Shown piece by piece: positions 1-64,000 of a stretch of 64,000 nt of DNA. Under the pieces are notes generated by a model. The model was given only the letters and a program-made list of their open reading frames with translations, was not told the DNA's origin and ran no database searches. The DNA is taken from NCBI RefSeq assembly GCF_040703125.1, contig NZ_CP160035.1:3458001-3522000 (forward strand), in the 5' to 3' direction. Within the stretch, counting starts at the first letter, position 1, and each line of letters opens with the position of its first letter. Source of the stretch: Flavobacterium ovatum (GTDB taxonomy: Bacteria; Bacteroidota; Bacteroidia; Flavobacteriales; Flavobacteriaceae). The translations under genes were made by a program, and so were the position numbers.

Positions 1-973
1 AAGGATCGTGACGTCCTTTTCCAGTCATCTCCGTTATATTCCCTTTATTATCTAATGATTCTTGTTTTTTCATGATGGTAGCTACTGGCTTGAAAGCTAC
101 TCTGAAATAAATATCCATTCCGTTGCTAATACCACCTTGAATACCACCTGAAAGATTCGTCTTAGTTGTTCCATCTGGATTGTAAAGGTCGTTATGTTCA
201 CTTCCTTTCATTTTAGAACCACAAAAACCACTTCCAAATTCAAATCCTTTTACAGCATTGATTGAAAGCATTGCTTTTCCTAATTCAGCGTGTAATTTAT
301 CAAAAACTGGCTCTCCCAATCCGATCGGCACATTTTGAATCACGCAAGTTACAGTACCTCCTACTGTATCACCTTCTTTACGAATTTCACGAATATATTC
401 TTCCATTTCAGCTGCTAAAGCTTCATCTGGACAACGTACAGGATTGCTTTCAATTTTAGAAAAATCCAAATCTTGGTAAGGTTTCTCCAAATAAATCGGA
501 CCTACAGAAGAAACATACGCATTGATTTTAATCTCAGGTAACATTTGTTTAGCAATAGCTCCTCCTACTACTCTACTAGCGGTTTCACGTGCAGAACTTC
601 TTCCTCCACCACGATAATCTCTAGAACCATATTTTTGATCATACACATAATCAGCATGACTAGGTCTATAATTGTCTTTGATATGAGAGTAATCATCGGA
701 TTTTTGATTGGTATTTGGGATAATAAAACCAATAGGTGTCCCAGTAGTTTTCCCCTCAAAAATACCTGACAAAAACTGAACATCGTCTGGTTCTTTTCTT
801 TGGGTAACAATTGCTGATTGACCTGGTTTTCTTCTTGACATTTCAAGTTGAATAGCGTCAAAATCTAATGTTATTCCTGATGGACATCCATCTATAATTC
901 CGCCTAAGGCTTCTCCGTGTGACTCTCCAAAAGTTGTTAATCTAAATAGTGTGCCGTAGCTATTTCCTGCCAT
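1..973 (-). CDS. aroC: Chorismate synthase, 3' end outside the window
   Basis: This is the last enzyme of the shikimate pathway. It converts 5-enolpyruvylshikimate-3-phosphate to chorismate in the cytoplasm using reduced FMN. The frame reads [20 protein letters not shown] from the ATG at 971-973, the classic AroC N-terminus, followed by the family motifs RPSHADY and [14 protein letters not shown], and a C-terminal FGSGFCG region. About 324 codons are present with no stop, so the C-terminus lies beyond base 1. Known AroC proteins are about 350-360 residues, so most of the protein is here. It is unrelated to the sugar genes further right. The identification is close to certain. Confidence 0.97.
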
Positions 974-1206
974 TATAATTAATTTTTAACAAAAATACTA
1001 TTTTATACGGATTATGCATTCAATCTAAATCAAAAAAACAGACATTTTAAATACTATACTATGATTATCGTGATTTTTTTAGCCTATCATAAAGAAAAAT
1101 GCTAAAATTTGACTTTGAATTAATATTGGCGTCCAAATCTTAACTTTAAGTTTAGTTTTAAAAAGTACCAATGGTTTTAATTTGTCCTAATTCAAATTAG
1201 AATACA

Positions 1207-2031
1207 TTGAAAAAAAGAAAAGTTGAATTAGTAGTCATTTCAGACACCCATCTAGGGACTTATGGTAGTCATGCCAAAGAGTTATACAAGTACTTGAACT
1301 CTATAAAACCCAATACTTTAGTCTTAAATGGGGATATTATAGACATTTGGCAATTTAGAAAGTCCTATTTTCCTAAGTCGCATTTAAAGGTGATTCAAAA
1401 AATCATCAGTTTTGCGTCCAAAGGAACCAAAGTGTATTACATCACCGGAAATCATGATGAAATGCTAAGAAAATTTAGCGATCTAAACATGGGGAATTTT
1501 TCATTGGTGGATAAATTGGTTTTGGAATTGGATGACAAAAAAGCGTGGATATTTCATGGAGATGTATTTGATGCTTCTGTCAATCATGCCAAATGGATTG
1601 CCAAATTAGGAGGATTAGGATACGACTATTTAATCCTACTCAATCGACTAGTTAATTGGTGTTTGAACAAAATAGGAAAAGAACCTTATTCTTTTTCCAA
1701 AAAAATAAAAGCAAGTGTCAAAAAAGCGGTCAAGCATATATCCGATTTTGAAGAAACCGCCACTGAGTTAGCCATTGAAAACAACTATGATTATGTTATT
1801 TGTGGTCATATACACGAACCTAAAATGATTCAAAAAACAAATAAAAATGGAAGTACCCTTTATTTAAATTCTGGAGATTGGGTAGAAAACTTGACTGCCT
1901 TAGAATACAATAAGAAAAAATGGAAATTGAGACGTTATGACGAATCCTACTATTTAGATAATGAAAACTCAACAGAAGAAGAAGAAATTTTAAACACTAA
2001 ATTAATAGCTTCTATTCTTTTTTCTAAATAA
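1207..2031 (+). CDS. LpxH-like metallophosphoesterase
   Basis: This is a 274-residue calcineurin-like metallophosphoesterase related to UDP-2,3-diacylglucosamine hydrolases. The metal-binding motifs are visible in order: SDTHLG near residue 12, NGDIID near 41, GNHDE near 81, HGD near 118 and GHIH near 201. Members of this Bacteroidota group are usually annotated as UDP-2,3-diacylglucosamine diphosphatase-like. The exact substrate cannot be read from the sequence. The start is a TTG at 1207: an in-frame TAG at 1198 closes the frame upstream and the next Met is far inside the domain. No signal peptide is seen, so it is probably cytoplasmic or peripheral to the inner membrane. It stands alone between divergent aroC and the next gene. 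Confidence 0.85.
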   Translation: MKKRKVELVVISDTHLGTYGSHAKELYKYLNSIKPNTLVLNGDIIDIWQFRKSYFPKSHLKVIQKIISFASKGTKVYYITGNHDEMLRKFSDLNMGNFSLVDKLVLELDDKKAWIFHGDVFDASVNHAKWIAKLGGLGYDYLILLNRLVNWCLNKIGKEPYSFSKKIKASVKKAVKHISDFEETATELAIENNYDYVICGHIHEPKMIQKTNKNGSTLYLNSGDWVENLTALEYNKKKWKLRRYDESYYLDNENSTEEEEILNTKLIASILFSK

Positions 2032-2133
2032 AACAGTACCACCAAAACTATCAACTTAAATTATAGTTATAATCTTACTGTGAATTATGTAATTTATTCA
2101 AAAAATTATATAAAATTTAGACTTTTTTATTAA

Positions 2134-2141
2134 GTATATTT
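2134..2141 (+). promoter_or_regulatory. Bacteroidota -7 box upstream of the barrel gene
   Basis: TATATTTG matches the TAnnTTTG -7 consensus used by the primary sigma factor of Bacteroidota. It lies 23 nt upstream of the ATG at 2165, a typical leader length. The -33 element is only weakly recognisable (TTTA around 2115). Confidence 0.5.
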
Positions 2142-2164
2142 GCCTTAAACAAATTATAAATTTT

Positions 2165-2671
2165 ATGAAGAAACTTATTTTATCGGCTATTATGTTAATG
2201 GGATTAGCATTCAGCACACAAGCACAAACTATTTCTAAAAATGCATTAGGATTGCGTTTTGGTGATAGTGGCGGTTTTGGAGGAGAAATTTCATACCAAA
2301 GAGGTTTATCTAGCAACAACAGACTAGAATTAGACTTAGGGTGGAGAAATAGAAATAATTACAACAATAGTGGTTATGACGACAACGCCATCAAATTAAC
2401 GGGACTTTACCAATGGGTTTGGAATATTGATGGAGGTTTCAACTGGTATGCTGGTGTAGGTGGTGGATTAGGAAATTATAAATATGACCATAAAGGAACA
2501 TCATATAGCGATACGTTCTTTTTTGCTGCTGGAGATATTGGAATTGAGTACAACTTCCCTATTCCATTGTTAATCTCTCTAGATTTCCGTCCTGAATTTG
2601 GTGGAAATGGATATTACAAAAATAATTATGGTTCTGATGTTGCATTATCTTTAAGATACCAATTTAACTAA
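2165..2671 (+). CDS. Small outer-membrane beta-barrel-like protein
   Basis: This 168-residue protein has a signal peptide (KKLILSAIMLMGLAFSTQAQ, cleavage near residue 21). The rest is a glycine- and aromatic-rich body with alternating short strands and a final aromatic residue (LSLRYQFN), typical of small eight-stranded outer-membrane barrels. The function is unknown. A good -7 box upstream and a strong terminator downstream make it a monocistronic gene. It could be a structural surface protein. Nothing in the sequence supports an enzyme. Confidence 0.75.
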   Translation: MKKLILSAIMLMGLAFSTQAQTISKNALGLRFGDSGGFGGEISYQRGLSSNNRLELDLGWRNRNNYNNSGYDDNAIKLTGLYQWVWNIDGGFNWYAGVGGGLGNYKYDHKGTSYSDTFFFAAGDIGIEYNFPIPLLISLDFRPEFGGNGYYKNNYGSDVALSLRYQFN

Positions 2672-2690
2672 GAACAACTCATACTGAAAA

Positions 2691-2713
2691 TGCCGCTCAT
2701 TAATTGAGCGGCA
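2691..2713. terminator. Bidirectional terminator between convergent genes
   Basis: The 9-bp perfect stem TGCCGCTCA/TGAGCGGCA has a 5-nt loop and is flanked by A-tracts on the left and a T-tract on the right. It can therefore stop both the barrel gene and the convergent lipoprotein gene, which ends at 2718. Confidence 0.9.
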
Positions 2714-2717
2714 TTTT

Positions 2718-3146
2718 TTATTTGATACTAATTGATTTTTTTGAATTAATCTTAATCACACAGTATGGATAAGTAATTCCCTGAGTTACCATATCAGTAA
2801 GTTTAGGACTTAATTCTTCTATTTTGACAATTATAGAGTCTTTGGTTTGTTCAACTCTCTCCACTCCTATTGAATAACCACCTGTGGCTTGCTCGCCCAT
2901 ATTTAAAATCAAGAAATTCGATTTTTGAATATCGGTGTTACTTATTTTATTTCGCAAAAAGGGATCATTTTGCAACATTTTAATCTCATTGGGTTCAGAC
3001 AGAATCTCATAAAAATGAATATTTGCACCACCCGTAGATTGTTGTGTTAGCACTTCATATAGAGGTGGAGTTTTAGTTGTTTTAACAACCTTAGAACCAC
3101 AAGACACTAACATTAATGAAAACAATAAGAATCCTACCTTTTTCAT
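2718..3146 (-). CDS. PrcB-domain lipoprotein
   Basis: This 142-residue protein has a lipoprotein signal peptide with a lipobox LVSC (Cys16), so it is probably anchored in a membrane facing the periplasm. The C-terminal half, beginning at NMGEQATGGYSIGVERV and running to ITYPYCVIKI, looks like the PrcB C-terminal domain. That domain is named after a partner of the PrtP/PrcA protease of Treponema, and the TGGYSI motif is its signature. In flavobacteria such proteins occur as stand-alone lipoproteins of unknown role. The stop lies just left of a shared terminator. The upstream bshA stop is only 11 nt away, so it may be co-transcribed with bshA. Confidence 0.75.
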   Translation of the reverse strand: MKKVGFLLFSLMLVSCGSKVVKTTKTPPLYEVLTQQSTGGANIHFYEILSEPNEIKMLQNDPFLRNKISNTDIQKSNFLILNMGEQATGGYSIGVERVEQTKDSIIVKIEELSPKLTDMVTQGITYPYCVIKINSKKSISIK

Positions 3147-3157
3147 TTTTTTACTAT

Positions 3158-4321
3158 TTAATTCAAGTCAGATGGTGATTTGGTTTTCTTAGCATACTTT
3201 TCCAAAGCTACCTCATACAAGTTAACATAAAGTGGCAAGATATTTTTGATATCAAATTTCTTAGCTACTTCCAGTGCATTTTTCTTGAATTCACAAAGTA
3301 CTAAATCATCACTCAAAATTTTAACGGCATTTTCTGCCATTTCATCAATGTTTCCTACATCACTCAAGTACCCAGAAACTCCAGAGAAATTTACCTCAGG
3401 TAAACCTCCAGAATTACTCGAAATCACAGGGACTCCCCAAGCCATAGCTTCTAAAGCGGCAAGACCAAAACTTTCTGTCTCCGAAGGGAGCAAAAACAAA
3501 TCTGAATAGCTCAAAATTTTATCAATTTCGTGACTGTTTCCAAAAAAGATAACTTTATCTGAAATCCCTAATTCTTGACACAATACCTCTGCCTTTTCTT
3601 TTTCAGGACCATCCCCTACCATCATTAATTTGGCTGGAATTTTTTGTTGAATTTTATGAAAAATTCTAATAATATCTGGAATACGTTTTACTTTCCTAAA
3701 ATTACTAATATGAGTAATAATTTTTTCTCCTTTTTCTGCCATTACCGAACGACGACAAGGAATATGTGGGTCTAGAATATTTTTATCTAGTTCAATAAAA
3801 TTTGGAATCACATGAATATCACGTTTGATATTCAGTAAACGATAGGTATCATCTTTTAAACTTTGAGATACCGAAGTCACTACATCAGATTTATTGATAC
3901 TAAAACTCACTGCAGGTTTATAGAATGGATGATTCCCTACCAAAGTAATATCTGTACCGTGTAAAGTTGTTACCATCGGTATATGAATACCTTCATCTTT
4001 CAGCATTTGTCTTGCCATATACCCTGCATACGCATGAGGAATAGCATAATGTACATGAAGGATTTCAATATTATACAATTTGACCATATCTACCAATTTG
4101 CTTGACAAAGCCAACTCATAGGGTTGGTAGTGAAACAAAGGATATTCAGGAACGTTTACCTCATGGTAATGTACATTAGGATTCAACAACGCCAAGCGCA
4201 CGGGTTGGCTATAGGTGATAAAATGTACCTCATGACCCATTCGACCTAACTCTAATCCTAACTCTGTTGCGACAACACCACTACCTCCAAAGGTTGGGTA
4301 ACAAACAATTGCAATTCTCAT
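3158..4321 (-). CDS. bshA: N-acetyl-alpha-D-glucosaminyl L-malate synthase
   Basis: This is a GT4-family glycosyltransferase of 387 residues that performs the first step of bacillithiol synthesis: UDP-GlcNAc plus L-malate gives GlcNAc-malate. The N-terminus (MRIAIVCYPTFGGSGVVATE) and the stretch around HVHYAIPHAYA are characteristic of BshA rather than generic GT4 enzymes. The nucleotide-sugar site motif ESFGLAALEAMAWGVPVI is near residue 280. Bacillithiol is known in many Bacteroidota as well as Firmicutes. The protein is cytoplasmic. The downstream PrcB lipoprotein follows after 11 nt. Confidence 0.93.
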   Translation of the reverse strand: MRIAIVCYPTFGGSGVVATELGLELGRMGHEVHFITYSQPVRLALLNPNVHYHEVNVPEYPLFHYQPYELALSSKLVDMVKLYNIEILHVHYAIPHAYAGYMARQMLKDEGIHIPMVTTLHGTDITLVGNHPFYKPAVSFSINKSDVVTSVSQSLKDDTYRLLNIKRDIHVIPNFIELDKNILDPHIPCRRSVMAEKGEKIITHISNFRKVKRIPDIIRIFHKIQQKIPAKLMMVGDGPEKEKAEVLCQELGISDKVIFFGNSHEIDKILSYSDLFLLPSETESFGLAALEAMAWGVPVISSNSGGLPEVNFSGVSGYLSDVGNIDEMAENAVKILSDDLVLCEFKKNALEVAKKFDIKNILPLYVNLYEVALEKYAKKTKSPSDLN

Positions 4322-4797
4322 CTATTCATTTTAATATAGACCGCAAATTACTCAAAATTGCTACAATAAAGCGTAAAATTAAGTTAAAACTAAGGCTTGA
4401 TTAAAAGACAGAAAAAACTTTAAATTATAATTTTACGAATCCAAAAATACAATTAAACTTGCGTATATCTACCCGTTACCTTCAATCTTTCATCCACAAT
4501 CTAAATAAAAATCATTAATTACGTTCTTAACCCGTAAATTATCTACTCCTATTTAACCCTCTTATTATTTGATAAAAACAAGACAATCTGCATAAATAAT
4601 CCTTACCCTATTTTATGTCTTACTAATAGTTAGTAACTTCTCTTATTGGTAATCAAATCATTCGTTTCTGATGATCAATATAAGTAGAAACTAAAAAAAC
4701 TATCTATATCATAGTTCTTCTGTAGTCTTGTCTAGTTAATATCTATGTTAAATCAGTTGTTTTTATTTATATATAAATACCAATTAACTACTAATAC
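4322..4797. other. AT-rich intergenic region with the upstream part of the duplicated promoter
   Basis: No gene is seen in these 476 bases. The first part would hold the bshA promoter. The last 60-100 bases resemble the region upstream of the intact crotonase gene at 6667 (for example TTGTTTTTATTTAT before 4771). Only the left half of the inverted-repeat operator remains (TATATATAAA at 4768-4777); the right half is missing. Confidence 0.6.
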
Positions 4798-5562
4798 ATG
4801 GAATCAATTATTCGCTCACAGACTGGAGCACATGCAACGATCACCTTAAATAAACCACCTGCCAACAGTTATGAACTAGTTTTTTAACGGCTTTAGCCGA
4901 TACGATCGAAACTACTAACCAAGACCGAACCATCAAGGTTGTTTTAATTAATAGCGCTTCAGAAAAGTTTTTCTGTGCTGGAGCAGACATCAAAGTTTTT
5001 GGAACAAACACTATCGAACAAAGAAATGGTCGTGGCGGCCCGCAGAGTTTGTCATTTAATTAGCACTAGTAACAATATATTTATCGCTGCCTTTAATGAA
5101 CATATCCTTGGTGGTGCATTGGAACTGGCTATGGCTTGCGACATTCGTTTGGCAGCTCTAGGCAATTACCTTATTGGCCTTCCGGAAATTAAGCTCGGAC
5201 TCATTCTAGGAAATGGTAGAACCGTACGTTTGATTAATCTTATAGGCGCAAGTCGTGCTATGGAATTACTCGTTACAGGAAACACGATTAATGCCGTTAC
5301 AGCGCATCAATTTAGACTAATCAATCAATTATTTCCTGCAGATTCATTTGAAAATGATGTGAATCAATATTGCACCGCACTAGCTGCTGGCGCAGGAGAA
5401 GCTATGGCAAGTATCAAGAAATTTGTTTTAGAAAGTCAAGGATTAAATGCACAACAAGCTTTATATTTGGAAACCGCTTTGGTGAATCCATTGTATGAAA
5501 CTCCAGACGGAATCGAAGGTTTTCAAGCTTTTATCGAGAAAAGAACACCTAATTTTAAATAA
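4798..5562 (+). pseudogene. Decayed enoyl-CoA hydratase (crotonase) copy
   Basis: This is a degenerate second copy of the intact crotonase gene at 6667. The frame opens with an ATG at 4798 and matches the intact protein up to ANSYEL. A 1-nt deletion near 4880-4886 then brings a TAA in frame. A second, 5-nt deletion near 5020-5025 shifts the frame again, after which the rest runs colinear to the matching C-terminus (EKRTPNFK). The longest open piece starts at a GTG at 4975 and lacks the N-terminal part of the CoA-binding fold. Several key residues also differ, such as the GGG of the oxyanion loop reading GGA. It is followed by a remnant of the dehydrogenase gene, so the whole operon was once duplicated. 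Confidence 0.9.
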
Positions 5563-5564
5563 CT

Positions 5565-5738
5565 AACCAAAATATACAACATTGATTATCAAACCACATG
5601 AATTAACACCAGTAACGGCATCAGAATTTTGTCGTTTGGTACATGAAGTAGGTGTTCCAAAAGGAGTAGTGAATATGGTTGTTACACAAAATGCCGAAGC
5701 AGCTTCGTTACTAGTTGAATGTCCGATACCAAATTGGT
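5565..5738 (+). pseudogene. Internally deleted aldehyde dehydrogenase remnant
   Basis: Bases 5565-5583 match codons 2-8 of the intact aldehyde dehydrogenase (7451-7469). Bases 5584-5738 match 7969 to about 8123. The roughly 500 bp between these parts, about residues 8-174, is gone, and the junction sits at a short ATT shared by both sides. The initiator ATG is also lost. Homology ends at AAATTGGT, so everything after the nucleotide-binding region is missing, including the catalytic Glu and Cys. It cannot encode an enzyme. Confidence 0.88.
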
Positions 5739-5765
5739 TATTTTTTAATTAGGAACCAATCCAAC

Positions 5766-6314
5766 CTAATTTACGATCAATTTCGTTTTGGCCATTTTAA
5801 TGTTATTCTTCACTATAACTACAAAATAAACACCTTTAGTTAATTTACTTATATCAAGTTTGTTGGCCAACTGTACCAAATGTACTTCTTGCACCAAAGC
5901 TCCTTGAACATTGTATATATTGGCCGTGCTATTGACCAAATCATCCACGATTGTCAGCACTGCTTGTTCTTTGGCTGGATTTGGAGAAATACTGATTTGA
6001 TTGTCATACTGAAATTTCTCATTCGATAAAAGACGAATATTGTGACTGAAATTATTCACTTGTAAACATACACTACTTACATGTCCGCCTGCATCTGGAA
6101 ATTGCACCGAAACCACGTTATTGGCAGCCAATAAACTGTACGGAACAGGGATTTCTAATACACCGCTGTGCGAATGTCTCCTGACTTCGCACACAATCCA
6201 ATTATCCATAAAGGTTGGAGAACAAATATCACAGCAGCAACTTATTTCTTTCAAAAACTGATGCAGTTTACGTGATTGCTTTCCCGAAAAAGCGGGACAG
6301 GCTCTTCGTCGCAA
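5766..6314 (-). pseudogene. C-terminal remnant of a type IX-secreted protein
   Basis: The last 75 residues are a type A sorting domain of the type IX secretion system: ISISPNPAKEQAVLTI, then NIYNVQGALV, then LTKGVYFVVIV and a basic end KTKLIVN. Before it comes about 50 residues resembling a beta-sandwich module of secreted polysaccharide hydrolases (VPYSLLAANNVVSVQFPDAG). Real coding similarity appears to stop near base 6160. The first 50 or so codons, rich in Cys and Arg, translate an interspersed repeat beginning with the hairpin at 6167-6193. No signal peptide or catalytic domain remains. I read it as the tail of a lost secreted enzyme, perhaps an agarase-like protein. Confidence 0.72.
6167..6193. 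repeat. Hairpin of interspersed repeat, copy 1
   Basis: TGTGCGAA and TTCGCACA form an 8-bp stem around the loop TGTCTCCTGAC. A second copy at 63013-63039 has the identical loop and a compensatory change in the stem (TGTGCAAA/TTTGCACA). About 85 bp further on, both copies share a block around CCCGAAAAA(G)CGGGACA, at 6278 and 63144. Confidence 0.8.
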
Positions 6315-6617
6315 TGACTTTGTAGATGTGGTTTGCTTTAATCTGTTTGCTATAAACCAAACGTTTATTAAACTTAGAACGGAAGTAGTTTGTGTAGCGT
6401 TTCTTCCAGAATGACAAACTTTGTCGATTTTGCTTGCTTTACGTTTGTTGCTTTAAAGCGACAAAACTTATATGGACTTCCTTTTTAACTACTTTACAAT
6501 TTCAAGCAACGTAAAGCTTTATGTCTTATATGGTTTAAAAGTAAAGATGTGGTTACCAAGCTTAACTAAAATTGTGTATGGTCTAGTTATTGTCTATATA
6601 AAACTTGTTGTTTTATT
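6194..6617. other. Intergenic repeat-derived region upstream of the crotonase operon
   Basis: The stretch to about 6318 continues the interspersed repeat shared with 63013-63181. From 6315 to 6617 there is no credible gene. It contains short inverted pieces (GCTTTACGTTTGTTGC near 6438 and GCAACGTAAAGC near 6506). Its final part shares sequence with the promoter region of the decayed copy. Confidence 0.55.
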
Positions 6618-6644
6618 CATATGTAAATAGTATTTTTACATATA
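6618..6644. promoter_or_regulatory. Inverted-repeat operator, site 1
   Basis: CATATGTAAA and TTTACATATA form 9-10 bp arms separated by exactly 7 nt, ending 22 nt before the crotonase ATG. The same architecture and nearly the same arms recur at 10094-10120 upstream of the GH2 gene. Conserved spacing at two sites serving one locus suggests a dimeric transcription factor. The regulator is not identifiable here. Confidence 0.65.
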
Positions 6645-6666
6645 AATAATATTTAACAATTAAAAC

Positions 6667-7437
6667 ATGGATATAATTATTTGCTCACAGAACGGAGCGC
6701 TTACCACTATCACCTTAAACAAACCACCTGCAAATAGTTACGAATTGAATTTCTTAACAGCATTAGGAGATACGATTGAAAAAATTAATCAAGATCAAAC
6801 TATAAAAGTTGTGTTAATCAAAAGCGCATCCGAAAAGTTTTTTTGCGCAGGTGCCGATATCAAAGTTTTTGGCAGCAATACTGTAGAACAAAATAAAGAA
6901 ATGGTTGTGGCCGCTCGTCGTGTTTGTCATTTAATAAGCACAAGTACAAAAATTTTCATTGCAGCTTTTAGAGGTCATATTCTAGGCGGTGGATTGGAAT
7001 TGGCTATGGCTTGCGACATTCGATTAGCCTCTCAAGGAAATTATCTTATTGGTCTTCCAGAAATTAAACTTGGACTGATTCCTGGAAATGGAGGAACAGT
7101 TCGATTAATTACTCTTATTGGTGCAAGTCGCGCAATGGAATTGCTCGTAACTGGAAACACGATTAATGCCGTAACGGCACATCAATTCGGACTAATCAAT
7201 CACTTATATCCTGCGGATACTTTCGAAAAGGATGTTTTAGACTATTGTAAAAATTTAGCCTCTGGCGCAGGAGAAGCGATGGCAAGCATTAAGAAATTTA
7301 CTCTTGAAAGTCAAGGGATGAATCTACAACAAGCTTTGCAACTAGAAACTGCTCTAGTTAATCCATTATATGAAACGCCAGATGGAATAGAAGGTTTTAA
7401 AGCCTTTATCGAAAAAAGAACGCCTAATTTTAAATAA
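6667..7437 (+). CDS. Enoyl-CoA hydratase/isomerase family protein (crotonase)
   Basis: This is a 256-residue crotonase-fold protein acting on a CoA thioester. The oxyanion-hole elements are present: AGADIKVF near residue 62 and [20 protein letters not shown] near 100. The motif [16 protein letters not shown] near 130 supplies the catalytic Glu of hydratases. Length is normal for the family and no signal peptide is seen. The aldehyde dehydrogenase gene follows after 10 nt, so the two are one operon under the operator at 6618-6644. A crotonase paired with a lactaldehyde dehydrogenase-like enzyme in a sugar locus is unusual. It may handle a CoA-linked product of deoxy- or anhydro-sugar breakdown, but this is inference. 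Confidence 0.88.
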
Positions 7438-7447
7438 CTATATCAAA

Positions 7448-8905
7448 ATGAACCAAAATATTCAACATTACAAATGTTACATCAACGGAGAATGGTTAGA
7501 TTCTTCGACTCGCGATAGTATTAAAGTAGAAAATCCAGCTAATCTGGAAGTTTTTGCAACGGTAACCGCTTGTTCGAAAGAAGATGTGCAATACGCCTTA
7601 GAATCTTCAGAAAAAGCGCAGCTCGCATGGCAATTGACACCAGCACACCAACGTGCGTTATATTTGTTTGCTATTGCTGACAAATTGAAAGAAGAACGCG
7701 ATCATTTTGCCAAACTATTGGTTTTAGAGCAAGGAAAAACATTTCCAGAAGCACAAGGCGAAGTAGATGGAACGATTCAGTATTTAACATATAATGCCGA
7801 AGCCGCACGTCGAATTCAAGGTTCTATGTTTCCTTCTGAAAATAAAAACGAACATTTAGCAATCTACAAAGTACCTTACGGAGTTACTGTAGGTTTGTGT
7901 GCTTTTAATTTTCCTTTGGCTTTGATTGGTCGAAAAGTAGGACCAGCTTTGGTTACAGGAAATACTATGATTATTAAACCGCATGAATTGACACCAGTCA
8001 CGGCATCAGAATTTTGTCGCTTGGTGCATGAAGTAGGAGTTCCAAAGGGAGTGGTGAATATGGTTGTAACTCAAAATGCCGAAGCAGCTTCGTTATTAGT
8101 TGAAAGTCCGATTACCAAATTGGTGAGTTTAACCGGTAGCACGCGTGCTGGAAGAGGGATTTACAAAGCAGTAGCGCATAATGTTACGGCTTTGACATTA
8201 GAATTAGGAGGAAAAGCACCTTTTATTGTTTGTGACGATGCCGATATTGAAAAAGCGGTCGAAGCAGCAGCTATTTCTCGCTACGCTAACTGTGGACAAG
8301 TTTGTATTTGTAACGAAATGGTGATGGTTGATGAAAAAATAGCCGATGAGTTCACCGATAAATTAATCAAAAGAGTGAAAGAAATAAAAGTGGGTGATCC
8401 TTTTGATACTTCTGTAAATATGGGCCCTGGAGTAAGTTCGTTAGGTATGGAGCGGATTGATGGCTTGGTGAAAAAGAATATTGAGCAAGGAGCAGAATTG
8501 GTTTTGGGTGGAAAACGTCCTGATGGAGCTATGTTCGAAAAAGGAAACTGGTACGAACCAACCATTTTGACAAACGTCAAAAACGATCATGTTACCATGC
8601 AAGAAGAGATATTTGGTCCAGTTTTACCCATTATGAAAGTTTCTGGTTTTGAAGAAGCACTGGCTTTAACCAATGCTCGTGAAGAAGGACTATCTGCATA
8701 TCTATATACCAACAATTACAAGCGCCATATGACTGCGATTGACCAAATGCAAGTAGGAACGATATTCATAAATCGCGGAATTGTAGGCTACATTCAAGGA
8801 TACCATTCCGGTCACAAAACTTCTGGGATTGGAGGAGAGGACGGCATTTATGGTATTGAAGGTTTCTTGCAAAAAAGAACAGTTTACCTAGATTACAACG
8901 ATTAA
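7448..8905 (+). CDS. NAD(P)-dependent aldehyde dehydrogenase, AldA-like
   Basis: This 485-residue aldehyde dehydrogenase oxidises an aldehyde to an acid with NAD(P). The catalytic Glu is in LELGGK (residue 252) and the nucleophilic Cys is in GQVCICNE (residue 286). The cofactor-binding helix motif TGSTRAGR is near 229. The C-terminal stretch [15 protein letters not shown] and overall layout resemble E. coli AldA, which oxidises L-lactaldehyde and glycolaldehyde. L-lactaldehyde arises from L-fucose and L-rhamnose breakdown, fitting the RhaT-like and GH29 genes here. Enzymes of this superfamily also oxidise 3,6-anhydro-L-galactose in agar degraders, so that substrate is an alternative. A decayed copy lies at 5565-5738. 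Confidence 0.88.
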
Positions 8906-8924
8906 AATAGATAAACAACTCAAT

Positions 8925-8969
8925 AACCATTAGAGATAAACCAAATATGCCGTTTCTAATGGTTTTTTT
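8925..8969 (+). terminator. Terminator after the crotonase/dehydrogenase operon
   Basis: AACCATTAGA (8925-8934) pairs with TCTAATGGTT (8955-8964) over a 20-nt loop, followed by a run of T. It separates the operon from the transporter gene starting at 9001. Confidence 0.75.
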
Positions 8970-9000
8970 ATAAAAATAACAACCAATAACTATAATATCT

Positions 9001-10032
9001 ATGGGAATAGGAATCTTTTGGGTCTTGATGGCCGCTGTTATGCTAGGTTTTTACGCCTTGCCAAGTAAATATGTAAAAAATTACGCTATCGAAAATACCT
9101 GGGGTGTTTTTTGGGTACTGGCCATGTTTGTCATACCTGTTATTTCTGCTTTTGCACTTGTAGATGGGTTAATAGAAACGTATAGCCAAGTATCCTCTTC
9201 ATTATTTTTACTGATTTTAGGACTGAGTATTCTATGGGGAATCGGGAATTTGTTATGGGGAATAAGTATTTCTAAAATCGGAATGGCTCTGGGTTTTTCA
9301 CTTTTAATTGGAGTAGGAACCTTGTCTGGCTCTTTGTTGCCATTTTTTATGGGAAGTGCCGACAAAATAGGAACTCCGGGTGGCATGGTGATTCTAGGAG
9401 GAATTTTCATCATCATGATCGGAATTATAGCCAACGGAAAAGCGGGATTATTGCGAGAAAAATTTGAAAATAGTGAAGCTGACAAAACCAATATCAACCC
9501 AAATAAAATGAGAAACGGAATTATCCTTTGTGTAATTGGCGGAATTTGTGCGGCGGGTTTTAATCTTTCCTATCATGTGGCTGATAATTTGGGACATATT
9601 GGTCAAATTTCGCAAGAACAATTTGGTAACCAACCTTGGATTGCTCGTATTGCCGTGATGTTGCCTTCGTTTATAGGTAGCGGAATTGCAACGGTGATCT
9701 ATTTTAGTAATCAATTATCAAAAAATAATAGTTGGTCTAATTTTAAAGTAGCGGATAGCTCAAAAAATTTAGTTCTTTTATTGGTTATGGCAATTGTATA
9801 TTGTGCTTCATTAATTATATACGGTTTGGGTGCTTATGAATTAGGGCCTTTGGGAACCTCAGTTGGATTTGCCATTTTTCAAACTGGTTGTATAATGGTT
9901 GCCAATCTTTTAGGTTTTTTTACTGGTGAATGGAACAAGGCAGGAGCACAAAGTAAAAATTGGTTGTTTGCAGGATTAACTATAATGTCTATTGGAATTA
10001 TTGCGGTAGCTTATGGTAATGCCATAGTGTAA
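9001..10032 (+). CDS. RhaT-like sugar:proton symporter
   Basis: This 343-residue integral membrane protein has about ten hydrophobic segments. It resembles the L-rhamnose-proton symporter family (drug/metabolite transporter superfamily): GIFWVLMAAVMLGFYALPSK at the N-terminus, WGIGNLLWGISISKIGMALG near residue 80 and the final membrane helices from about 255. It would move a monosaccharide across the inner membrane. In this locus L-rhamnose itself is not certain; L-fucose, L-galactose or another algal sugar is possible. It lies between the dehydrogenase operon and the GH2 gene, all on the same strand. Confidence 0.85.
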   Translation: MGIGIFWVLMAAVMLGFYALPSKYVKNYAIENTWGVFWVLAMFVIPVISAFALVDGLIETYSQVSSSLFLLILGLSILWGIGNLLWGISISKIGMALGFSLLIGVGTLSGSLLPFFMGSADKIGTPGGMVILGGIFIIMIGIIANGKAGLLREKFENSEADKTNINPNKMRNGIILCVIGGICAAGFNLSYHVADNLGHIGQISQEQFGNQPWIARIAVMLPSFIGSGIATVIYFSNQLSKNNSWSNFKVADSSKNLVLLLVMAIVYCASLIIYGLGAYELGPLGTSVGFAIFQTGCIMVANLLGFFTGEWNKAGAQSKNWLFAGLTIMSIGIIAVAYGNAIV

Positions 10033-10093
10033 TTGTTTTACACTTAAATAGGTTTTAACAAAAAAATAAACCTTTAAATAAAATATAAATATT

Positions 10094-10120
10094 CATATAT
10101 AAATTTATAGTTTACATATG
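10094..10120. promoter_or_regulatory. Inverted-repeat operator, site 2
   Basis: CATATATAAA and TTTACATATG form 10-nt arms with one mismatch and exactly 7 nt between, matching site 1 at 6618-6644. The right arm ends 12 nt before the -7 box at 10133, so the site overlaps the expected -33 region of the GH2 promoter. That position would suit a repressor, or an activator contacting RNA polymerase. Confidence 0.65.
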
Positions 10121-10132
10121 AAATATATTTCG

Positions 10133-10140
10133 TAAATTTG
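10133..10140 (+). promoter_or_regulatory. -7 box of the GH2 gene promoter
   Basis: TAAATTTG matches TAnnTTTG and lies 31 nt upstream of the ATG at 10172. The inverted-repeat operator covers the region where the -33 element should be. Confidence 0.6.
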
Positions 10141-10171
10141 AACTTTATTTAATCAACTAAAACTATATTGT

Positions 10172-12703
10172 ATGAAAAACATTAGAAAGCTTTTTGCAAT
10201 TTTTGTTGCTCTAGGCTCCGTTACTCTTACAGTAGCCCAGCCTAACACGACTCTATCTTTGGAGAAAACAAATGAGCAGGTTACCGATTTGAACGGAATG
10301 AGATGGCGATTTAAAATGATGCTTCCGGGTGAAGGGGTAAAAAAAGGTCTCCACAAACTACCGGCGGAGGATATCGAAACCTTGGTATGGAATAATGCCA
10401 AAGTACCTGGTGATGTCTACACCGATTTATGGAAAGCAGGGGTGATTGAAGACCCTCATTTTGGTCGTAATAGCGTCAAAGCACAATGGGTACAGCAATA
10501 TGAGTGGTGGTACGCACTGCAATTTAGTGTTACTGAAGGAGTAGAAAACCAGATTGTTGATATTGTTTTTGAAAGTGTTGATTATGGCTGCGAAGTATGG
10601 CTGAACGGTCACTATCTAGGTAAACATGAGGGTGTTTTTTCGAAGTTTTCTTTCAACGTAAATGACTATCTGCGTATTCACAAATGGGATTTCCTTAAAG
10701 GTCGTAACATGCTAGTTGTAAAACTTGATACGCCACCACAGGTAAATGCGTTTGTAGCCGGTAAAAAAACACCTTGGTTTGGTGATTACTGGAGAGACAT
10801 TACACCAATTGGAATTGTGGGTCCTGTAAATATGGTACGTACGGGTAAGGTTCGTTTTACGGATGTTTATGCACATACAAAATTGAATAAAAATGGTTCA
10901 GCCGATGTGAATATGGAACTTACGGTGGAAAATAAAACGAATCAAACTAAAGAAATGACTTTTGAAGGTTCTCTAAAAGGGAAGAACTTTAACATGAATG
11001 AAATGCGATTTGATTTCAAAAAGATGGTAGCACCTGGTGTTCATAAATTAAGCCAGAATGTACATATTAAGGATCCAAAATTATGGTGGCCTTGGGATTT
11101 GGGAGACCAAAACTTGTACCAGTCTAAGATTTCGATCAAAGACGGAAAAATCAATCAAGACGTAAAAGAAACAACTTTTGGTATTCGAGAAGTGACCTCA
11201 AAGTGGAATCCTGGTTTCAAGAAAGATGTTGATGTGACTTTTCCTAGGTCTACTTATATCAACGGAAAATTCCATTTTATTCGTTCTGCTTGTTGGGGTG
11301 GACCACCAAATATTTTTGTGGGACGTACTGAAAAAAGTGACTACAAAGAATTGATTCGTTTGGCCAAAGAAATGAATATGAATAACATTCGTATTTTTGG
11401 ATGGCACCCTCCCGAAGTTCCAGAATTTTATCAATATTGCGACGAAATGGGGATGACGGTTTGGCAAGATATTATTCCGTTGGGCACAGGAAATATTCCG
11501 TCTGACGAGAAAAATTTATCAGAAATTTTTAATGAAGGCGTAAAAGTAGTTGTAGATCGTAGAAATCATCCCTCATTGATTATGATGGAAGGTGGAGAAG
11601 AAATGATGTTTAGAACTCGTGATCCAAAATTTGGACGTGATTTCTTGGAACGTTTGGGCGATTCCTTGCAAGCTCATGTAGATTTGCCATATGTTCCAGA
11701 TTCACCAATGACCGATCCTGTTGGTCAAGCAGCAGGTTTCAAACCAAAAGAAGCGATTCATGCCTTGCGATATTTTTATGATATGGGGGAATGGCTGCAT
11801 GAAGATTGGTTGCAAACCAAAGCCGATGGTTTCCCTATCGTTCCTGAGTTTGCCATTACTTCGGTTCCGTCTGTAGAGAGTTTGAAGAAATTTATTCCAG
11901 AAAATGAAATGTGGCCTCCAGGATTGAGTTGGGGACATCATTGGGCAGATTTGACTCGTTTGCGTATGCAAAACTGGGATGTTTTTGGTAGCGAAATGAA
12001 AGGTTCTCTAGAAGAATTTGTAAATGCCACTCAAGATGCCCAAGGGATTATTTTTCAAAATGGTATTGAACATTTCCGTCGTGATAAACCTAGTTTGAGT
12101 GGTATCGCACTTTGTCATTACATCACTTACGGTCCCGATATGAAATGGGGAATTGTAGATAATTATCGCAAGCCAAAAAATTCGTACTATTTTGTGCAAA
12201 AAGCATATCAGCCACTGTTGGTTAATTTTGAATTTACCAAACGTCGTTGGTCAAACAACGAAGCTTTTAAAGGAAATATTTGGATTATCAATGATTTCTA
12301 TAAATCATACAAAGATTGCAAAGTTAAATTTGAAGTGAAGGATGATTCTGGAAACATCGTTCTAAACAAGAATTTTGCTGTAAATGCAATTGATGAAAAT
12401 AGTGCTAAATCATTTTTTGCAATTGATGAAAAAGTGTTGAAAACTGTAAAATCTAAGTTTTTTGTAAATTTAGAACTTACGGATAAAGGTGGAAACGTCA
12501 TTTCAAAAAATGATTATTTCTTTTTGATTGGAGATCAGGCAGCCGCTTCAAAACGTTTTAAAGAATGGAAACAGGAGCGTTTGGATTTAGAAAATAAAAA
12601 TGGTGGTTATGGTTCTTATTACCATTATTTCAAAGAATTGGATAGCGACAGCACTATACGCTACGAAAGTGGAATACAAACTCCAAAAGCCAAAGGGTTT
12701 TAA
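10172..12703 (+). CDS. Secreted glycoside hydrolase, GH2 clan (beta-mannosidase/glucosaminidase-like)
   Basis: This 843-residue protein has a signal peptide ending near TVAQ. The jelly-roll sugar-binding domain spans about 40-220 (VDYGCEVWLNGHYLGKHEGVFS). Two immunoglobulin-like parts and a TIM barrel near 365-660 follow. The likely nucleophile is the Glu in VPEFA (about residue 559). The acid/base region normally reading like W-x-GNE is here HPSLIMMEGGEEMM, with Glu at 476/477. The overall shape resembles GH2 exo-beta-D-glucosaminidases and beta-mannosidases more than LacZ. The substrate is probably an exo-beta-linked sugar from an algal glycan, but specificity cannot be read. It has its own promoter with the operator shared with the crotonase operon. 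Confidence 0.8.
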   Translation: MKNIRKLFAIFVALGSVTLTVAQPNTTLSLEKTNEQVTDLNGMRWRFKMMLPGEGVKKGLHKLPAEDIETLVWNNAKVPGDVYTDLWKAGVIEDPHFGRNSVKAQWVQQYEWWYALQFSVTEGVENQIVDIVFESVDYGCEVWLNGHYLGKHEGVFSKFSFNVNDYLRIHKWDFLKGRNMLVVKLDTPPQVNAFVAGKKTPWFGDYWRDITPIGIVGPVNMVRTGKVRFTDVYAHTKLNKNGSADVNMELTVENKTNQTKEMTFEGSLKGKNFNMNEMRFDFKKMVAPGVHKLSQNVHIKDPKLWWPWDLGDQNLYQSKISIKDGKINQDVKETTFGIREVTSKWNPGFKKDVDVTFPRSTYINGKFHFIRSACWGGPPNIFVGRTEKSDYKELIRLAKEMNMNNIRIFGWHPPEVPEFYQYCDEMGMTVWQDIIPLGTGNIPSDEKNLSEIFNEGVKVVVDRRNHPSLIMMEGGEEMMFRTRDPKFGRDFLERLGDSLQAHVDLPYVPDSPMTDPVGQAAGFKPKEAIHALRYFYDMGEWLHEDWLQTKADGFPIVPEFAITSVPSVESLKKFIPENEMWPPGLSWGHHWADLTRLRMQNWDVFGSEMKGSLEEFVNATQDAQGIIFQNGIEHFRRDKPSLSGIALCHYITYGPDMKWGIVDNYRKPKNSYYFVQKAYQPLLVNFEFTKRRWSNNEAFKGNIWIINDFYKSYKDCKVKFEVKDDSGNIVLNKNFAVNAIDENSAKSFFAIDEKVLKTVKSKFFVNLELTDKGGNVISKNDYFFLIGDQAAASKRFKEWKQERLDLENKNGGYGSYYHYFKELDSDSTIRYESGIQTPKAKGF

Positions 12704-12713
12704 ATTAAACTAC

Positions 12714-12757
12714 AAATACTAAAATGGCTTTCCTATTTGAAAGCCTTTCTAGTATTT
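12714..12757 (+). terminator. Hairpin downstream of the GH2 gene
   Basis: AAATACTA pairs with TAGTATTT and inside it GGCTTTC pairs with GAAAGCC. It lies 11 nt after the GH2 stop. The T-run after it is short, so termination efficiency is uncertain. Confidence 0.55.
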
Positions 12758-13396
12758 AATAATTTTGGTTCTATAAAATTTTAAAATAAATAAATAAAAT
12801 TAATTAAATGTAAGATTTTGATTTGTATAGAAGTCTATTAAAATAAAAAATCGGCTATTAAATTCAATTTTAATAGCCCGCTCGTGCACACCTGCTACAT
12901 CACATCATTTTCTAATTTAAAAATATACCAAAACTTGATTTTCTTTGCGGGCACGAGCAAGATGTCTCGTCCTAAAATAAGTTTACATATTTATTCCGTT
13001 ATCGTCATTAGCACCCCAACTCCCCTAACCCTGATGGAAGTGGAAATCATTTTGAAATAAAAGTCCCCATTTCCTGGAGCAAAAAAGCGACTGAAAGAAG
13101 CTCTTTTTGCGACATGGGAAATGGGGACTTTTATGAGAAATATTGTAACGCACAGCAGGAAATAGTTCCTAAAAATGAATATGGTTCTCGATACATTTTT
13201 ATTCCGCTCCGCTTTATAAAAACACTACCATTGACGTTCTATATTAAGCAGCTGATTTGCTAACACTTAAAAACCACACCCCTAACCCCTCTCGAGAGGG
13301 GAATTAGAAGTACAAACATTCAAATAACGTCATTTTATATTGCGTTTTTTGAAAAAAATCATACCTCGAACGGATGAAAATCAGTGGCTCATTTAT
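12758..13396. other. Non-coding gap with interspersed inverted repeats
   Basis: No gene is supported in these 640 bases. They contain a pair of copies of GGCTATTAAA/TTTTAATAGCC near 12853-12877, the long hairpin at 13057-13134, a TTCTCGATACATTTTT block near 13186 that also occurs at 57889, and CCCCTCTCGAGAGGGG near 13286. These look like repeat remnants between two convergent gene groups. Confidence 0.6.
13057..13134. repeat. Long intergenic hairpin
   Basis: An 18-bp perfect outer stem (ATAAAAGTCCCCATTTCC at 13057-13074 with its complement at 13117-13134) encloses a second partial stem, GCAAAAAAGCG against GCTCTTTTTGC. It sits between the convergent GH2 and ferredoxin reductase genes and may stop transcription from both sides or be a miniature mobile repeat. 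Confidence 0.7.
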
Positions 13397-14650
13397 TTAA
13401 GAAACTAAAATAGCATCCATTTTTAAAGCTTCTACAGCGACTAATTTTTCTTTATCTATCGTATGACCGTCTTTGATGAGTTTTGTTCCGATTACGTAAG
13501 CTTTGGCATTGTTAACAGCATCTACCGACAGCAAAACATCATCTTGAAAATACCAAACCGAAAAACTGTTGGGATTGGCTGGTTCGTGACGCAAGATTAT
13601 TTGGTTGTAGCCTTGTGATAGACCGACCATTTGCAACTTAACATCGTATTGATCGGACCAAAACCACGGAATACTATCGTAAACCGGAGATTTTCCGCAG
13701 ATGGAAGCCGCAGCCACTTTGGACTGATCCACGGCATTTTGAACCGATTCTAAGCGAATATTGCGTTTGTAATGTGGGTTGTAGTGAAAAGTGCAATCAC
13801 CAATAGCATAAATATTTTCGTCGCTGGTTTGTGCTCTTTCGTTAACTAGGATTCCGTTTTCGATAGTCAATTGAGCTTGTTCTGCCAGTTCTTTGTTCAC
13901 AAAAATTCCAACACCTACAATTAACATATCGGCAGGATATCGAGAACCATCGGCGCAAATCACTTCGTTGTAGCTGTCATGCGTTTCTATTGCCGAAACG
14001 TTTTTGCCTGTAAGTACTTCTACTCCATTGCGAGCATGTAGCTCATGGAAAAAAGCGGACATTTCGGGGGCTGTTACTCTAGCCAAGATGCGGTCTTCTC
14101 TTTCGAGAACCACTACTTCTGCCCCTAATTTTTTGAGCGAAGCGGCAGTTTCTAGACCGATATAACCACCTCCTATCACCACAACACGTTTTAATGTACT
14201 GCTTTTCATAAAACAACGTATATCACTGATGTTCTGAGCGGTACGTAAAGGATAAACATGAACAGCAGTATCCAATCCTGGAATCGGTGGAATGATTGGA
14301 CGAGCACCCGTAGCAATGACTAATTTATTATAGGCAACAGTTTCTCCGTCGGACAAAGTAATCGTTTTATCTTTAGGTTGAATGGAGTTTACTTTGACAC
14401 CCAAACGCAAGTCGATGGCGTCTTTTTCATAACTTTCCAGCGACTTTAATAGATTTTTGTCTATCGCATCATCACTAGTCAAATACGCTTTGGACAAAGG
14501 CGGTTTATGGTACGGAACTACAGGATCTGCATCAATCAAGATGATATTGCCTTCCCAACCTTCACGGCGTAAAGCGGTTGCGCAATTAACGCCTCCGTGG
14601 CTTGCTCCAATGATCACACAGGTTCCTTTTGTAGTGGTTTCTCCAGACAT
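13397..14650 (-). CDS. FAD-dependent ferredoxin reductase of the P450 system
   Basis: This 417-residue flavoprotein of the putidaredoxin/rubredoxin reductase type passes electrons from NAD(P)H to the ferredoxin encoded 15 nt upstream. The FAD-binding Rossmann motif (IIGASHGGVNCATALRREGW) is near residue 13, the NAD(P) motif VIGGGYIGLETAASLKKLGA near 156, and the second FAD motif IYAIGDCTFH near 280. Gene order P450-ferredoxin-reductase on one strand indicates a complete class I electron chain. Such trios in Zobellia and Formosa support oxidative demethylation of 6-O-methyl-D-galactose. It is cytoplasmic, and no signal peptide is seen. Confidence 0.92.
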   Translation of the reverse strand: MSGETTTKGTCVIIGASHGGVNCATALRREGWEGNIILIDADPVVPYHKPPLSKAYLTSDDAIDKNLLKSLESYEKDAIDLRLGVKVNSIQPKDKTITLSDGETVAYNKLVIATGARPIIPPIPGLDTAVHVYPLRTAQNISDIRCFMKSSTLKRVVVIGGGYIGLETAASLKKLGAEVVVLEREDRILARVTAPEMSAFFHELHARNGVEVLTGKNVSAIETHDSYNEVICADGSRYPADMLIVGVGIFVNKELAEQAQLTIENGILVNERAQTSDENIYAIGDCTFHYNPHYKRNIRLESVQNAVDQSKVAAASICGKSPVYDSIPWFWSDQYDVKLQMVGLSQGYNQIILRHEPANPNSFSVWYFQDDVLLSVDAVNNAKAYVIGTKLIKDGHTIDKEKLVAVEALKMDAILVS

Positions 14651-14665
14651 AAACTTATTTTTTAA

Positions 14666-14974
14666 TTATTTAGCAACACGTAAAACGACTCCGTCAAGTG
14701 CTTCACTGATCTCTAATTGGCAACACAAACGACTGAATTCATTAGCATTATCGTCTAGTTCTAGCATGTCTGTTTCGATTTCGCTTGCCTCACCCGTTTT
14801 GGCAACGTGCTCTGGTAAAACGTGTACGTGACAGGTGGCACAAGAACATACGCCTCCGCAGTCTCCATCAATGCCTTTTACACCATTATCTACAGCCAAA
14901 GCCATTACAGATCCTGAAGTTCCTTCTAGTGTTATTGTTTCGTTATCGCTGGTGATAAAAGTTATTTTTGCCAT
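14666..14974 (-). CDS. 2Fe-2S ferredoxin of the adrenodoxin/putidaredoxin type
   Basis: This 102-residue electron carrier delivers electrons to the P450 encoded upstream. The cluster ligands follow the C-x5-C-x2-C pattern: Cys39, Cys45 and Cys48 in GDCGGVCSCATCHVHV, with the fourth at Cys84 or Cys85 (RLCCQLE). Length and spacing match vertebrate-type ferredoxins that serve bacterial P450s. The reductase gene starts 15 nt downstream. The gap to the P450 gene is about 150 nt, so the three are probably one transcript. Confidence 0.94.
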   Translation of the reverse strand: MAKITFITSDNETITLEGTSGSVMALAVDNGVKGIDGDCGGVCSCATCHVHVLPEHVAKTGEASEIETDMLELDDNANEFSRLCCQLEISEALDGVVLRVAK

Positions 14975-15125
14975 AATTATGTTTTTTACAAGGTCCTTTT
15001 TCAGACCGATTTTTTTGAATTAGCACGCAGATTTCACAGATCTCAGCAGATAAAAACGGGTATATTGGACTCTGGATTTCATCTAAAATAAGTTCCGGAA
15101 ACTACTTTGAGCGTGCGTTAAATTA

Positions 15126-16283
15126 TTATTTTTTATTAAACTTCATTTGTAATGCGTGGAACCCCACTTTGCGTTTGAATTCGCCCAACTCTTCGATATT
15201 TTCTTCTGCACTGATGATTTCCATGCTTTGTACTTTGGCTGTTAGTACTTCAACTAATACTTTCATAATTGCACGTGCATGTGTGGCTCCTAGGCAGTTA
15301 TGCGTACCAAAACCAAAACTCAAATGCGGATTCATTTTACGGTCTAAAACTACTTCGTTTGCATTTTCGAATACTTTTTCGTCACGGTTAGCTGCTGCCC
15401 ATACGAGTGAAATTCGAGTATCGGCTTTGATGGCGTGCTCACAAACGGTAGTGTCTTCTGTAACTACGCGTCCCATTTGAGTTAAAGGTGCGTAGTAGCG
15501 AATTAACTCTTCTATGGCTCTGTTTCTGATTTCAGGTTCCTCACGCAATCTTTCTAATGATTTTGGATTATCTGCCAAATAAGCAAGCGAATTTGAGACA
15601 GCATTGATAACCGTATCACGACCACCTGCAAACGTCAAAATCATGACTCCTTTTACTTCTTCCTTGGTTAGTTTTTTACCATCTACTTCTGACGCTAATA
15701 AAACCGAATATAAATCAGCTCCTGGATTGGCAATTGCTTTGTCTATTTCGGCATCGATATAATCGTATAAAATAGCGGCTTTGTCTCCGTCTAAAGCTTC
15801 TCCTTCACTTCGGAAAACGTGCGTTCCCCAAGAAATCCATAAATCCGATTTGTCGTAAGCAGTATTCAATAACAAAGTCAACGCCCTTGATTGTAATTTT
15901 AAGGCAAATTCGCTAATCACATCTACAGAATCCAAAGCTAAAACTTCATCTACCAAAACACTTATTTGCGCTGTAAGTTTCGCTTGGTATTCCTCTTCTA
16001 ATGGTCTTTTGAACCAAGGATCTAGAATATCTCTAAAACTTTTGTGTTGTGGTGGATCTACTTCAAACGGAATTTGACGCGTAGTCCTGATGTTTACTTC
16101 GGACGGAATTACAATTCGCCCTGGAGTGGCTCCAGATTGAAATGTTTTCCAGTCGTGGGCTCCTTTGCGTACATCTTTATGACGCAAAAGCATGGTTACG
16201 GGATCGTTTTGATCGTCCATTTCTCCAAAACCTTTATTGGTTCTTGCTTCTGAAAACGGACAGGTTATTTCGCTTTTTTTCAT
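15126..16283 (-). CDS. Cytochrome P450, probable methyl-sugar O-demethylase
   Basis: This 385-residue soluble P450 has the haem-ligand motif FGFGTHNCLG (Cys330). The I-helix oxygen-activation motif is AGGRDT (219-224) and the ExxR motif is EELIR (258-262). There is no membrane anchor. In marine flavobacteria, P450s clustered with ferredoxin, ferredoxin reductase and red-algal glycan enzymes (CYP236A) convert 6-O-methyl-D-galactose to galactose plus formaldehyde. The context here (GH16, sulfatases, GH2, GH29) fits porphyran use, so I assign that role by context. Another methoxy sugar remains possible. A TAGGTTTG box on the minus strand at 16382-16389 may drive the operon. Confidence 0.88.
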   Translation of the reverse strand: MKKSEITCPFSEARTNKGFGEMDDQNDPVTMLLRHKDVRKGAHDWKTFQSGATPGRIVIPSEVNIRTTRQIPFEVDPPQHKSFRDILDPWFKRPLEEEYQAKLTAQISVLVDEVLALDSVDVISEFALKLQSRALTLLLNTAYDKSDLWISWGTHVFRSEGEALDGDKAAILYDYIDAEIDKAIANPGADLYSVLLASEVDGKKLTKEEVKGVMILTFAGGRDTVINAVSNSLAYLADNPKSLERLREEPEIRNRAIEELIRYYAPLTQMGRVVTEDTTVCEHAIKADTRISLVWAAANRDEKVFENANEVVLDRKMNPHLSFGFGTHNCLGATHARAIMKVLVEVLTAKVQSMEIISAEENIEELGEFKRKVGFHALQMKFNKK

Positions 16284-16598
16284 TTCAAAAAGGGTTAGTT
16301 GTGTGTTCTGTGTTCCTTACTTTTCTTCTGTACGTTTTAAAACACGACATTGAATATCAAAAATCAAAGATTCTCTATATACAAACCTAGTTTCAATTAG
16401 TCTATTGTACTATGCAAATATTGCCAATATCTCTGAAAATAAACTATTGCTTAACGTCACATTTATAAACTATTCTGTCCGTATTATTAAAAATAACAAA
16501 AATAATAGACAACATAGAATACTATATACTATTTTTACAACCAATAAGAGCAGTCAATTCGATTTTTACTATTTCCATAAAACCAACAAAACTAGCCT
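16284..16598. other. Divergent promoter region between P450 and AraC genes
   Basis: No gene is supported in these 315 bases; an open stretch of 65 codons has no domain. On the minus strand TAGGTTTG (16382-16389) fits the -7 consensus for the P450 operon. The AraC gene reads the other way from 16599. A shared regulatory region is likely. Confidence 0.5.
16382..16389 (-). promoter_or_regulatory. Candidate -7 box of the P450 operon
   Basis: The minus strand reads TAGGTTTG, matching TAnnTTTG, about 100 nt before the P450 ATG. No clear -33 element is found at the ideal spacing. Confidence 0.4.
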
Positions 16599-17435
16599 AT
16601 GAAACCTATTCTAGAACCCATACACTTAGGGGAACAAAAGACTATTACGGCTTTTACATATCAAGAAGATAATTTTGAGGTGCCATGGCATTTTCATCCA
16701 CAGCACGAATTGACTTTTATAGAATCTAGTTTTGGAACTAAGTTTATTGGCGATTATGTAGGTCCTTATGAACCTGGAGAATTGGTGTTGGTTCGATCTA
16801 ATTTGCCACATTGCTGGAAAAATCAGGAACAGAATGGGGTACTTTCTCAGTCGATAGTCATTCAGTGGAACAAAGGCGTTTTTGCGAAGGTTCCCGAGTT
16901 AGACACATTATTCGAAATGCTAACTACTGCCTCCAAAGGTATTATTTTCGAAAAAAAATCTATTGAAAAACTCATTCCTGAATTGAAAAAATTACTAACC
17001 CTAAGCAGCGATGATTTGTATATTAACTTCTTAGGATTCTTGCTACGCTTGTCCAAATGTGCATACACTACTTTATCTGATGCGAGTTTTGTTGATGATA
17101 TTCCGCATGAGCATAACAACCGTATGACCAGAGTTCATGATTTTATCGAAAAGAGTTTTGAACGTAAAATATATTTGAAAGAAGTAGCCGACTTGGTCAA
17201 CATGTCTGAACAGTCTTTTTCTCGTTTTTTCAACAAAATGATGGGACGGTCTTTTTTTACTTTTCTAAATGAATACCGTATCAATATGGCCAGTAGAATG
17301 CTTTTGTATTCTGATAAATCGGTTTCCCAAATTAGCTATGACTGTGGCTATGAATCGCCGCCTTTTTTCTTCAAAAAATTCAATGAAGTCTATGAAATGT
17401 CACCAACAAAATACAGAAAAAAGTATTCGAAGTAG
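16599..17435 (+). CDS. AraC-family regulator with cupin sensor domain
   Basis: This 278-residue transcription factor has an N-terminal cupin fold with the typical metal or sugar pocket residues (WHFHPQHELTFI, near residue 30, and SNLPHCW near 68). The double helix-turn-helix of AraC proteins spans about 175-275: LKEVADLVNMSEQSFSRFFN for the first and VSQISYDCGYESPPFFFKKF for the second. It is transcribed away from the P450 operon, so it probably controls that operon, itself, or both in response to a sugar. A perfect 18-bp terminator follows 5 nt after the stop. Confidence 0.9.
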   Translation: MKPILEPIHLGEQKTITAFTYQEDNFEVPWHFHPQHELTFIESSFGTKFIGDYVGPYEPGELVLVRSNLPHCWKNQEQNGVLSQSIVIQWNKGVFAKVPELDTLFEMLTTASKGIIFEKKSIEKLIPELKKLLTLSSDDLYINFLGFLLRLSKCAYTTLSDASFVDDIPHEHNNRMTRVHDFIEKSFERKIYLKEVADLVNMSEQSFSRFFNKMMGRSFFTFLNEYRINMASRMLLYSDKSVSQISYDCGYESPPFFFKKFNEVYEMSPTKYRKKYSK

Positions 17436-17440
17436 TTTTA

Positions 17441-17484
17441 AAAAAAGCCCTAATTAATACGTGTAGATTAATTAGGGCTTTTTT
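17441..17484. terminator. Bidirectional terminator after the AraC gene
   Basis: A perfect 18-bp stem (AAAAAAGCCCTAATTAAT with its complement) has an 8-nt loop, an A-tract on one side and a T-tract on the other. It serves the AraC gene and the convergent permease gene. Confidence 0.92.
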
Positions 17485-17605
17485 AAAGAATAGTTCTTCC
17501 TTAATAAAAAAGTACGTAATATGGTATTCACTTTTCAATCTAATGTAGCTATCAGAAAGCTCAATTTCTACCAATTTACTTATTGCTGAATTTGAAAAAC
17601 CTCGT

Positions 17606-18859
17606 TTAAGCAAGCACCACTTTCTTTTTATTTTTCATATAAAAATTTAAGCCTATAAATGCAATTATTAAAATAATAGGAATCACCATCGTTACTTTCA
17701 AAACTTCGGGACCTGCAGCGTTTCTGGCTAATTCGAGTAAATTATTCATTTCTTCTGGAGATGTACTGGCTGCATTTGCATCTGAAGGTAAATTTTCCAT
17801 GATTAATTGGTCATAAAAATTCCCCATAAAAATGGTATAAATGGATACGGCAAACATACCAGCGCCACCCATTAAGTTTAAACCAAGTGCTCCAGAGTCT
17901 GGAATGTTTTCTGAGACAAATCCTAACATGGTTGGCCAGAAATAGCAAACGCCCAAACCAAATACAAAGGCACCGATAAAAATTGAATTCCCAGTTAAAG
18001 TTGCTAAAAGATACAATCCTAAGGCCGCAAAAACAGCCGATAAAAGCAACACTCCTTGTGGCGAAAAACGATGTACAACAGGTTCTGCCACGCCTCGACC
18101 AATGATCATTACACCAGTGGTCAAAGTCAAAATCAGAATAGAATTATCGGTTACATTTTTAAGTAGCATTTCGATCCATTGTCCTGTAAATAGTTCCGTA
18201 ATCGCGGTACCAAACATGCAAATGAACATAAATAAGAATAGCGGAGATGTTACCGATTTATACATCGTACTAGTAGAAACGCCTGAAGCGACTCTTTCTG
18301 TAACTGGAAAATCGAGTTTGGAGAAAAGAAAACCATAAATAAAAGTAGGAATCAACATGATACCCACTTGTATTTGCCAATTCAATCCTAGATAATTAAA
18401 CAGTAGCACCACTAAGGTTCCGATAAAAATTCCGCTAGGAAACCACAGGTGAAAATGGTTTAACTTAGTCGTTTTGTTGTCTGGATAAAGTGTCGCAACC
18501 AGTGGGTTACAAGCTGCTTCGACTGTTCCGTTGGCGATACCGATCAAAAGTGTCGAAATAAAAAGTGTCCAATAACCTTGTGCAAAAATGGTTAGCACGA
18601 TACCTAATAAATGAAAAACGAAAGCCATTACAAGGAGTTTTTTCATTCCCACTGCATCTACAATAAAACCACCAATGACTATAGCTAATGGAAAACCCCA
18701 AAAAGCAGTGGCGATAATGGTTCCTAATTCGCCTGCGGTGAGTTCAAAATCGGTACCCAGTTTACTCATGATACCCGCTCTGATTCCGAACGAAAGTGAA
18801 GTAACTAATAAGGCTAGACAACTAGCCAAAAAAAGCTTATTTTTTTCAATAGATTGCAT
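17606..18859 (-). CDS. MFS sugar permease
   Basis: This 417-residue protein has about twelve membrane helices in the major facilitator pattern. The loop motif between helices 2 and 3 (GFIVDAVGMKKLLVMA, near residue 63) and the start NKLFLASCLALLVTSLSFGI support a sugar permease of the kind found next to Gfo/Idh/MocA and sugar isomerase genes in Bacteroidota. It would import a monosaccharide or keto-sugar through the inner membrane. It is transcribed in the same direction as the isomerase and oxidoreductase to its right, but a terminator at 18991-19017 separates them. Confidence 0.85.
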   Translation of the reverse strand: MQSIEKNKLFLASCLALLVTSLSFGIRAGIMSKLGTDFELTAGELGTIIATAFWGFPLAIVIGGFIVDAVGMKKLLVMAFVFHLLGIVLTIFAQGYWTLFISTLLIGIANGTVEAACNPLVATLYPDNKTTKLNHFHLWFPSGIFIGTLVVLLFNYLGLNWQIQVGIMLIPTFIYGFLFSKLDFPVTERVASGVSTSTMYKSVTSPLFLFMFICMFGTAITELFTGQWIEMLLKNVTDNSILILTLTTGVMIIGRGVAEPVVHRFSPQGVLLLSAVFAALGLYLLATLTGNSIFIGAFVFGLGVCYFWPTMLGFVSENIPDSGALGLNLMGGAGMFAVSIYTIFMGNFYDQLIMENLPSDANAASTSPEEMNNLLELARNAAGPEVLKVTMVIPIILIIAFIGLNFYMKNKKKVVLA

Positions 18860-18990
18860 AATTTATAATTTATTTGGTTTGGTTTTAATAGTAAAATAGT
18901 CCTGTACTAGAGTGGTTTTTAGTATAGAACACTAAAATTCATGTCCTTATGAATATTTTTTATTTATCGAAAAATAATATAACAAGCTAA

Positions 18991-19017
18991 AAAAACACCT
19001 CAAAGCAAGGTGTTTTT
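18991..19017 (-). terminator. Terminator of the isomerase/oxidoreductase operon
   Basis: AAAAACACCT (18991-19000) pairs with AGGTGTTTTT (19008-19017) over a 7-nt loop, directly after the isomerase stop on the minus strand. The A-tract becomes a U-run in that transcript. Confidence 0.88.
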
Positions 19018-19023
19018 ATACTG

Positions 19024-20076
19024 TTATATTCCTAATATTTTTCGGTTTAGTTCTTTATCAATTCCCGAAGATGCAAAATCATCAAATGCTTTTTCGGTTA
19101 CCTTTATGATGTGATCTTTAATAAATATAGCTCCTTCTTTGGCGCCACTTTCAGGGTGTTTGATGGCACATTCCCATTCCATTACTGCCCATCCATCAAA
19201 TCCATAAGTTGCCAATTTGCTAAAAATTTGTTTGAAATCAACTTGACCATCTCCCAAAGATCTGAATCTTCCGGCACGATCAACCCAGTTTTCATAACCG
19301 CCATAAACCCCTTGTTTTCCAGTTGGATTAAACTCGGCATCTTTGACATGGAACATTTTAATACGCTCATGATAATGGTCGATATAACTAATATAATCCA
19401 AACACTGCAATAAAAAATGCGATGGATCATAAAGCAAACATGCTCTTGGATGTTGGTTGACTTTATCTAAAAAACGTTCATAAGAAACACCATCATGCAA
19501 ATCTTCGCCTGGATGAATTTCGTAACATACATCTACACCCGCTTCGTCAAAAGCATTTAGAATAGGCATCCAACGGTTGGCCAATTCTGTAAAACCATCG
19601 TCAACTAATCCAGCAGGACGTTGTGGCCATGGGTAAACGGTATGCCAAAGCAATGAGCCACTAAAAGTAGCGTGTGCATTGATACCCAAATTCTGAGAGG
19701 CTTTTGCAGCATATTTCAACTGTTGTACCGCCCATTTGGTACGCTCTTTTGGATTATTATGCACTTCTTTGGGAGCAAAACCATCAAATAAATGGTCGTA
19801 GGCTGGATTTACAGCTACCAACTGCCCTTGTAAATGGGTAGAAAGTTCAGTGATTTCTAATCCTGCTTCGTTTACTTTTCCTTTAATTTCGTCAGCATAG
19901 GTTTTACTTTCGGCTGCTTTTTGTAAATCAAAATAATGGCTATCCCAAGTCGGAATTTGGACTCCTTTGAAACCTAAATCTTTTGCCCATTTGCAAATAG
20001 AATCTAAATCGTTGAAGGGAGCTTCTGAACCTAAAAATTGTGCTAAAAAGATAGCTGGACCTTTAATATTTGTCAT
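19024..20076 (-). CDS. Sugar phosphate isomerase/epimerase family (xylose isomerase-like TIM barrel)
   Basis: This cytoplasmic TIM-barrel protein of 350 residues is related to AP endonuclease 2-type isomerases. Metal ligands are visible in the usual order: Glu in CYEIHPGED, Asp/His in YDPSHF, His in FHVKDAE and Glu in AVMEWE. I place the start at the ATG at 20076 (MTNIKGPAIFLAQF). An earlier ATG at 20151 adds 25 residues with no similarity to the family. It follows the Gfo/Idh/MocA gene on the same strand. In Bacteroides 3-keto-glycoside loci such a protein sits beside Gfo/Idh/MocA and DUF1080 proteins. The reaction is probably an isomerisation or epimerisation of a (keto)sugar. Confidence 0.87.
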   Translation of the reverse strand: MTNIKGPAIFLAQFLGSEAPFNDLDSICKWAKDLGFKGVQIPTWDSHYFDLQKAAESKTYADEIKGKVNEAGLEITELSTHLQGQLVAVNPAYDHLFDGFAPKEVHNNPKERTKWAVQQLKYAAKASQNLGINAHATFSGSLLWHTVYPWPQRPAGLVDDGFTELANRWMPILNAFDEAGVDVCYEIHPGEDLHDGVSYERFLDKVNQHPRACLLYDPSHFLLQCLDYISYIDHYHERIKMFHVKDAEFNPTGKQGVYGGYENWVDRAGRFRSLGDGQVDFKQIFSKLATYGFDGWAVMEWECAIKHPESGAKEGAIFIKDHIIKVTEKAFDDFASSGIDKELNRKILGI

Positions 20077-20272
20077 AACTATTTTGTTTTTTATATTATT
20101 TATAAAAGTTGTCGCTATGCGAACCAAATCAAAAGCAAAAAAATGGTACACTGATTTTCAAACACTGATAAAACCGATTTCAAAAAAAATCATAGTATTA
20201 AAATCCGTTTTTGATCCGTGTTTTCGCTTTAGCGAATCTGTTTCATCCGCGTTCTATTGTTAGCATGGCAAC

Positions 20273-21430
20273 TTATACCACAAAATCCATCCATTTTTGA
20301 GTGGATTCACCCGATGCAATGGCTTGTTCGATAAAAGCCATCCCTCTTACGCCATCATCAACACCTGTAAAATCGAGCATTTCTTCGGTTGCAGTTTCTT
20401 GTTTTAGTTCTGCTTGGATCGTCAAGGCAAAATTTCGATACAAATTAGCAAAAGCTTCCAAATATCCTTCTGGATGTCCGCCTGGTGTTCGTGTGTTGTG
20501 TTTGGCAAAATTACCTAGATAGGCACCGCCGGTTCTTAAAACTTGGCGAGGTTCGTCTATCCATTTCATCACCAAAGAATTGGCGTCATCTTGCTGCCAC
20601 TCCAAGCCACCTTTTTGTCCGTAAACTCTAATTTTAATATTGTTTTCTTCGCCTGCTGCCACTTGTGTAGCAAACAAAATTCCCGAAGCTCCATTATCGA
20701 ACTTCAAAAGTACTGTAGCGTCATCATCCAGTTTTCGACCTTCGACTACTGTATTGATAGCAGCATTAATTTGGGTTACCTTCAAACCCGAAATGTATTC
20801 TGCAAGGTTAAAGGCATGCGTACCAATATCACCCAAACAACCTCCTTTTCCACTTTTGGAAGGGTCGGTGCGCCAAGCGGCTTGTTTGTTGTCTCCACTT
20901 TCTTCCAATTTACTCAACCAACCTTGTGGGTATTCGACATAAATTTTGGTAATACTGCCAAGTTTTCCAGCGGCAATTTGTTGCTTGGCTTCTTTCACCA
21001 TTGGATAGCCTGTATACGTATGGGTCAAACAAAAACGTTGTCCTGTTTCTTCGGCTACACTTTTTAAAATTTTAGCTTCCGCTAAAGAAAAAGCCATGGG
21101 TTTATCTAGAATCACATGGAAACCAGATTGCATCGCCAATTTTGCTGGTTCGAAGTGAACGTGGTTTGGTGTTACAATACTTACCACCTGCATGCGCTCA
21201 TTTTCGGGTAACTGTTGTTCTTTTTCGAATAATTCGACAAAAGACGCATAACATCTGGCTGGATTTAAACCTAGTTCTTTTCCGCTTTCTAATGACACAT
21301 CTGGATTGGAACTAAAAGCTCCACAAACCAATTCGTATTCACTGTCTATTTGAGCTGCAATACGGTGAATGGCTCCAATAAAAGCACCTTTGCCTCCACC
21401 TATCATTCCAAGTCTTAGTTTTTTTGACAT
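20273..21430 (-). CDS. Gfo/Idh/MocA-family NAD(P)-dependent sugar oxidoreductase
   Basis: This 385-residue protein has an N-terminal Rossmann fold (MIGGGKGAFIGAIHRIAA near residue 9) and the family motif LDKPMAFSLAEAK near 108, where the Lys is the catalytic acid/base. A C-terminal alpha/beta sheet domain follows. The motif GDIGTHAFNLAEYISG near 202 carries the conserved Asp/His pair. These enzymes oxidise or reduce a sugar hydroxyl, often at C3. No secretion signal is evident. It is 67 nt downstream of the haem protein gene and upstream of the isomerase, consistent with a 3-keto-sugar route together with the DUF1080 proteins in this region. Confidence 0.9.
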   Translation of the reverse strand: MSKKLRLGMIGGGKGAFIGAIHRIAAQIDSEYELVCGAFSSNPDVSLESGKELGLNPARCYASFVELFEKEQQLPENERMQVVSIVTPNHVHFEPAKLAMQSGFHVILDKPMAFSLAEAKILKSVAEETGQRFCLTHTYTGYPMVKEAKQQIAAGKLGSITKIYVEYPQGWLSKLEESGDNKQAAWRTDPSKSGKGGCLGDIGTHAFNLAEYISGLKVTQINAAINTVVEGRKLDDDATVLLKFDNGASGILFATQVAAGEENNIKIRVYGQKGGLEWQQDDANSLVMKWIDEPRQVLRTGGAYLGNFAKHNTRTPGGHPEGYLEAFANLYRNFALTIQAELKQETATEEMLDFTGVDDGVRGMAFIEQAIASGESTQKWMDFVV

Positions 21431-21497
21431 AATAGTTATTGTTTTTTACTAGTATAAGCAGCAATCATCTAAACAATTATGCTGCTTACTGTAGCTA

Positions 21498-23714
21498 TTA
21501 ATTTAACTCTCCCGCTGTATAAGGTAGCGTTCTGTTGGCCGTATTTTTTCTAATTTTAGCCACTTCCTCTGGCGTCACCATTTTTGCTTTATTTCCAAAA
21601 TCACTTCTTACATAGCTCAAAACTGCTGCGATATAAGCATCGTCGTTTTCAAGAAGAGAAGGCATTAGATTGGCAGTATAACTTGTACCATCAATAGGTC
21701 CAGTCAAACCATGAAGTAAAATTTTTATTGCTTTTTGAGGATTCTTTTCATTAATGGTTTTGTTTTTTGCTAAAAGAGGCGCTAAAAATTCTTTTTCGCC
21801 CAAAGCAATTCCTTTACCATCCATTCCGTGACAAGCTGCACAAAGAGTTTTATAAATATTAGATCCTTCACTAATTACTTTTTGTTCTGCAGCGTTCATC
21901 AATTTTTCTTCTTCCAAGCGCTTTTTATCTGCTATTTTTGCATTTTCAAACGCTTTTACAGAAGCAATCAAGACTTCATTATTTGGATATTTTTCCATCA
22001 TGAAATTAATAATGGCTTTTGCCTTTGGACTCTCATTAAAACGTAGCGACAAGGCCAGTTGAAACCTTACATCGGCACTTGGATCTGTTTTAAGTGTTTC
22101 TAGGTTTTCGACAATAAAATTATTCGTTTTGGCATTCATGAAATTTTCACTTGCCCAAACAGCCGTTTTTCGAACATTAGCATCGGTGTCTTTAAAAGTA
22201 GCAGCCAATAATTCTTTCGATAAAGAATGCATACCACTTAAAGTCCATAAAGCATGCATTTTGGCTAAGTGATTTGGCGCGGTTTTAACCATCGTTTCCA
22301 ATTGAGTCACTACGCTTTTATCATTACGCAACACCAGTAATTTTTGAGCGTTTTCTCTCCACCAACCATTTGGGTGGTTCAAGTACCCTACCAATTTGGC
22401 ACTACTAGCATCTAGCAAATCAGGCTTAACTTTTGACGGTTTAATTTTATCATAAACCACTCTATAAATACGACCACGACCTACGTTTTTCTCCAATCCT
22501 TTTTTCAAAATCTCTGGTCTTAAAAAACTCCCTTGTCTTGTCCAGTTGCTTTCTTGAATAATTCCGTGGTACATATCCACAATATATAAACAACCGTCAG
22601 GTCCTGTCGCCATATTTACGGGTCTAAAATTCATATCGGCAGAAGCGATAAACTCTTGCTGATTATAGGCGTTTTCAAGTGTTATTTTACCATCATTGTT
22701 GTGCACCACTGCTCTTCTGATGATACGTCCTACGGGTTCACAAACAAAATAATTATTCTTTAAATCAGCAGGTAGCGCATCACCTCTAAAAATTGTTTGT
22801 CCTGTGGAAGCTGTAAAATGGTTCAAAGTGCCATCAGGTCGTAATCTTTTCATTCCACCTTGTACATCTGGCGTAACAATAATAGGCCATGGCTCGACAA
22901 AATCTCCAACTAACTGGTCTTTGAATTCTAAATTTCCGTAAAAATTGCTCTGTTGGAATCCAAAAGCAGGATTTTCACTTCCAGCTGATGATTGAAACAA
23001 ACGCCCATAATCATCAAAGCCTAATCCCCATTGTCCTTGAGGATTTCCATGTAATTCTTCTGGAATTAATTTTCCGTTTTCGAATGAGTAACGTATTTTG
23101 TTTACGGTAACATAAATGCGGTTATCAAGATTCCACATCAAACCACTTTTTTGATGTTCTAGATTTTTCTGGTCTCCATCATTATTTTCATAAACTATTA
23201 CTTTTTCGTCAGCATGACCGTCGTTGTTTGTATCTCTGTAGCTGTATATGTTGTTGGTCCAGGTTTCGTTTACCAACAAGCGATCGTCTAAGCATAGCAT
23301 CATTCGAGGCAAAACCAAGCTATCCAAATAAACCGTTGCTTTGTCCATTTTACCATCAGCATTGGTATCTTCCAACAGTTTAATTTTGCAAGTATTCATT
23401 TTTTGGCCAGTACCGTCAATATCTTGCATATAGGTATTCATTTCGGCTACATACATTCTACCGTTTCCGTCCCAGACGATTGCTACAGGCTCACTTACCA
23501 TAGGTTCGTCAGCAACTAGTTCAAGATGATAACCTTTTTGCAAAGCCATCATTTTCATACTTTCCTCAGCAGAAACAGGCAACGGATTTGGATTCGTATT
23601 TACGATTATTTTCCCAGTTGCATCGCGTTGAAAACTGTCTTTATAGGTTTTACAAGTAACTATCAACGTTAGTAATACAACAAAACCTAAAATATAATTA
23701 ATTCTTTTTTTCAT
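21498..23714 (-). CDS. Lipoprotein with dehydrogenase-like propeller, HEAT-like repeats and cytochrome c domain
   Basis: This 738-residue protein starts with a lipoprotein signal (TLIVTC, Cys21). The first two thirds is a beta-propeller of the putative membrane-bound dehydrogenase (PVC-type) family, with EEFIA-free strands such as MYVAEMNTYMQDIDGTG and DGCLYIVDMYHGIIQESNW. A helical repeat part at about 430-590 follows. The C-terminal haem domain has the CxxCH motif in TLCAACHGMDGKG near 625, and a probable Met ligand in ANLMPSLL near 690. It would oxidise a substrate in the periplasm or on the cell surface and pass electrons to the haem. The ThuA, TonB receptor and cytochrome c genes lie immediately upstream with 12-14 nt gaps, so they form one operon. 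Confidence 0.83.
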   Translation of the reverse strand: MKKRINYILGFVVLLTLIVTCKTYKDSFQRDATGKIIVNTNPNPLPVSAEESMKMMALQKGYHLELVADEPMVSEPVAIVWDGNGRMYVAEMNTYMQDIDGTGQKMNTCKIKLLEDTNADGKMDKATVYLDSLVLPRMMLCLDDRLLVNETWTNNIYSYRDTNNDGHADEKVIVYENNDGDQKNLEHQKSGLMWNLDNRIYVTVNKIRYSFENGKLIPEELHGNPQGQWGLGFDDYGRLFQSSAGSENPAFGFQQSNFYGNLEFKDQLVGDFVEPWPIIVTPDVQGGMKRLRPDGTLNHFTASTGQTIFRGDALPADLKNNYFVCEPVGRIIRRAVVHNNDGKITLENAYNQQEFIASADMNFRPVNMATGPDGCLYIVDMYHGIIQESNWTRQGSFLRPEILKKGLEKNVGRGRIYRVVYDKIKPSKVKPDLLDASSAKLVGYLNHPNGWWRENAQKLLVLRNDKSVVTQLETMVKTAPNHLAKMHALWTLSGMHSLSKELLAATFKDTDANVRKTAVWASENFMNAKTNNFIVENLETLKTDPSADVRFQLALSLRFNESPKAKAIINFMMEKYPNNEVLIASVKAFENAKIADKKRLEEEKLMNAAEQKVISEGSNIYKTLCAACHGMDGKGIALGEKEFLAPLLAKNKTINEKNPQKAIKILLHGLTGPIDGTSYTANLMPSLLENDDAYIAAVLSYVRSDFGNKAKMVTPEEVAKIRKNTANRTLPYTAGELN

Positions 23715-23728
23715 GACTCGTATAATTT

Positions 23729-24484
23729 TTATTTGCTTTTACCCATTGCATATTTAATTCCGCCTAATAAATGCTGCAGAAATAACGGTTCTTTATAGGA
23801 TTCATCCGTATGCCCCAGCTCTGTATAAAATGCCCTTCCACCATCAAAATTGTGGTACCATGCCATTGGGTGATTAGCTCCCATTTTGCCTTTTCCAGCA
23901 TCATAAGAAGTCTCGTCAATAGAAACAAGCACTTTTAAATCTGGTGCCATCCATTTAAAATTGTACCATTCGTCTTTTCTCTTCCAGTCGGCTGGAAGGT
24001 GTTTGGTCGAAATATGTTTACGATCAGTAACTTTCAAAACAGCTTCTTGTTGTTTGGGATGGCTAGAAAAATAGGCTCCAACTAAATTGCCATACCAGGC
24101 CCAGTCGTACTCACAATCTGTTGCTGCATGAATCCCCATAAAACCACCACCAGATTGAATATACTGTTCGAAGGCTTGTTGTTGCTCTTCGTCCAAAACG
24201 TCACCTGTTGGACTTAAGAAGATAACCGCCGCATATTGCTTTAAATTTTCTTTATTGAAATTCTTGCTGTTTGTGGTAGTATCAGTTTTAAACCCGTTTT
24301 CTTCTCCCAGTTTCATAATCGCTTTGATGCCAGCCGGAATCGATTGATGGTGAAACTTTGCTGTTTTACTGAAAATCAAAACTTTATTTGATTTCTTAGC
24401 AAAACTAGTTCCTGTCGAAAAGACAAATACAAGCGCCAATAAAGCAGTTAATACAGTAAAATGGTTCTTTTTGGTTTGTTTCAT
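23729..24484 (-). CDS. Secreted ThuA-like protein
   Basis: This 251-residue protein has a signal peptide (cleavage near GTSFAKKS). The body matches ThuA-like trehalose-utilisation domains, a class I glutamine amidotransferase-like fold: SKTAKFHHQSIPAGI near residue 40, FLSPTGDVLDEEQQQAF near 93, GGGFMGIHAATDCEYDW near 112 and the end region AFYTELGHTDESY. ThuA proteins in Bacteroidota are often encoded next to DUF1080 and Gfo/Idh/MocA genes and are linked to 3-keto-sugar metabolism, but the reaction is not settled. It is part of the operon running from the cytochrome c gene to the haem protein. Confidence 0.87.
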   Translation of the reverse strand: MKQTKKNHFTVLTALLALVFVFSTGTSFAKKSNKVLIFSKTAKFHHQSIPAGIKAIMKLGEENGFKTDTTTNSKNFNKENLKQYAAVIFLSPTGDVLDEEQQQAFEQYIQSGGGFMGIHAATDCEYDWAWYGNLVGAYFSSHPKQQEAVLKVTDRKHISTKHLPADWKRKDEWYNFKWMAPDLKVLVSIDETSYDAGKGKMGANHPMAWYHNFDGGRAFYTELGHTDESYKEPLFLQHLLGGIKYAMGKSK

Positions 24485-24496
24485 GGTTCGAGTTAT

Positions 24497-26851
24497 TTAA
24501 AAATTAGTTCTTAAAAGTAATCCGTACGTGCGTGCTGTCGCTAAGTGTGCTGCGCCAAAATTGTAAGCGTAATCTACGTATTTTTTATTGGTTAGATTCT
24601 CTGCCCAGATAGAAATTTCTAGTTTTTTGAAAGATATTCCTGCTCTAGCATTAAGCAAATGATAAGAGTTTTGAGAAAGTTGATTGGCTAAATCAAAATA
24701 TTGTTTACCCAAATACTTCCATTCTACCCTTGCAAATGATTTGACACTCTCTGTAATTGATTGTTTATATTGTGCTGCCAACATAGAGGTAATAGCAGGT
24801 GTAAACAATTGTTTTCTAGAGTTGAAAGTTTCTGTATTTCCATTGTCTGACAAAGTCAAGTCTTTGTATTTTGCATCTGTAAGTCCGAGATTATAATTCA
24901 ATTCTAAATTTTTGATTGGAATAATTTCGGTTTGCAACTCGATACCTTTACTAGTCAGCTCCCCTACGTTTTTGGTAACGGTAATGGCATCTGGCAACAC
25001 TAAGGTTGGTACTTGTGCATTGTTTACTGTTGTATAAAAAGCAGCTAGATTAAGACGCAAACGATTGGCTAAAAAGGTGTTTTTACTACCAATTTCAAAA
25101 TTGTTACTAAATTCTGGTTCATAGGTTTGCAAAGCTTCTCTAGGATCACCAGATAATTGACTTATCCCTCCAGTTCTAAAACCTCTATTATAAGTCGCAA
25201 ATAAGTTTGAATTTGGATTGATTTTATACTGTAATCCTGCTTTTGGACTAAAAGCATCAAAACTAGCTGAAGCTGAAGTTTCTGGAAAAATAGTTCCCAC
25301 GGCATCACCATCAGGCTGACGTTCGCCTTGAGCAGTTTGCTTTCTTTCTTCAAGATCATAACGCAATCCTAGAGTAAGATCCAGTTTTTCGTTTAGTGCA
25401 TAGGTTCCTTGTCCAAATAGTGCCAAACCATTTCCTTTTCCTTGATTGGTATTGATGTAGGTTACATTACTTTCAGGTGCACCTAACATATTACCATCAT
25501 CACCAATATGAATACCTTGTTTTACTGGATTGTCTTGATGAAACAAATAGGTTCCCGCAATCCACTTTAATTTCGATGCTGAATTTGCTTTCGAACTAAA
25601 ACGCAATTCTTGACTGATGACATTGACATTATTCCAATCCCTACCGTAATTATTTACAATTGCATAACCATCCAATGGAGAAAAATCACCATCAATAGGC
25701 GTTTTGTAATATCGGTAATTGCTTTGGTAAGCCGTTTGTGAAACGAAATCAAATGTGTCGGCATTATACTTTAATGACAAACTAGTATTAAAAGTCTTGT
25801 CGACCATTTTTGCAATACTATTTTGGTTTAATTTATAAGGATTTGATAATGCCTCATCAATACTTGACGCCAAAGGAAAAGCACCATTATTATTATTTAA
25901 AATATGCTTAGCGTTTAAGGTAATAGACAATTTGGAGTTCGGTAGGAACTTCAAATAATAGTTCCCCATGGCACTATTTTGCTTATCAAAATTAGAGTTA
26001 TTGAAGGTATTAGTAAAATAACCGTCTCTTTTGGTGAATAAACCACTTGCTCCAAAAAATAATTTATCTTTTAGAATAGGTAATCGAACGCCCGCACTAA
26101 TGCGTTGTTGGTTAAAATTACCAAAGCCTAGTTCAGCAAAACCAGTTGTCTCATTTGTAGGTTGTTTGGTAATAATGTTGACCACACCTCCCATTGCATT
26201 TCGTCCATACAAAGTTCCTTGAGGACCTCGCAAAACTTCGATACGTTCAATATCCTGCAATTGTGAGATGTAAGTATCCAAACCAAACTGGTTCACGCCA
26301 TCAATATAGGTAGCCACAGCGGGATCATAAGATGTTGTGGTAATTCCTCTTATGGAAGTGACATTACGATTATCACCAGGATTGGCAGCATTAAAATTGG
26401 GTACAATAGCTGTAATATCTTTTATATCCCAAATTTTGTATTCTTTGATTTGTTTCTCTGTTAAAGTCGAAATACTTACTGGCAGATTTTGTTGGTTTTC
26501 TTCACGTTTTTGAGCACTTACGATTACCTCGTCCAATTCATTTTCAGATTTAGAAAGTTTAAAAACTAAACTGTTTTCATTTTTAGCTGAGATGCTTACT
26601 TTCTGACTGAAAGTAGCATAACCGACACCTTTTATTTTTATAACATAATCGCCATAAGCTACATTTTCGATACTAAAACTTCCATCACTACTAGAAGTTG
26701 TATAGTGATTGGTATTTAGAATCTCTATTGTGGCATTAGAAATTCCTTGATTTGCATTATTAACTACTTTTCCTCTAAATTTAGTAGATTGATTCGCTAA
26801 GACTGCTAAACTGCACGTTAGCATTAAACATAGTAATAGGATTTTTTTCAT
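24497..26851 (-). CDS. TonB-dependent receptor with carboxypeptidase-like N-terminal domain
   Basis: This 784-residue outer-membrane receptor has a signal peptide ending near VLANQ. A carboxypeptidase-regulatory-like domain spans about 22-110 and the plug domain about 115-230 (RIEVLRGPQGTLYGRNAMGGVVNIIT). The 22-strand barrel ends in aromatic Phe (LLLRTNF). At 784 residues it is shorter than SusC proteins (about 1000), and no SusD partner is beside it. I therefore call it a general TonB receptor rather than a SusC. It would import a small sugar, cofactor or metal complex. Encoded with a cytochrome c and a haem protein, it may bring in the substrate for their oxidation. Confidence 0.92.
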   Translation of the reverse strand: MKKILLLCLMLTCSLAVLANQSTKFRGKVVNNANQGISNATIEILNTNHYTTSSSDGSFSIENVAYGDYVIKIKGVGYATFSQKVSISAKNENSLVFKLSKSENELDEVIVSAQKREENQQNLPVSISTLTEKQIKEYKIWDIKDITAIVPNFNAANPGDNRNVTSIRGITTTSYDPAVATYIDGVNQFGLDTYISQLQDIERIEVLRGPQGTLYGRNAMGGVVNIITKQPTNETTGFAELGFGNFNQQRISAGVRLPILKDKLFFGASGLFTKRDGYFTNTFNNSNFDKQNSAMGNYYLKFLPNSKLSITLNAKHILNNNNGAFPLASSIDEALSNPYKLNQNSIAKMVDKTFNTSLSLKYNADTFDFVSQTAYQSNYRYYKTPIDGDFSPLDGYAIVNNYGRDWNNVNVISQELRFSSKANSASKLKWIAGTYLFHQDNPVKQGIHIGDDGNMLGAPESNVTYINTNQGKGNGLALFGQGTYALNEKLDLTLGLRYDLEERKQTAQGERQPDGDAVGTIFPETSASASFDAFSPKAGLQYKINPNSNLFATYNRGFRTGGISQLSGDPREALQTYEPEFSNNFEIGSKNTFLANRLRLNLAAFYTTVNNAQVPTLVLPDAITVTKNVGELTSKGIELQTEIIPIKNLELNYNLGLTDAKYKDLTLSDNGNTETFNSRKQLFTPAITSMLAAQYKQSITESVKSFARVEWKYLGKQYFDLANQLSQNSYHLLNARAGISFKKLEISIWAENLTNKKYVDYAYNFGAAHLATARTYGLLLRTNF

Positions 26852-26865
26852 TTTATGGTTATATT

Positions 26866-27228
26866 TTATTTAATTGATAAAATATATTTGATCATTTTTT
26901 TGGCATCGTCAGGTTTTAAGCTTGAATGTGCAGACATAGGAATCGGCCCCCAACTACCAGAACCACCTTTGATTACTTTTTGACTTAATAAATCATAATT
27001 TGCTTCAATTGCAGCATATTTTTTGGCTACATCTTTATAACTAGGGCCTACCAACTTAGCATCTACCTTATGACAAGCCAAACAATCTGATTTTGAAATA
27101 AGGGTTTTTCCCGCTGCTATTTCAGCTGGTGTCGCTTTTTTAGCTTGTGCGCTAACAGTAGTTGATGAAATAAGTAGGAATGCAATTGCCATGGTTACTG
27201 ACAATAGAAATTTGTAAATAGTTTTCAT
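26866..27228 (-). CDS. Periplasmic class I cytochrome c
   Basis: This 120-residue protein has a signal peptide (cleavage near VSAQA). A single haem-binding motif, SDCLACHKVD, is at about residue 48, with a probable Met ligand in GPIPMSAH near 98. It resembles small c551/c8 electron carriers. It is the first gene of the operon that continues with the TonB receptor, ThuA and the large haem protein, so it is a likely electron acceptor for the latter. Confidence 0.9.
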   Translation of the reverse strand: MKTIYKFLLSVTMAIAFLLISSTTVSAQAKKATPAEIAAGKTLISKSDCLACHKVDAKLVGPSYKDVAKKYAAIEANYDLLSQKVIKGGSGSWGPIPMSAHSSLKPDDAKKMIKYILSIK

Positions 27229-27335
27229 AAGGGTTAAATGTTAATAGTTATTATAGGTTATTTTCACTCTACCATACCGTGCTATACTGTACTGTTAATT
27301 ACCAATAAGTATAAAATCTAGATACAGTCAATAGT

Positions 27336-27408
27336 AAAAAAGAGGAATCATGAATAACAAAAATCCTAATTTCTTGCAATTACAAGAATTAAATGATTCC
27401 TCTTTTTT
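27336..27408 (-). terminator. Large nested hairpin after the GH16 gene
   Basis: AAAAAAGAGGAATCAT (27336-27351) pairs perfectly with ATGATTCCTCTTTTTT (27393-27408). The enclosed bases hold a second stem, TTCTTG/CAAGAA (27371-27388). It lies 80 nt beyond the GH16 stop on the minus strand and before the cytochrome c gene, so it most likely ends the GH16 transcript. The nested structure is more elaborate than an ordinary terminator. Confidence 0.75.
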
Positions 27409-27487
27409 GTTTTTTTTTTAAGATAGTAAGTGCTATATTCTGTTTTAATAATTCCTATAGCAAGATTGTTTCTATGGGACAATATTT

Positions 27488-28372
27488 TTAATTTACCAAC
27501 TGCCAAGAACGTACCCAGTTGTAAGTAGTCGTTCTATCCTTCAAAGAGCCATTCAATCCTCCATCAGCAGGAACTGGATTCCAATCATACGTCTCCACAA
27601 CCAATCGTAAATACATTTTAATATCAAAATTTGCTGGTGGTTTTACAGTAGAAGTATGTTTACCATCTAGAAAGAATTGCACTTCATCAGCACTTTTCCA
27701 CCAAACTCCGTACACATGGAAATCATCATATACTTTTCCACTTACTGCTGCCTTAGCACCATTGGAAGCTTTCTTATAATCACATCCTTCAGGAATATTT
27801 CTACTGTGTGTGTTCGAATTCATTTGTTGATCAAAATTTTTCATCCATTCCTTTGGACTAGTAATTTGGCCAACAGTTTCTAAAATATCTAATTCGGTAG
27901 TTCGCTTATCGCAACCTGATGTGTTTTTCCCTTCATTAATCAACCAAAAAGTTGTTGACATAAAGGTTTTATTTGCTTTTACTTCACACTCATAATACCC
28001 ATAAGTTTTTCCTTCTTTCGACCCCACATAACCTCCACTATGTGTAAATTCCTTCCCTTGTTTCACCACTTTTTCGGGTAACATTTTAGAAATTATTTTT
28101 AGACTTCCATCAGAAACACTAATATTTTCAGCCAAAAATAATCCTGGAGCACGACCAATCCATCCTTGACCTGATATTTGCCATTTGGACTCATCTACTT
28201 TTTTACCATCAAACTCATCGGACATTTCTTTTATCAAAGACCATTTTTGAGTTGCAGGTTTTGGATCATTTCCTTTTTCGAAAAAAGGTCCTTTTTGAGC
28301 AGAAAGTCCCGTTACAAAAAGTGAAGATACTAGACAAAAAACTAGTCTAGTTTTGCTGTAATTTGATTTCAT
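27488..28372 (-). CDS. Secreted GH16 glycoside hydrolase (beta-agarase/porphyranase-like)
   Basis: This 294-residue secreted enzyme has a signal peptide ending near GLSAQ. It has the GH16 jelly-roll fold with catalytic residues in TELDILETVG: Glu160 (nucleophile), Asp162 and Glu165 (acid/base). The stretch SDEFDGKKVDESKW and the late WWKSADEVQFFLDG are typical of marine GH16 agarases and porphyranases. The enzyme would cut beta-1,4 bonds of agar- or porphyran-type chains to oligosaccharides. No sorting domain follows, so it is exported by Sec and may be periplasmic or released. Agarase versus porphyranase activity cannot be decided from sequence alone. Confidence 0.88.
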   Translation of the reverse strand: MKSNYSKTRLVFCLVSSLFVTGLSAQKGPFFEKGNDPKPATQKWSLIKEMSDEFDGKKVDESKWQISGQGWIGRAPGLFLAENISVSDGSLKIISKMLPEKVVKQGKEFTHSGGYVGSKEGKTYGYYECEVKANKTFMSTTFWLINEGKNTSGCDKRTTELDILETVGQITSPKEWMKNFDQQMNSNTHSRNIPEGCDYKKASNGAKAAVSGKVYDDFHVYGVWWKSADEVQFFLDGKHTSTVKPPANFDIKMYLRLVVETYDWNPVPADGGLNGSLKDRTTTYNWVRSWQLVN

Positions 28373-28399
28373 AGTTTTCTTTGGTTGTAATTTTAAAAT

Positions 28400-28423
28400 A
28401 GATTTATTAGCTATAATAAATCT
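28400..28423. promoter_or_regulatory. Palindrome upstream of the GH16 gene
   Basis: AGATTTATT and AATAAATCT form perfect 9-bp arms around a 6-nt centre, 27 nt before the GH16 ATG. It is outside any gene and could be an operator or a leader hairpin. Confidence 0.4.
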
Positions 28424-28606
28424 AAGGTATTATCTATTTTTAAAATAAGAAACTAAAAAACCATTTGTCTCCCAAAAATACACCAAAATGCTATTATTTG
28501 CCAAAAAAGAACAATTACCCCCCTACTATTGCTGCACTCAAGAAACCTATATTTAATGTCTGATCATTTATTACTCCTATCTATAATGGAAATCTACACT
28601 ACTAAT

Positions 28607-30031
28607 CTAGTTTAATTTGTCTAGTTTATTTTTCAATAACAGTTTCAATTCTTCTACTATTGCAGGGTTTTCTTGGGCAATATTTTTAGCTTCTTTAGCA
28701 GTAGATTTTTCGTCATACAGTTCTGTTGCACCATTTTTATGAAGTGTAAATCGGTATTGCATTGTTCTAATACTATTCGCTTTTCCATTGTAACTAAAGG
28801 CTACGTGACCACTACTATTTGCATCTTTAAGTATTGGCAATAATGATTCGCCATTTGCAAAACTTGGTTTTTCTATTCCACTTAAATCACATAATGTTGG
28901 AAAAATATCGACCGTTTCAACAATTCCATTGGATTGTTTTCCTTTTGCTTTTAATTCTGGATAGGAAATAATTAAAGGTGAACGAACGCCTTCTTCAAAC
29001 AAATTGTGTTTGCCCCAAATGGCATGTTCACCAAGATTCCAACCATGATCTCCCCACAATACAATGATGGTATTTTTATCAGCTCCTGTTTCTTTCAATT
29101 TCGCTAAAATAAAACCTACTTGTTGGTCGGCATAACTAACGCAGGCAGCGTAATGCTTGCGTACTTCATCAGCAAATTCCTTATCTGTATTTGGATTTTT
29201 ACCCCAAAGATTGTATTGAAAAAACTCACTTGAATTATGCCAAGTCGAAACAGAAGTCGGTTTTTCTGGACTTTGTATTGGTGGCAGTATGACATTTTTA
29301 TACAAGTCGAAATATTTCTTTGGAGCGCCAAACGGCAAATGTGGTCTGATAAGTCCAACAGCCAAGAAAAACGGCTTGTCTTGACTAGATAATTTTCCGA
29401 GTTGCTTAATCGCTTCATTGGCTATATGACCATCAGGATAACTAGTATCTGGACCATCAAATGACTGAAAAACATCCATCTTCGTTTTTCCAGTTGCTCT
29501 TATCTCTCCATTTGCCAAACCGTGCATAGCTCCACGTGGATGTTCCCATTCGGCCACGGGCATCAACTGCTCATTCCAAGCATTTGGCATTTCGATTACA
29601 TTTACATCATTCCAATCTTTACCTCCTAAACCGCCCGGATGATGCGATACTTTACCTATCGAAACTGTTGTATATCCTTTGTTTCTAAACCATTCTGGCA
29701 TACTTGGCGGTACGGAATTTGGGTTTACTTTTAGTTTTTCGGCTCTTTCAAAAATAGCATCGTTTCCTGGGTCTCCGTACCTACCAGTTAACATGGTGTA
29801 ACGGGAAGGACCGCAACTTGGCGAATTAACATAATGGTTTAAAAACACACGTCCATCACTGGCTAGCTTGTCTATATTCGGACTTTTGATATAGGAAACC
29901 CCAAAAGAATTGAGCTCTGGACGCAAATCATCCATGCAAATTAATAGAATGTTTTTTTGGCGTTCTTGTGCTTGAATTGTAACACAGCAGACCATTCCAA
30001 AAAGTAGCGTAACCAATTTTAAATTCTTCAT
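28607..30031 (-). CDS. Secreted sulfatase, S1 family (iduronate-sulfatase-like)
   Basis: This 474-residue secreted sulfatase has a signal peptide ending near TIQAQ. The formylglycine motif is CGPSR (Cys73), within [16 protein letters not shown]. Metal-binding residues are visible as the DD pair in ICMDDLRPE near 33 and in the late [13 protein letters not shown] near 320. The layout resembles iduronate-2-sulfatase-type S1 sulfatases. In this locus it would remove sulfate from galactan oligosaccharides. Cys-to-formylglycine conversion needs a maturase not encoded here. It is intact, unlike the two other sulfatase genes in the window, and follows the GH105-DUF2264 gene by 92 nt on the same strand. 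Confidence 0.9.
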
Positions 30032-30123
30032 TTTTATTTTTTTTTCGAAAAATGTTTAACCAAATATAGGACTTTCTCTCAAATTATCGTTCCCAAAAAA
30101 CAGTTCTATTAACATACTAGAAT

Positions 30124-33100
30124 CTAATAAACTATTTCGGTTTTTGAATTATCTGCATTCGTAACAGTCACCTTTTCTTTGCTAACTTTTACTTTTTTGA
30201 CAACGCTCAATTCTGCATCTGTAAAAGGAATTCCTGATTTTTTCCAAAGCATAGCCGTTACATAAACCTTATTTTTATCGGCTGGATCATAACTTCCTGA
30301 TACATTAATCACAGTGCTCTCCTTTGTTTCTGGATGAATACCTGTAGACGTTATCGCTTGGCTAGCTTTCCATCCTTGAATAGGAACCAATGCCAATTGA
30401 TAATTGCCATTGTCTATAATTTGTACTTCTTCTTTATTTATTTTTCGAATAGTTTTCGAAATAAAACCATTGATATGCGGCAAAGCATAATGTCCCAGCG
30501 TAAAATCAAATGCCGTTTTTCCCTCCATTTTATCCACTCTCAAAACACCATTTTCAATTGGAATATCTGCTAATTGAATACTAGCATTATCCACATACTC
30601 AGCGATTAATTTTCTATAATAAACACCCTTTTCAAACTTTTTAAAATTATAAACATGTCCAGATTCAAACGGATGGTCTGCTTGTTTTGTTTTAAAAACA
30701 TAATTCATCGCAGCGGTTCCTTCGCTATTGTCGGCTTGCCATGTAAACTCTGAGTTGTACGATAATTTGTTGTAGTTTTCACTAGATCGAAAAGATTCCT
30801 TAATTCCTTTTTGAGGAACATTACACCAAGCTCTAATTTCAGACGCTCCTATAGACGGATAATTAGTTACCATAATTTCCGAATTTTTGTAAAAGTGATT
30901 GGTTGTTGGTGCATTTTTTAATTCCTTGTCCCAAACACCACCATTTTCTTCTTCATTCCAGAATTTACTATCAGCAGGGGAAAACAAACTCAAGAACGCT
31001 TTTCCCATCCAAAATACACTTCCACGACAGCTATAACTTTGTGTTGAAGGCTCAAAACCACCATAAAAACCAAGAGTTGGAATATCATCTTTTCTAAATT
31101 CAGGATGCTGTAAAAATTGCAAAAGCACAGCAGACGATGTTCCTCGCAAGCCACCCCAATTGGCATTTGGTAAGTCTTTTTCATAATAACTCATTAACGG
31201 AAACGAACTAATAGACGCAAATCTATAGGTAATACTTCGACCCCACATGATCATTTTGCCGTCTTTGCTAAACATGTACGGATAATTGGCTTCTACTGGT
31301 AGGAAGTTCTTTTTGAATTTCTCTGCAATCTCTGGGTAATGCTTATCTCCAAAGTATTTACTCCAAACGGGACCATACATTTGAAACGCCCACATACTAT
31401 AATAATCGAAAGCAGGATTGTCATTATACCAACCGTCTTCTCTATAATGTTCTAGTGATTTATTCAAGTAGTCTTCAAGCAATTTTTCATTTACTTGGTA
31501 TCCTTTTTCTTTAAAATAACTTAAAATAAAGATATTGAAGAATTTCCAGTTCGAAGGCACGGTATTACCATCTCCATAACTAATCATCGTTTTTGCTAAT
31601 TTATCTTGCTGTGCTTTGGTTAAGGGATCCCATATAATTTCGGGAATCATAAACATGGATACCGAAAGTGCTCCAAACTCTACCAATGTTTGTCCGGGCC
31701 AATCTCCTTTTTTCATTGGAATATAAGAAGGATGGTTTTCATCAATTAAGTTTACGATGTTCTTACGATAATATTCGGCTATTTTAATACCATTAATTTC
31801 CAAATTTGGATTTTCTTTTAATAATGGTGCAGCCACAAATAATGTTCGACACAAACCTTCTAATTTTTCAACTGGACTTTGACGGCCATCTTTAGGATAC
31901 GATACCGTACCCATTTTTGGAAATTTCAAAGGATCATCGTAGTTTTTTACGTAACTAAAGGCTCCTTTCAATAAATACTTAGCCGCATCTATCCAATGTT
32001 GACGGGTCATTCCTGTTTTTGGACTTTTTACAAAATCAGGATTCTGAATCTGAAAAATAGGTTGTCCGCCTACCATTTTATACACTTCGGATCCAGCTGC
32101 CAAGAAAGCTCCTGAACCATATACTTCCGTTTTGTCTGCCCATGCACTTCCGGGAGCTGCGCCAATAGGTTGTACATAACCCAACATGCCCTCTTTTGTA
32201 ATATGCGAGCGCAAACAATTCCATGCTTTTTCAATATGCGGCGAATAGATCGCTTTATCGAGTAATCCGTGATTCACTCCCCAAGCCAAACCAAAAGTAA
32301 AAAAGGAAGTTCCACTTGTTTCAGGTGTTGGGTAAACATCTTGCCCTAATAAACTCATCACCCAATGTCCCTCTGGCGTTTGAATTTCGATTAATTTCTT
32401 GGCCATTTTTAAATAAATAGCTTTGAAATATTCATATTCTTTCGACCCCGGTTCGTATTCGTCCATTAGTAAAGTTAGACCTCCAAACACCCAACCATTG
32501 CCACGGGACCAAAATATTTTTTTGCCATGATCTAATTTTCCAATATAGCTGTTATCTCTGTAAAAAAGGCTTTCTTCCTCATCGAATAAATGAGCTCGAG
32601 AGGCTTCATATTCTTTCATCATGAAGTCATTGTACTTTTGTTCTCCCGTAATTTTTGCCAATTTTGCCCAAACAGGAGGTCCCATAAATAAGGCGTCGCA
32701 CCAAGTCCAGCGTTCTACATGCTTGTAATTGTCTAGCGTTATGGGTTGCGTACTTGGATTGTTGATTACATAATCAATCCCTTCCTTTGTTGGTTTAAGC
32801 ATGGTAGAATCTCCAAATTTTCGGAACAATTCTAGGTGCATTTGACCAATAGTGTGATCGTCGGCCATGTATTTGCGGTGGTGTAATTTCCAGTTTTGCT
32901 CCTCACCTATTTTTCGCAACCAATTCCAATAGCGGTCGTCTTTTGCGATTTCGGCATATTTGAGCATACCAACATAAAAAGCACCATTTGTCCAATCGGC
33001 AATATGGTGTGGTTTTTTCCTATCACTGTAAATATCTTTAAAATGTTCTATTTGCCAATCGGCTACCCGTTGCATTTCGTTACGAACAGATACTGGATTT

Positions 33101-33192
33101 ATAGATTGGTTGTCTTGTTGCGCCTTTACATTCGAAAAAAAGAATAGTGCAAACAATAAAAAACGAATTGATTTTTTTAGTTCAAATAGCAT
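30124..33192 (-). CDS. GH105-DUF2264 fusion protein, secreted
   Basis: This 1022-residue two-enzyme protein has a signal peptide (cleavage near VKAQQ). Residues about 35-375 are a GH105/GH88-type (alpha/alpha)6 barrel related to unsaturated glucuronyl/rhamnogalacturonyl hydrolases. Its likely catalytic acids are Asp111 or Asp112 in YMADDHTIGQ and Asp166 in RWTWCDALFMGPP. Residues about 393-1020 match DUF2264 (FPKMGTVSYPKDG, GDWPGQTLVEFG), a family linked to beta-glucuronidases (GH154). The fusion could remove an unsaturated uronate and a second uronic acid from one oligosaccharide. That suggests a uronate-containing glycan is used in addition to, or attached to, the galactan. Confidence 0.82.
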   Translation of the reverse strand: MLFELKKSIRFLLFALFFFSNVKAQQDNQSINPVSVRNEMQRVADWQIEHFKDIYSDRKKPHHIADWTNGAFYVGMLKYAEIAKDDRYWNWLRKIGEEQNWKLHHRKYMADDHTIGQMHLELFRKFGDSTMLKPTKEGIDYVINNPSTQPITLDNYKHVERWTWCDALFMGPPVWAKLAKITGEQKYNDFMMKEYEASRAHLFDEEESLFYRDNSYIGKLDHGKKIFWSRGNGWVFGGLTLLMDEYEPGSKEYEYFKAIYLKMAKKLIEIQTPEGHWVMSLLGQDVYPTPETSGTSFFTFGLAWGVNHGLLDKAIYSPHIEKAWNCLRSHITKEGMLGYVQPIGAAPGSAWADKTEVYGSGAFLAAGSEVYKMVGGQPIFQIQNPDFVKSPKTGMTRQHWIDAAKYLLKGAFSYVKNYDDPLKFPKMGTVSYPKDGRQSPVEKLEGLCRTLFVAAPLLKENPNLEINGIKIAEYYRKNIVNLIDENHPSYIPMKKGDWPGQTLVEFGALSVSMFMIPEIIWDPLTKAQQDKLAKTMISYGDGNTVPSNWKFFNIFILSYFKEKGYQVNEKLLEDYLNKSLEHYREDGWYNDNPAFDYYSMWAFQMYGPVWSKYFGDKHYPEIAEKFKKNFLPVEANYPYMFSKDGKMIMWGRSITYRFASISSFPLMSYYEKDLPNANWGGLRGTSSAVLLQFLQHPEFRKDDIPTLGFYGGFEPSTQSYSCRGSVFWMGKAFLSLFSPADSKFWNEEENGGVWDKELKNAPTTNHFYKNSEIMVTNYPSIGASEIRAWCNVPQKGIKESFRSSENYNKLSYNSEFTWQADNSEGTAAMNYVFKTKQADHPFESGHVYNFKKFEKGVYYRKLIAEYVDNASIQLADIPIENGVLRVDKMEGKTAFDFTLGHYALPHINGFISKTIRKINKEEVQIIDNGNYQLALVPIQGWKASQAITSTGIHPETKESTVINVSGSYDPADKNKVYVTAMLWKKSGIPFTDAELSVVKKVKVSKEKVTVTNADNSKTEIVY

Positions 33193-33370
33193 AAAATGGT
33201 AGTTTTTTGGTTTGGTACAAATGAAAATTAGTTTTTATAAGGATAGACCCTTTTATTTATGTAATTTTCGAAACCAAATATAAATAGTAAAATTCGAATT
33301 AACAGAAGTTAACGGTACTTGTAACCGTTACACAGCGAACTTTTTAGACTATAAAATCCACTAAAACAAG

Positions 33371-34561
33371 TTGATAACAAAAAACATATCAAAAGAAAAT
33401 AAAATTTCACAATTGGAAAGAGTATTGGAAAGCGATACTTTTAAGCTGTCACCAACGAGTTCTAGATTGTTGCGTTTTTTGACCAATGCTACTCTCGAAG
33501 GAAAAGAGTTAAAAGAGACTACTGTTGGAATCGAAATTTTCGGAAATTCTTTTATCGAAGATGCGAGTTCGTCAAAGATGCGCGTTAGCATATACAATTT
33601 AAGAAAAAAACTAAAAGCATATTATAGTGACGAAGGTAAAAACGATGCTTTAAAAATTGAAATCCGAAAAGGACAATACTACACTGATTTCATCATTAAC
33701 AAAGAAATCAGGATTGAAAAAAGCGCAGTTGATAATTACAAAAATAGATTTGTAATGGCATTATCTGCCGTTGGTGTGCTTGGTCTTTTTGTGATCGGAC
33801 TTCTGGTTTATTTTCTGTACCAGCCTTCTACACCTATTTGGGATTCGTTTTTCACCAATAAAAAAGAAACTATTGTAGTTGTGGGTGATGTTTTTGGAGT
33901 GCTAGGAAAAACCGCCACGGGTCAAGTGGGTTGGAATAGAGATTATAACATCAATTCGATGGCAGATTTCTATAAATTAAAAAATGAAAATCCTAAAATT
34001 GCTGAAGGAATCAAACCTTCTGACTACACCTATTTGACAAGTTCTGGCGTACTAGGAACCAAGGTGCTATCTGACTTTTTCTTCCAACAGAAATCAGATT
34101 TTACAGTGCGTTTTTCGAGTAAATTAAATTATGCCGATTTAAAGGAAAACAATACCGTATACATCGGACCAATGAAGAACAAAAACATGTTTATTGATTA
34201 TGTAAATAATTATAATAAACACTTTAATATTCAGGATTTTAAAATAAGGTACAAGAATAATTTAAAAAAAATAGATACCGTTTTTGACTTACGCGAAACA
34301 GATGGCATCAAAGATTATGCTTTGGTCTGCAGAATTAAAGGCCAAGCCAATAAAGGGGAACAGTTCTTTTTCTTTTCCGATCACGACATTGGAAATATTG
34401 CAGTAGTGGAATATTTTACCAACAAAGACAATTTGGCTTCCTTTACCAAAAAATACCTGCAAGAAAGTGAATCATTTGTAGCTGTCTTTTTGGTCGAAGG
34501 AAAAGACAGAACCAATCTCGGCATTAAGCTGCTTTTAGTAGATGCTGAAAAGGGGAAATGA
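33371..34561 (+). CDS. Membrane-bound one-component regulator, ToxR-like layout
   Basis: This 396-residue protein of unrecognised family has a clear layout. The N-terminal cytoplasmic part (about 1-115) has a winged-helix look (SSRLLRFLTNATLEGKELKE, then VSIYNLRKKLKAYY and a basic hairpin). One membrane helix is at about 128-152. The rest is an extracytoplasmic domain of about 240 residues with no recognisable fold. This resembles CadC/ToxR-type regulators that bind DNA while anchored in the inner membrane. The start is a TTG at 33371: a TAA at 33362 closes the frame upstream and no other good start precedes the DNA-binding part. It is divergent from the GH105-DUF2264 gene and may control it. 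Confidence 0.65.
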   Translation: MITKNISKENKISQLERVLESDTFKLSPTSSRLLRFLTNATLEGKELKETTVGIEIFGNSFIEDASSSKMRVSIYNLRKKLKAYYSDEGKNDALKIEIRKGQYYTDFIINKEIRIEKSAVDNYKNRFVMALSAVGVLGLFVIGLLVYFLYQPSTPIWDSFFTNKKETIVVVGDVFGVLGKTATGQVGWNRDYNINSMADFYKLKNENPKIAEGIKPSDYTYLTSSGVLGTKVLSDFFFQQKSDFTVRFSSKLNYADLKENNTVYIGPMKNKNMFIDYVNNYNKHFNIQDFKIRYKNNLKKIDTVFDLRETDGIKDYALVCRIKGQANKGEQFFFFSDHDIGNIAVVEYFTNKDNLASFTKKYLQESESFVAVFLVEGKDRTNLGIKLLLVDAEKGK

Positions 34562-34606
34562 TGAATTGAAAAGTCAAAATTAAGAATATCATTTCTTCTA
34601 CTAAAT

Positions 34607-34643
34607 AAAAAATGTGACTCTTTTAAAAGGAGTCACATTTTTT
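34607..34643. terminator. Terminator between convergent genes
   Basis: A 14-bp stem (AAAAAATGTGACTC with its complement) around a 9-nt loop, with A- and T-tracts, serves the membrane regulator and the convergent azurin-fusion gene. Confidence 0.9.
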
Positions 34644-34677
34644 GCTTTTGTACTATTGGTACCGTTGAACTGCGTTT

Positions 34678-36654
34678 TTATTTAACGATTAACTTAGTTC
34701 TCATAGTAAAGGAATGCCCTGGAAAGGTACATACTATCCAATATTCACCTGGTACGCTTGGAGAGGTAAAATAAATGGTTTCGTTACTTTCTGGTCCTAC
34801 TGTACCTGTATGGAACAAGACTAAATCATTAAAGGGAACATAACTCAAATCGGCGCCATCAAGACCTAGATTAAGAGCCAATTGTCCAATTTTCAAAGGT
34901 GTTTCTTTACCTGGTTTTGTAATAACAACATTGTGTATCATGTCATCATTATTGTTTAAGGTAAATTGAATTTTACTATTTCTCTTAATCGTAATTTCTG
35001 GTCTATCGTATTTTAATCCCGGAATCGTTCCTATTGATACTACCTCATCAGCTCCATGTTCTCCCCAACTTGATGGCATTGTGGTCACTCTTTTTGGCTG
35101 TTCTACTTTTTTGGTAGGTGTACTTGCCATATGCATCATGTGTCCTCCCTTTAGTTCCCCTCCAGGAACTTGGTTTAAAGTATAGTAACCTGTATTGTGT
35201 ACTAGTAATTCACCCGAAGCAGCTTCTAGCTTTGGAACTTCAATTTGATGAATAAATCCTAATCGCATACCGTGAATCACTAATTTCACTTTCAAACCAT
35301 CAGCCGAAATTACCGCTTTGTGTGTCATTGCTTTTTGCTGATCTACAATTGGACTACCATAAGTATCATGGTAATTGTATGTAAATGTTGAAATTTTATA
35401 ATTGGAAAGATCTTCAGCCATTTTTTTGTTGATTGGTTTGGTAAATTCCAATTCAAAACCATCATCAAGTGCTTTCATTGTTTTGATTTCGAATGGTGTT
35501 TTGCCGTTCCAAACTAAACGCTGTAAACCAAATTCCTTTTTACCTGTTGAAGACCAACCACGACTTGTCATTCCAACAATCATATTGTTATCTTCACCCC
35601 AAATCATTCTTAAAACTCCAGATGAAAATCCTTCGACAAAACCAAAAGAAGCACCTTGATAAACACCGTTGACTTTTTCCATGAAGACACGCATAATTTT
35701 ACTGTGTCCTTGGTCACCAATAAATTGTTGCCCTTCAAATGGACCAAACTTTCCGCCTGTTGTATCATATAGAATATCAGAAGTAGAAATCCCTAGAATG
35801 GTATGAGGAAACCAGATTGCAGCTGATTTTAATGCTTTCTCTTTTTTTGCATACTCATACATTGAAAGTCCCGATTGCGGTTCAATGTCTTCTGGTTTCA
35901 ACTTCAGTGGCGAATTTGGTTCGTCTGTCCATCGTAAACTAGCTGTATGACCAGCAAAATCACCTTTTTCTAAGTGGGTCATTCGTCCAGAACCAACCCA
36001 ATCCCCTTGGTTTTCAGTATAGAAAATATCATTATTATCATTAATTGCAAAACCTGCTGGAGACCTTAAACCTGCTGCCAATGGTGTGAATTTTCCATCA
36101 GGAGATACTTTTACTAACCAACCTCTCCATTTTGCAAAACTTTTACCTCCTTTGTACCAAGATACATTCAGCGTTAGTATCATATCCCCGTTTTTATCAA
36201 ACTTAGGACCGTAGGAGTATTCATGATAATTTCCAGATAAAGGCCAAGTACAAACTGTTTTGTACAAATCAGCAATTCCATCGTTGTTTTTATCTTCAAG
36301 TCTTGTTAATTCGCCTCTTTGTGCCAAGTAAAATCCTTTATCCTTATAAGCCAAACCCAAAGCCTCATGCAGACCATGTGCATATCGGTTAAACTGTGGT
36401 GTTTTGCTATAAGGTTTGTCAATTAACCATACTTCTCCTCTACGGGTGGAAACCCCTAATTTACCGTCATCGGTTAGAGCTAATCCTCCTACTTCAAGTT
36501 TTATATCCTTAGGAATTGGAATATCTTCTATTTTATAAAATTCTGATTCTTTTTGGGCTTGCCCTACATTTAGCATTTTAACATTCTGAGCGTGTCCCAA
36601 TTGGCTTACAAAAAGAACAGCTACTACTGCGATTGTTTTATTGATAATCTTCAT
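34678..36654 (-). CDS. Secreted beta-propeller protein with C-terminal azurin-like copper domain
   Basis: This 658-residue exported protein has a signal peptide ending near GHAQN. The first part is a beta-propeller of the glucose/sorbosone dehydrogenase-like kind (ALTDDGKLGVSTRRGEVWLI, RSPAGFAINDNNDIFYTENQ). The last 120 residues are a cupredoxin: His in MIHNVVITKPG, then the Cys-x-His-x-Met cluster in VCTFPGHSFTMRTK. These type 1 copper ligands match azurin, so the domain can carry one electron. The protein may oxidise a sugar in the propeller or accept electrons from a partner. A DUF1080-PA14 gene starts 17 nt upstream on the same strand, so the two are one operon. Confidence 0.82.
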   Translation of the reverse strand: MKIINKTIAVVAVLFVSQLGHAQNVKMLNVGQAQKESEFYKIEDIPIPKDIKLEVGGLALTDDGKLGVSTRRGEVWLIDKPYSKTPQFNRYAHGLHEALGLAYKDKGFYLAQRGELTRLEDKNNDGIADLYKTVCTWPLSGNYHEYSYGPKFDKNGDMILTLNVSWYKGGKSFAKWRGWLVKVSPDGKFTPLAAGLRSPAGFAINDNNDIFYTENQGDWVGSGRMTHLEKGDFAGHTASLRWTDEPNSPLKLKPEDIEPQSGLSMYEYAKKEKALKSAAIWFPHTILGISTSDILYDTTGGKFGPFEGQQFIGDQGHSKIMRVFMEKVNGVYQGASFGFVEGFSSGVLRMIWGEDNNMIVGMTSRGWSSTGKKEFGLQRLVWNGKTPFEIKTMKALDDGFELEFTKPINKKMAEDLSNYKISTFTYNYHDTYGSPIVDQQKAMTHKAVISADGLKVKLVIHGMRLGFIHQIEVPKLEAASGELLVHNTGYYTLNQVPGGELKGGHMMHMASTPTKKVEQPKRVTTMPSSWGEHGADEVVSIGTIPGLKYDRPEITIKRNSKIQFTLNNNDDMIHNVVITKPGKETPLKIGQLALNLGLDGADLSYVPFNDLVLFHTGTVGPESNETIYFTSPSVPGEYWIVCTFPGHSFTMRTKLIVK

Positions 36655-36671
36655 GTCTTTTCTCTTTAAAT

Positions 36672-38567
36672 TTACCAGATTATGCTATAAATAATTGTTG
36701 ATTTACCTTTTGGAAGTTCCACTAGCAATTCCTCTTTTCCATTATTATTTCTAATGATTGGTTTTCCCTCTTTCAAAACAATGTAATAGCTTTCGTTATT
36801 GATAATATAGGTGTTGTTCTCTAATAATTGAATGTTGTCTCCTTCCGCAATTTTATGCCAAATTGAAGATTTCGAATTAGCTGTAATTATTCGATCCAAC
36901 CCTCTTTTTAAGTTTGAGGTAGCTTTAAACGTATCTGATATTTCATTACCATCCATTTCAAATGAGAAAACGGGCATTCCATCATTTTTCAACTCATATC
37001 CTAATGGTTTGAATGTGTTTTTTTCATTTAAAGCTTTTGGCCACGCCTCATTATTAGACCCTAAAGATGCAAAATCTAAATCACCATGGGAAGCAATTGA
37101 AAAACCCATAGGTTCTCCACGCTGATGTTCTCCTCTGGAATGCCACATTTGTGTTGTCTCTAAAAAATCGCCACTCCAAACATAAAGTAACGATCCAGTA
37201 GCTAAGTCTAAACTGAAATTTAACTTTTCAACCAAACCAACCGAAATACAATGTGTACGCTCACCTCCTCTAAAATTTAAAAAACTACGTTGGGTAAGCG
37301 GTTTGTCAGTAACGGCAACAGTAATCGGTTTAATTGGTTTGCTCTTACTCAAACTTGTACTTCCTGTCTTTAGTAACGAATAGCGCTGCATTTGCGGTCC
37401 TTGAACAAAAAAGTCCAACCCTCGGCGCCAAGCAAAAGGCTTGTTGTACACTAGACTATAGGTTACTTGTCCTTTTTCTAAATGAACTTTCCCATACTTA
37501 GTACTATTCATATCAACATCTTCATTACTATTTACAATCGTATCTTTATTAATTATTAAATAAGCACCGCCGTCAACAGTCCCTTCAAATAGATACTCAC
37601 CCGAAGTTGGAATAGTTAATGTTCCTTTGTAACTTAAAATTTTCTGATCTCTTGGGTCAATTTGTAATAATGGAGAAATAGAATCTGTTTTGATCTCTTC
37701 TAGTAGTTTGAATTTTTCGAAATTTTTTATAACAGCTTCCCCTTTGGAATTATCATATATTTTAAGTGAAGTGTTCCCAATACCAATAGTTTTTCCATCA
37801 TAAAGTTTGTACTTAATATTTTTAAAAGCCACCGGGCCATGGTCACCTTGAATCATTAAAGGGCCAAGTGCTTTTTCATCTCCAAAAGCAGCAGCTCGCG
37901 TAGGACCTGTAACTTCCACGTTTTCATGAAGCAATACATCATTTAGTCTTACTTCTTCAAACCAAGCATTTTTTATTTTTTTATTATTGGAATCAAATTT
38001 AGCGGCATGAAAAATCACCTTTAAATGTTGCCAAAGACCTGGTGCTTTTGCGGCATTCATTTTAGGACTATGCCCTTCATAACCTTCCTTACCTTTTTCG
38101 GCGTCATTGTTCCAACGTTGGTAAATTCCGCCAATATCATTGTAATGTGGTTCTGCTACTCCCCAACTATCAAACAATTGGATTTCGTAGCGACCTTGAA
38201 AATATACACCTGAATTGGAACCTACAGGCATCATAACATCTAATTCTAATTCGATATCGCCATGCTCAAATTTGGTAAATAAATTATTTTTTATCTTCGT
38301 ACTTGGAATATTCAGCAAAACTCCAGTACCTTTTGTAGAAGTAAAATTTTTTTCTTTGGTTCTATCTGCAATTGCATTTCCAACAATTTGCCAATTTCCC
38401 TTTGTTGGTTTAAAACTTGCTAAGTCATTCAGTTCAATAGTAGAAAAAGGTAATGTAGTTTGCTCTTTCTTTTCAACTCTTCCAATTTCTTGTAAAGTCT
38501 TTGCTTCATTTTTCTCGCTGCAAATTATAAGCGAAAGCGTAAAACAAAAAAGAATTGTTTTTTTCAT
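36672..38567 (-). CDS. Lipoprotein with DUF1080 and PA14-like domains
   Basis: This 631-residue protein has a lipoprotein-type signal (LIIC, Cys16). Residues about 40-255 form a DUF1080 (3-keto-disaccharide hydrolase) domain: NSGVYFQGRYEIQLFDSWG near 118, APGLWQHLKVIFHAA near 175 and GPVAFKNIKYKLYD near 245. A PA14-like carbohydrate-binding module spans about 290-390 (GTLTIPTSGEYLFEGTVDGG). The C-terminal 220 residues resemble no family I can name. DUF1080 proteins in Bacteroides hydrolyse 3-keto-glycosides, so this could cleave oxidised disaccharides at the cell envelope. A shorter relative is encoded at 42040. Confidence 0.8.
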   Translation of the reverse strand: MKKTILFCFTLSLIICSEKNEAKTLQEIGRVEKKEQTTLPFSTIELNDLASFKPTKGNWQIVGNAIADRTKEKNFTSTKGTGVLLNIPSTKIKNNLFTKFEHGDIELELDVMMPVGSNSGVYFQGRYEIQLFDSWGVAEPHYNDIGGIYQRWNNDAEKGKEGYEGHSPKMNAAKAPGLWQHLKVIFHAAKFDSNNKKIKNAWFEEVRLNDVLLHENVEVTGPTRAAAFGDEKALGPLMIQGDHGPVAFKNIKYKLYDGKTIGIGNTSLKIYDNSKGEAVIKNFEKFKLLEEIKTDSISPLLQIDPRDQKILSYKGTLTIPTSGEYLFEGTVDGGAYLIINKDTIVNSNEDVDMNSTKYGKVHLEKGQVTYSLVYNKPFAWRRGLDFFVQGPQMQRYSLLKTGSTSLSKSKPIKPITVAVTDKPLTQRSFLNFRGGERTHCISVGLVEKLNFSLDLATGSLLYVWSGDFLETTQMWHSRGEHQRGEPMGFSIASHGDLDFASLGSNNEAWPKALNEKNTFKPLGYELKNDGMPVFSFEMDGNEISDTFKATSNLKRGLDRIITANSKSSIWHKIAEGDNIQLLENNTYIINNESYYIVLKEGKPIIRNNNGKEELLVELPKGKSTIIYSIIW

Positions 38568-38780
38568 TTGGTTAGATATTTAGTTACTATAATATATTTG
38601 TTTTCGTAAAAATATTCTTTATTGGTTGTAACAAAGGAGTCATATGTTTAATTTATAGCAAGAATTGGTTATTTTAACCGAAAATTCAATTGTAATTGCG
38701 TACTTATACTTCAAAATAGAAAAAAAACCAATTATCTTTTGAACCTTTAATTCGAAAATCAACATTTCATAAAAAAAATT

Positions 38781-38788
38781 TATCTTTG
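38781..38788 (+). promoter_or_regulatory. -7 box of the 38817 gene
   Basis: TATCTTTG matches TAnnTTTG and lies 28 nt upstream of the ATG at 38817. Confidence 0.5.
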
Positions 38789-38816
38789 TAAATCCAGCAA
38801 ATTCAATCCTATCTTG

Positions 38817-39494
38817 ATGAAAAAAATTATACTTATAGCACTCTTACTTCTACCATTTTACTGGTTTATGTCTGAAGCTAAAACTGCCTATAATTTTGAA
38901 AAACCTATTATCAAATTTCAAGCAGATTCGACTGTGTTACCACCAAAGTTAAACTTTGACTATATAAAAAGTAGGACTTCCAAATTAGGAAAAAAGGTTG
39001 AAGTAGATGCTCATTTTTGTGAAGAGAACAACAGAATGACCAAAGCGTTTATCACAAACTATTTAAGCGCACAAGAAATAGTAGTAGGAGACCCTATAAC
39101 TTTTGACTGTAAAAATTCTGATGGATTTTGCTTTAAAGAATACAAGGAATTTGAAACCTTTAACTTATTTACTTTCACCTATCAAAATGGATATTGTTGT
39201 AAAACGCTTTATGCCGTTACCACCAAAAAAGATACTTTAGCGATCATCAATATAGGTGTACTGGCTTTTTCTGCAAATAAAAGCGGATGGCTCGGTGATA
39301 AATATGGGAAATGGATAAGTGAAGACGTTATGGACATGACTACTGTATCGCATTATGACGATGATTTTATTGAAGACAATAACAATTCAAGAATTGATAC
39401 TACTTGGTCAATAATCCGAATAAATAAAGAAGGATTACTTAAAGAAAACATCTATAAAAAAGTAGCCTATTTAGAAGGTAGAAAAATTGAATAG
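38817..39494 (+). CDS. Hypothetical exported protein
   Basis: This 225-residue protein of no recognised family has an N-terminal hydrophobic stretch (KKIILIALLLLPFYWFMSEA) that looks like a signal peptide or anchor. The ATG at 38817 is preferred over the TTG one codon earlier. The mature part is mixed alpha/beta and has Cys pairs (FDCKNSDGFCF near residue 98 and GYCCKTL near 121) that could form disulfides in the periplasm. It has its own -7 box and a terminator downstream, and no obvious link to its sugar-degrading neighbours. Confidence 0.7.
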   Translation: MKKIILIALLLLPFYWFMSEAKTAYNFEKPIIKFQADSTVLPPKLNFDYIKSRTSKLGKKVEVDAHFCEENNRMTKAFITNYLSAQEIVVGDPITFDCKNSDGFCFKEYKEFETFNLFTFTYQNGYCCKTLYAVTTKKDTLAIINIGVLAFSANKSGWLGDKYGKWISEDVMDMTTVSHYDDDFIEDNNNSRIDTTWSIIRINKEGLLKENIYKKVAYLEGRKIE

Positions 39495-39584
39495 TTAGCA
39501 CTTATTTACCAAAAAAACACCTAATAGATTATAACAATTGCTTACTGATAAATATCTGCATGTAGCAGCGCTAAATAATCAAAA

Positions 39585-39611
39585 AAATAGCCTGAAAAAA
39601 TCAGGCTATTT
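39585..39611. terminator. Terminator between convergent genes
   Basis: An 11-bp stem AAATAGCCTGA/TCAGGCTATTT with a 5-nt loop serves the hypothetical gene at 38817 and the convergent DUF1080 gene. Confidence 0.88.
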
Positions 39612-39633
39612 GGTAATTATTTATAATGTAATT

Positions 39634-40482
39634 CTATTCCTTTAACTCTCTCACCCAAATATTTCTAAAGCTCACATCGCTTCCGTGATCCTGTAATCTA
39701 ATGGGTTCCTTTCCGTGAACATCTTGCCTTGGCCAACCCACATATGCACATGCACCTTGAATTGCAAAATGATCTTGTATTAATACGCCATTTTGAAGTA
39801 CCGTCATCGTTGCTTGTTTAATTCTCTTTTCTCCTTTAAATACCGGAGGATGGTAAATGATGTCATAACTATTCCATTCTCCTGTTGGTACCGTTGGGTT
39901 TACCAATGGTGCCGCTTGTTTATAAATAGAACCTACCATACCATTTACATAGGTTTCATTGTCATTATTATCTAATATTTGAACTTCGTACCTAGCATCC
40001 AATGCAACGCCACTGTTGCCTCTTGCTTGTCCTGTTCTTTCTTTTATTGCAGCTGGAGAACGCCATTCTATATGCAACTGTACAGCACCAAATTTTTGTT
40101 TGGTAACAACATTGTCTCCCTTTTGTCCTTTTGGTTTGAAAATAGTCATGGTTTTTTCTTTCTTATCCAATTTCCAAGGACAAGGACTATTGTCGTCTTG
40201 ATTTATCCATGCATCCAAATTGCTACCATCAAACAATACAATAGCATCAGAAGGTACTCCATTTTGTCCATAAGGATCAACTTTTAAAGGTACTGGCTCA
40301 TAAAATTCGGTCTCTCTATGGTCTTTAGGCGAAGGAATACCTTCAAAATTACCTGTTTCCAAAGCCTTTTGTATCTTTTTGTCTGTCACAAAATCTTTAT
40401 CTGGACCGTTGTGTTTTTTATCTTGCGCTTGTACACAGTAAGAACCTAAAACAGCTAGTGCTATCACTGAAAATCTATTCAT
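39634..40482 (-). CDS. Secreted DUF1080 (3-keto-disaccharide hydrolase) protein
   Basis: This 282-residue exported protein has a signal peptide (cleavage near CVQAQ). A single DUF1080 concanavalin-like domain spans about 80-280: IVLFDGSNLDAW near residue 81, GNSGVALDARYEVQILD near 155, TGEWNSYDIIYHPP near 200 and the end motif IRLQDHGSDVSFRNIWVREL. Bacteroides homologues cleave 3-keto-glycosidic bonds. The 229-nt gap to the AraC gene upstream contains the sequence that was later copied to 43267-43491, so this gene probably has its own promoter there. It would act in the periplasm. Confidence 0.9.
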   Translation of the reverse strand: MNRFSVIALAVLGSYCVQAQDKKHNGPDKDFVTDKKIQKALETGNFEGIPSPKDHRETEFYEPVPLKVDPYGQNGVPSDAIVLFDGSNLDAWINQDDNSPCPWKLDKKEKTMTIFKPKGQKGDNVVTKQKFGAVQLHIEWRSPAAIKERTGQARGNSGVALDARYEVQILDNNDNETYVNGMVGSIYKQAAPLVNPTVPTGEWNSYDIIYHPPVFKGEKRIKQATMTVLQNGVLIQDHFAIQGACAYVGWPRQDVHGKEPIRLQDHGSDVSFRNIWVRELKE

Positions 40483-40490
40483 ATTTGTAT

Positions 40491-41020
40491 TGGTTTAACT
40501 TATTTATTTTTAAATGTTTTTGGTTTAAAAACGATATTCTAATCTTTCAAGAAAGACGCAACAGTTGACGGATTATTTTTTTCGAAAATACATTGGGACA
40601 AATTGTACCTATATATTGATTAGATTTAATTGCCAATTGTCTAGCTCGTAAAATTACATCAATAAATCACTTTAACTGTATGTTATGCTTCAGTGAAAGA
40701 TAATGCACAAATTAATTGTGTTGACTAAAAAGATATTTTACTTGATACTCTTTGGGAGTACATTTTTCATATTTTTTAAATATGGTCGAAAAATACTGAC
40801 TACTAGAAAAACCACATTTATAGGCAATTTCACTTATATTAAAATCGTGCTCCTCTTTCATCATTTTCTTGGCCATTTCTAAACGTCGAATAAATAAATA
40901 TTTCATTGGTGTCAAATTGGTCAACTGTTTGCAGTGATGCGTTAAACGAGTTACGCCCACACCCGCAGACTTCGACATACTTTTAATAGTCCAATCGTTT
41001 ACCAAATCTAGATCGAGTTC
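40491..41020. repeat. Segmental repeat, source copy
   Basis: This segment covers the intergenic sequence and the 3' third of the AraC gene. It recurs in the same orientation at 43267-43790 with scattered base changes and small indels. The original is complete on both sides, whereas the other copy ends at the IS30 remnant, so this is the source. Confidence 0.85.
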
Positions 41021-41737
41021 TTTCAAAAAATAGGCAACACTTCTAGAACTATCCGTTAAAGCTTCATTTAAAACAACGTCATCTGTATCTAATAATTCCA
41101 ACATTAGAACCAACAAATAATTGATCAGAACTCTTAATTTAGAAGCATTGCTCCCATTTTCATAGCTGTCAATGGTGTTTTGGATATTTTTAAAGCAATC
41201 GCGAATCTTATTATCTGTCTTCCAAGTCGTTTTTGCATTTTGCCTCAAAATCGTCGTCAATCTAGACAAGTCTTTTTCAGTAAGCGAAATCCAGTCTGGC
41301 CACACCCACTCCTCATGAGGCCTTCTTACTCCCAAATCAATAATAATCCAGAAAAACTTCCCCATGCCAATGTTGGGGTTTCCAACCCTGTGTTCTTCCC
41401 ACGGTCGTATTATTGCCAAATGGTTTGGAGTTAACACCATTTCTTTCTCTTCTTTCGAAAAAGGCATAGAGCCTGACGCTAAGAATTGAAATTCAATACC
41501 TTCATTTCTATGCCAATCTAAACCCCAGTCCTGAGGTGAGTCTGCATCCCAATATCCGATACTATTCAAACCTAAAGTATCCTCACATAATCTTTTCCCA
41601 GGATAGGTAAACCTTCCCAAAGAATTAGATTCTATTTTTTTTCTAATTATAGCATCAGTAAGTGACGAGCAGGTATCTGCATGGTAAATCAAATCCGCTT
41701 CCTTATAAGGCTGTATTTTTTCTAAACTAATTTCCAT
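40712..41737 (-). CDS. AraC-family transcriptional regulator
   Basis: This 341-residue protein has an N-terminal cupin-like sensor region (FQFLASGSMPFSKEEKEMVL, IIRPWEEHRVGNPN) and a C-terminal double helix-turn-helix at about 240-335, with IKSMSKSAGVGVTRLTHHCK as the first element and ISEIAYKCGFSSSQYFSTIF as the second. The family recognition helix and the PKEYQ end are intact. It is transcribed towards the DUF1080 gene at 39634 and divergently from the DUF1080-PA14 gene at 42040, so these are likely targets. Its 3' third has been duplicated at 43492. Confidence 0.9.
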   Translation of the reverse strand: MEISLEKIQPYKEADLIYHADTCSSLTDAIIRKKIESNSLGRFTYPGKRLCEDTLGLNSIGYWDADSPQDWGLDWHRNEGIEFQFLASGSMPFSKEEKEMVLTPNHLAIIRPWEEHRVGNPNIGMGKFFWIIIDLGVRRPHEEWVWPDWISLTEKDLSRLTTILRQNAKTTWKTDNKIRDCFKNIQNTIDSYENGSNASKLRVLINYLLVLMLELLDTDDVVLNEALTDSSRSVAYFLKELDLDLVNDWTIKSMSKSAGVGVTRLTHHCKQLTNLTPMKYLFIRRLEMAKKMMKEEHDFNISEIAYKCGFSSSQYFSTIFKKYEKCTPKEYQVKYLFSQHN

Positions 41738-42039
41738 TGAAACAAATTAAACAAAAATGAACTGCAATTTAATTCTTTTTTAATTATAAAAAAAACAAAT
41801 CAATAAGCCTAAACAGTGAGATTTACCTGTTAAAAAATGATTAGACAACTAATTCTATTCATTTTAAAAAATACTTTTAATTGATACGAAATATTTCAGC
41901 GAAACAAAACAAACAAATTTAAAAAATATCTTTATTACTTTTGTAGGTACCCCATTTGTTTCCCACAAACAAATAACGTTTAAACATTAAAATAGTCATC
42001 ATCCCAAATTGTTGCATGACACAAAAAAATTAACTTCAA
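41738..42039. promoter_or_regulatory. Divergent intergenic region with -7 box for the 42040 gene
   Basis: No gene is seen in these 302 bases. TACTTTTG at 41936-41943 fits the TAnnTTTG -7 consensus for the gene at 42040 and leaves a leader of about 90 nt. The AraC gene reads the other way from 41737, so this is a plausible binding site for that regulator. Confidence 0.5.
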
Positions 42040-43275
42040 ATGAAAAACAAACCATTAATCTATTTCATTTTATTTGTTGTACTGCTTAACACAAACGGTT
42101 ATGCACAACAAAAAAACACAGAAATAATCGAGCTAAACCCCCTTTCAATAGAACTAAACGACCTAAGTTTATTTGAAAAAGGCAGTAAGGACTGGGGACT
42201 TGCTGAAAACATTTCTATAGACCGAAAAACCAATAAAATTGTTTTGTCAAAAAAAGGGAAAGGTATTTTAATACATACTAACGATTCCAAAAAGCATGAA
42301 AACTTAGTCACCAAACTGCAACACGGTAATATTGCAGTAGAATTTGATGTGATGCTAAGCAAAGGCACTGAGTCTAGCATTTATTTACAAGGAAAATATA
42401 AAGTCCTATTAACTGACAGCTGGACCAAAAACAGCTCCCCTATCACCAACATTGGGAGTATCGATTCTGGAAATAACGCTGCAGACAAAAAATATCTAGC
42501 AACTGAAAACGTGGCAAAAGCACCCGGTTTGTGGCAACATGTAAAAATTGTTTTCCAAGCTCCTGTGATCAATGCATCTGGCGAAAAAATAAAAAATGCT
42601 CGCTTTGAAGAAATCACTATAAATAATAGAACCGTAATTCAAAACGTAGAAGTTTTGGAACCGTCTGCTGGAGCAATTTCGAAAAAAGAAACTGCTTTGG
42701 GGCCAATAGTGCTACAAGGAACAGAAAAGGCAATTGCTTTTAAAAACATTAGCTATAAACTAAACACGTTTTTGAGTCTACAACCTGAAAACATTGTGAT
42801 GGAAATTAAAAAATCTCCAAAGACTATAGAGAACAATAATTCGCTACTGAAAATAAAACCGATCAGTAAAAAAAAGGTAGAAACGATTTCGCCTTTAACT
42901 GATTTGAAGCAAAATGCTGCAAATTTAGTACAGTATAGTGGTACGCTTGATATACCTGAAACTGGAGAGTACTTATTTACTATGTTTGTAAGCGGAGGTG
43001 GATTTATGGCAATTGGAGATCAAGAAATCTTTAATTTCGCTTTAGGATTTAGCGGTCATGAAAATACGGTCCCTGCTCCAAAATTGGTAAAAGTGACTTT
43101 GAAAAAAGGAAAAACTCCTTTTACAATTGCTTACAATAAAAAATCGCCTAGAGACCGAGAATTTCAGCTATTTGCCGAGGGAGAACATATGCAACGCTAT
43201 TCTATGGTCAGTCATAAAATGACTGAAAAAGAACAGGAAATATACGATATGAGATTCACCGTTTTATTGGTTTAA
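42040..43275 (+). CDS. DUF1080-PA14 protein truncated by a duplication breakpoint
   Basis: This 411-residue exported protein has a signal peptide ending near GYAQQ. Its DUF1080 domain spans about 40-250 (TESSIYLQGKYKVLLTDSWT, APGLWQHVKIVFQAP). A PA14-like module spans about 300-390 (GTLDIPETGEYLFTMFVSGG). It is colinear with the 631-residue paralogue at 36672 as far as the motif MQRYSMV, after which the paralogue continues for over 200 residues. Here the frame runs into the duplicated sequence that starts near 43267 and stops in it, so the last residues (LLV) come from copied intergenic DNA. The DUF1080 domain is whole and might still work. Motif agreement with other members is weaker (GSID for GGIY). 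Confidence 0.72.
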   Translation: MKNKPLIYFILFVVLLNTNGYAQQKNTEIIELNPLSIELNDLSLFEKGSKDWGLAENISIDRKTNKIVLSKKGKGILIHTNDSKKHENLVTKLQHGNIAVEFDVMLSKGTESSIYLQGKYKVLLTDSWTKNSSPITNIGSIDSGNNAADKKYLATENVAKAPGLWQHVKIVFQAPVINASGEKIKNARFEEITINNRTVIQNVEVLEPSAGAISKKETALGPIVLQGTEKAIAFKNISYKLNTFLSLQPENIVMEIKKSPKTIENNNSLLKIKPISKKKVETISPLTDLKQNAANLVQYSGTLDIPETGEYLFTMFVSGGGFMAIGDQEIFNFALGFSGHENTVPAPKLVKVTLKKGKTPFTIAYNKKSPRDREFQLFAEGEHMQRYSMVSHKMTEKEQEIYDMRFTVLLV

Positions 43276-43790
43276 CTTCTTTATTATTAATTATTTTTGG
43301 TTTAAGAACGATAATCTAATCTTTCACAAAAGACACAGCAATTGAAGGACTATTTTTTTTCGAAAATACATTGGGACAAATTGTACCTATATATATTGAT
43401 TACATATAATTGCCAAATGTGTAGCTCGTAAAATTACATCAATAAATCACTTTAACGGTATGTTGTGCTTCAGTGAAAGATAATGCACAAATTAATTGTG
43501 TTGACTAAAAACATATTTAACTTGATACTCTTTGGGAGTACATTTTTCATATTTTTTAAATATGGTCGAAAAATACTGACTACTAGAAAAACCACATTTA
43601 TAGGCAATTTCACTTATATTAAATTCGTGCACCTCTTCCATCATTTTCTTGGCCATTTCTAAACGTCGAATAAATAAATATTTCATAGGTGTCAAATTGG
43701 TCAACTGTTTGCAGTGATGCGTTAAACGAGTTACGCCTACACACGCAGACTTCGACATACTTTTAATGGTCCAATCATTTATCAAATGGT
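43267..43790. repeat. Segmental repeat, derived copy
   Basis: This is a copy of 40491-41020. It starts within the last codons of the 42040 gene (shared ATTGGTTTAACTT) and ends abruptly at ATCAAAT before the IS30 remnant. It includes the intergenic bases and the AraC 3' third. Confidence 0.85.
43492..43790 (-). pseudogene. AraC C-terminal fragment
   Basis: About 97 residues correspond to the DNA-binding end of the AraC protein encoded at 40712, with a few changes (for example Gly to Cys in SACVGVT and Asp to Glu in EVHEFN). The sensor domain and the start are missing. The frame opens at an ATG that corresponds to nothing in the parent and meets IS30 sequence at 43791. If translated it would be an isolated double helix-turn-helix, which could in principle compete for sites, but it is most simply a dead fragment. 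Confidence 0.8.
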
Positions 43791-44462
43791 GGATTCAATT
43801 AATAAACGCTCTTCTCAAGCTACCTTTTTTAATTGTTCGTTATATACTTCTTTTGGCGTTTTAAAATCATGTCTTTTTCTTGGTCTATTATTTAATTTTT
43901 GAACAACATCGTCTACATCCTGTTGTGTAATCCAGTCAAAATCAGTTCCTTTTTTAAAATATTGTCTAACTAATCCATTTAAGTTTTCATTAGCACCTCG
44001 CTCCCAGCTATGGTATGGGGTTGCAAAATAATAATCTATTTCTAACTCAGATGAAATCTCCCGATGGTTAGCAAACTCTTTTCCATTATCTGTAGTAATT
44101 GTGTGTAAGATTGATTTAGAATCTTTAAGCAAATCAATTGCCTTGTTCTGAATTACTGAAGCTTCCTTAGATGGAATTATTGCCATCCAAAGCAAACCTG
44201 AGAATCTATCATTTATTGTTAGAAGAGCAAATTTATGCATTTTTCCTATAATTAAATCCATTTCTAAATCACCTATTCGTTGTTTCAAATCGACAATTTC
44301 TGGACGTTTCTTTATATCTACTCGACCTGGAATCCCTCCTCGTTTTCCATTAGTATTTCCTCTTTTGGCATATCGTTTTCCGCCTGTTCTAAGATGTTTA
44401 TAAAGTGTTCCTCCTTTGAGCTTATTTGCCCAAATATATTGATAGATTCTCTCGTGAGACAC
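43791..44462 (-). mobile_element. IS30-family element, 5'-truncated remnant
   Basis: The element's right end probably starts at GGTGGATTCAATTAATAAAC (43791) beside the AraC fragment. The 215-residue transposase frame (43815-44462) keeps the whole DDE core: Asp in LEMDLIIGK, Asp in TTDNGKEFA and Glu in GANENLNGLVRQY. The N-terminal helix-turn-helix region of full IS30 transposases (over 300 residues) is missing, and the left end runs straight into the broken sulfatase near 44462. No target-site duplication can be checked because one end is lost. It is probably inactive. Confidence 0.85.
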
Positions 44463-45632
44463 ACAAATAAAACATTTCGTTACGGGGTGACTTGGTTGTT
44501 TTTCCTTCTAGAAAATCCGAAACATTATAACCGTCATAAACTCTGTTTTTAGGCATTGCAATTCCTGCCCAATTGGCTATAGTAGGAAAAACATCTAAAG
44601 AAGAAAGTAGTTCACTCGATTCTGTTCCCGCTTTGATTTTACCCGGAGCCCAGATAACTGCGGGAACACGTTGCCCTCCTTCATACTCGTCAAATTTATG
44701 TCCACGCAATGGCTTAGCCGAACCAAAACTATTTGGTCCATTATCAGAGGTGAAAATTACTACTGTGTTTTTATCCAAACCATTCTCTTTTAAGGTTTTC
44801 AAAATCTCACCTACACTCCAATCAATTTCCTGAATGGCATCATAATACGGACTCGTTCCGCTAGAACCTTTAAATTTTGCGCCTACATATATAGGAACAT
44901 GCGGAAAAGAATGCGCCATGTACAAAAAGAAAGGTTTCTTTTTATTTTTTTTGATAAAAGAAACTGCTTCATCAGTATAACGTTCTGTAAGTGTTTCTTG
45001 ATTGGTAGGATATTCAATAATTTCATTTCCGCGTAGTAAAGGCGGTTTGTTCTGAATTGATTTTAGGTCGCTTGCCTTAGCTCCCTGCACTGCTTTCTGC
45101 ATATCTGCATGCATTTTATCAAGGGTGTAGCCATTATTGAAACAATATCTTTGGATACTTTGATGTCCTTTGAAACCGACATATTGTTACTATACGGTAT
45201 TCCGAAATAAGAATCAAAACCTTGATTGAGTGGTAATAAAGCGGTTTGATGTCCCAAATGCCATTTCCCAACAAGCGCCGTAGCGTAGTTTTTTTGTTTT
45301 AAAAGTTCGGCAATCGTAATTTCATCTGCTGCAAGTCCGTCTTCAGAATGCGGATGAAGTACCGCAGGAACCCCTACTCGTTTTGGCATTCGTCCTGTAA
45401 CTAAAGCGGCACGAGATGGCGAACAAACAGAAGAAGCTACATAGAAACTCGTCAACTTAATCCCTTCCTTGGCCATATTGTCTATGTTCGGTGTCTTTAC
45501 ATTATTCGAACCAAAACAACTTAAATCCTCATACCCTTGATCATCTGTAAAAATGATAATAAAATTTTTGGGTTGACTTCTAACGGGAGCTAAAGCAACT
45601 ATTAAAAAAAATACAATTGCTAACTTATTCAT
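44460..45632 (-). pseudogene. Sulfatase broken by a frameshift and by the IS30 remnant
   Basis: This was an S1-family arylsulfatase-like gene. The first part (start at 45632) has a signal peptide ending near PVRSQ, the metal-binding DD in IFTDDQGYED and the formylglycine motif CSPSR (Cys70). The frame breaks near 45140: one nucleotide is missing, after which the reading continues in the next frame as HADMQKAVQGAKASD and proceeds normally (IFTSDNGPNSFG, VIWAPG). It then ends at the IS30 junction near 44462, soon after SPRNEMFYL, so the C-terminal quarter is lost. The GH29 gene lies 100 nt upstream on the same strand, so it was probably part of that operon. Confidence 0.88.
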
Positions 45633-45732
45633 AATTCCTATTTTTTATTTATTAAGACTATAGATCCTAATTTCGTTTTAATTACTTTATCGCTTAAAGC
45701 CGGTTATTTTTATTATGGAAATTAGTTCTTAC

Positions 45733-47250
45733 TTACTTCAAATTAATTTTGTACACGATGGCTGCATCTCCTTCTGCTGGTTTGTTTTTTGGTGATGTTA
45801 CTACCAAACCTTGAGCTGTTTTTTTCCAATTAATTTTTTCTTTACTACCCAAAACGCTTACCGATTTAATATTAAAATCTTTCGCTTTTCCAGCAAACGT
45901 TTCCAATGTTATGGCATTAGACGCACCAGGCCAACCTAACTGAATTGCATAAACTGTGTTTCCTATTTTGGTGTAACGAATGTCTTTTGCGTTCAAGTTT
46001 TGTAAACCTTCTTTGATTGAGCCATAAGCATTCCAATCATCATTCGGGTTGCGTTTTAATTTTGTAGGCCCTTGTCCAAATTCAACAAACGGACGTGTTT
46101 TGTAAATTGCTTCTCCATACAATTTCAACCAAGCACCAATACCAGCCATCGCTTGTACTTGCTCCTCTGGCATGGTTCCGTCAGCCATTGGTGCAGCGGC
46201 CAAAATCATTACACCATTTTTACTCACTACTTCTGCCAAAATACGAATGGCTTTTTGTGGATTGATAGCTACACGCTTGCTTTTATCAAATCCCCAAGAA
46301 CTTCCTATTTGAAAATCGGTTACCCAAACAAAAGGTGTGATATCTTCCATTGTGGCACGTTCTACGTTGACAACAGCAATATCAGTTGGAAAGAAATCTC
46401 CTTTTGTATTTACAACTACATCTTTTTTCAATTCGGCAGCTTTATTGAAATAATCTGCCAAAAACTGCTGTCGGTAATCTTCTTGCACAAAACCTTGTCC
46501 AAAATCCATCCAAATATAATCGGGACAATAGGTATCAATCACCTCATTTAGTTTTCCTAACCAAATATCGCATTCTGCTTTGTAAGGCATATTACCATAG
46601 AGAATATCAAATTTTCCTCCTTGCGGAAACTCTAATTTGTCATAGGCCGCGATGTGTTGCGACGCAGGACGTAAAACAGAATTCTCTTTTTTAGGGTAAA
46701 ACATCATATGAAAACCATGGTGAAAAGTAGTCATGAATTTTAAATCACGCTTTTTGACCTCAATAGACATTTCTTTAACAACATCAATCTTTGGCCCCAT
46801 GTCTTTTGCGTTCCATGGGTTTACTTTACTACCCCACATCGAAAAACCATCGTGGTGTTCTGCAATCGACCCTATGAATTTTGCACCCATATTTTCGAAC
46901 ATATCCACCCACATTTTGGCATTAAATTTTTCGCCTTTAAATTCAGGTATAAAGTCATGGTATTGTTTTTTTCGACCATACGTTTCAGTATGGTACTCAT
47001 AAATTCCTTTTCCCCAACTTTTTTTACGATCGTATTCGTACATGAATCGGCCGTACCACTCATTTCCGTTTTCTGGAATAGTGTACACACCCCAGTGAAA
47101 ATAAACTCCCAACTTTGCATCGGCAAACCATTCTGGTGCTACTTTGTGTTTTTTTAAACTCTCCCATTCTGGCTTGAATTTCTCTTGAGCGTTGGTCAGT
47201 GTTACCGTTGCAATAAATGCAACTATTGTACTTTTAAATTTTTGTTTCAT
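45733..47250 (-). CDS. Secreted GH29 alpha-L-fucosidase/alpha-L-galactosidase family enzyme
   Basis: This 505-residue exported enzyme has a signal peptide ending near TLTNAQ. It is a GH29 TIM barrel with the family signatures FHWGVYTIPE near residue 51, HHDGFSMW at 132-139 and the nucleophile Asp249 in YIWMDFGQG. GH29 enzymes release alpha-L-fucose. Members in porphyran loci of gut Bacteroides remove terminal alpha-L-galactose after desulfation. Next to sulfatases, a GH16 and a P450 demethylase, the L-galactosidase role is attractive, but fucose is equally possible from sequence. A sulfatase gene lies directly upstream and a broken one downstream. Confidence 0.88.
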   Translation of the reverse strand: MKQKFKSTIVAFIATVTLTNAQEKFKPEWESLKKHKVAPEWFADAKLGVYFHWGVYTIPENGNEWYGRFMYEYDRKKSWGKGIYEYHTETYGRKKQYHDFIPEFKGEKFNAKMWVDMFENMGAKFIGSIAEHHDGFSMWGSKVNPWNAKDMGPKIDVVKEMSIEVKKRDLKFMTTFHHGFHMMFYPKKENSVLRPASQHIAAYDKLEFPQGGKFDILYGNMPYKAECDIWLGKLNEVIDTYCPDYIWMDFGQGFVQEDYRQQFLADYFNKAAELKKDVVVNTKGDFFPTDIAVVNVERATMEDITPFVWVTDFQIGSSWGFDKSKRVAINPQKAIRILAEVVSKNGVMILAAAPMADGTMPEEQVQAMAGIGAWLKLYGEAIYKTRPFVEFGQGPTKLKRNPNDDWNAYGSIKEGLQNLNAKDIRYTKIGNTVYAIQLGWPGASNAITLETFAGKAKDFNIKSVSVLGSKEKINWKKTAQGLVVTSPKNKPAEGDAAIVYKINLK

Positions 47251-47433
47251 TTTTATCTGATTGGTTTCATATAATTAGTTGTTATCTCTTTTGCCAATGG
47301 GCAATAAATGCTTATTTTCATATCCTTGAAAAAAATAAGGATAGTTATCCCAAGGCGATTTCCCTTCCATTCTAGGATCTTTGGTTTGTTTTAAATAGGC
47401 AAAAAGTTCCGATTTTAAAGCAGCACATTGTTT

Positions 47434-48837
47434 TTAATAGCCTTTATTATCTGCCAAATTATGCAGCTGAAAAGGATCTGTTTTTACATTATACAATTCT
47501 ACTTTTGGGCGTTTGCCGAGCGATAAATCAGCGATAGGTTTTATCGAAGGATTGTCTTTGTTATCAATCAGGTAGGTACGACTAGGACCAGCATCTATAT
47601 CTCCATATAAACCAGCATGTACCGAATTAAAATCGGGATCGCCACAAGGCCATCTGTCAGCTTCAAAGTTGACGATGTATAAATAGTCGTTTTTTCGAAT
47701 GGTACGAATCGGGTAAGGCATTCCGTCAGGACGACAGTAGGTATGACGTTCTAATCCTGTGAAAACTCGGTTTCTTGCTGGATTAACTTGTCCGCTTTTA
47801 TTCGATAATAAAACATCCAAAAAGCTTTTTCCTGTCATTTCTTTGGGAACAACAGCGCCAACTGCTTCCAATAAAGTTGGGGCAAAATCAATAAAACTGA
47901 TAAAATCATCTACACGAGAAGCGCCTTTTATTTTATTTTCCCAACAAATCGCCAATGGCATATGGGTTCCATAATCATAACAGGTTCCTTTGGCTCGTGG
48001 AAACGGCATTCCGTTATCTGCCGTTACAATGATGATAGTGTTTTCTAGTTCGCCAGCAGCTTCCAAAGCTTTGATCATACGTCCCAAATGCGAATCAAAC
48101 CATTCGATTTCATAGTAATAATCAGCGATATCACCACGGACAATAGCATTATCGGGTAAAAATCCTGGCACTTGTATTTTCGAAATGTCTTTTCCTGCCT
48201 TCGCTCCTATTCCGAGTTCATACTCACGGTGTGCTTCATGTGAACCATACCAAAAAAAGAAAGGTTGGTCTTTGTCTTTTTTCGAAAGAAAAGCATCAAA
48301 ATTACCTGAATAGTTTTTATTCGAAATATACTTGGGAGCTACCATTTTGAGATCATTATATTCCTTTGCCAATGGAATTGTTTGATATGGTTCCTTGGTA
48401 TTTGCAGGCATATATCCTTTACCAGTTGATCCTGTAGCGTATCCAACTTGTCTAAGTAAGCTAGTAAAAGTGGTGAACTTCTCTTTTAGAGCACCAAATA
48501 GCAAACCTCCTTCTTCCAATTCCCAAAGATTTCTTCCCGTTAAAATAGTTGCTCTTGAGGGAGCGCAAGAAGAAATATTGGTGTAAGCGTTATTGAATAA
48601 TACTCCATTTTTTGCTACACGGTCAAAATTAGGTGTGTTTATTTGACTGGTTTCCTGTATAGAGGTGTGCAAAAAAGAAGCATCATCTGCAATACAAAAA
48701 AGAATATTGGGCTGTTTTACCTCCTTTTTTTGTGCGTGAACAATTGCTACTGAAAAAACCATTACTAGCAATAATCCTTTTTTAATAAGTATATAATTTT
48801 TAAAATTTATCATTTTATAATATTTGTAACTAGTCAT
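47434..48837 (-). CDS. Secreted sulfatase with premature stop
   Basis: This S1-family sulfatase has a signal peptide ending near IVHAQ and the formylglycine motif CAPSR (Cys91). Further motifs are IADDASF and TADNGMPFPRAKG. The start could be the ATG at 48837 or, more naturally for a signal peptide, the ATG at 48813 (MINFKNYILIKK). The frame stops with TAA at 47434-47436 after LADNKGY. Reading on in the same frame gives about 50 more residues typical of sulfatase ends (SELFAYLKQTKDPRMEG, SPWDNYPYFFQGYE) up to a second stop at 47275. That would leave only 24 nt to the GH29 gene. The first stop is therefore probably a nonsense mutation. The shortened protein may or may not fold. Confidence 0.82.
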   Translation of the reverse strand: MTSYKYYKMINFKNYILIKKGLLLVMVFSVAIVHAQKKEVKQPNILFCIADDASFLHTSIQETSQINTPNFDRVAKNGVLFNNAYTNISSCAPSRATILTGRNLWELEEGGLLFGALKEKFTTFTSLLRQVGYATGSTGKGYMPANTKEPYQTIPLAKEYNDLKMVAPKYISNKNYSGNFDAFLSKKDKDQPFFFWYGSHEAHREYELGIGAKAGKDISKIQVPGFLPDNAIVRGDIADYYYEIEWFDSHLGRMIKALEAAGELENTIIIVTADNGMPFPRAKGTCYDYGTHMPLAICWENKIKGASRVDDFISFIDFAPTLLEAVGAVVPKEMTGKSFLDVLLSNKSGQVNPARNRVFTGLERHTYCRPDGMPYPIRTIRKNDYLYIVNFEADRWPCGDPDFNSVHAGLYGDIDAGPSRTYLIDNKDNPSIKPIADLSLGKRPKVELYNVKTDPFQLHNLADNKGY

Positions 48838-48978
48838 TCCACTTATTTAAGTATCTAAGACAATGATATTCTGAGTTATATTTAATTGAAAGAGAAAATC
48901 ATTTCATTTAATGATGATATTCTCTTTAAAATTGCCTGCATAAATCTAAGGAACTTAGAAACTTCTAAATCGATAGTA

Positions 48979-50295
48979 CTATTTAAAACTTACCCCTATT
49001 TTTTCACTCAATTTTTGAATATTTTTCTCTTTTAAATCGGTTGGATTGTATTTTAAATCCAGTTCTAAAGGCAAGATATAAGCCAAAGATGACCATCCGA
49101 AGAATGGATTCATTCCTAAACCTTCGCCTGTTTCGGCATTAAAAAATTCACGGGTTGCAGAATTATTCAACACCATATTATACGTTCTATTGGCGATATC
49201 CTTTGCCAAATCTTTGTAACCATAATCCATTAATCCGTGGCAAATCATATAGTTCGTCGGAATCCAAGTAGAGCCTTTCCAATTGCAACCTTTTTGTCCT
49301 TGGTAATTTTGACGGTAATCTGGCTCCGTCAACGCATAACCCGGAATTGGGAATTTTGTCCAAAACTCTTTTGGATTTAACAAATGCTCTTCAACCATGC
49401 GTTTTACTTGCTTTTTGGAAGCTACACCTGCCCAAATAGGCGTAAAACAAGAAATCGATTTTACAAAAGTGGTTTTTCCATTTTCTTCATTTCGATCATA
49501 ATAAAAACCTGATTTTTCATCCCAAAGAAATTCATTAATCAACTTTTTCAATTTTTTGGCATGCGCCAAGTATTCTTTCTTATCGTTTTTATATCCCAGT
49601 TCGTCAGCAATAATTGCCATGGCTTCTAACTCCCGAACCAAATAGCAATTCAAATCGACACCTTCACTCAAACCAACAGTACGTGTATTTTGATTGTCCA
49701 TTCCGCTATGATCGGCAGCACCAGACCAAGTTCCTTTTTGTACACCAGACCAATAGGCCAATCCGTTTTTATCACTGTCATAGGTAAACCAATGATCAAG
49801 GTACAATTGTGTTTTTTTATAATACTTTCTTGCCCATTCCCAATTGCCTTCCTGACGCGAACCCAAAACAATTATTTGAGCAATAAAAGGTTTGAAATGA
49901 TGGTCTCCACCAAACGGTTTTGGACCAAAAGAACGTTTGATAAAACCATTTGATTCTTGCACTCCAAAAAAGCCTTCTAGGTTATCAAAGTTGTATTTCG
50001 AAATTCCGTAATAGGACATATAAATATTTTCGAAATACAAATCCCAATCATAAAATTGTTCGTATCGATATCCCGTTAAAAGTTTCTTATTGGTTACAAT
50101 GGTATCTAATAAAATTCCGTAATTATTAATATCACTATTCAGCTCCTTTAGCCTTGTTTTTAAAACTGTAGAATTGGCATCAAACTTTTTGTCAATTGTA
50201 ATTTCAATTGGTTTTGGTTGTGCCAGTCCGTTTGCACAAAAACAGATAAAAACGATTCCTAATTTCTTTAATATTTTGTTATTCCACATTTGCAT
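48979..50295 (-). CDS. Secreted clan GH-G (alpha/alpha)6 glycoside hydrolase, GH63/trehalase-like
   Basis: This 438-residue exported enzyme has a signal peptide ending near GLAQP. The motifs are those of GH63, GH37 and related alpha-glycosidases: FYDWDLYFENIY near residue 82, GAADHSGMDN near 190, GCNWKGSTWIPTNYM near 335 and ETGEGLGMNPFFGWSSL near 390. The Asp in the DHSGMDN region and the Glu in the last motif are the likely catalytic residues. It would hydrolyse an alpha-linked disaccharide or oligosaccharide end. The substrate is unknown; no family member for porphyran is established to my knowledge. Confidence 0.78.
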   Translation of the reverse strand: MQMWNNKILKKLGIVFICFCANGLAQPKPIEITIDKKFDANSTVLKTRLKELNSDINNYGILLDTIVTNKKLLTGYRYEQFYDWDLYFENIYMSYYGISKYNFDNLEGFFGVQESNGFIKRSFGPKPFGGDHHFKPFIAQIIVLGSRQEGNWEWARKYYKKTQLYLDHWFTYDSDKNGLAYWSGVQKGTWSGAADHSGMDNQNTRTVGLSEGVDLNCYLVRELEAMAIIADELGYKNDKKEYLAHAKKLKKLINEFLWDEKSGFYYDRNEENGKTTFVKSISCFTPIWAGVASKKQVKRMVEEHLLNPKEFWTKFPIPGYALTEPDYRQNYQGQKGCNWKGSTWIPTNYMICHGLMDYGYKDLAKDIANRTYNMVLNNSATREFFNAETGEGLGMNPFFGWSSLAYILPLELDLKYNPTDLKEKNIQKLSEKIGVSFK

Positions 50296-50416
50296 TTCAT
50301 TAAATAGTATAAAGCTAAATTAAGACTTCAAGCGGTGAAAAAGCGGGGGTAAAAACCAACTAAAAGCGGGGGTTTTTTCTAAATAACAGTCCTTAACGCC
50401 TATTAATGCTAGTATT

Positions 50417-53400
50417 TTATGATTCCGGATCTTCGTCTGTATTGTTTCTCTTAAAATCTGAGGGTGAAACCAAAAACTCTTCTTTGAAGCTATTTCTAAA
50501 ATATTTCAAGTCTGTAAACCCGACTTCATAAGTCACATCACTAACAGAATACCTTCCTGTTGAAAGTAATTTTGCAGCTCTTTTTAATCGAATAGACCGA
50601 ATAAAAGCCGCAGTACTTTTGCCTGTCAAAGCCTTCAGTTTTTTATTCAAATTGGCTTGAGAAAGTCCACATTCTGATGCTATAAATTGCACATTTAATG
50701 CTTCGTCGGTTAATTTGCTTTCTACAATTTCGAGGATTTTGGTCAGTAAATTATCGTCCACCTTGGTAGTCGAAAATTCAGAAGGTTCTATGTCTATCGT
50801 ATTTCTAAATTTTTCTTGAAGTAGTTTTCTGTTTTTAATAAGCGTATCCAACTGCGCTTTTAATACTTCCAAATTAAATGGTTTTTCGACATAGGCATTT
50901 GCACCCAAACTATACCCTTTTACTTTATTATCATCGGAAGTTTTGGCGGTCAACAGAACAACGGGAATATGACTCAAATCAACATCGGTTTTTATGGCTT
51001 TGCACAATTCAAATCCATCCATTTTTGGCATCATTACATCACTAATGACTAAATCAGGAACAAACTGTTTGCATTGCGCTAAACCTTCTTCGCCATTTTC
51101 AGCTTCATAAATAGTGTAGTATTCGGCAAAATTATTTACTACAAATTTCCTCAATTCAATATTGTCTTCGACAATTAACAAGGATAAAAGCTTTTGTTCT
51201 TCGGCTTCTTTTAATTGCACTACTGTTGGTTTTTTTTCGAAATCAGGAGTTTCCTCCACTTCATATTCCGAATAGTTCTGATTGACTGCTGCTTCATTTT
51301 CATCAAAATGATAGCGCCCTTTCAGTAAAGTAACTTTCAACTTTGTTCCTTTATTTGGCTTACTCAAAATCGAAATCCTACCGTGATGCAGTTCGACCAA
51401 TTCTTTCGAAAAGGATAAACCGATTCCGCTGCCTTGTACTTCATCAGCAATTTTTTCTACCTGATAAAACGGATTAAAAATAAATTCGAGCTTGTCTTGT
51501 GAAATTCCAATGCCGTTATCCTTGACAATTACTGAAACAGAATCTTTTTCGTCTACAATTTCAATTGTTACTTTTCCGTTTCTAGGCGTGAATTTAAAAG
51601 CATTTGACAATAAATTCAAAAACACTTTTTCTAATTTATCTTCATCAAACCAAACAGACAGATTGGTTTCTTTGGACTTTAATTGCAATTCAATTTCTTT
51701 TTGATCGGCAATAAACTGGAACGAATGCATTATTTTTCGAACAAAGCCAACAAGATTACCTTCACTGGCTTTTAAACTTATTTTTCCTTGTTCTAATTTT
51801 CTAAAATCCATTAGCTGGTTAATTAAACGCAGCAATTGATTGGCATTTCGATTGATTATCTGATAGTTTTCTTGCACTTTCTCCAATGACATCGCCTCTT
51901 TATCTTTCAATAATTTTGAAATAGGACCAATTATCAAGGTTAAAGGCGTTCTAAATTCATGTGAAATATTGGTGAAAAACTGCAATTTCAACTGGGATAA
52001 CTTTTGGATTTTCTCTTTTTCAAAACTCTCCATTTCCAATTTACTTTTGCGCTGTACGCCAATAATCGTAAAACGTCTAAAAAACCAAAGCGCTAGCAAG
52101 AATAGAAATGCATAACAAACGATGGCAAAACTAGAAAACCACCAAGGAGATTTGACGTAGATTACAATCGTTTTGGGTTGTTCGTACCAATAGCCATCAC
52201 TGTTGGAGGCTTTTACTTTCAAAGTATAAGTTCCCGGACTCAAATTGGTGTATTTTGCAAACCGAGCTTCTGATGTTGCCGAAACCCAATTTTTATCAAA
52301 GCCCTCTAGTTTGTATTTGTATTGATTTTTGAGCGGTGAAGCAAAATGCAAACCCGAAAAATGTATGGTGAAACTATTTTCTTTATAGGCTAATACCAAT
52401 TTTTCAGTAGTATTTATGGAGTTTTTCAAAATAACGTTACCGTCCAATTTTTCGCCAACATCAACTGCTTGGTTCAAGATTTCGAGGCTCGTAAAAACCA
52501 CCTTATTCGCTGTTGTATCTATTTTTAATTTACTTGGAAAAAAGGAATTGAAACCATTAACACCTCCAAACAGCATTTCGCCATTTTTTCGTTTAAAACA
52601 TGACAAATCTTTAAATTCAAAATCTTGCAATCCCTCGGAAACACTAAAATTCCGAATCGCTTTTGTCATCGGATTATAGCAGCTAATTCCCTTGTTGCTA
52701 GAAATCCATAAAGCACCTTTTTCGTCTTCTAATATTCCTTTAATCACGTCATTCGGCAAACCTTGAGCTGTTGAAATGGTTTCGAAATAAGCAGTACCAT
52801 TCTTAGAAAAGCACAATTTATTCAGTCCACCGCCCAAAGTTCCCACCCAAATAGTTCCTTTTGATGATTCAAAAATGGGTAAAATATAATTGTTGCTGAT
52901 ACTTCGATTATCGGTTACACTATTTTTAAAACCAGTAAAAATTGGGTTATTCGTGTTTTTAGAAGCTGCGTCTATTTTATTTAATCCCTCGGGAGTACCA
53001 ACCCACAAATTCCCTTTACTATCTTGAAATAAGCTTCTGATGATATTCGAAAACAACCCTTTATTATTTTCTTGTACAAGAAATTGAGTCCGGCTGAAGT
53101 TGCCGTTTTTTTCTAATTTTAAGCGCCATAAGCCGTAACCATAAGTCCCAACCCACACAAAACCTTCTCGATCAACTGCTATCGAAAAAACAGAAACGAT
53201 TCCTGACAAACTACTTTTATATTTAGAAATCTCTTTTCCTGTTTTCGAGCTAAAAACCGTTAATCCACCGGGAGAACCTACCCAGACTTCGCTGTTTTTT
53301 TTATCGAAAGAAATGGCATTGACAATAGTATGACTTGGCAAAACAGAGCTAAAACCCGAATTATAGTTCCCCTTATTTTTAGCAGATAAAAAATTCAAAC

Positions 53401-54514
53401 CTCCATTTTCTGTTCCAATCCATAAATTCTGATAATCGTCTTCTTGTATGGCACGCACCGTATTATGAGAAATACTGCCCTTAGTTGCCGTCGATTTATA
53501 GTGCTTAAAAAACGAACCTTTGGGATTGTAAACAAAAACGCCTCCTCCACTTGTTCCAATCCAAACTAAGCCCGAAGCATCTTTTAAGAAAGAAGAAACC
53601 ATGTAATTATTAAAATCCTCAATTTTATGACTGCCGTTATTTGTATGAAATGAGTCAGTCTGCAGCCTACTTTTATTTAGAAATTCATACCAATAAATAC
53701 CAGTGTCATATTTTGACATCCAAATATTGTTTTGTTGGTCGATTAGAAATTTTCTAGCATTTTTTATTGCTGTAATTGTGGTGATTTTACGTTCTTTTTC
53801 ATTAAACATTTGAAGTCCTTGATTATTCAAAAAAAACAAATTACTGTTCCTTTCTGAAATAGCACCTACAGAACCAAATGAAGCATAGCGCTTTGTAACT
53901 TGGTAATTTTTAGGATTAACTTTCAAAATACCATTCGAGGTTCCAATCCAAATCGCTCCTTTCGAATCTTCAAAAATGGAAAGAAAACTAAAATCTGAAT
54001 TGCCATTGGAAGTAATTCCCAATCGTTCTTTTGAAAGCTTAACAATGCTATTGTCCTTTTTTATAATAACAATACTTTGCTCAGACAATGCCCAAACAGA
54101 ACCATTTCTATCAGAAATCAGCTTGTTTTTGCGGTTGGTGGAAATCACTTTGGGGTGTGCTTCGGTATTATTGAAGGAGGTAAAAGTGTTCTTAGTGATA
54201 TTGTATTTGCTTATTCCGTTGTCATTAGTTCCTACCCAAATATTACCATCTCTATCCTCGGTGATGGAATAAATAATATTGCTCACTAAGCCATCTTGCT
54301 GTCGTGGTTTTTTCCTGAAAACTTTAAAATCGTAGCCGTCATATCGGTTCAAACCATCATTGGTGCCAATCCAAATAAAACCTCTACTATCTTGAAAAAT
54401 ACAATTAACATCGTTCTGAGAAAGTCCGTTTAGAGTTGTCAAATTTTGAAACTCCATCGAACTCATCTCGAAAGCAAATAAGAAAAAAATAACAAGTAAA
54501 AAACTCTTTTTCAT
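50417..54514 (-). CDS. Hybrid two-component system sensor/regulator (HTCS)
   Basis: This 1365-residue one-protein two-component system starts with a signal peptide (LLVIFFLFAFEMSS). The periplasmic sensor is two seven-bladed propellers with repeated blades reading like IWIGTNDGLNRYDGY, then a Y_Y_Y domain near 705-770 and one membrane helix near 783-803. The histidine kinase follows, with phospho-accepting His852 in ISHEFRTPLTLI and ATPase motifs DNGIGI and GSGIGLSFSKELV. The receiver has Asp1159 in VISDVMMPKMDG, and an AraC helix-turn-helix occupies the last 110 residues. HTCS proteins sense oligosaccharides in the periplasm and switch on polysaccharide loci. This one lies beside the GH-G and GH29 genes and probably controls them. 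Confidence 0.95.
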   Translation of the reverse strand: MKKSFLLVIFFLFAFEMSSMEFQNLTTLNGLSQNDVNCIFQDSRGFIWIGTNDGLNRYDGYDFKVFRKKPRQQDGLVSNIIYSITEDRDGNIWVGTNDNGISKYNITKNTFTSFNNTEAHPKVISTNRKNKLISDRNGSVWALSEQSIVIIKKDNSIVKLSKERLGITSNGNSDFSFLSIFEDSKGAIWIGTSNGILKVNPKNYQVTKRYASFGSVGAISERNSNLFFLNNQGLQMFNEKERKITTITAIKNARKFLIDQQNNIWMSKYDTGIYWYEFLNKSRLQTDSFHTNNGSHKIEDFNNYMVSSFLKDASGLVWIGTSGGGVFVYNPKGSFFKHYKSTATKGSISHNTVRAIQEDDYQNLWIGTENGGLNFLSAKNKGNYNSGFSSVLPSHTIVNAISFDKKNSEVWVGSPGGLTVFSSKTGKEISKYKSSLSGIVSVFSIAVDREGFVWVGTYGYGLWRLKLEKNGNFSRTQFLVQENNKGLFSNIIRSLFQDSKGNLWVGTPEGLNKIDAASKNTNNPIFTGFKNSVTDNRSISNNYILPIFESSKGTIWVGTLGGGLNKLCFSKNGTAYFETISTAQGLPNDVIKGILEDEKGALWISSNKGISCYNPMTKAIRNFSVSEGLQDFEFKDLSCFKRKNGEMLFGGVNGFNSFFPSKLKIDTTANKVVFTSLEILNQAVDVGEKLDGNVILKNSINTTEKLVLAYKENSFTIHFSGLHFASPLKNQYKYKLEGFDKNWVSATSEARFAKYTNLSPGTYTLKVKASNSDGYWYEQPKTIVIYVKSPWWFSSFAIVCYAFLFLLALWFFRRFTIIGVQRKSKLEMESFEKEKIQKLSQLKLQFFTNISHEFRTPLTLIIGPISKLLKDKEAMSLEKVQENYQIINRNANQLLRLINQLMDFRKLEQGKISLKASEGNLVGFVRKIMHSFQFIADQKEIELQLKSKETNLSVWFDEDKLEKVFLNLLSNAFKFTPRNGKVTIEIVDEKDSVSVIVKDNGIGISQDKLEFIFNPFYQVEKIADEVQGSGIGLSFSKELVELHHGRISILSKPNKGTKLKVTLLKGRYHFDENEAAVNQNYSEYEVEETPDFEKKPTVVQLKEAEEQKLLSLLIVEDNIELRKFVVNNFAEYYTIYEAENGEEGLAQCKQFVPDLVISDVMMPKMDGFELCKAIKTDVDLSHIPVVLLTAKTSDDNKVKGYSLGANAYVEKPFNLEVLKAQLDTLIKNRKLLQEKFRNTIDIEPSEFSTTKVDDNLLTKILEIVESKLTDEALNVQFIASECGLSQANLNKKLKALTGKSTAAFIRSIRLKRAAKLLSTGRYSVSDVTYEVGFTDLKYFRNSFKEEFLVSPSDFKRNNTDEDPES

Positions 54515-55092
54515 TACTATTCTTTGTGTGAATTGTTGCTAATTTGGTTACTATTAAATCCTAAAAATGTTATAAAAAATACGCTAATTACATTTTAAAA
54601 AACGTACTAGTATTTGGCTTTGTGAACCTGTTTTCAAACAATGGCCTTTATTCAAAAATAAACTATTTTATGCGGGTACCATTTTACAAATGGTTTTCTA
54701 ACTATCATAAATGTGTTATTACCTCTATTTAAAGAGAAATACCGCTCCTAAATCAGGGCAAACACACTATATATTTTTGGACACTAATTACACAAATTTG
54801 CACAAATTACTAAGAATATAAAAAAATAATTACACCAATTCTTTAGTAACTTGATGATCTGTATCATTATACAATATCAGCATTTGTCTTTTTTTTCGCG
54901 TAATTCGTGGCTATTTTTTACTTTTAAAACTCATTTGTTTACCCTACCTTTTAAATGCTGTTATTTGGTACCAATTAAACCAATCATTAAAAAACTATTC
55001 TTACTGCTGTTGCATATATAAAACCATATGAAGCACTACAACTTTAACAAAAAAGCTATTTTTGAACTATCATTTTCTATCAACGCTTAACT
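54515..55092. other. Divergent intergenic region, 578 bases
   Basis: No gene is seen. It contains a low-complexity piece (ACACAAATTTGCACAAATTA near 54790) and a candidate -7 box TATTTTTG at 55057-55064, 28 nt before the ATG of the 55093 gene. The HTCS promoter must lie near the left end. Confidence 0.5.
55057..55064 (+). promoter_or_regulatory. -7 box of the Asp-box propeller gene
   Basis: TATTTTTG matches TAnnTTTG and lies 28 nt upstream of the ATG at 55093. Confidence 0.45.
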
Positions 55093-57702
55093 ATGAAACC
55101 ATTATTAATTAGCTTAACTGTAACTTTTGCGCTACTCCCTTTTTGGGCACAAAGCCAAGAGCATTATCCTTCGATAAAAGCAAAAAATCCAATCAACTTT
55201 AGCGATTTAAAAAAGAAAAATATCGTCTCAGATACCGATATCATTTGGCAACAATTTGGTCCCGGAATGAGCGGAAACAACAAATCGGCCATGTGGCATC
55301 CTACCGATCCAAACGTGCTTTATATTTCGCCAAATATGGGCAATACTTATAGAACAACCAACAAAGGTTTTACATATGAAACCATTTTGGACGAAGATGG
55401 TCCTGGAATAAAATCGGGAGAAAGAGGTCCACAGGAACTAGGAAGTATCGATTTTTCACGTCAGAATCCTAATTTTGGTTTTTGTACCGATTTAAAAAAT
55501 AATGGTATCTTCTTTACCAATGACAAAGGAAAGTCTTGGCAAAAACAACAAACAACGGTTGATACCTTTGCAAAAGCGTTTTTGGCTTGTGTTGCCGTGG
55601 ATCCAAAAAACGAAAATATTTGGTATCTGGGTGCCGGACAATTACGAAACACGGGGCGCATATTATTTAGCCAAGAAAATCCTCGAGGCAACTTAATTGA
55701 CAAAAACAGTCTAGCTAAAATTTGGAAAAGTACCAACAAAGGAAAAAGTTGGGATTTAATCACCAATGGTCTCCAGCCAAATACAGAAGTAGAAACAGTG
55801 GCTGTAGACCCAAAAAACTCAAATATCCTCTATGCAACGACCAGCAGCGGCTTTTATAAAAGTAGCGATGCCGGTAAAAACTGGGAACTCAAATCAAAAG
55901 GAATCGATAATACTGTTTTGCGAAGTGTCAGCACACAATACGACCCAAAAACAGACAAACTCACGATGTATGTACTTAGCAACCGCGTTTGGAAAGCCGA
56001 TGGAAATACCGTTACCGACCAATCTGGCGGAATTTTTAAGAGTACAGATCGTGGCGAAAGCTGGACCAACGTTGATGGTAACCTAGCATTGGACTTAAAT
56101 CAATTCAAAAACAACAAATCGGTACTACAAACCTACTACAATGCGGTGGCGTATTTCTTTGGTATTTCTATAGAAAAAGCTAAAAAATCATACCCAGAAA
56201 TGCCCTCAAAAATCACGCATAATTTCTGCCAAATTCAGGTTGACCCAAATGATGCCAACAATGTTTATTTGGTAAACATGTTTTCGAATATGGCTCGAAA
56301 TAATTTTATGCCCGGCTGCATGTGGAGATCCAAAGATGGAGGAAAAAATTGGTATGTTACTTTTCGAAATGGAAAGAATTGGAGTTCAGGTCCAGACGTA
56401 AAATACTGGGCAGACCGTGGGAATCCTACTGGTAGCAATGTCAAATTGAAATATTTGCACCAATGGGAAAACCGAGATGACTATGACCGTAAATCGACCA
56501 ATTTCGGAATATTCAATGCCGATGGAACGGTCTTGCATACACAAATGGCAAAAATTTCTTTGATGTCCTACGACAAAGGAGATACTTGGGTAGATATTGA
56601 CGATGTGCAAACTTCTCCTGCTACCGAGAGTTATATTGGTGCAGGAAACAGCAATTTACCGGGACATGGCTTTTACCAAAGCTACTTAACGCCAAACAAA
56701 GTCTATTGTTCTGCGGGCGAAAACAGTTTGTGGATTACGAATAACGAAACTAGTCCAGAACGTCCAGGTGCTCAAGCAGCGACTTGCAAACGATTACTAG
56801 ACGATGAAATATCGGTGAGTTGTTATGCCATTCACCCTAAAGATCCTAAAATTCACTTTGCTTTGTTTTTTAGACAAAAAGGCCGTGGCGAATTGTACCG
56901 ATCTACTGATAGTGGCGAAACTTGGGTAAAACACGGAACACCAATTCCTGCTTGGGAAGTAAAAGCGCATTCTGGCGACCAATCGGTACATCAATTGAGT
57001 TTGATAATTGACCCAAACAATCCAGACACTATGTACTTTTGTGTACCCAAAGCGGCCAAAAACATGGAATATGTGGGCGATAGCGAAACAGGTTTTGGAA
57101 TCCATAAATCTATTGATGGCGGAAAAACATGGACAGAACCAAACGCTGGTTTGCCTGCTTCACTAGACACGACAACGATTAAATTTGACCCAAGCAACCC
57201 GAATACTTTATTCACTTGCATTCAAAATGACAAAGGCGGACTTTATTTTTCGACCAATAACGGAGCCAATTGGTCTGTTGTTCCTTCCACTATCGAAATT
57301 GCGGGCAAATTTGGAATTAACGATATTCATTTTGCCAAAGACGGAAAAGTGTACATCACATCAGGATATAAAAATGCCAATGAAAACGATGGCGGTCTTT
57401 GGGTAAGCAATGACCAAATGAAATCTTGGAAAAAAATATTCGATTATCCTTGGGTTAATCGTGTCGAAGTAGCACCCTATAATCCAAATATTATATTGAT
57501 TAATACCCTTGCTAATGTAAAGGTGGAATTGATTAACCCAGGAGCTTTTCTATCCAAAGATGGCGGAAAAACGTGGAGCAAAATCAACAAAGGCAACGGA
57601 CAATCCGACCGTATCAATGATATTGCCATTGACTATTTCACCCCAAACAAATACTATCTTTCTACTTACGGAAGTGGTTTTTATGTAGCGAAGGAGAAAT
57701 AA
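55093..57702 (+). CDS. Secreted Asp-box (BNR/sortilin-like) beta-propeller protein
   Basis: This 869-residue exported protein has a signal peptide ending near AQSQE. It has at least seven Asp-box turns of the form S-x-D-x-G-x-T/S-W, including SSDAGKNW, STDRGESW, SKDGGKNW, STDSGETW, SIDGGKTW and SKDGGKTW. This points to two propellers as in GH74 xyloglucanases and sortilins, although no catalytic residues can be assigned. No type IX sorting domain is present at the C-terminus (GSGFYVAKEK). It has its own promoter and terminator and is divergent from the HTCS gene. It may be a glycan-binding protein or an uncharacterised hydrolase. Confidence 0.8.
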   Translation: MKPLLISLTVTFALLPFWAQSQEHYPSIKAKNPINFSDLKKKNIVSDTDIIWQQFGPGMSGNNKSAMWHPTDPNVLYISPNMGNTYRTTNKGFTYETILDEDGPGIKSGERGPQELGSIDFSRQNPNFGFCTDLKNNGIFFTNDKGKSWQKQQTTVDTFAKAFLACVAVDPKNENIWYLGAGQLRNTGRILFSQENPRGNLIDKNSLAKIWKSTNKGKSWDLITNGLQPNTEVETVAVDPKNSNILYATTSSGFYKSSDAGKNWELKSKGIDNTVLRSVSTQYDPKTDKLTMYVLSNRVWKADGNTVTDQSGGIFKSTDRGESWTNVDGNLALDLNQFKNNKSVLQTYYNAVAYFFGISIEKAKKSYPEMPSKITHNFCQIQVDPNDANNVYLVNMFSNMARNNFMPGCMWRSKDGGKNWYVTFRNGKNWSSGPDVKYWADRGNPTGSNVKLKYLHQWENRDDYDRKSTNFGIFNADGTVLHTQMAKISLMSYDKGDTWVDIDDVQTSPATESYIGAGNSNLPGHGFYQSYLTPNKVYCSAGENSLWITNNETSPERPGAQAATCKRLLDDEISVSCYAIHPKDPKIHFALFFRQKGRGELYRSTDSGETWVKHGTPIPAWEVKAHSGDQSVHQLSLIIDPNNPDTMYFCVPKAAKNMEYVGDSETGFGIHKSIDGGKTWTEPNAGLPASLDTTTIKFDPSNPNTLFTCIQNDKGGLYFSTNNGANWSVVPSTIEIAGKFGINDIHFAKDGKVYITSGYKNANENDGGLWVSNDQMKSWKKIFDYPWVNRVEVAPYNPNIILINTLANVKVELINPGAFLSKDGGKTWSKINKGNGQSDRINDIAIDYFTPNKYYLSTYGSGFYVAKEK

Positions 57703-57724
57703 TTTCACACCAAAACAATCATTC

Positions 57725-57759
57725 AAAAAGCACAGAAGATAAAATTGACTGTGCTTTTT
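57725..57759 (+). terminator. Terminator of the Asp-box propeller gene
   Basis: AAAAAGCACAG (57725-57735) pairs with CTGTGCTTTTT (57749-57759) over a 13-nt loop, 22 nt after the stop, followed by more T residues. Confidence 0.88.
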
Positions 57760-57810
57760 ATTTTTAATTAATAACACGAAAAAAGGGTTGACAGACATAT
57801 TAATTTAAGG

Positions 57811-57960
57811 ATTCGTCAGTTCGAGTGTTTTATAAAAAATGCGATAGCTTTTTTTATAAAATGTATCGAGAACGGCATACATTGTAGCTTCTCGATACAT
57901 TTTTTGATAGTAAAGCTATCGCATTACTATCAAAAAAATACTCGAAGTGACGGATGAAAA
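57811..57960. repeat. Large nested intergenic inverted repeat
   Basis: The outer arms TTCGTCAGTTCGAGTGTTTT and its imperfect complement (57930-57956 region) enclose AATGCGATAGC/GCTATCGCATT (57838-57848 and 57915-57925) and ATGTATCGAGAA/TTCTCGATACAT. The whole 150 bp can fold on itself. The TTCTCGATACATTTTT part also occurs near 13186. It looks like a non-coding, possibly miniature mobile, repeat of this genome. Confidence 0.75.
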
Positions 57961-58038
57961 CCTAAATCTAAAAACAATTATGTAATTTGTAGCCGTTTTA
58001 CATATAATATTAATTACATCAAAAAACAGAACCAAAAA

Positions 58039-60066
58039 ATGAAACTAAAAATCGCAATAACAACAGGACTTATCAGCTTGGCAATGCAAGCACAAGTACC
58101 TTTTGTAAAAGAACGCAACCACATCAACCTAACCGATTGGATTTATACCAAAGGAATCAATTTCAATGCACAAAAAAACAGTTTTGACGTACAAAACTGG
58201 CAAGCCGTAAAAGTACCACACACCTACTCCATGGATGCCATCAATGCTATTGGGTATTACCGTGGCGAATCGTGGTACCGAACTCCTGTAACCATTCCAC
58301 AATCAATGGATGGGCAGCGTATTTTCATTCGATTTGAAGGCGTAGGACAACAAGCCGAATTGTATTTTAACGAAAAGAAAATTGGCGAACACAAAGGTGG
58401 TTACAGCGCTTTTTGTTATGAAATTACAGATCTTGCTCAAGCAAACAAATCCAATTTACTGGCGGTAAAAGTAACCAACGAACCCGATTTTAAAGTCATT
58501 CCAACCGTAGATAAATTGTTCAATCTCTATGGCGGAATTTACCGTCCCGTACAAGTATTCTCTACACCAAAAACAAATATAAATCCTAATTATTACGCCT
58601 CTTCGGGAGTTTTTGTCGAACTCAAAGAACTTCAAAAAGATTTGGCTACTATTCAAATTCGTACCCATTTATCGACATCCAAACCAGGACAAAATAGTAC
58701 CATCAACTACACTATTTTGGATGCCAAAAACAAGGTAGTCGCACAAGAAAAACGTACGATATCTAGTTTCAAAAAAGATACTATCCTTAGCGAAAACTTT
58801 CAAATCAAAAAGCCTATTTTATGGAATGGTAGACAAAATCCACATCGCTACCATGCCGAAATTAGTGTAACCTCCAATAATGAGACCGATAAAATAAATC
58901 AATCTTTCGGAATCAAAACCGTGTCCGCAAACGCCGATACTGGCTTTCACTTAAACAACGAACCGTATCGTTTATACGGCGTGGCAATGCACCAAGAATG
59001 GGAACAAAATGGCCCTGCACTTTCAGACCAACAACACCAGCAAGACATGGACTTGGTAGACGAAATTGGCGCAACGGGTATACGTTTATCGCACTACCAA
59101 CACTCTGAACTTACCTACGAATTGGCCGATGAAAAAGGAATTTTGGTGTGGACCGAAATTCCGTTTGTACACGATTACAGCAGCCGTGAAGATGGAAACG
59201 CCAAGCAGCAGTTAACCGAATTGATTCTCCAAAACTACAACCATCCCAGCATTTTTACTTGGGGATTGTGGAACGAAGTTCGTGCTCACAAAAGCAAAAA
59301 CGAGCCTTGCGTGTTACTTGTTGAAGATCTCAAAAAGTTGGCTCATAAATTGGACCCAAACCGCTTAACAGCTTCTGCCAGTGACCGAGGAATCACCGGA
59401 AACATGGAAAACATCACCGACCTACAGGCTTGGAACAAGTATTTTGGTTGGTACGGTGGCAAGTATGGCGATTTTGCAAAATGGCTCGACGAAGCGCATA
59501 CCCAAAACCCAACCATTCCCCTAGGTATTAGTGAATATGGATCTGGCGCAAACATCAAAGATCAGGACGAAACCATAAACAACAAACCATTCGGAATCCA
59601 TTTTCCTGAAATAGACCAAACCCACGGTCACGAAATCACTTGGAAAATCATCAAAGACCGCCCTTTTGTTTGGGGATCATTTGTCTGGAATATGTTCGAC
59701 TTTTCGGTAGCGGGTTGGAACCGTGGCGGCGTTGCCAATCGCAACCACAAAGGCCTAATCACCTATGACCGCAGCACAAAAAAGGACGCCTTTTATTTCT
59801 ACAAAACCAATTGGAACAGCGAACCACAGCTCTACATTGCCGAACGCAGAAATACCAACATCCATAGCAATCCTACCACTGTAAAAATCTATACCAATCA
59901 ACCAGCAGCGACGCTTTACCTAAACGGTAAAAAAATCGCAACGCAAAAACTGACATCGGATATTCGAATCATCGAATTCAAAAATATAGAACTCCAAAAA
60001 GGAAACAACAAAATAGAAGTCAAAGCCGGAAAATTATCCGACGAAATCAATTGGATTTTACCTTAA
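58039..60066 (+). CDS. Secreted GH2 beta-galactosidase-like enzyme
   Basis: This 675-residue exported enzyme has a short signal peptide (cleavage near AMQAQ). The GH2 layout is complete: a sugar-binding jelly roll at about 25-170, an immunoglobulin-like domain at about 175-285 and a TIM barrel at about 290-600. The acid/base is Glu413 in FTWGLWNEVRA and the nucleophile Glu499 in ISEYGSGAN. These are normal, unlike the GH2-clan enzyme at 10172. The C-terminal 80 residues form a short beta domain. It would release a non-reducing beta-linked galactose or related sugar from galactan oligosaccharides. It stands alone at the end of the polysaccharide region. Confidence 0.9.
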   Translation: MKLKIAITTGLISLAMQAQVPFVKERNHINLTDWIYTKGINFNAQKNSFDVQNWQAVKVPHTYSMDAINAIGYYRGESWYRTPVTIPQSMDGQRIFIRFEGVGQQAELYFNEKKIGEHKGGYSAFCYEITDLAQANKSNLLAVKVTNEPDFKVIPTVDKLFNLYGGIYRPVQVFSTPKTNINPNYYASSGVFVELKELQKDLATIQIRTHLSTSKPGQNSTINYTILDAKNKVVAQEKRTISSFKKDTILSENFQIKKPILWNGRQNPHRYHAEISVTSNNETDKINQSFGIKTVSANADTGFHLNNEPYRLYGVAMHQEWEQNGPALSDQQHQQDMDLVDEIGATGIRLSHYQHSELTYELADEKGILVWTEIPFVHDYSSREDGNAKQQLTELILQNYNHPSIFTWGLWNEVRAHKSKNEPCVLLVEDLKKLAHKLDPNRLTASASDRGITGNMENITDLQAWNKYFGWYGGKYGDFAKWLDEAHTQNPTIPLGISEYGSGANIKDQDETINNKPFGIHFPEIDQTHGHEITWKIIKDRPFVWGSFVWNMFDFSVAGWNRGGVANRNHKGLITYDRSTKKDAFYFYKTNWNSEPQLYIAERRNTNIHSNPTTVKIYTNQPAATLYLNGKKIATQKLTSDIRIIEFKNIELQKGNNKIEVKAGKLSDEINWILP

Positions 60067-60164
60067 TTAGTAGGAGCAGAAATAGTTATTTTCATAATGA
60101 CGTCTGCTCCCGCTATTCGTTGCAATCTCTTGTATTTGCTATCGCGATACAAGAGGATTTTCAC
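60067..60164. repeat. Interspersed repeat with hairpin after the GH2 gene
   Basis: CTCTTGTAT (60127-60135) pairs with ATACAAGAG (60147-60155). The surrounding bases (GCTATTCGTTGC near 60112 and TTTTCACTGCTATCGGGG near 60159) resemble the repeat at 63150-63275. It may serve as a terminator but has no T-run. Confidence 0.6.
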
Positions 60165-60364
60165 TGCTATCGGGGCTAGTTATAGCGTTTTGGTTTTCAT
60201 AATTTCGATTTGCAAAACTGACGAATAAATATAAAATCATTACAATTTTTTATAAGTTAAATTTTATATATTTGAAAATAAATATTGTCTGACGTTTGTC
60301 AGACATATACAACCTAATTTGGGTAATTAAGTCTGATTTTGTCAGCACTATATACTAGTTACCC
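60165..60364 (+). repeat. 200-bp structured repeat, copy 1, upstream of the 60382 gene
   Basis: This copy is nearly colinear with 63268-63468. It contains a -7-like TATATTTG (60267-60274), a perfect hairpin TGTCTGAC/GTCAGACA with a GTTT loop (60286-60305), a second stem CTGA/TCAG around 60333-60345, and it ends with GTTACCC (60358-60364). The gene starts 17 nt later. GGGTAA at 60321 is complementary to the end motif. Confidence 0.82.
60267..60274 (+). promoter_or_regulatory. -7-like box within the 200-bp repeat, copy 1
   Basis: TATATTTG fits TAnnTTTG and is conserved in the second copy (63371-63378). A transcript from here would carry both hairpins of the repeat in its leader before the gene at 60382. 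Confidence 0.45.
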
Positions 60365-60381
60365 AAAAATAAAACCAACCT

Positions 60382-61785
60382 ATGTCAAAACCTGAAATTA
60401 ACGAAGATTTTCTACTATTGTTAATTGACAACAATGGAACAATTGGCACTGATACAATTGATATAGTTAAACATTTCGAAAACGAAAACAAAAAACTTTC
60501 AGAATTATGCGGAACAAATGGAAATGATAATATCGACCAAATTGTGTCATTTATAAGAACAGAATTACAGCCCAAACTGCCTAATAAAACCTTTAAATAT
60601 TGCAAAGATTTAGATAAAGCGTATCAAAGTGTACACGTCAATTTAGAAGGCGGAATTAAAACCTTTTTTGATAGAAGAGATTTAATTTACACCAATAAAA
60701 AACTTACATTAAATGAGAAAAAGGAGTTTGATTTAGATTCAGCTTTTAGAGATTTGAAAAGTGAAATTAAAGAAAGAATTGAGTTGTGGTTTAAAGTATT
60801 TGATATTGAATTTGCTTATGACAAAGCAAAAGCAATACCTAATGTATTGTCTTATTCACACAGAATAAGTGGTTGGTCAAGTCCAGAATATAAAATAACC
60901 GATAACTTAAAGCAGGAAATTAAAACAAATTTTGGGTATGGAAGTGTAAGCTATTTCTTTTTGCTATTTACATTTAAAAATATACAAATAACACCACTTT
61001 CAGAATGGATTGATTATCGCTACTCAAATTTTTCAGAGGTAATAAGATACACGAGAAGTTTTACCTCAAGAATTCCTGTAGTTGATGAAAGAGGTAGATT
61101 AAAGTATTATAAAACAATAATTGAAAACGAATATTGGAATTATGCAATCGCATTTACCCAAAATGCCGCAAATTTATCTTTGACCAATGAAGATGAATTT
61201 GTAGAAAAATATATAATATCTGAATGTGAAAAAATGGTAAATGGACTTCAGACCATTTATGCAGATAGCGAATTTGATTTAATTGACGAAAACCAATTTG
61301 ACATTGAGGACAAAGACACAAATCGTTATCGATTAGATATTAAAGGTTTCGAACTTGTTAGCTTCAAAACCGAAAAAATTATAGGAGCATTAGATTTTAT
61401 TGGGAAGATTATTGAATACAACAAAATAATTCCAACGGACAAATATGTTTCACGAATAAAGGAATTGAACAAACAATTTATTCCTAAAGTCCACAAAGCA
61501 GTAGCAGAAGAAAAAGTAGAGCTACATCAAGCGAAAAACGAATTAGCTAATTTTCTTATTGGACATAATAAATTGGTTGAAAAGGATAAATTTTATAATA
61601 ATGAACGAATAAGGCTAAGAGAGAAATTCAAAGAAACTTATGAAAGTGAACATATCGAATTTATGGCGATTTTCATGAACTCCTTAGATCAATTAGCAAA
61701 ACATAATCATAAAGTTAATTTACACACAGAAAACATTCAAATTTTGATTAACTATATTGAAAAATATAATAACTTTATGGAATAA
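60382..61785 (+). CDS. Protein of unknown function, accessory cassette-like gene
   Basis: I do not recognise this 467-residue family. It has no signal peptide and no convincing membrane segment, so it is probably cytoplasmic. The N-terminal 60 residues could be a small helix-turn-helix-like domain (DNNGTIGTDTIDIVKHFENE). The middle contains an aromatic block (NFGYGSVSYFFLLFTFKNIQ near 200) followed by a WIDYRYSNFSEVIRYTRSF motif, and the last 120 residues are charged helices likely to form a coiled coil. It is bracketed by the 200-bp repeat upstream and a long palindromic element downstream. A defence or stress role is possible because the next gene is AbiJ-like, but this is only association. 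Confidence 0.75.
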   Translation: MSKPEINEDFLLLLIDNNGTIGTDTIDIVKHFENENKKLSELCGTNGNDNIDQIVSFIRTELQPKLPNKTFKYCKDLDKAYQSVHVNLEGGIKTFFDRRDLIYTNKKLTLNEKKEFDLDSAFRDLKSEIKERIELWFKVFDIEFAYDKAKAIPNVLSYSHRISGWSSPEYKITDNLKQEIKTNFGYGSVSYFFLLFTFKNIQITPLSEWIDYRYSNFSEVIRYTRSFTSRIPVVDERGRLKYYKTIIENEYWNYAIAFTQNAANLSLTNEDEFVEKYIISECEKMVNGLQTIYADSEFDLIDENQFDIEDKDTNRYRLDIKGFELVSFKTEKIIGALDFIGKIIEYNKIIPTDKYVSRIKELNKQFIPKVHKAVAEEKVELHQAKNELANFLIGHNKLVEKDKFYNNERIRLREKFKETYESEHIEFMAIFMNSLDQLAKHNHKVNLHTENIQILINYIEKYNNFME

Positions 61786-61793
61786 TAACTGTG

Positions 61794-61990
61794 GGTAACA
61801 ACGTATATAAAAAAATAGCGCGAGTCGTTGCTAACACAATGGTTCGGGCATTTTTAGGAAGTCGCCAAATTTTTAAATTTGACAAATTCCCAAAAATAAA
61901 ATAATTAGTAAAATTTAAAAATTCGGCTTGTGTTTCATCCGAAAATTACCGCCTTTTTACAGCGCTACTTTTATATACAAGACCGTTATC
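61794..61990. repeat. Long two-tiered palindromic element between the accessory genes (attC-like)
   Basis: The end motifs GGTAAC (61794-61799) and GTTATC (61985-61990) are near-complementary. Inside them GTATATAAAA...TAGCGC (61803-61821) pairs with GCGCTACTTTTATATAC (61962-61978). Further in, GCCAAATTTTTAAATTT (61864-61880) pairs with AAATTTAAAAATTCGGC (61911-61927). This box-within-box layout, ending in a GTT-type core 25 nt before the next gene, resembles integron attC sites in plan but not in consensus. No integrase is in the window. Confidence 0.7.
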
Positions 61991-62015
61991 AGCCATTTAA
62001 GAACACGACAAATAT

Positions 62016-62858
62016 ATGAGATTTACGCAAAAACTTGGATTAAGTCCAATTAAGACAGAGTTAGAAAAAACAGGAATGAGTCCTGAACTTAGAAACTCTC
62101 TTTGGACAGTTGTTATAGAAACTATTCTCGAATTTAGGAGCAACGAAAGAGGCTATAATAATTATGGTCAAAGAGAAGCGTATTCAAAACTAGCAGAATA
62201 TTTCAGAGACTTATGGATTGATTTTTTCAAAATGCCAATAGACAATTTATCAATTAGCTATGGTTGCATCTACGGAAACAGCCCTTTCGAATTTGTTAGA
62301 GCGTGGTTCTATAAAGCAACTTGGGGGGAAGTATTTGATTTTATTGAATTTTCATCTTCGTATCATGACTCATTTGCTGAAATTTGCAATAACTTTCTTA
62401 AAAGAGAGCTTTCCGCATTTAGATTTGTAGATGGACAACTTGTTGAAATTAATTCAAAAGAGGAAGTTGTTGAAATTCAAAATGCAATTAGAAACGCTGA
62501 CAAATTTAAATCTGTTAAAACACATATTCAAACCGCACTTGAACTATTATCGGACAGAAAAAATCCAGACTATAGAAACTCAATCAAGGAATCTATTTCC
62601 GCAGTTGAATCCTTAGCGAAAATTATAATTAAAGATGACAAGACAACATTGGGACAGGCATTAAAGGAAATTGAAAAAAAACATCAAATTCCTAATAGCC
62701 TTAAGTCTGCATTTAGTGCTTTGTATGGGTATACTTCAGACGAAGGCGGAATTCGACATAGCTTACTTGAAAATAATGTGAATGTTGGTATGGAGGAAGC
62801 ACGATTTATGTTAATTACTTGTTCTGCGTTTGTGAACTACTTAATGAACAAAATATAA
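62016..62858 (+). CDS. AbiJ-like abortive infection protein
   Basis: This 280-residue protein's N-terminus (FTQKLGLSPIKTELEKTGMS, then PELRNSLWTVVIETIL) matches the AbiJ N-terminal domain type 4. The C-terminal half (about 150-280) looks like a HEPN-type helical domain: IKESISAVESLAKIIIKDDK near 190 and a GIRHSLLEN motif near 248 that resembles the R-x4-6-H-type active site of HEPN RNases. Such AbiJ-NTD plus HEPN proteins are predicted anti-phage effectors that cleave RNA. It is a single-gene system here, preceded by the long palindromic element and followed by interspersed repeats. The function is inferred from family, not shown. Confidence 0.78.
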   Translation: MRFTQKLGLSPIKTELEKTGMSPELRNSLWTVVIETILEFRSNERGYNNYGQREAYSKLAEYFRDLWIDFFKMPIDNLSISYGCIYGNSPFEFVRAWFYKATWGEVFDFIEFSSSYHDSFAEICNNFLKRELSAFRFVDGQLVEINSKEEVVEIQNAIRNADKFKSVKTHIQTALELLSDRKNPDYRNSIKESISAVESLAKIIIKDDKTTLGQALKEIEKKHQIPNSLKSAFSALYGYTSDEGGIRHSLLENNVNVGMEEARFMLITCSAFVNYLMNKI

Positions 62859-62874
62859 ACGTCTGCTAATCGAG

Positions 62875-63267
62875 TAGACGGGCCAGCTCTGCGAAGTGCT
62901 CTAGCAACAACAAAACTTTATGAGAACTGCAGTGCAAATTTCCCCCAGCTCTTCGAAGTGTACCCCGATCTGCGAAGAGTTCTAGCCACAACAAAAACGC
63001 TCTTAGAAACGCTGTGCAAATGTCTCCTGACTTTGCACACACAACAGTAGCAAGTCATCAACTGGAAATAAGAAATTGCCCAAACCGCTCCTTGAGATTC
63101 TTTCAGAAGGACAAGACTGTAGAAATACTTTGCGCGATTACTTTCCCGAAAAACGGGACAAGCTATTCGTTGCCATCATGCAGTTCGTTCAAATACTTTG
63201 CGAAGCTCCGGGCTTCCTTTGTGTATAGCTGTGAAATAACGCTTAGACGTACAAAAAAGGATACTTG
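62875..63267. repeat. Cluster of interspersed and tandem-like repeats
   Basis: Two degenerate units each contain TCTGCGAAG, CTCTAG or TTCTAG, ACAACAAAA and GTGCAAAT (62885-62940 and 62970-63022). The covarying hairpin at 63013-63039 follows, then the CCCGAAAAACGGG block near 63143, all shared with 6167-6318. An 89-codon open frame overlaps this and has no protein-like features. No gene is supported between 62859 and 63490. Confidence 0.75.
63013..63039. repeat. Hairpin of interspersed repeat, copy 2
   Basis: TGTGCAAA and TTTGCACA form an 8-bp stem around the loop TGTCTCCTGAC, the same loop as copy 1 at 6167-6193. The one stem pair that differs (G-C to A-T) keeps pairing. Confidence 0.8.
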
Positions 63268-63468
63268 CTGCGATCGGAGCTAATTATAGCGTTATTATTT
63301 TCATAATTATGATTTACAAAATTGACGCATAAATACAAAATCATTTTAATATTTTATAAGTTAAATTTTATATATTTGAGAATAAATAGTGTCTGATCTT
63401 TGTCAGGCATATACAACCTAATTTGGGTAGAAAAGTCTGATTTTGTCAGACCTATATACTAGTTGCCA
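63268..63468 (+). repeat. 200-bp structured repeat, copy 2, upstream of the 63491 gene
   Basis: This copy is colinear with 60165-60364. It has the same TATATTTG box (63371-63378), a first hairpin TGTCTGA/TCAGGCA that keeps pairing through a G-U wobble (63390-63409), a second hairpin GTCTGA/TCAGAC (63435-63451) that is stronger than in copy 1, and it ends with GTTGCCA (63462-63468). The gene starts 22 nt later. Confidence 0.82.
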
Positions 63469-63490
63469 GTAATTTGACAAAAATTGAGAA

Positions 63491-63973
63491 ATGATTGAAC
63501 TGATTTTTATTTTTATTGTATTTGAGATTCTTTTCTTGATACCTTCTTACTTTTTGTATAAGAAATTTTTGAAAAGAAAATCTGGAATAAAAAAATTAAA
63601 ATTTTATTCATTTTTGGCAACACTATTAATGCCAATTATTTGGACAACATTATTTATCGGAATCTGTTACGGAATAATAAATCCAATTTTGAGGTCGAAA
63701 GAATTTAATTCAAAAGACTGGATTGAAAATATTGACTCACGATACAGAATGACTAATGACTTAAAAGAAAACGTACTAATTGGAAAAAACAAAATAGAAG
63801 TACTTAAAATTTTAGGAAAAAATGACGGCGAATGTGGATATAAAACAAGTCCAAATACAATATGTTATCTTATACCTGACCCAGAAAATATTGGAGCTCT
63901 AGACCATTATGAATTAGTTATTCTGTTTAATGAATTTGGAAAAGTTATTAAAGTAACTTCCGAAATGATTTAG
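63491..63973 (+). CDS. Small membrane protein with BamE/SmpA-like C-terminal domain
   Basis: This 160-residue protein has two predicted membrane helices (about 3-23 and 40-65) separated by a basic loop (KKFLKRKSGIKKLKFY). The C-terminal 70 residues (ENVLIGKNKIEVLKILGKND, then YELVILFNEFGKVIKV) resemble the small alpha/beta fold of BamE/SmpA-type domains common in orphan Bacteroidota proteins. There is no known function. It follows the second copy of the 200-bp repeat and is the third gene in the cassette-like stretch. The frame ends in a TAG inside the window, so it is complete. Confidence 0.72.
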   Translation: MIELIFIFIVFEILFLIPSYFLYKKFLKRKSGIKKLKFYSFLATLLMPIIWTTLFIGICYGIINPILRSKEFNSKDWIENIDSRYRMTNDLKENVLIGKNKIEVLKILGKNDGECGYKTSPNTICYLIPDPENIGALDHYELVILFNEFGKVIKVTSEMI

Positions 63974-64000
63974 GAGCCGATTAATATGGATAGGAATAAA

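Follow-up and report, generated by a model that had tools for sequence, protein, structure and literature searches.

The last 4 kb of a 64,000-nucleotide stretch of the Flavobacterium ovatum chromosome (the window) raise the question of whether single accessory genes can be captured as cassettes in Bacteroidota without the integron integrase IntI. The initial annotation had noted GTTACCC (60358), GTTATCA (61985) and GTTGCCA (63462) 17, 24 and 22 nt before three unrelated genes and had suggested a non-canonical cassette system with folded recombination sites and an enzyme acting in trans. The three motifs are present, at these distances from the open reading frames 60382-61785, 62016-62858 and 63491-63973. 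We estimate at roughly 0.9 the probability that Bacteroidota possess an integron-like system of cassette capture and that the window contains two of its orphan platforms. These comprise three single-gene cassettes and two attI-like capture sites, both of which show stem-loops and a promoter-like motif.

Capture sites and cassettes in the window

Capture site 1 (60240..60361, forward strand) is a repeat of capture site 2 (63344..63465, forward strand), both being attI-like and part of a 213-nt repeat of 85% identity (60151-60363 and 63255-63467) that is closed by the sites at 60358 and 63462. The first ends in TATATACTA followed by GTTA at 60358 and the second in TATATACTA followed by GTTG at 63462. 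Their matches to the capture-site model R1 (118.8 and 122.9 bits) compare with 117.2 bits for the site beside the integrase described below, all three being among the 26 copies on which R1 was trained. Capture site 1 contains three stem-loops and a promoter-like motif, TATATATTTG, which is conserved among capture sites and resembles the Bacteroidota -7 element. Directly upstream lies a Flavo-1 RNA (Rfam RF01705; 60102..60181, reverse strand; 68 bits against a gathering score of 42), which probably stands outside the cassette system; Flavo-1 was the sole family reported in an Rfam scan of the window and five array loci, with none at cassette sites.

Cassette 1 (60358..61984, forward strand) extends from GTTACCCA up to the next GTT and encodes a 467-aa protein (60382..61785, forward strand) for which no family was found. 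Its start pairs with its own end over 8 of 8 nt: the R''-like box TGGGTAAC (61792..61799, forward strand), which forms the left end of the 61794-61990 element, is precisely the reverse complement of the GTTACCCA found at position 60358, following the same logic as R' and R'' of integrons. The initial annotation had not mentioned this pairing. The box belongs to an attC-like site of a long type (61792..61991, forward strand; about 200 nt in full, 185 nt between cores), whose right core GTTATCA opens cassette 2. Similar sequence occurs at locus L078 of the same genome and at L144 of genome G017, a second copy of the 61794-61990 element in the same genome has an exact complement of 10 nt, and the 126-position attC-like model R2 gave no match to the 185-nt site. 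The visible part of cassette 2 (61985..62858, forward strand) consists of GTTATCA and a 280-aa candidate defence gene (62016..62858, forward strand; AbiJ_NTD4, 5.9e-23; PADLOC PDC-S32), and an attC-like end sought 3' of this gene was not found. Cassette 3 (63462..64000, forward strand) starts at GTTGCCA and encodes 160 aa (63491..63973, forward strand), the N-terminal part appearing hydrophobic by eye. It ends just beyond the window in TACTGGTAAC (64005-64014; L075:2006-2015), with one mismatch to the complement of its start. An apparent truncated left half of an attC-like site is visible by eye after this end. Genes 1 and 3 matched no Pfam family over cut-off, and the three genes are indeed unrelated.

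Of the three marked positions, 61985 holds as a cassette site, being the right end of an attC-like site, and 60358 and 63462 are the ends of capture sites. The foldable repeats were borne out for the 60358/63462 repeat, the first copy of which folds as RNA far better than shuffled sequence (z -5.8). The 61794-61990 element is a long inverted repeat whose DNA folds moderately better than shuffles (z -1.75), and its folding was not relied on as support. GTTRYCM occurs 28 times in the window, five of these in the last 8 kb, and was rejected as a signal on its own; the boundary in 285 well-paired cassettes elsewhere lies directly before GTTR, followed by variable bases. Among the 433 GTTR sites of the window, 17 are followed 300-2000 nt further on by an 8-nt complement and none by one of 10 nt. 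The window by itself is therefore only suggestive, and we regard comparative sequence data across genomes as decisive for the proposed cassette system.

Cassette architecture across genomes

These comparisons show that a cassette runs from one GTTR to the next GTT, usually with one main sense gene and a hairpin-forming attC-like end. The attC-like sites mostly measure 117-119 nt between their AAC and GTT cores, compared with 185 nt in the window, and apart from the long window type (~200 nt) their lengths lie inside the 57-142 nt given for attC in PMC2727003. The 5' end of the site is the reverse complement of the first 9-10 nt of its own cassette. We retained 132 of 137 rows in one set (5 partial matches dropped) and 257 of 266 in another (9 dropped), and counted a cassette where an AAC core was preceded by a GTT core within 5 kb, which gave 120 cassettes from 132 sites, 218 from 257 and 51 from 74. 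Six or seven of the seven variable nucleotides paired in 97 of the 120 cassettes, a set that includes the R2 training loci, R2 members having been picked by complementarity. The figure was 188 of 218 in loci outside training (permuted mean 9.2, maximum 21 in 1000 permutations), several of which share genomes with training loci (e.g. G045, G141, G030), and 40 of 51 for cassettes from other families and classes (after permutation, mean 1.8 and maximum 7); loci of the latter two sets were chosen because R2 or an integrase was found there. Fewer than six nucleotides paired in 23, 30 and 11 cassettes, respectively. Pairing with the start of the adjacent next cassette was at chance level, with means of 2.86, 2.88 and 2.78 of 7 in the three sets.

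Compensatory changes were found in all 16 pairs of the attC-like stem, and 92.7% of alignment cells were paired compared with 35-42% when the alignment was slid. Together with the start/end pairing, these changes support the proposal of a non-canonical Bacteroidota system whose boundary sites are under selection to fold. Sites within a locus were all on the same strand (36, 40 and 19 loci in the three sets). The bottom strand folded better in 153 of 257 attC-like sites and the top strand in 101, a weak preference, whereas gene windows showed the opposite trend (bottom 64, top 175, of 246); with regard to the extra-helical bases that set the strand in integrons, a conserved A.C position (32/33) turns into a G.T wobble when the bottom strand folds.

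The main open reading frame was sense in 224, antisense in 49 and absent in 11 of 284 well-paired cassettes, 43 of which contained a second frame of at least 80 aa. Cargo is varied: a random sample of 120 of 247 cassette proteins contained restriction enzymes, products of Abi and other candidate defence genes, acetyltransferases and phosphotransferase-like proteins, among others.

The recombinase

The initial annotation had proposed looking for a tyrosine recombinase near an array start. The same chromosome does encode an intact integrase, ~656 kb from the window, accompanied by a capture site and a cassette array of its own. The enzyme of this full platform has 347 aa, and the end of its gene is overlapped by the capture site. 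Where a platform of the main type is complete, the capture site (~120 nt) begins 12 nt before the end of the last integrase codon. Of 21 integrase loci, 17 had the site at exactly -12 nt relative to the end of the integrase match, a position it also takes on plasmid NZ_CP041688.1, and 17 had one or more same-strand attC-like sites further downstream. Integrase gene and array point in the same direction, unlike the usual integron order.

By sequence, the enzyme is of an Xer/XerA-like kind; it carries an additional N-terminal domain and has no I2/patch III insertion. Its best NCBIfam match is XerA (NF040815; 217.3 bits, below the cut-off of 220), and it scores 198 bits against TIGR02249 (IntI), below the cut-off of 265. 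The absence of the IntI-specific insertion appears as a 44-column gap relative to IntI1, with residues 182-242 of IntI4 (2a3v) unmatched. Among solved structures, those closest to it by sequence and by Foldseek are XerA and an archaeal Xer, followed by IntI4 (AlphaFold model mean pLDDT 80.8, pTM 0.49). The N-terminal domain is conserved and may resemble HARP-type domains, which bind branched DNA; the 71 N-terminal residues matched no Pfam family over cut-off. In a phylogenetic tree built to ask whether the recombinase is sister to IntI, it fell outside a clade of 11 chromosomal Xer-type proteins, with long branches, deep forks lacking resolution, IntI represented by IntI1-like sequences only and one row (L321) that is probably no recombinase reading frame. 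It may belong to the 'Integron-like' subgroup of tyrosine recombinases (PMC8138268).

None of 60 genomes (its own and relatives) contained a recombinase over the TIGR02249 cut-off, and among the matches listed none covered profile positions 191-230. Because the recombinase lacks the IntI-specific insertion and none of the 60 genomes reached the cut-off, the system is by definition no IntI integron, yet it appears from its sequences to work like one. The recombinase would excise cassettes as circles, which would be inserted at sites of either type, attI-like or attC-like; in the attC-like case the partner would be a folded strand, probably the bottom one, and a promoter in the capture site would drive the first cassettes. 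Action in trans, as the initial annotation proposed, could extend to the window copies, because an intact integrase gene is encoded in the same chromosome.

Sequence evidence for cassette mobility

Copies of one cassette in related genomes break directly before GTT, the opposite of the outcome that the initial annotation had named as refuting its proposal (indel boundaries away from the motifs). In genome G045, a 1230-nt stretch of 100% identity that corresponds to one whole cassette is present both at attI and inside an array with breaks at this position, and another cassette (99.5-100%) occurs in three different contexts with the same breaks. A 176-nt gene-poor cassette on plasmid NZ_CP041688.1 has four copies of 99-100% identity, one at an attI-like site and three at attC-like cores, one of the four right-hand junctions being ATT instead of GTT. 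In a simple test of start/end pairing on the plasmid, made before this gene-poor cassette was recognised, 1 of 5 passed. These sequence comparisons suggest that single cassettes move between attI-like and attC-like sites.

Distribution and orphan capture sites

With one genome per species, sites were present in 132 of the 150 genomes covered for the genus and in 109 of the 296 covered for the phylum; some of the genome counts used stricter filters and scored no more than a limited set of candidates in each genome. Integrase (80 genomes) and attC-like site (109) co-occurred in 58 of the 296, an odds ratio of 8.5 with kinship ignored. No integrase at E <= 1e-60 was detected in 51 of the 109 site-bearing genomes, and no sites at the threshold used in 22 of the 80 integrase-bearing genomes. 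Genome G000 has 12 attI-like copies at E < 0.001. Among the fetched loci, 46 of 68 capture sites lacked a near-full-length integrase upstream, a figure not to be read as a rate, some 20 of these loci having been selected because they carry an integrase; 12 of the 68 keep just 23-47 residues of the integrase C-terminal end and 34 nothing. The idea that orphan capture sites are whole decayed platforms is partly supported, by the 12 with a short integrase tail. The integron model gives no explanation for the 34 without an integrase trace.

Comparison with known systems

IntI integrons (class 1, Vibrio chromosomal) likewise place an attI-like site that carries a promoter-like motif next to the recombinase gene, and have one-gene cassettes that include a folding attC-like site and whose start is complementary to their own R'' box, a boundary between G and TT, long one-strand arrays, and clusters without an integrase. 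The R' box of integrons has the consensus GTTRRRY. Here, R' is GTTR plus variable bases with 9-10 nt of complementarity, the Flavobacterium-type recombinase lacks I2/patch III and carries an extra conserved N-terminal domain, the integrase is co-directional with the array, and many orphan attI-like copies occur per genome. CALIN clusters share with the window and many other loci the arrays or single cassettes without an adjoining integrase; clusters here can open with attI-like copies, and their sites have their own sequence and structure pattern. Compared with XerA, XerC and XerD, of which XerA is the best NCBIfam match and nearest fold, the recombinase differs by its adjoining cassette arrays. 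The insertion has been called essential for integron function in PMC8138268, the available part of which mentions no cassette arrays of insertion-less tyrosine recombinases. Among the matches listed for open-licence PubMed Central full text (subscription journals and preprints being outside this scope), no paper described such a Flavobacterium system or an integron with an I2-less integrase.

Alternative explanations

Four features of the window speak against its two orphan platforms being part of a cassette-capture system, namely the lack of an integrase adjoining the window copies and of a visible end site for cassette 2, the mismatched and apparently truncated end of cassette 3, and the failure of R2 to match the 185-nt site. 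On the same side stand the capture sites without a near-full-length integrase, the genomes with integrase or sites but not both, the weak strand preference, the cassettes whose start/end pairing fails, and the low plasmid pass count and ATT junction. To a further reading we give slightly less than an even chance, namely that the window copy is a dead relic, no longer recombining, of a system that is real elsewhere, and the counterpart of clusters that lack an integrase; it is compatible with the preferred explanation and concerns the window only. Besides the missing integrase, cassettes 2 and 3 have no intact end sites, and both capture sites share an upstream part without recognisable integrase that is joined to Flavo-1 sequence. 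Against this, the window capture sites match R1 as well as the integrase-adjacent one does, and cassette 1 pairs with its own start without a mismatch.

It is very improbable that the arrays are a canonical integron in which a genuine IntI encoded elsewhere handles ordinary attC sites with the Xer-like gene as a bystander. The layout and the attI end (ACAAG followed by TTA) are very integron-like, and IntI integrons are known in some Bacteroidota, Salinibacter ruber M1 having a complete one (PMC9024848) and the phylum being named among those with integrons (PMC9668308). IntI acting in trans was rejected on the 60-genome count, the fixed distance of the Xer-like gene from the capture site in 17 of 21 loci does not suit a bystander, and R' is not GTTRRRY (16 of 285 cassettes, 24 being expected from column frequencies). 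Structured leader RNAs or repeats like Flavo-1, placed before accessory genes and shuffled solely through homologous recombination between repeats with no site-specific system, would suit multicopy sites of which the first folds well as RNA, yet we find this account just as hard to credit. Cassette starts pair with their own distant ends rather than with the start of the neighbouring cassette, 17 of 21 loci have a tyrosine recombinase at a fixed place next to the capture site, and identical cassettes with different neighbours break before GTT.

Implications

PMC7790495 presents the I2 helix as a requirement for cassette capture that is found in no other protein, reports that its deletion abolishes IntI1, and considers it the probable step from double- to single-strand recombination of integrases. 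Returning to the integron-like capture system, we think it fairly probable that an I2-less integrase acting on folded single-stranded sites forms a phylum-wide Bacteroidota integron system, either as a second invention or as a survivor from before I2. In the former version the conserved N-terminal domain perhaps takes the place of I2, and bacteria may have arrived at gene capture by a second route. With a large natural group that has the integron layout but no I2, the origin of integrons becomes directly testable. The cassette load is broad, and a copy of the system exists on plasmid NZ_CP041688.1.

Candidate cassettes and capture sites in the window

Re-reading of the window confirmed that three genes of different families lie 17, 24 and 22 nt past GTTACCC (60358), GTTATCA (61985) and GTTGCCA (63462), respectively. 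The GTTRYCM motif used by the initial annotation to mark these sites does precede all three genes, but is common, with 28 copies in the window. The proposal that each mark closes a repeat was upheld, with the first and third ending the two copies of an 85%-identical repeat (60151-60363 and 63255-63467) and the second ending a long inverted repeat (61792-61991). The distinguishing feature is that GTTACCCA, the start of cassette 1 (60358-61984), is exactly reverse-complemented as TGGGTAAC at 61792-61799. This complement directly follows the cassette 1 gene and forms the left end of the inverted repeat. An 8-nt complement located 300-2000 nt downstream is found for 17 of the 433 GTTR sites of the window (10-nt complement, 0/433), so that the match in the window is not decisive and a wider test was needed. 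Elsewhere in the same genome the inverted repeat recurs (2061491-2061630) behind a further copy of the capture-site repeat, again in the order capture site, gene, inverted repeat and gene, and the cassette at this second locus has a start and end complementary over 10 nt.

A search of 100 relatives using the first repeat as query recovered a conserved element of ~120 nt followed by differing sequence. It contains a TATATATTTG motif and stem-loops, and its end is almost invariant, TATATAC(A/T)AG followed directly by TTR. The first 29 nt of the query, part of a Flavo-1 RNA, recur many times in relatives. R1, a covariance model of this capture (attI-like) site, gave 458 matches at E ≤ 0.01, spread over 99 of the 150 genomes of the genus; the window's own genome has 12 matches at E < 0.001. 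Flavo-1 copies are present at 60102-60181 (minus strand) and 13023-13166 (plus strand) of the window and at 12293-12374 of the fetched locus L076, and sequence of this kind adjoins the upstream portion of each capture site of the window.

A chromosomal integrase and lone capture sites

A tyrosine recombinase of the kind to be sought near an array start was located in the same chromosome as the window, as an intact 347-residue protein (2861361-2862401, minus strand) upstream of a ~120-nt capture element; the named proteins closest to it are from Flavobacterium. R1 begins at precisely −12 nt relative to the integrase match end in 17 of 21 related-integrase loci. No R1 match was found in the remaining four (three at 47-58% identity, one N-truncated), three of which still have attC-like sites downstream. 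At least one attC-like site follows the integrase in 17 of the 21 loci, always on the same strand, and three of the four loci lacking one had <1.2 kb of downstream sequence. A second tyrosine recombinase (2853834-2854670, plus strand; 1835-2671 of L076) sits between two attC-like sites of the array, antisense to it.

Many capture sites stand alone: near-full-length integrases are found upstream of 22 of the 68 in the fetched loci, 12 keep just 23-47 residues of the integrase C-terminal end, and no upstream integrase was detectable at 34. The window most likely holds two such sites, each with a putative promoter and separated from the enzyme. In another genome (G017), a different style of array consists of four lone capture sites on the same strand at intervals of ~1 kb, preceded by short integrase tails (2273-5464 of L145).

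Paired ends and folding of attC-like sites

The model of the attC-like site, R2, was built from aligned sites and covers only the region between the AAC and GTT cores, and the variable boxes therefore have no role in site finding. Each site's 5′ box was matched to the beginning of its own cassette at seven variable positions. Matches at 6 or 7 positions were obtained for 97 of 120 cassettes in a first set (36 loci, training sites included), 188 of 218 in 40 loci outside the training (permuted mean 9.2, maximum 21 in 1000) and 40 of 51 in a third set of 19 loci, belonging to other families and classes (permuted mean 1.8, maximum 7), with the adjacent next-cassette start giving chance values in all three sets. 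This pairing follows the integron rule, by which both halves of a site belong to one circular cassette. All seven positions match in 172 of the 285 well-paired cassettes of the first two sets, and in at least 83 of the remaining 113 the only mismatch is at the outermost (10th) base.

The predicted stem shows compensatory changes in 16 of 16 pairs, and 92.7% of its cells pair compared with 35-42% after shifting the partner by 1-3 columns, the former value being inflated as the aligned sites were chosen partly by stem similarity. An A.C position, present in 32 of 33 sites, is mismatched on the top strand and becomes a wobble on the bottom one. Of 257 attC-like sites, 153 fold better as the bottom strand and 101 as the top, whereas gene windows show the opposite trend (64 versus 175 of 246).

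Among 284 of the 285 cassettes (one >3.5 kb was excluded), 224 have a main ORF in sense orientation, 49 have one in antisense and 11 have none; the sense start codon is a median of 40 nt past the core. Among 120 cassette proteins, 58 Pfam families were matched, 48 with a single member, and 41 PADLOC models, with one member each, although several models may match one protein.

Probable cassette mobility and array size

In one complete chromosome, that of G045, the cassette immediately after the capture site recurs inside the array (100% identity, 1230 nt) and another (99.5-100%) is present in three contexts, with differing neighbours and identity stopping within a few bases of the boundary before GTT. 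Breakpoints in related genomes thus agree with the earlier expectation, copies of one cassette ending at this boundary beside different neighbours. Two further genomes (G148 and G130) have a common cassette (86%) with both ends at cores. Some shared cassettes are less clean, and many cross-species alignments end mid-cassette or run into the preceding attC-like site, the latter as expected given the similarity of these sites. Pairing, stem and breakpoints together support the initial reading of a non-canonical gene-cassette system.

In Chryseobacterium sp. SNU WT5, plasmid NZ_CP041688.1 encodes a related integrase (68% identical) annotated as 'site-specific tyrosine recombinase/integron integrase'. 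A gene-poor 176-nt cassette (13149-13324 of the fetched plasmid locus) occurs there at the attI-like site and three attC-like cores (99-100% identity), with a left break before GTT in all four copies, a right break before GTT in three and before ATT in one, and four different right-hand neighbours. Present four times in one array and with little room for a gene, it is possibly a minimal or selfish cassette.

Arrays reach 25 sites across ~73 kb downstream of the integrase (G370) and 33 sites within ~38 kb (G045). Several draft contigs of relatives end in or just behind arrays (loci L125, L126, L130-L134, L137 and L138; contigs of G168 and G133), perhaps because similar attC-like sites break the assembly.

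Distribution and comparison with integrons

The suggested search of related genomes recovered R2 sites in 132 of the 150 genomes of the genus (E ≤ 0.001) and, across the phylum, in 109 of 296 genomes and 63 of 139 genera (E ≤ 1e-4). The integrase (E ≤ 1e-60) was found in 80 of the 296, and both occur together in 58, with an odds ratio, ignoring kinship, of 8.5 (7.8 beyond the own genus).

Judged from its sequences, the system appears to work like an integron. It is not one by strict definition, because the defining IntI insertion is absent and R′ departs from the GTTRRRY of IntI integrons. The insertion is described as necessary and unique to IntI in two publications (PMC7790495, PMC9668308). 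The recombinase tested here is without it, its alignment with IntI1 showing a 44-column gap between K.KDR and HxLRH. The system may represent a second, independent origin. The integrase scored 217 bits as XerA (cut-off 220) and 198 bits as integron integrase (cut-off 265), and no recombinase exceeded the IntI cut-off in 60 genomes (own and relatives).

Sequence comparison shows the anatomy, pairing rules and breakpoints of the system. Most likely, a recombinase-attI-promoter unit captures circular cassettes between the G and TT of the core, each cassette carrying its own attC-like site, selected to fold. The promoter of the capture site would drive the genes close to it; we infer excision, circles and strand use likewise.

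Two genomes with 19 and 8 attC-like sites (G016 and G023) gave no integrase match at E ≤ 1e-75; they encode longer related recombinases with open frames of 609-610 aa (L333 and L334). In the window, short repeats (CTCTGCGAAG...) lie at 62883-63020, between cassette 2 and the second capture site, and the sequence after cassette 3 resembles them.
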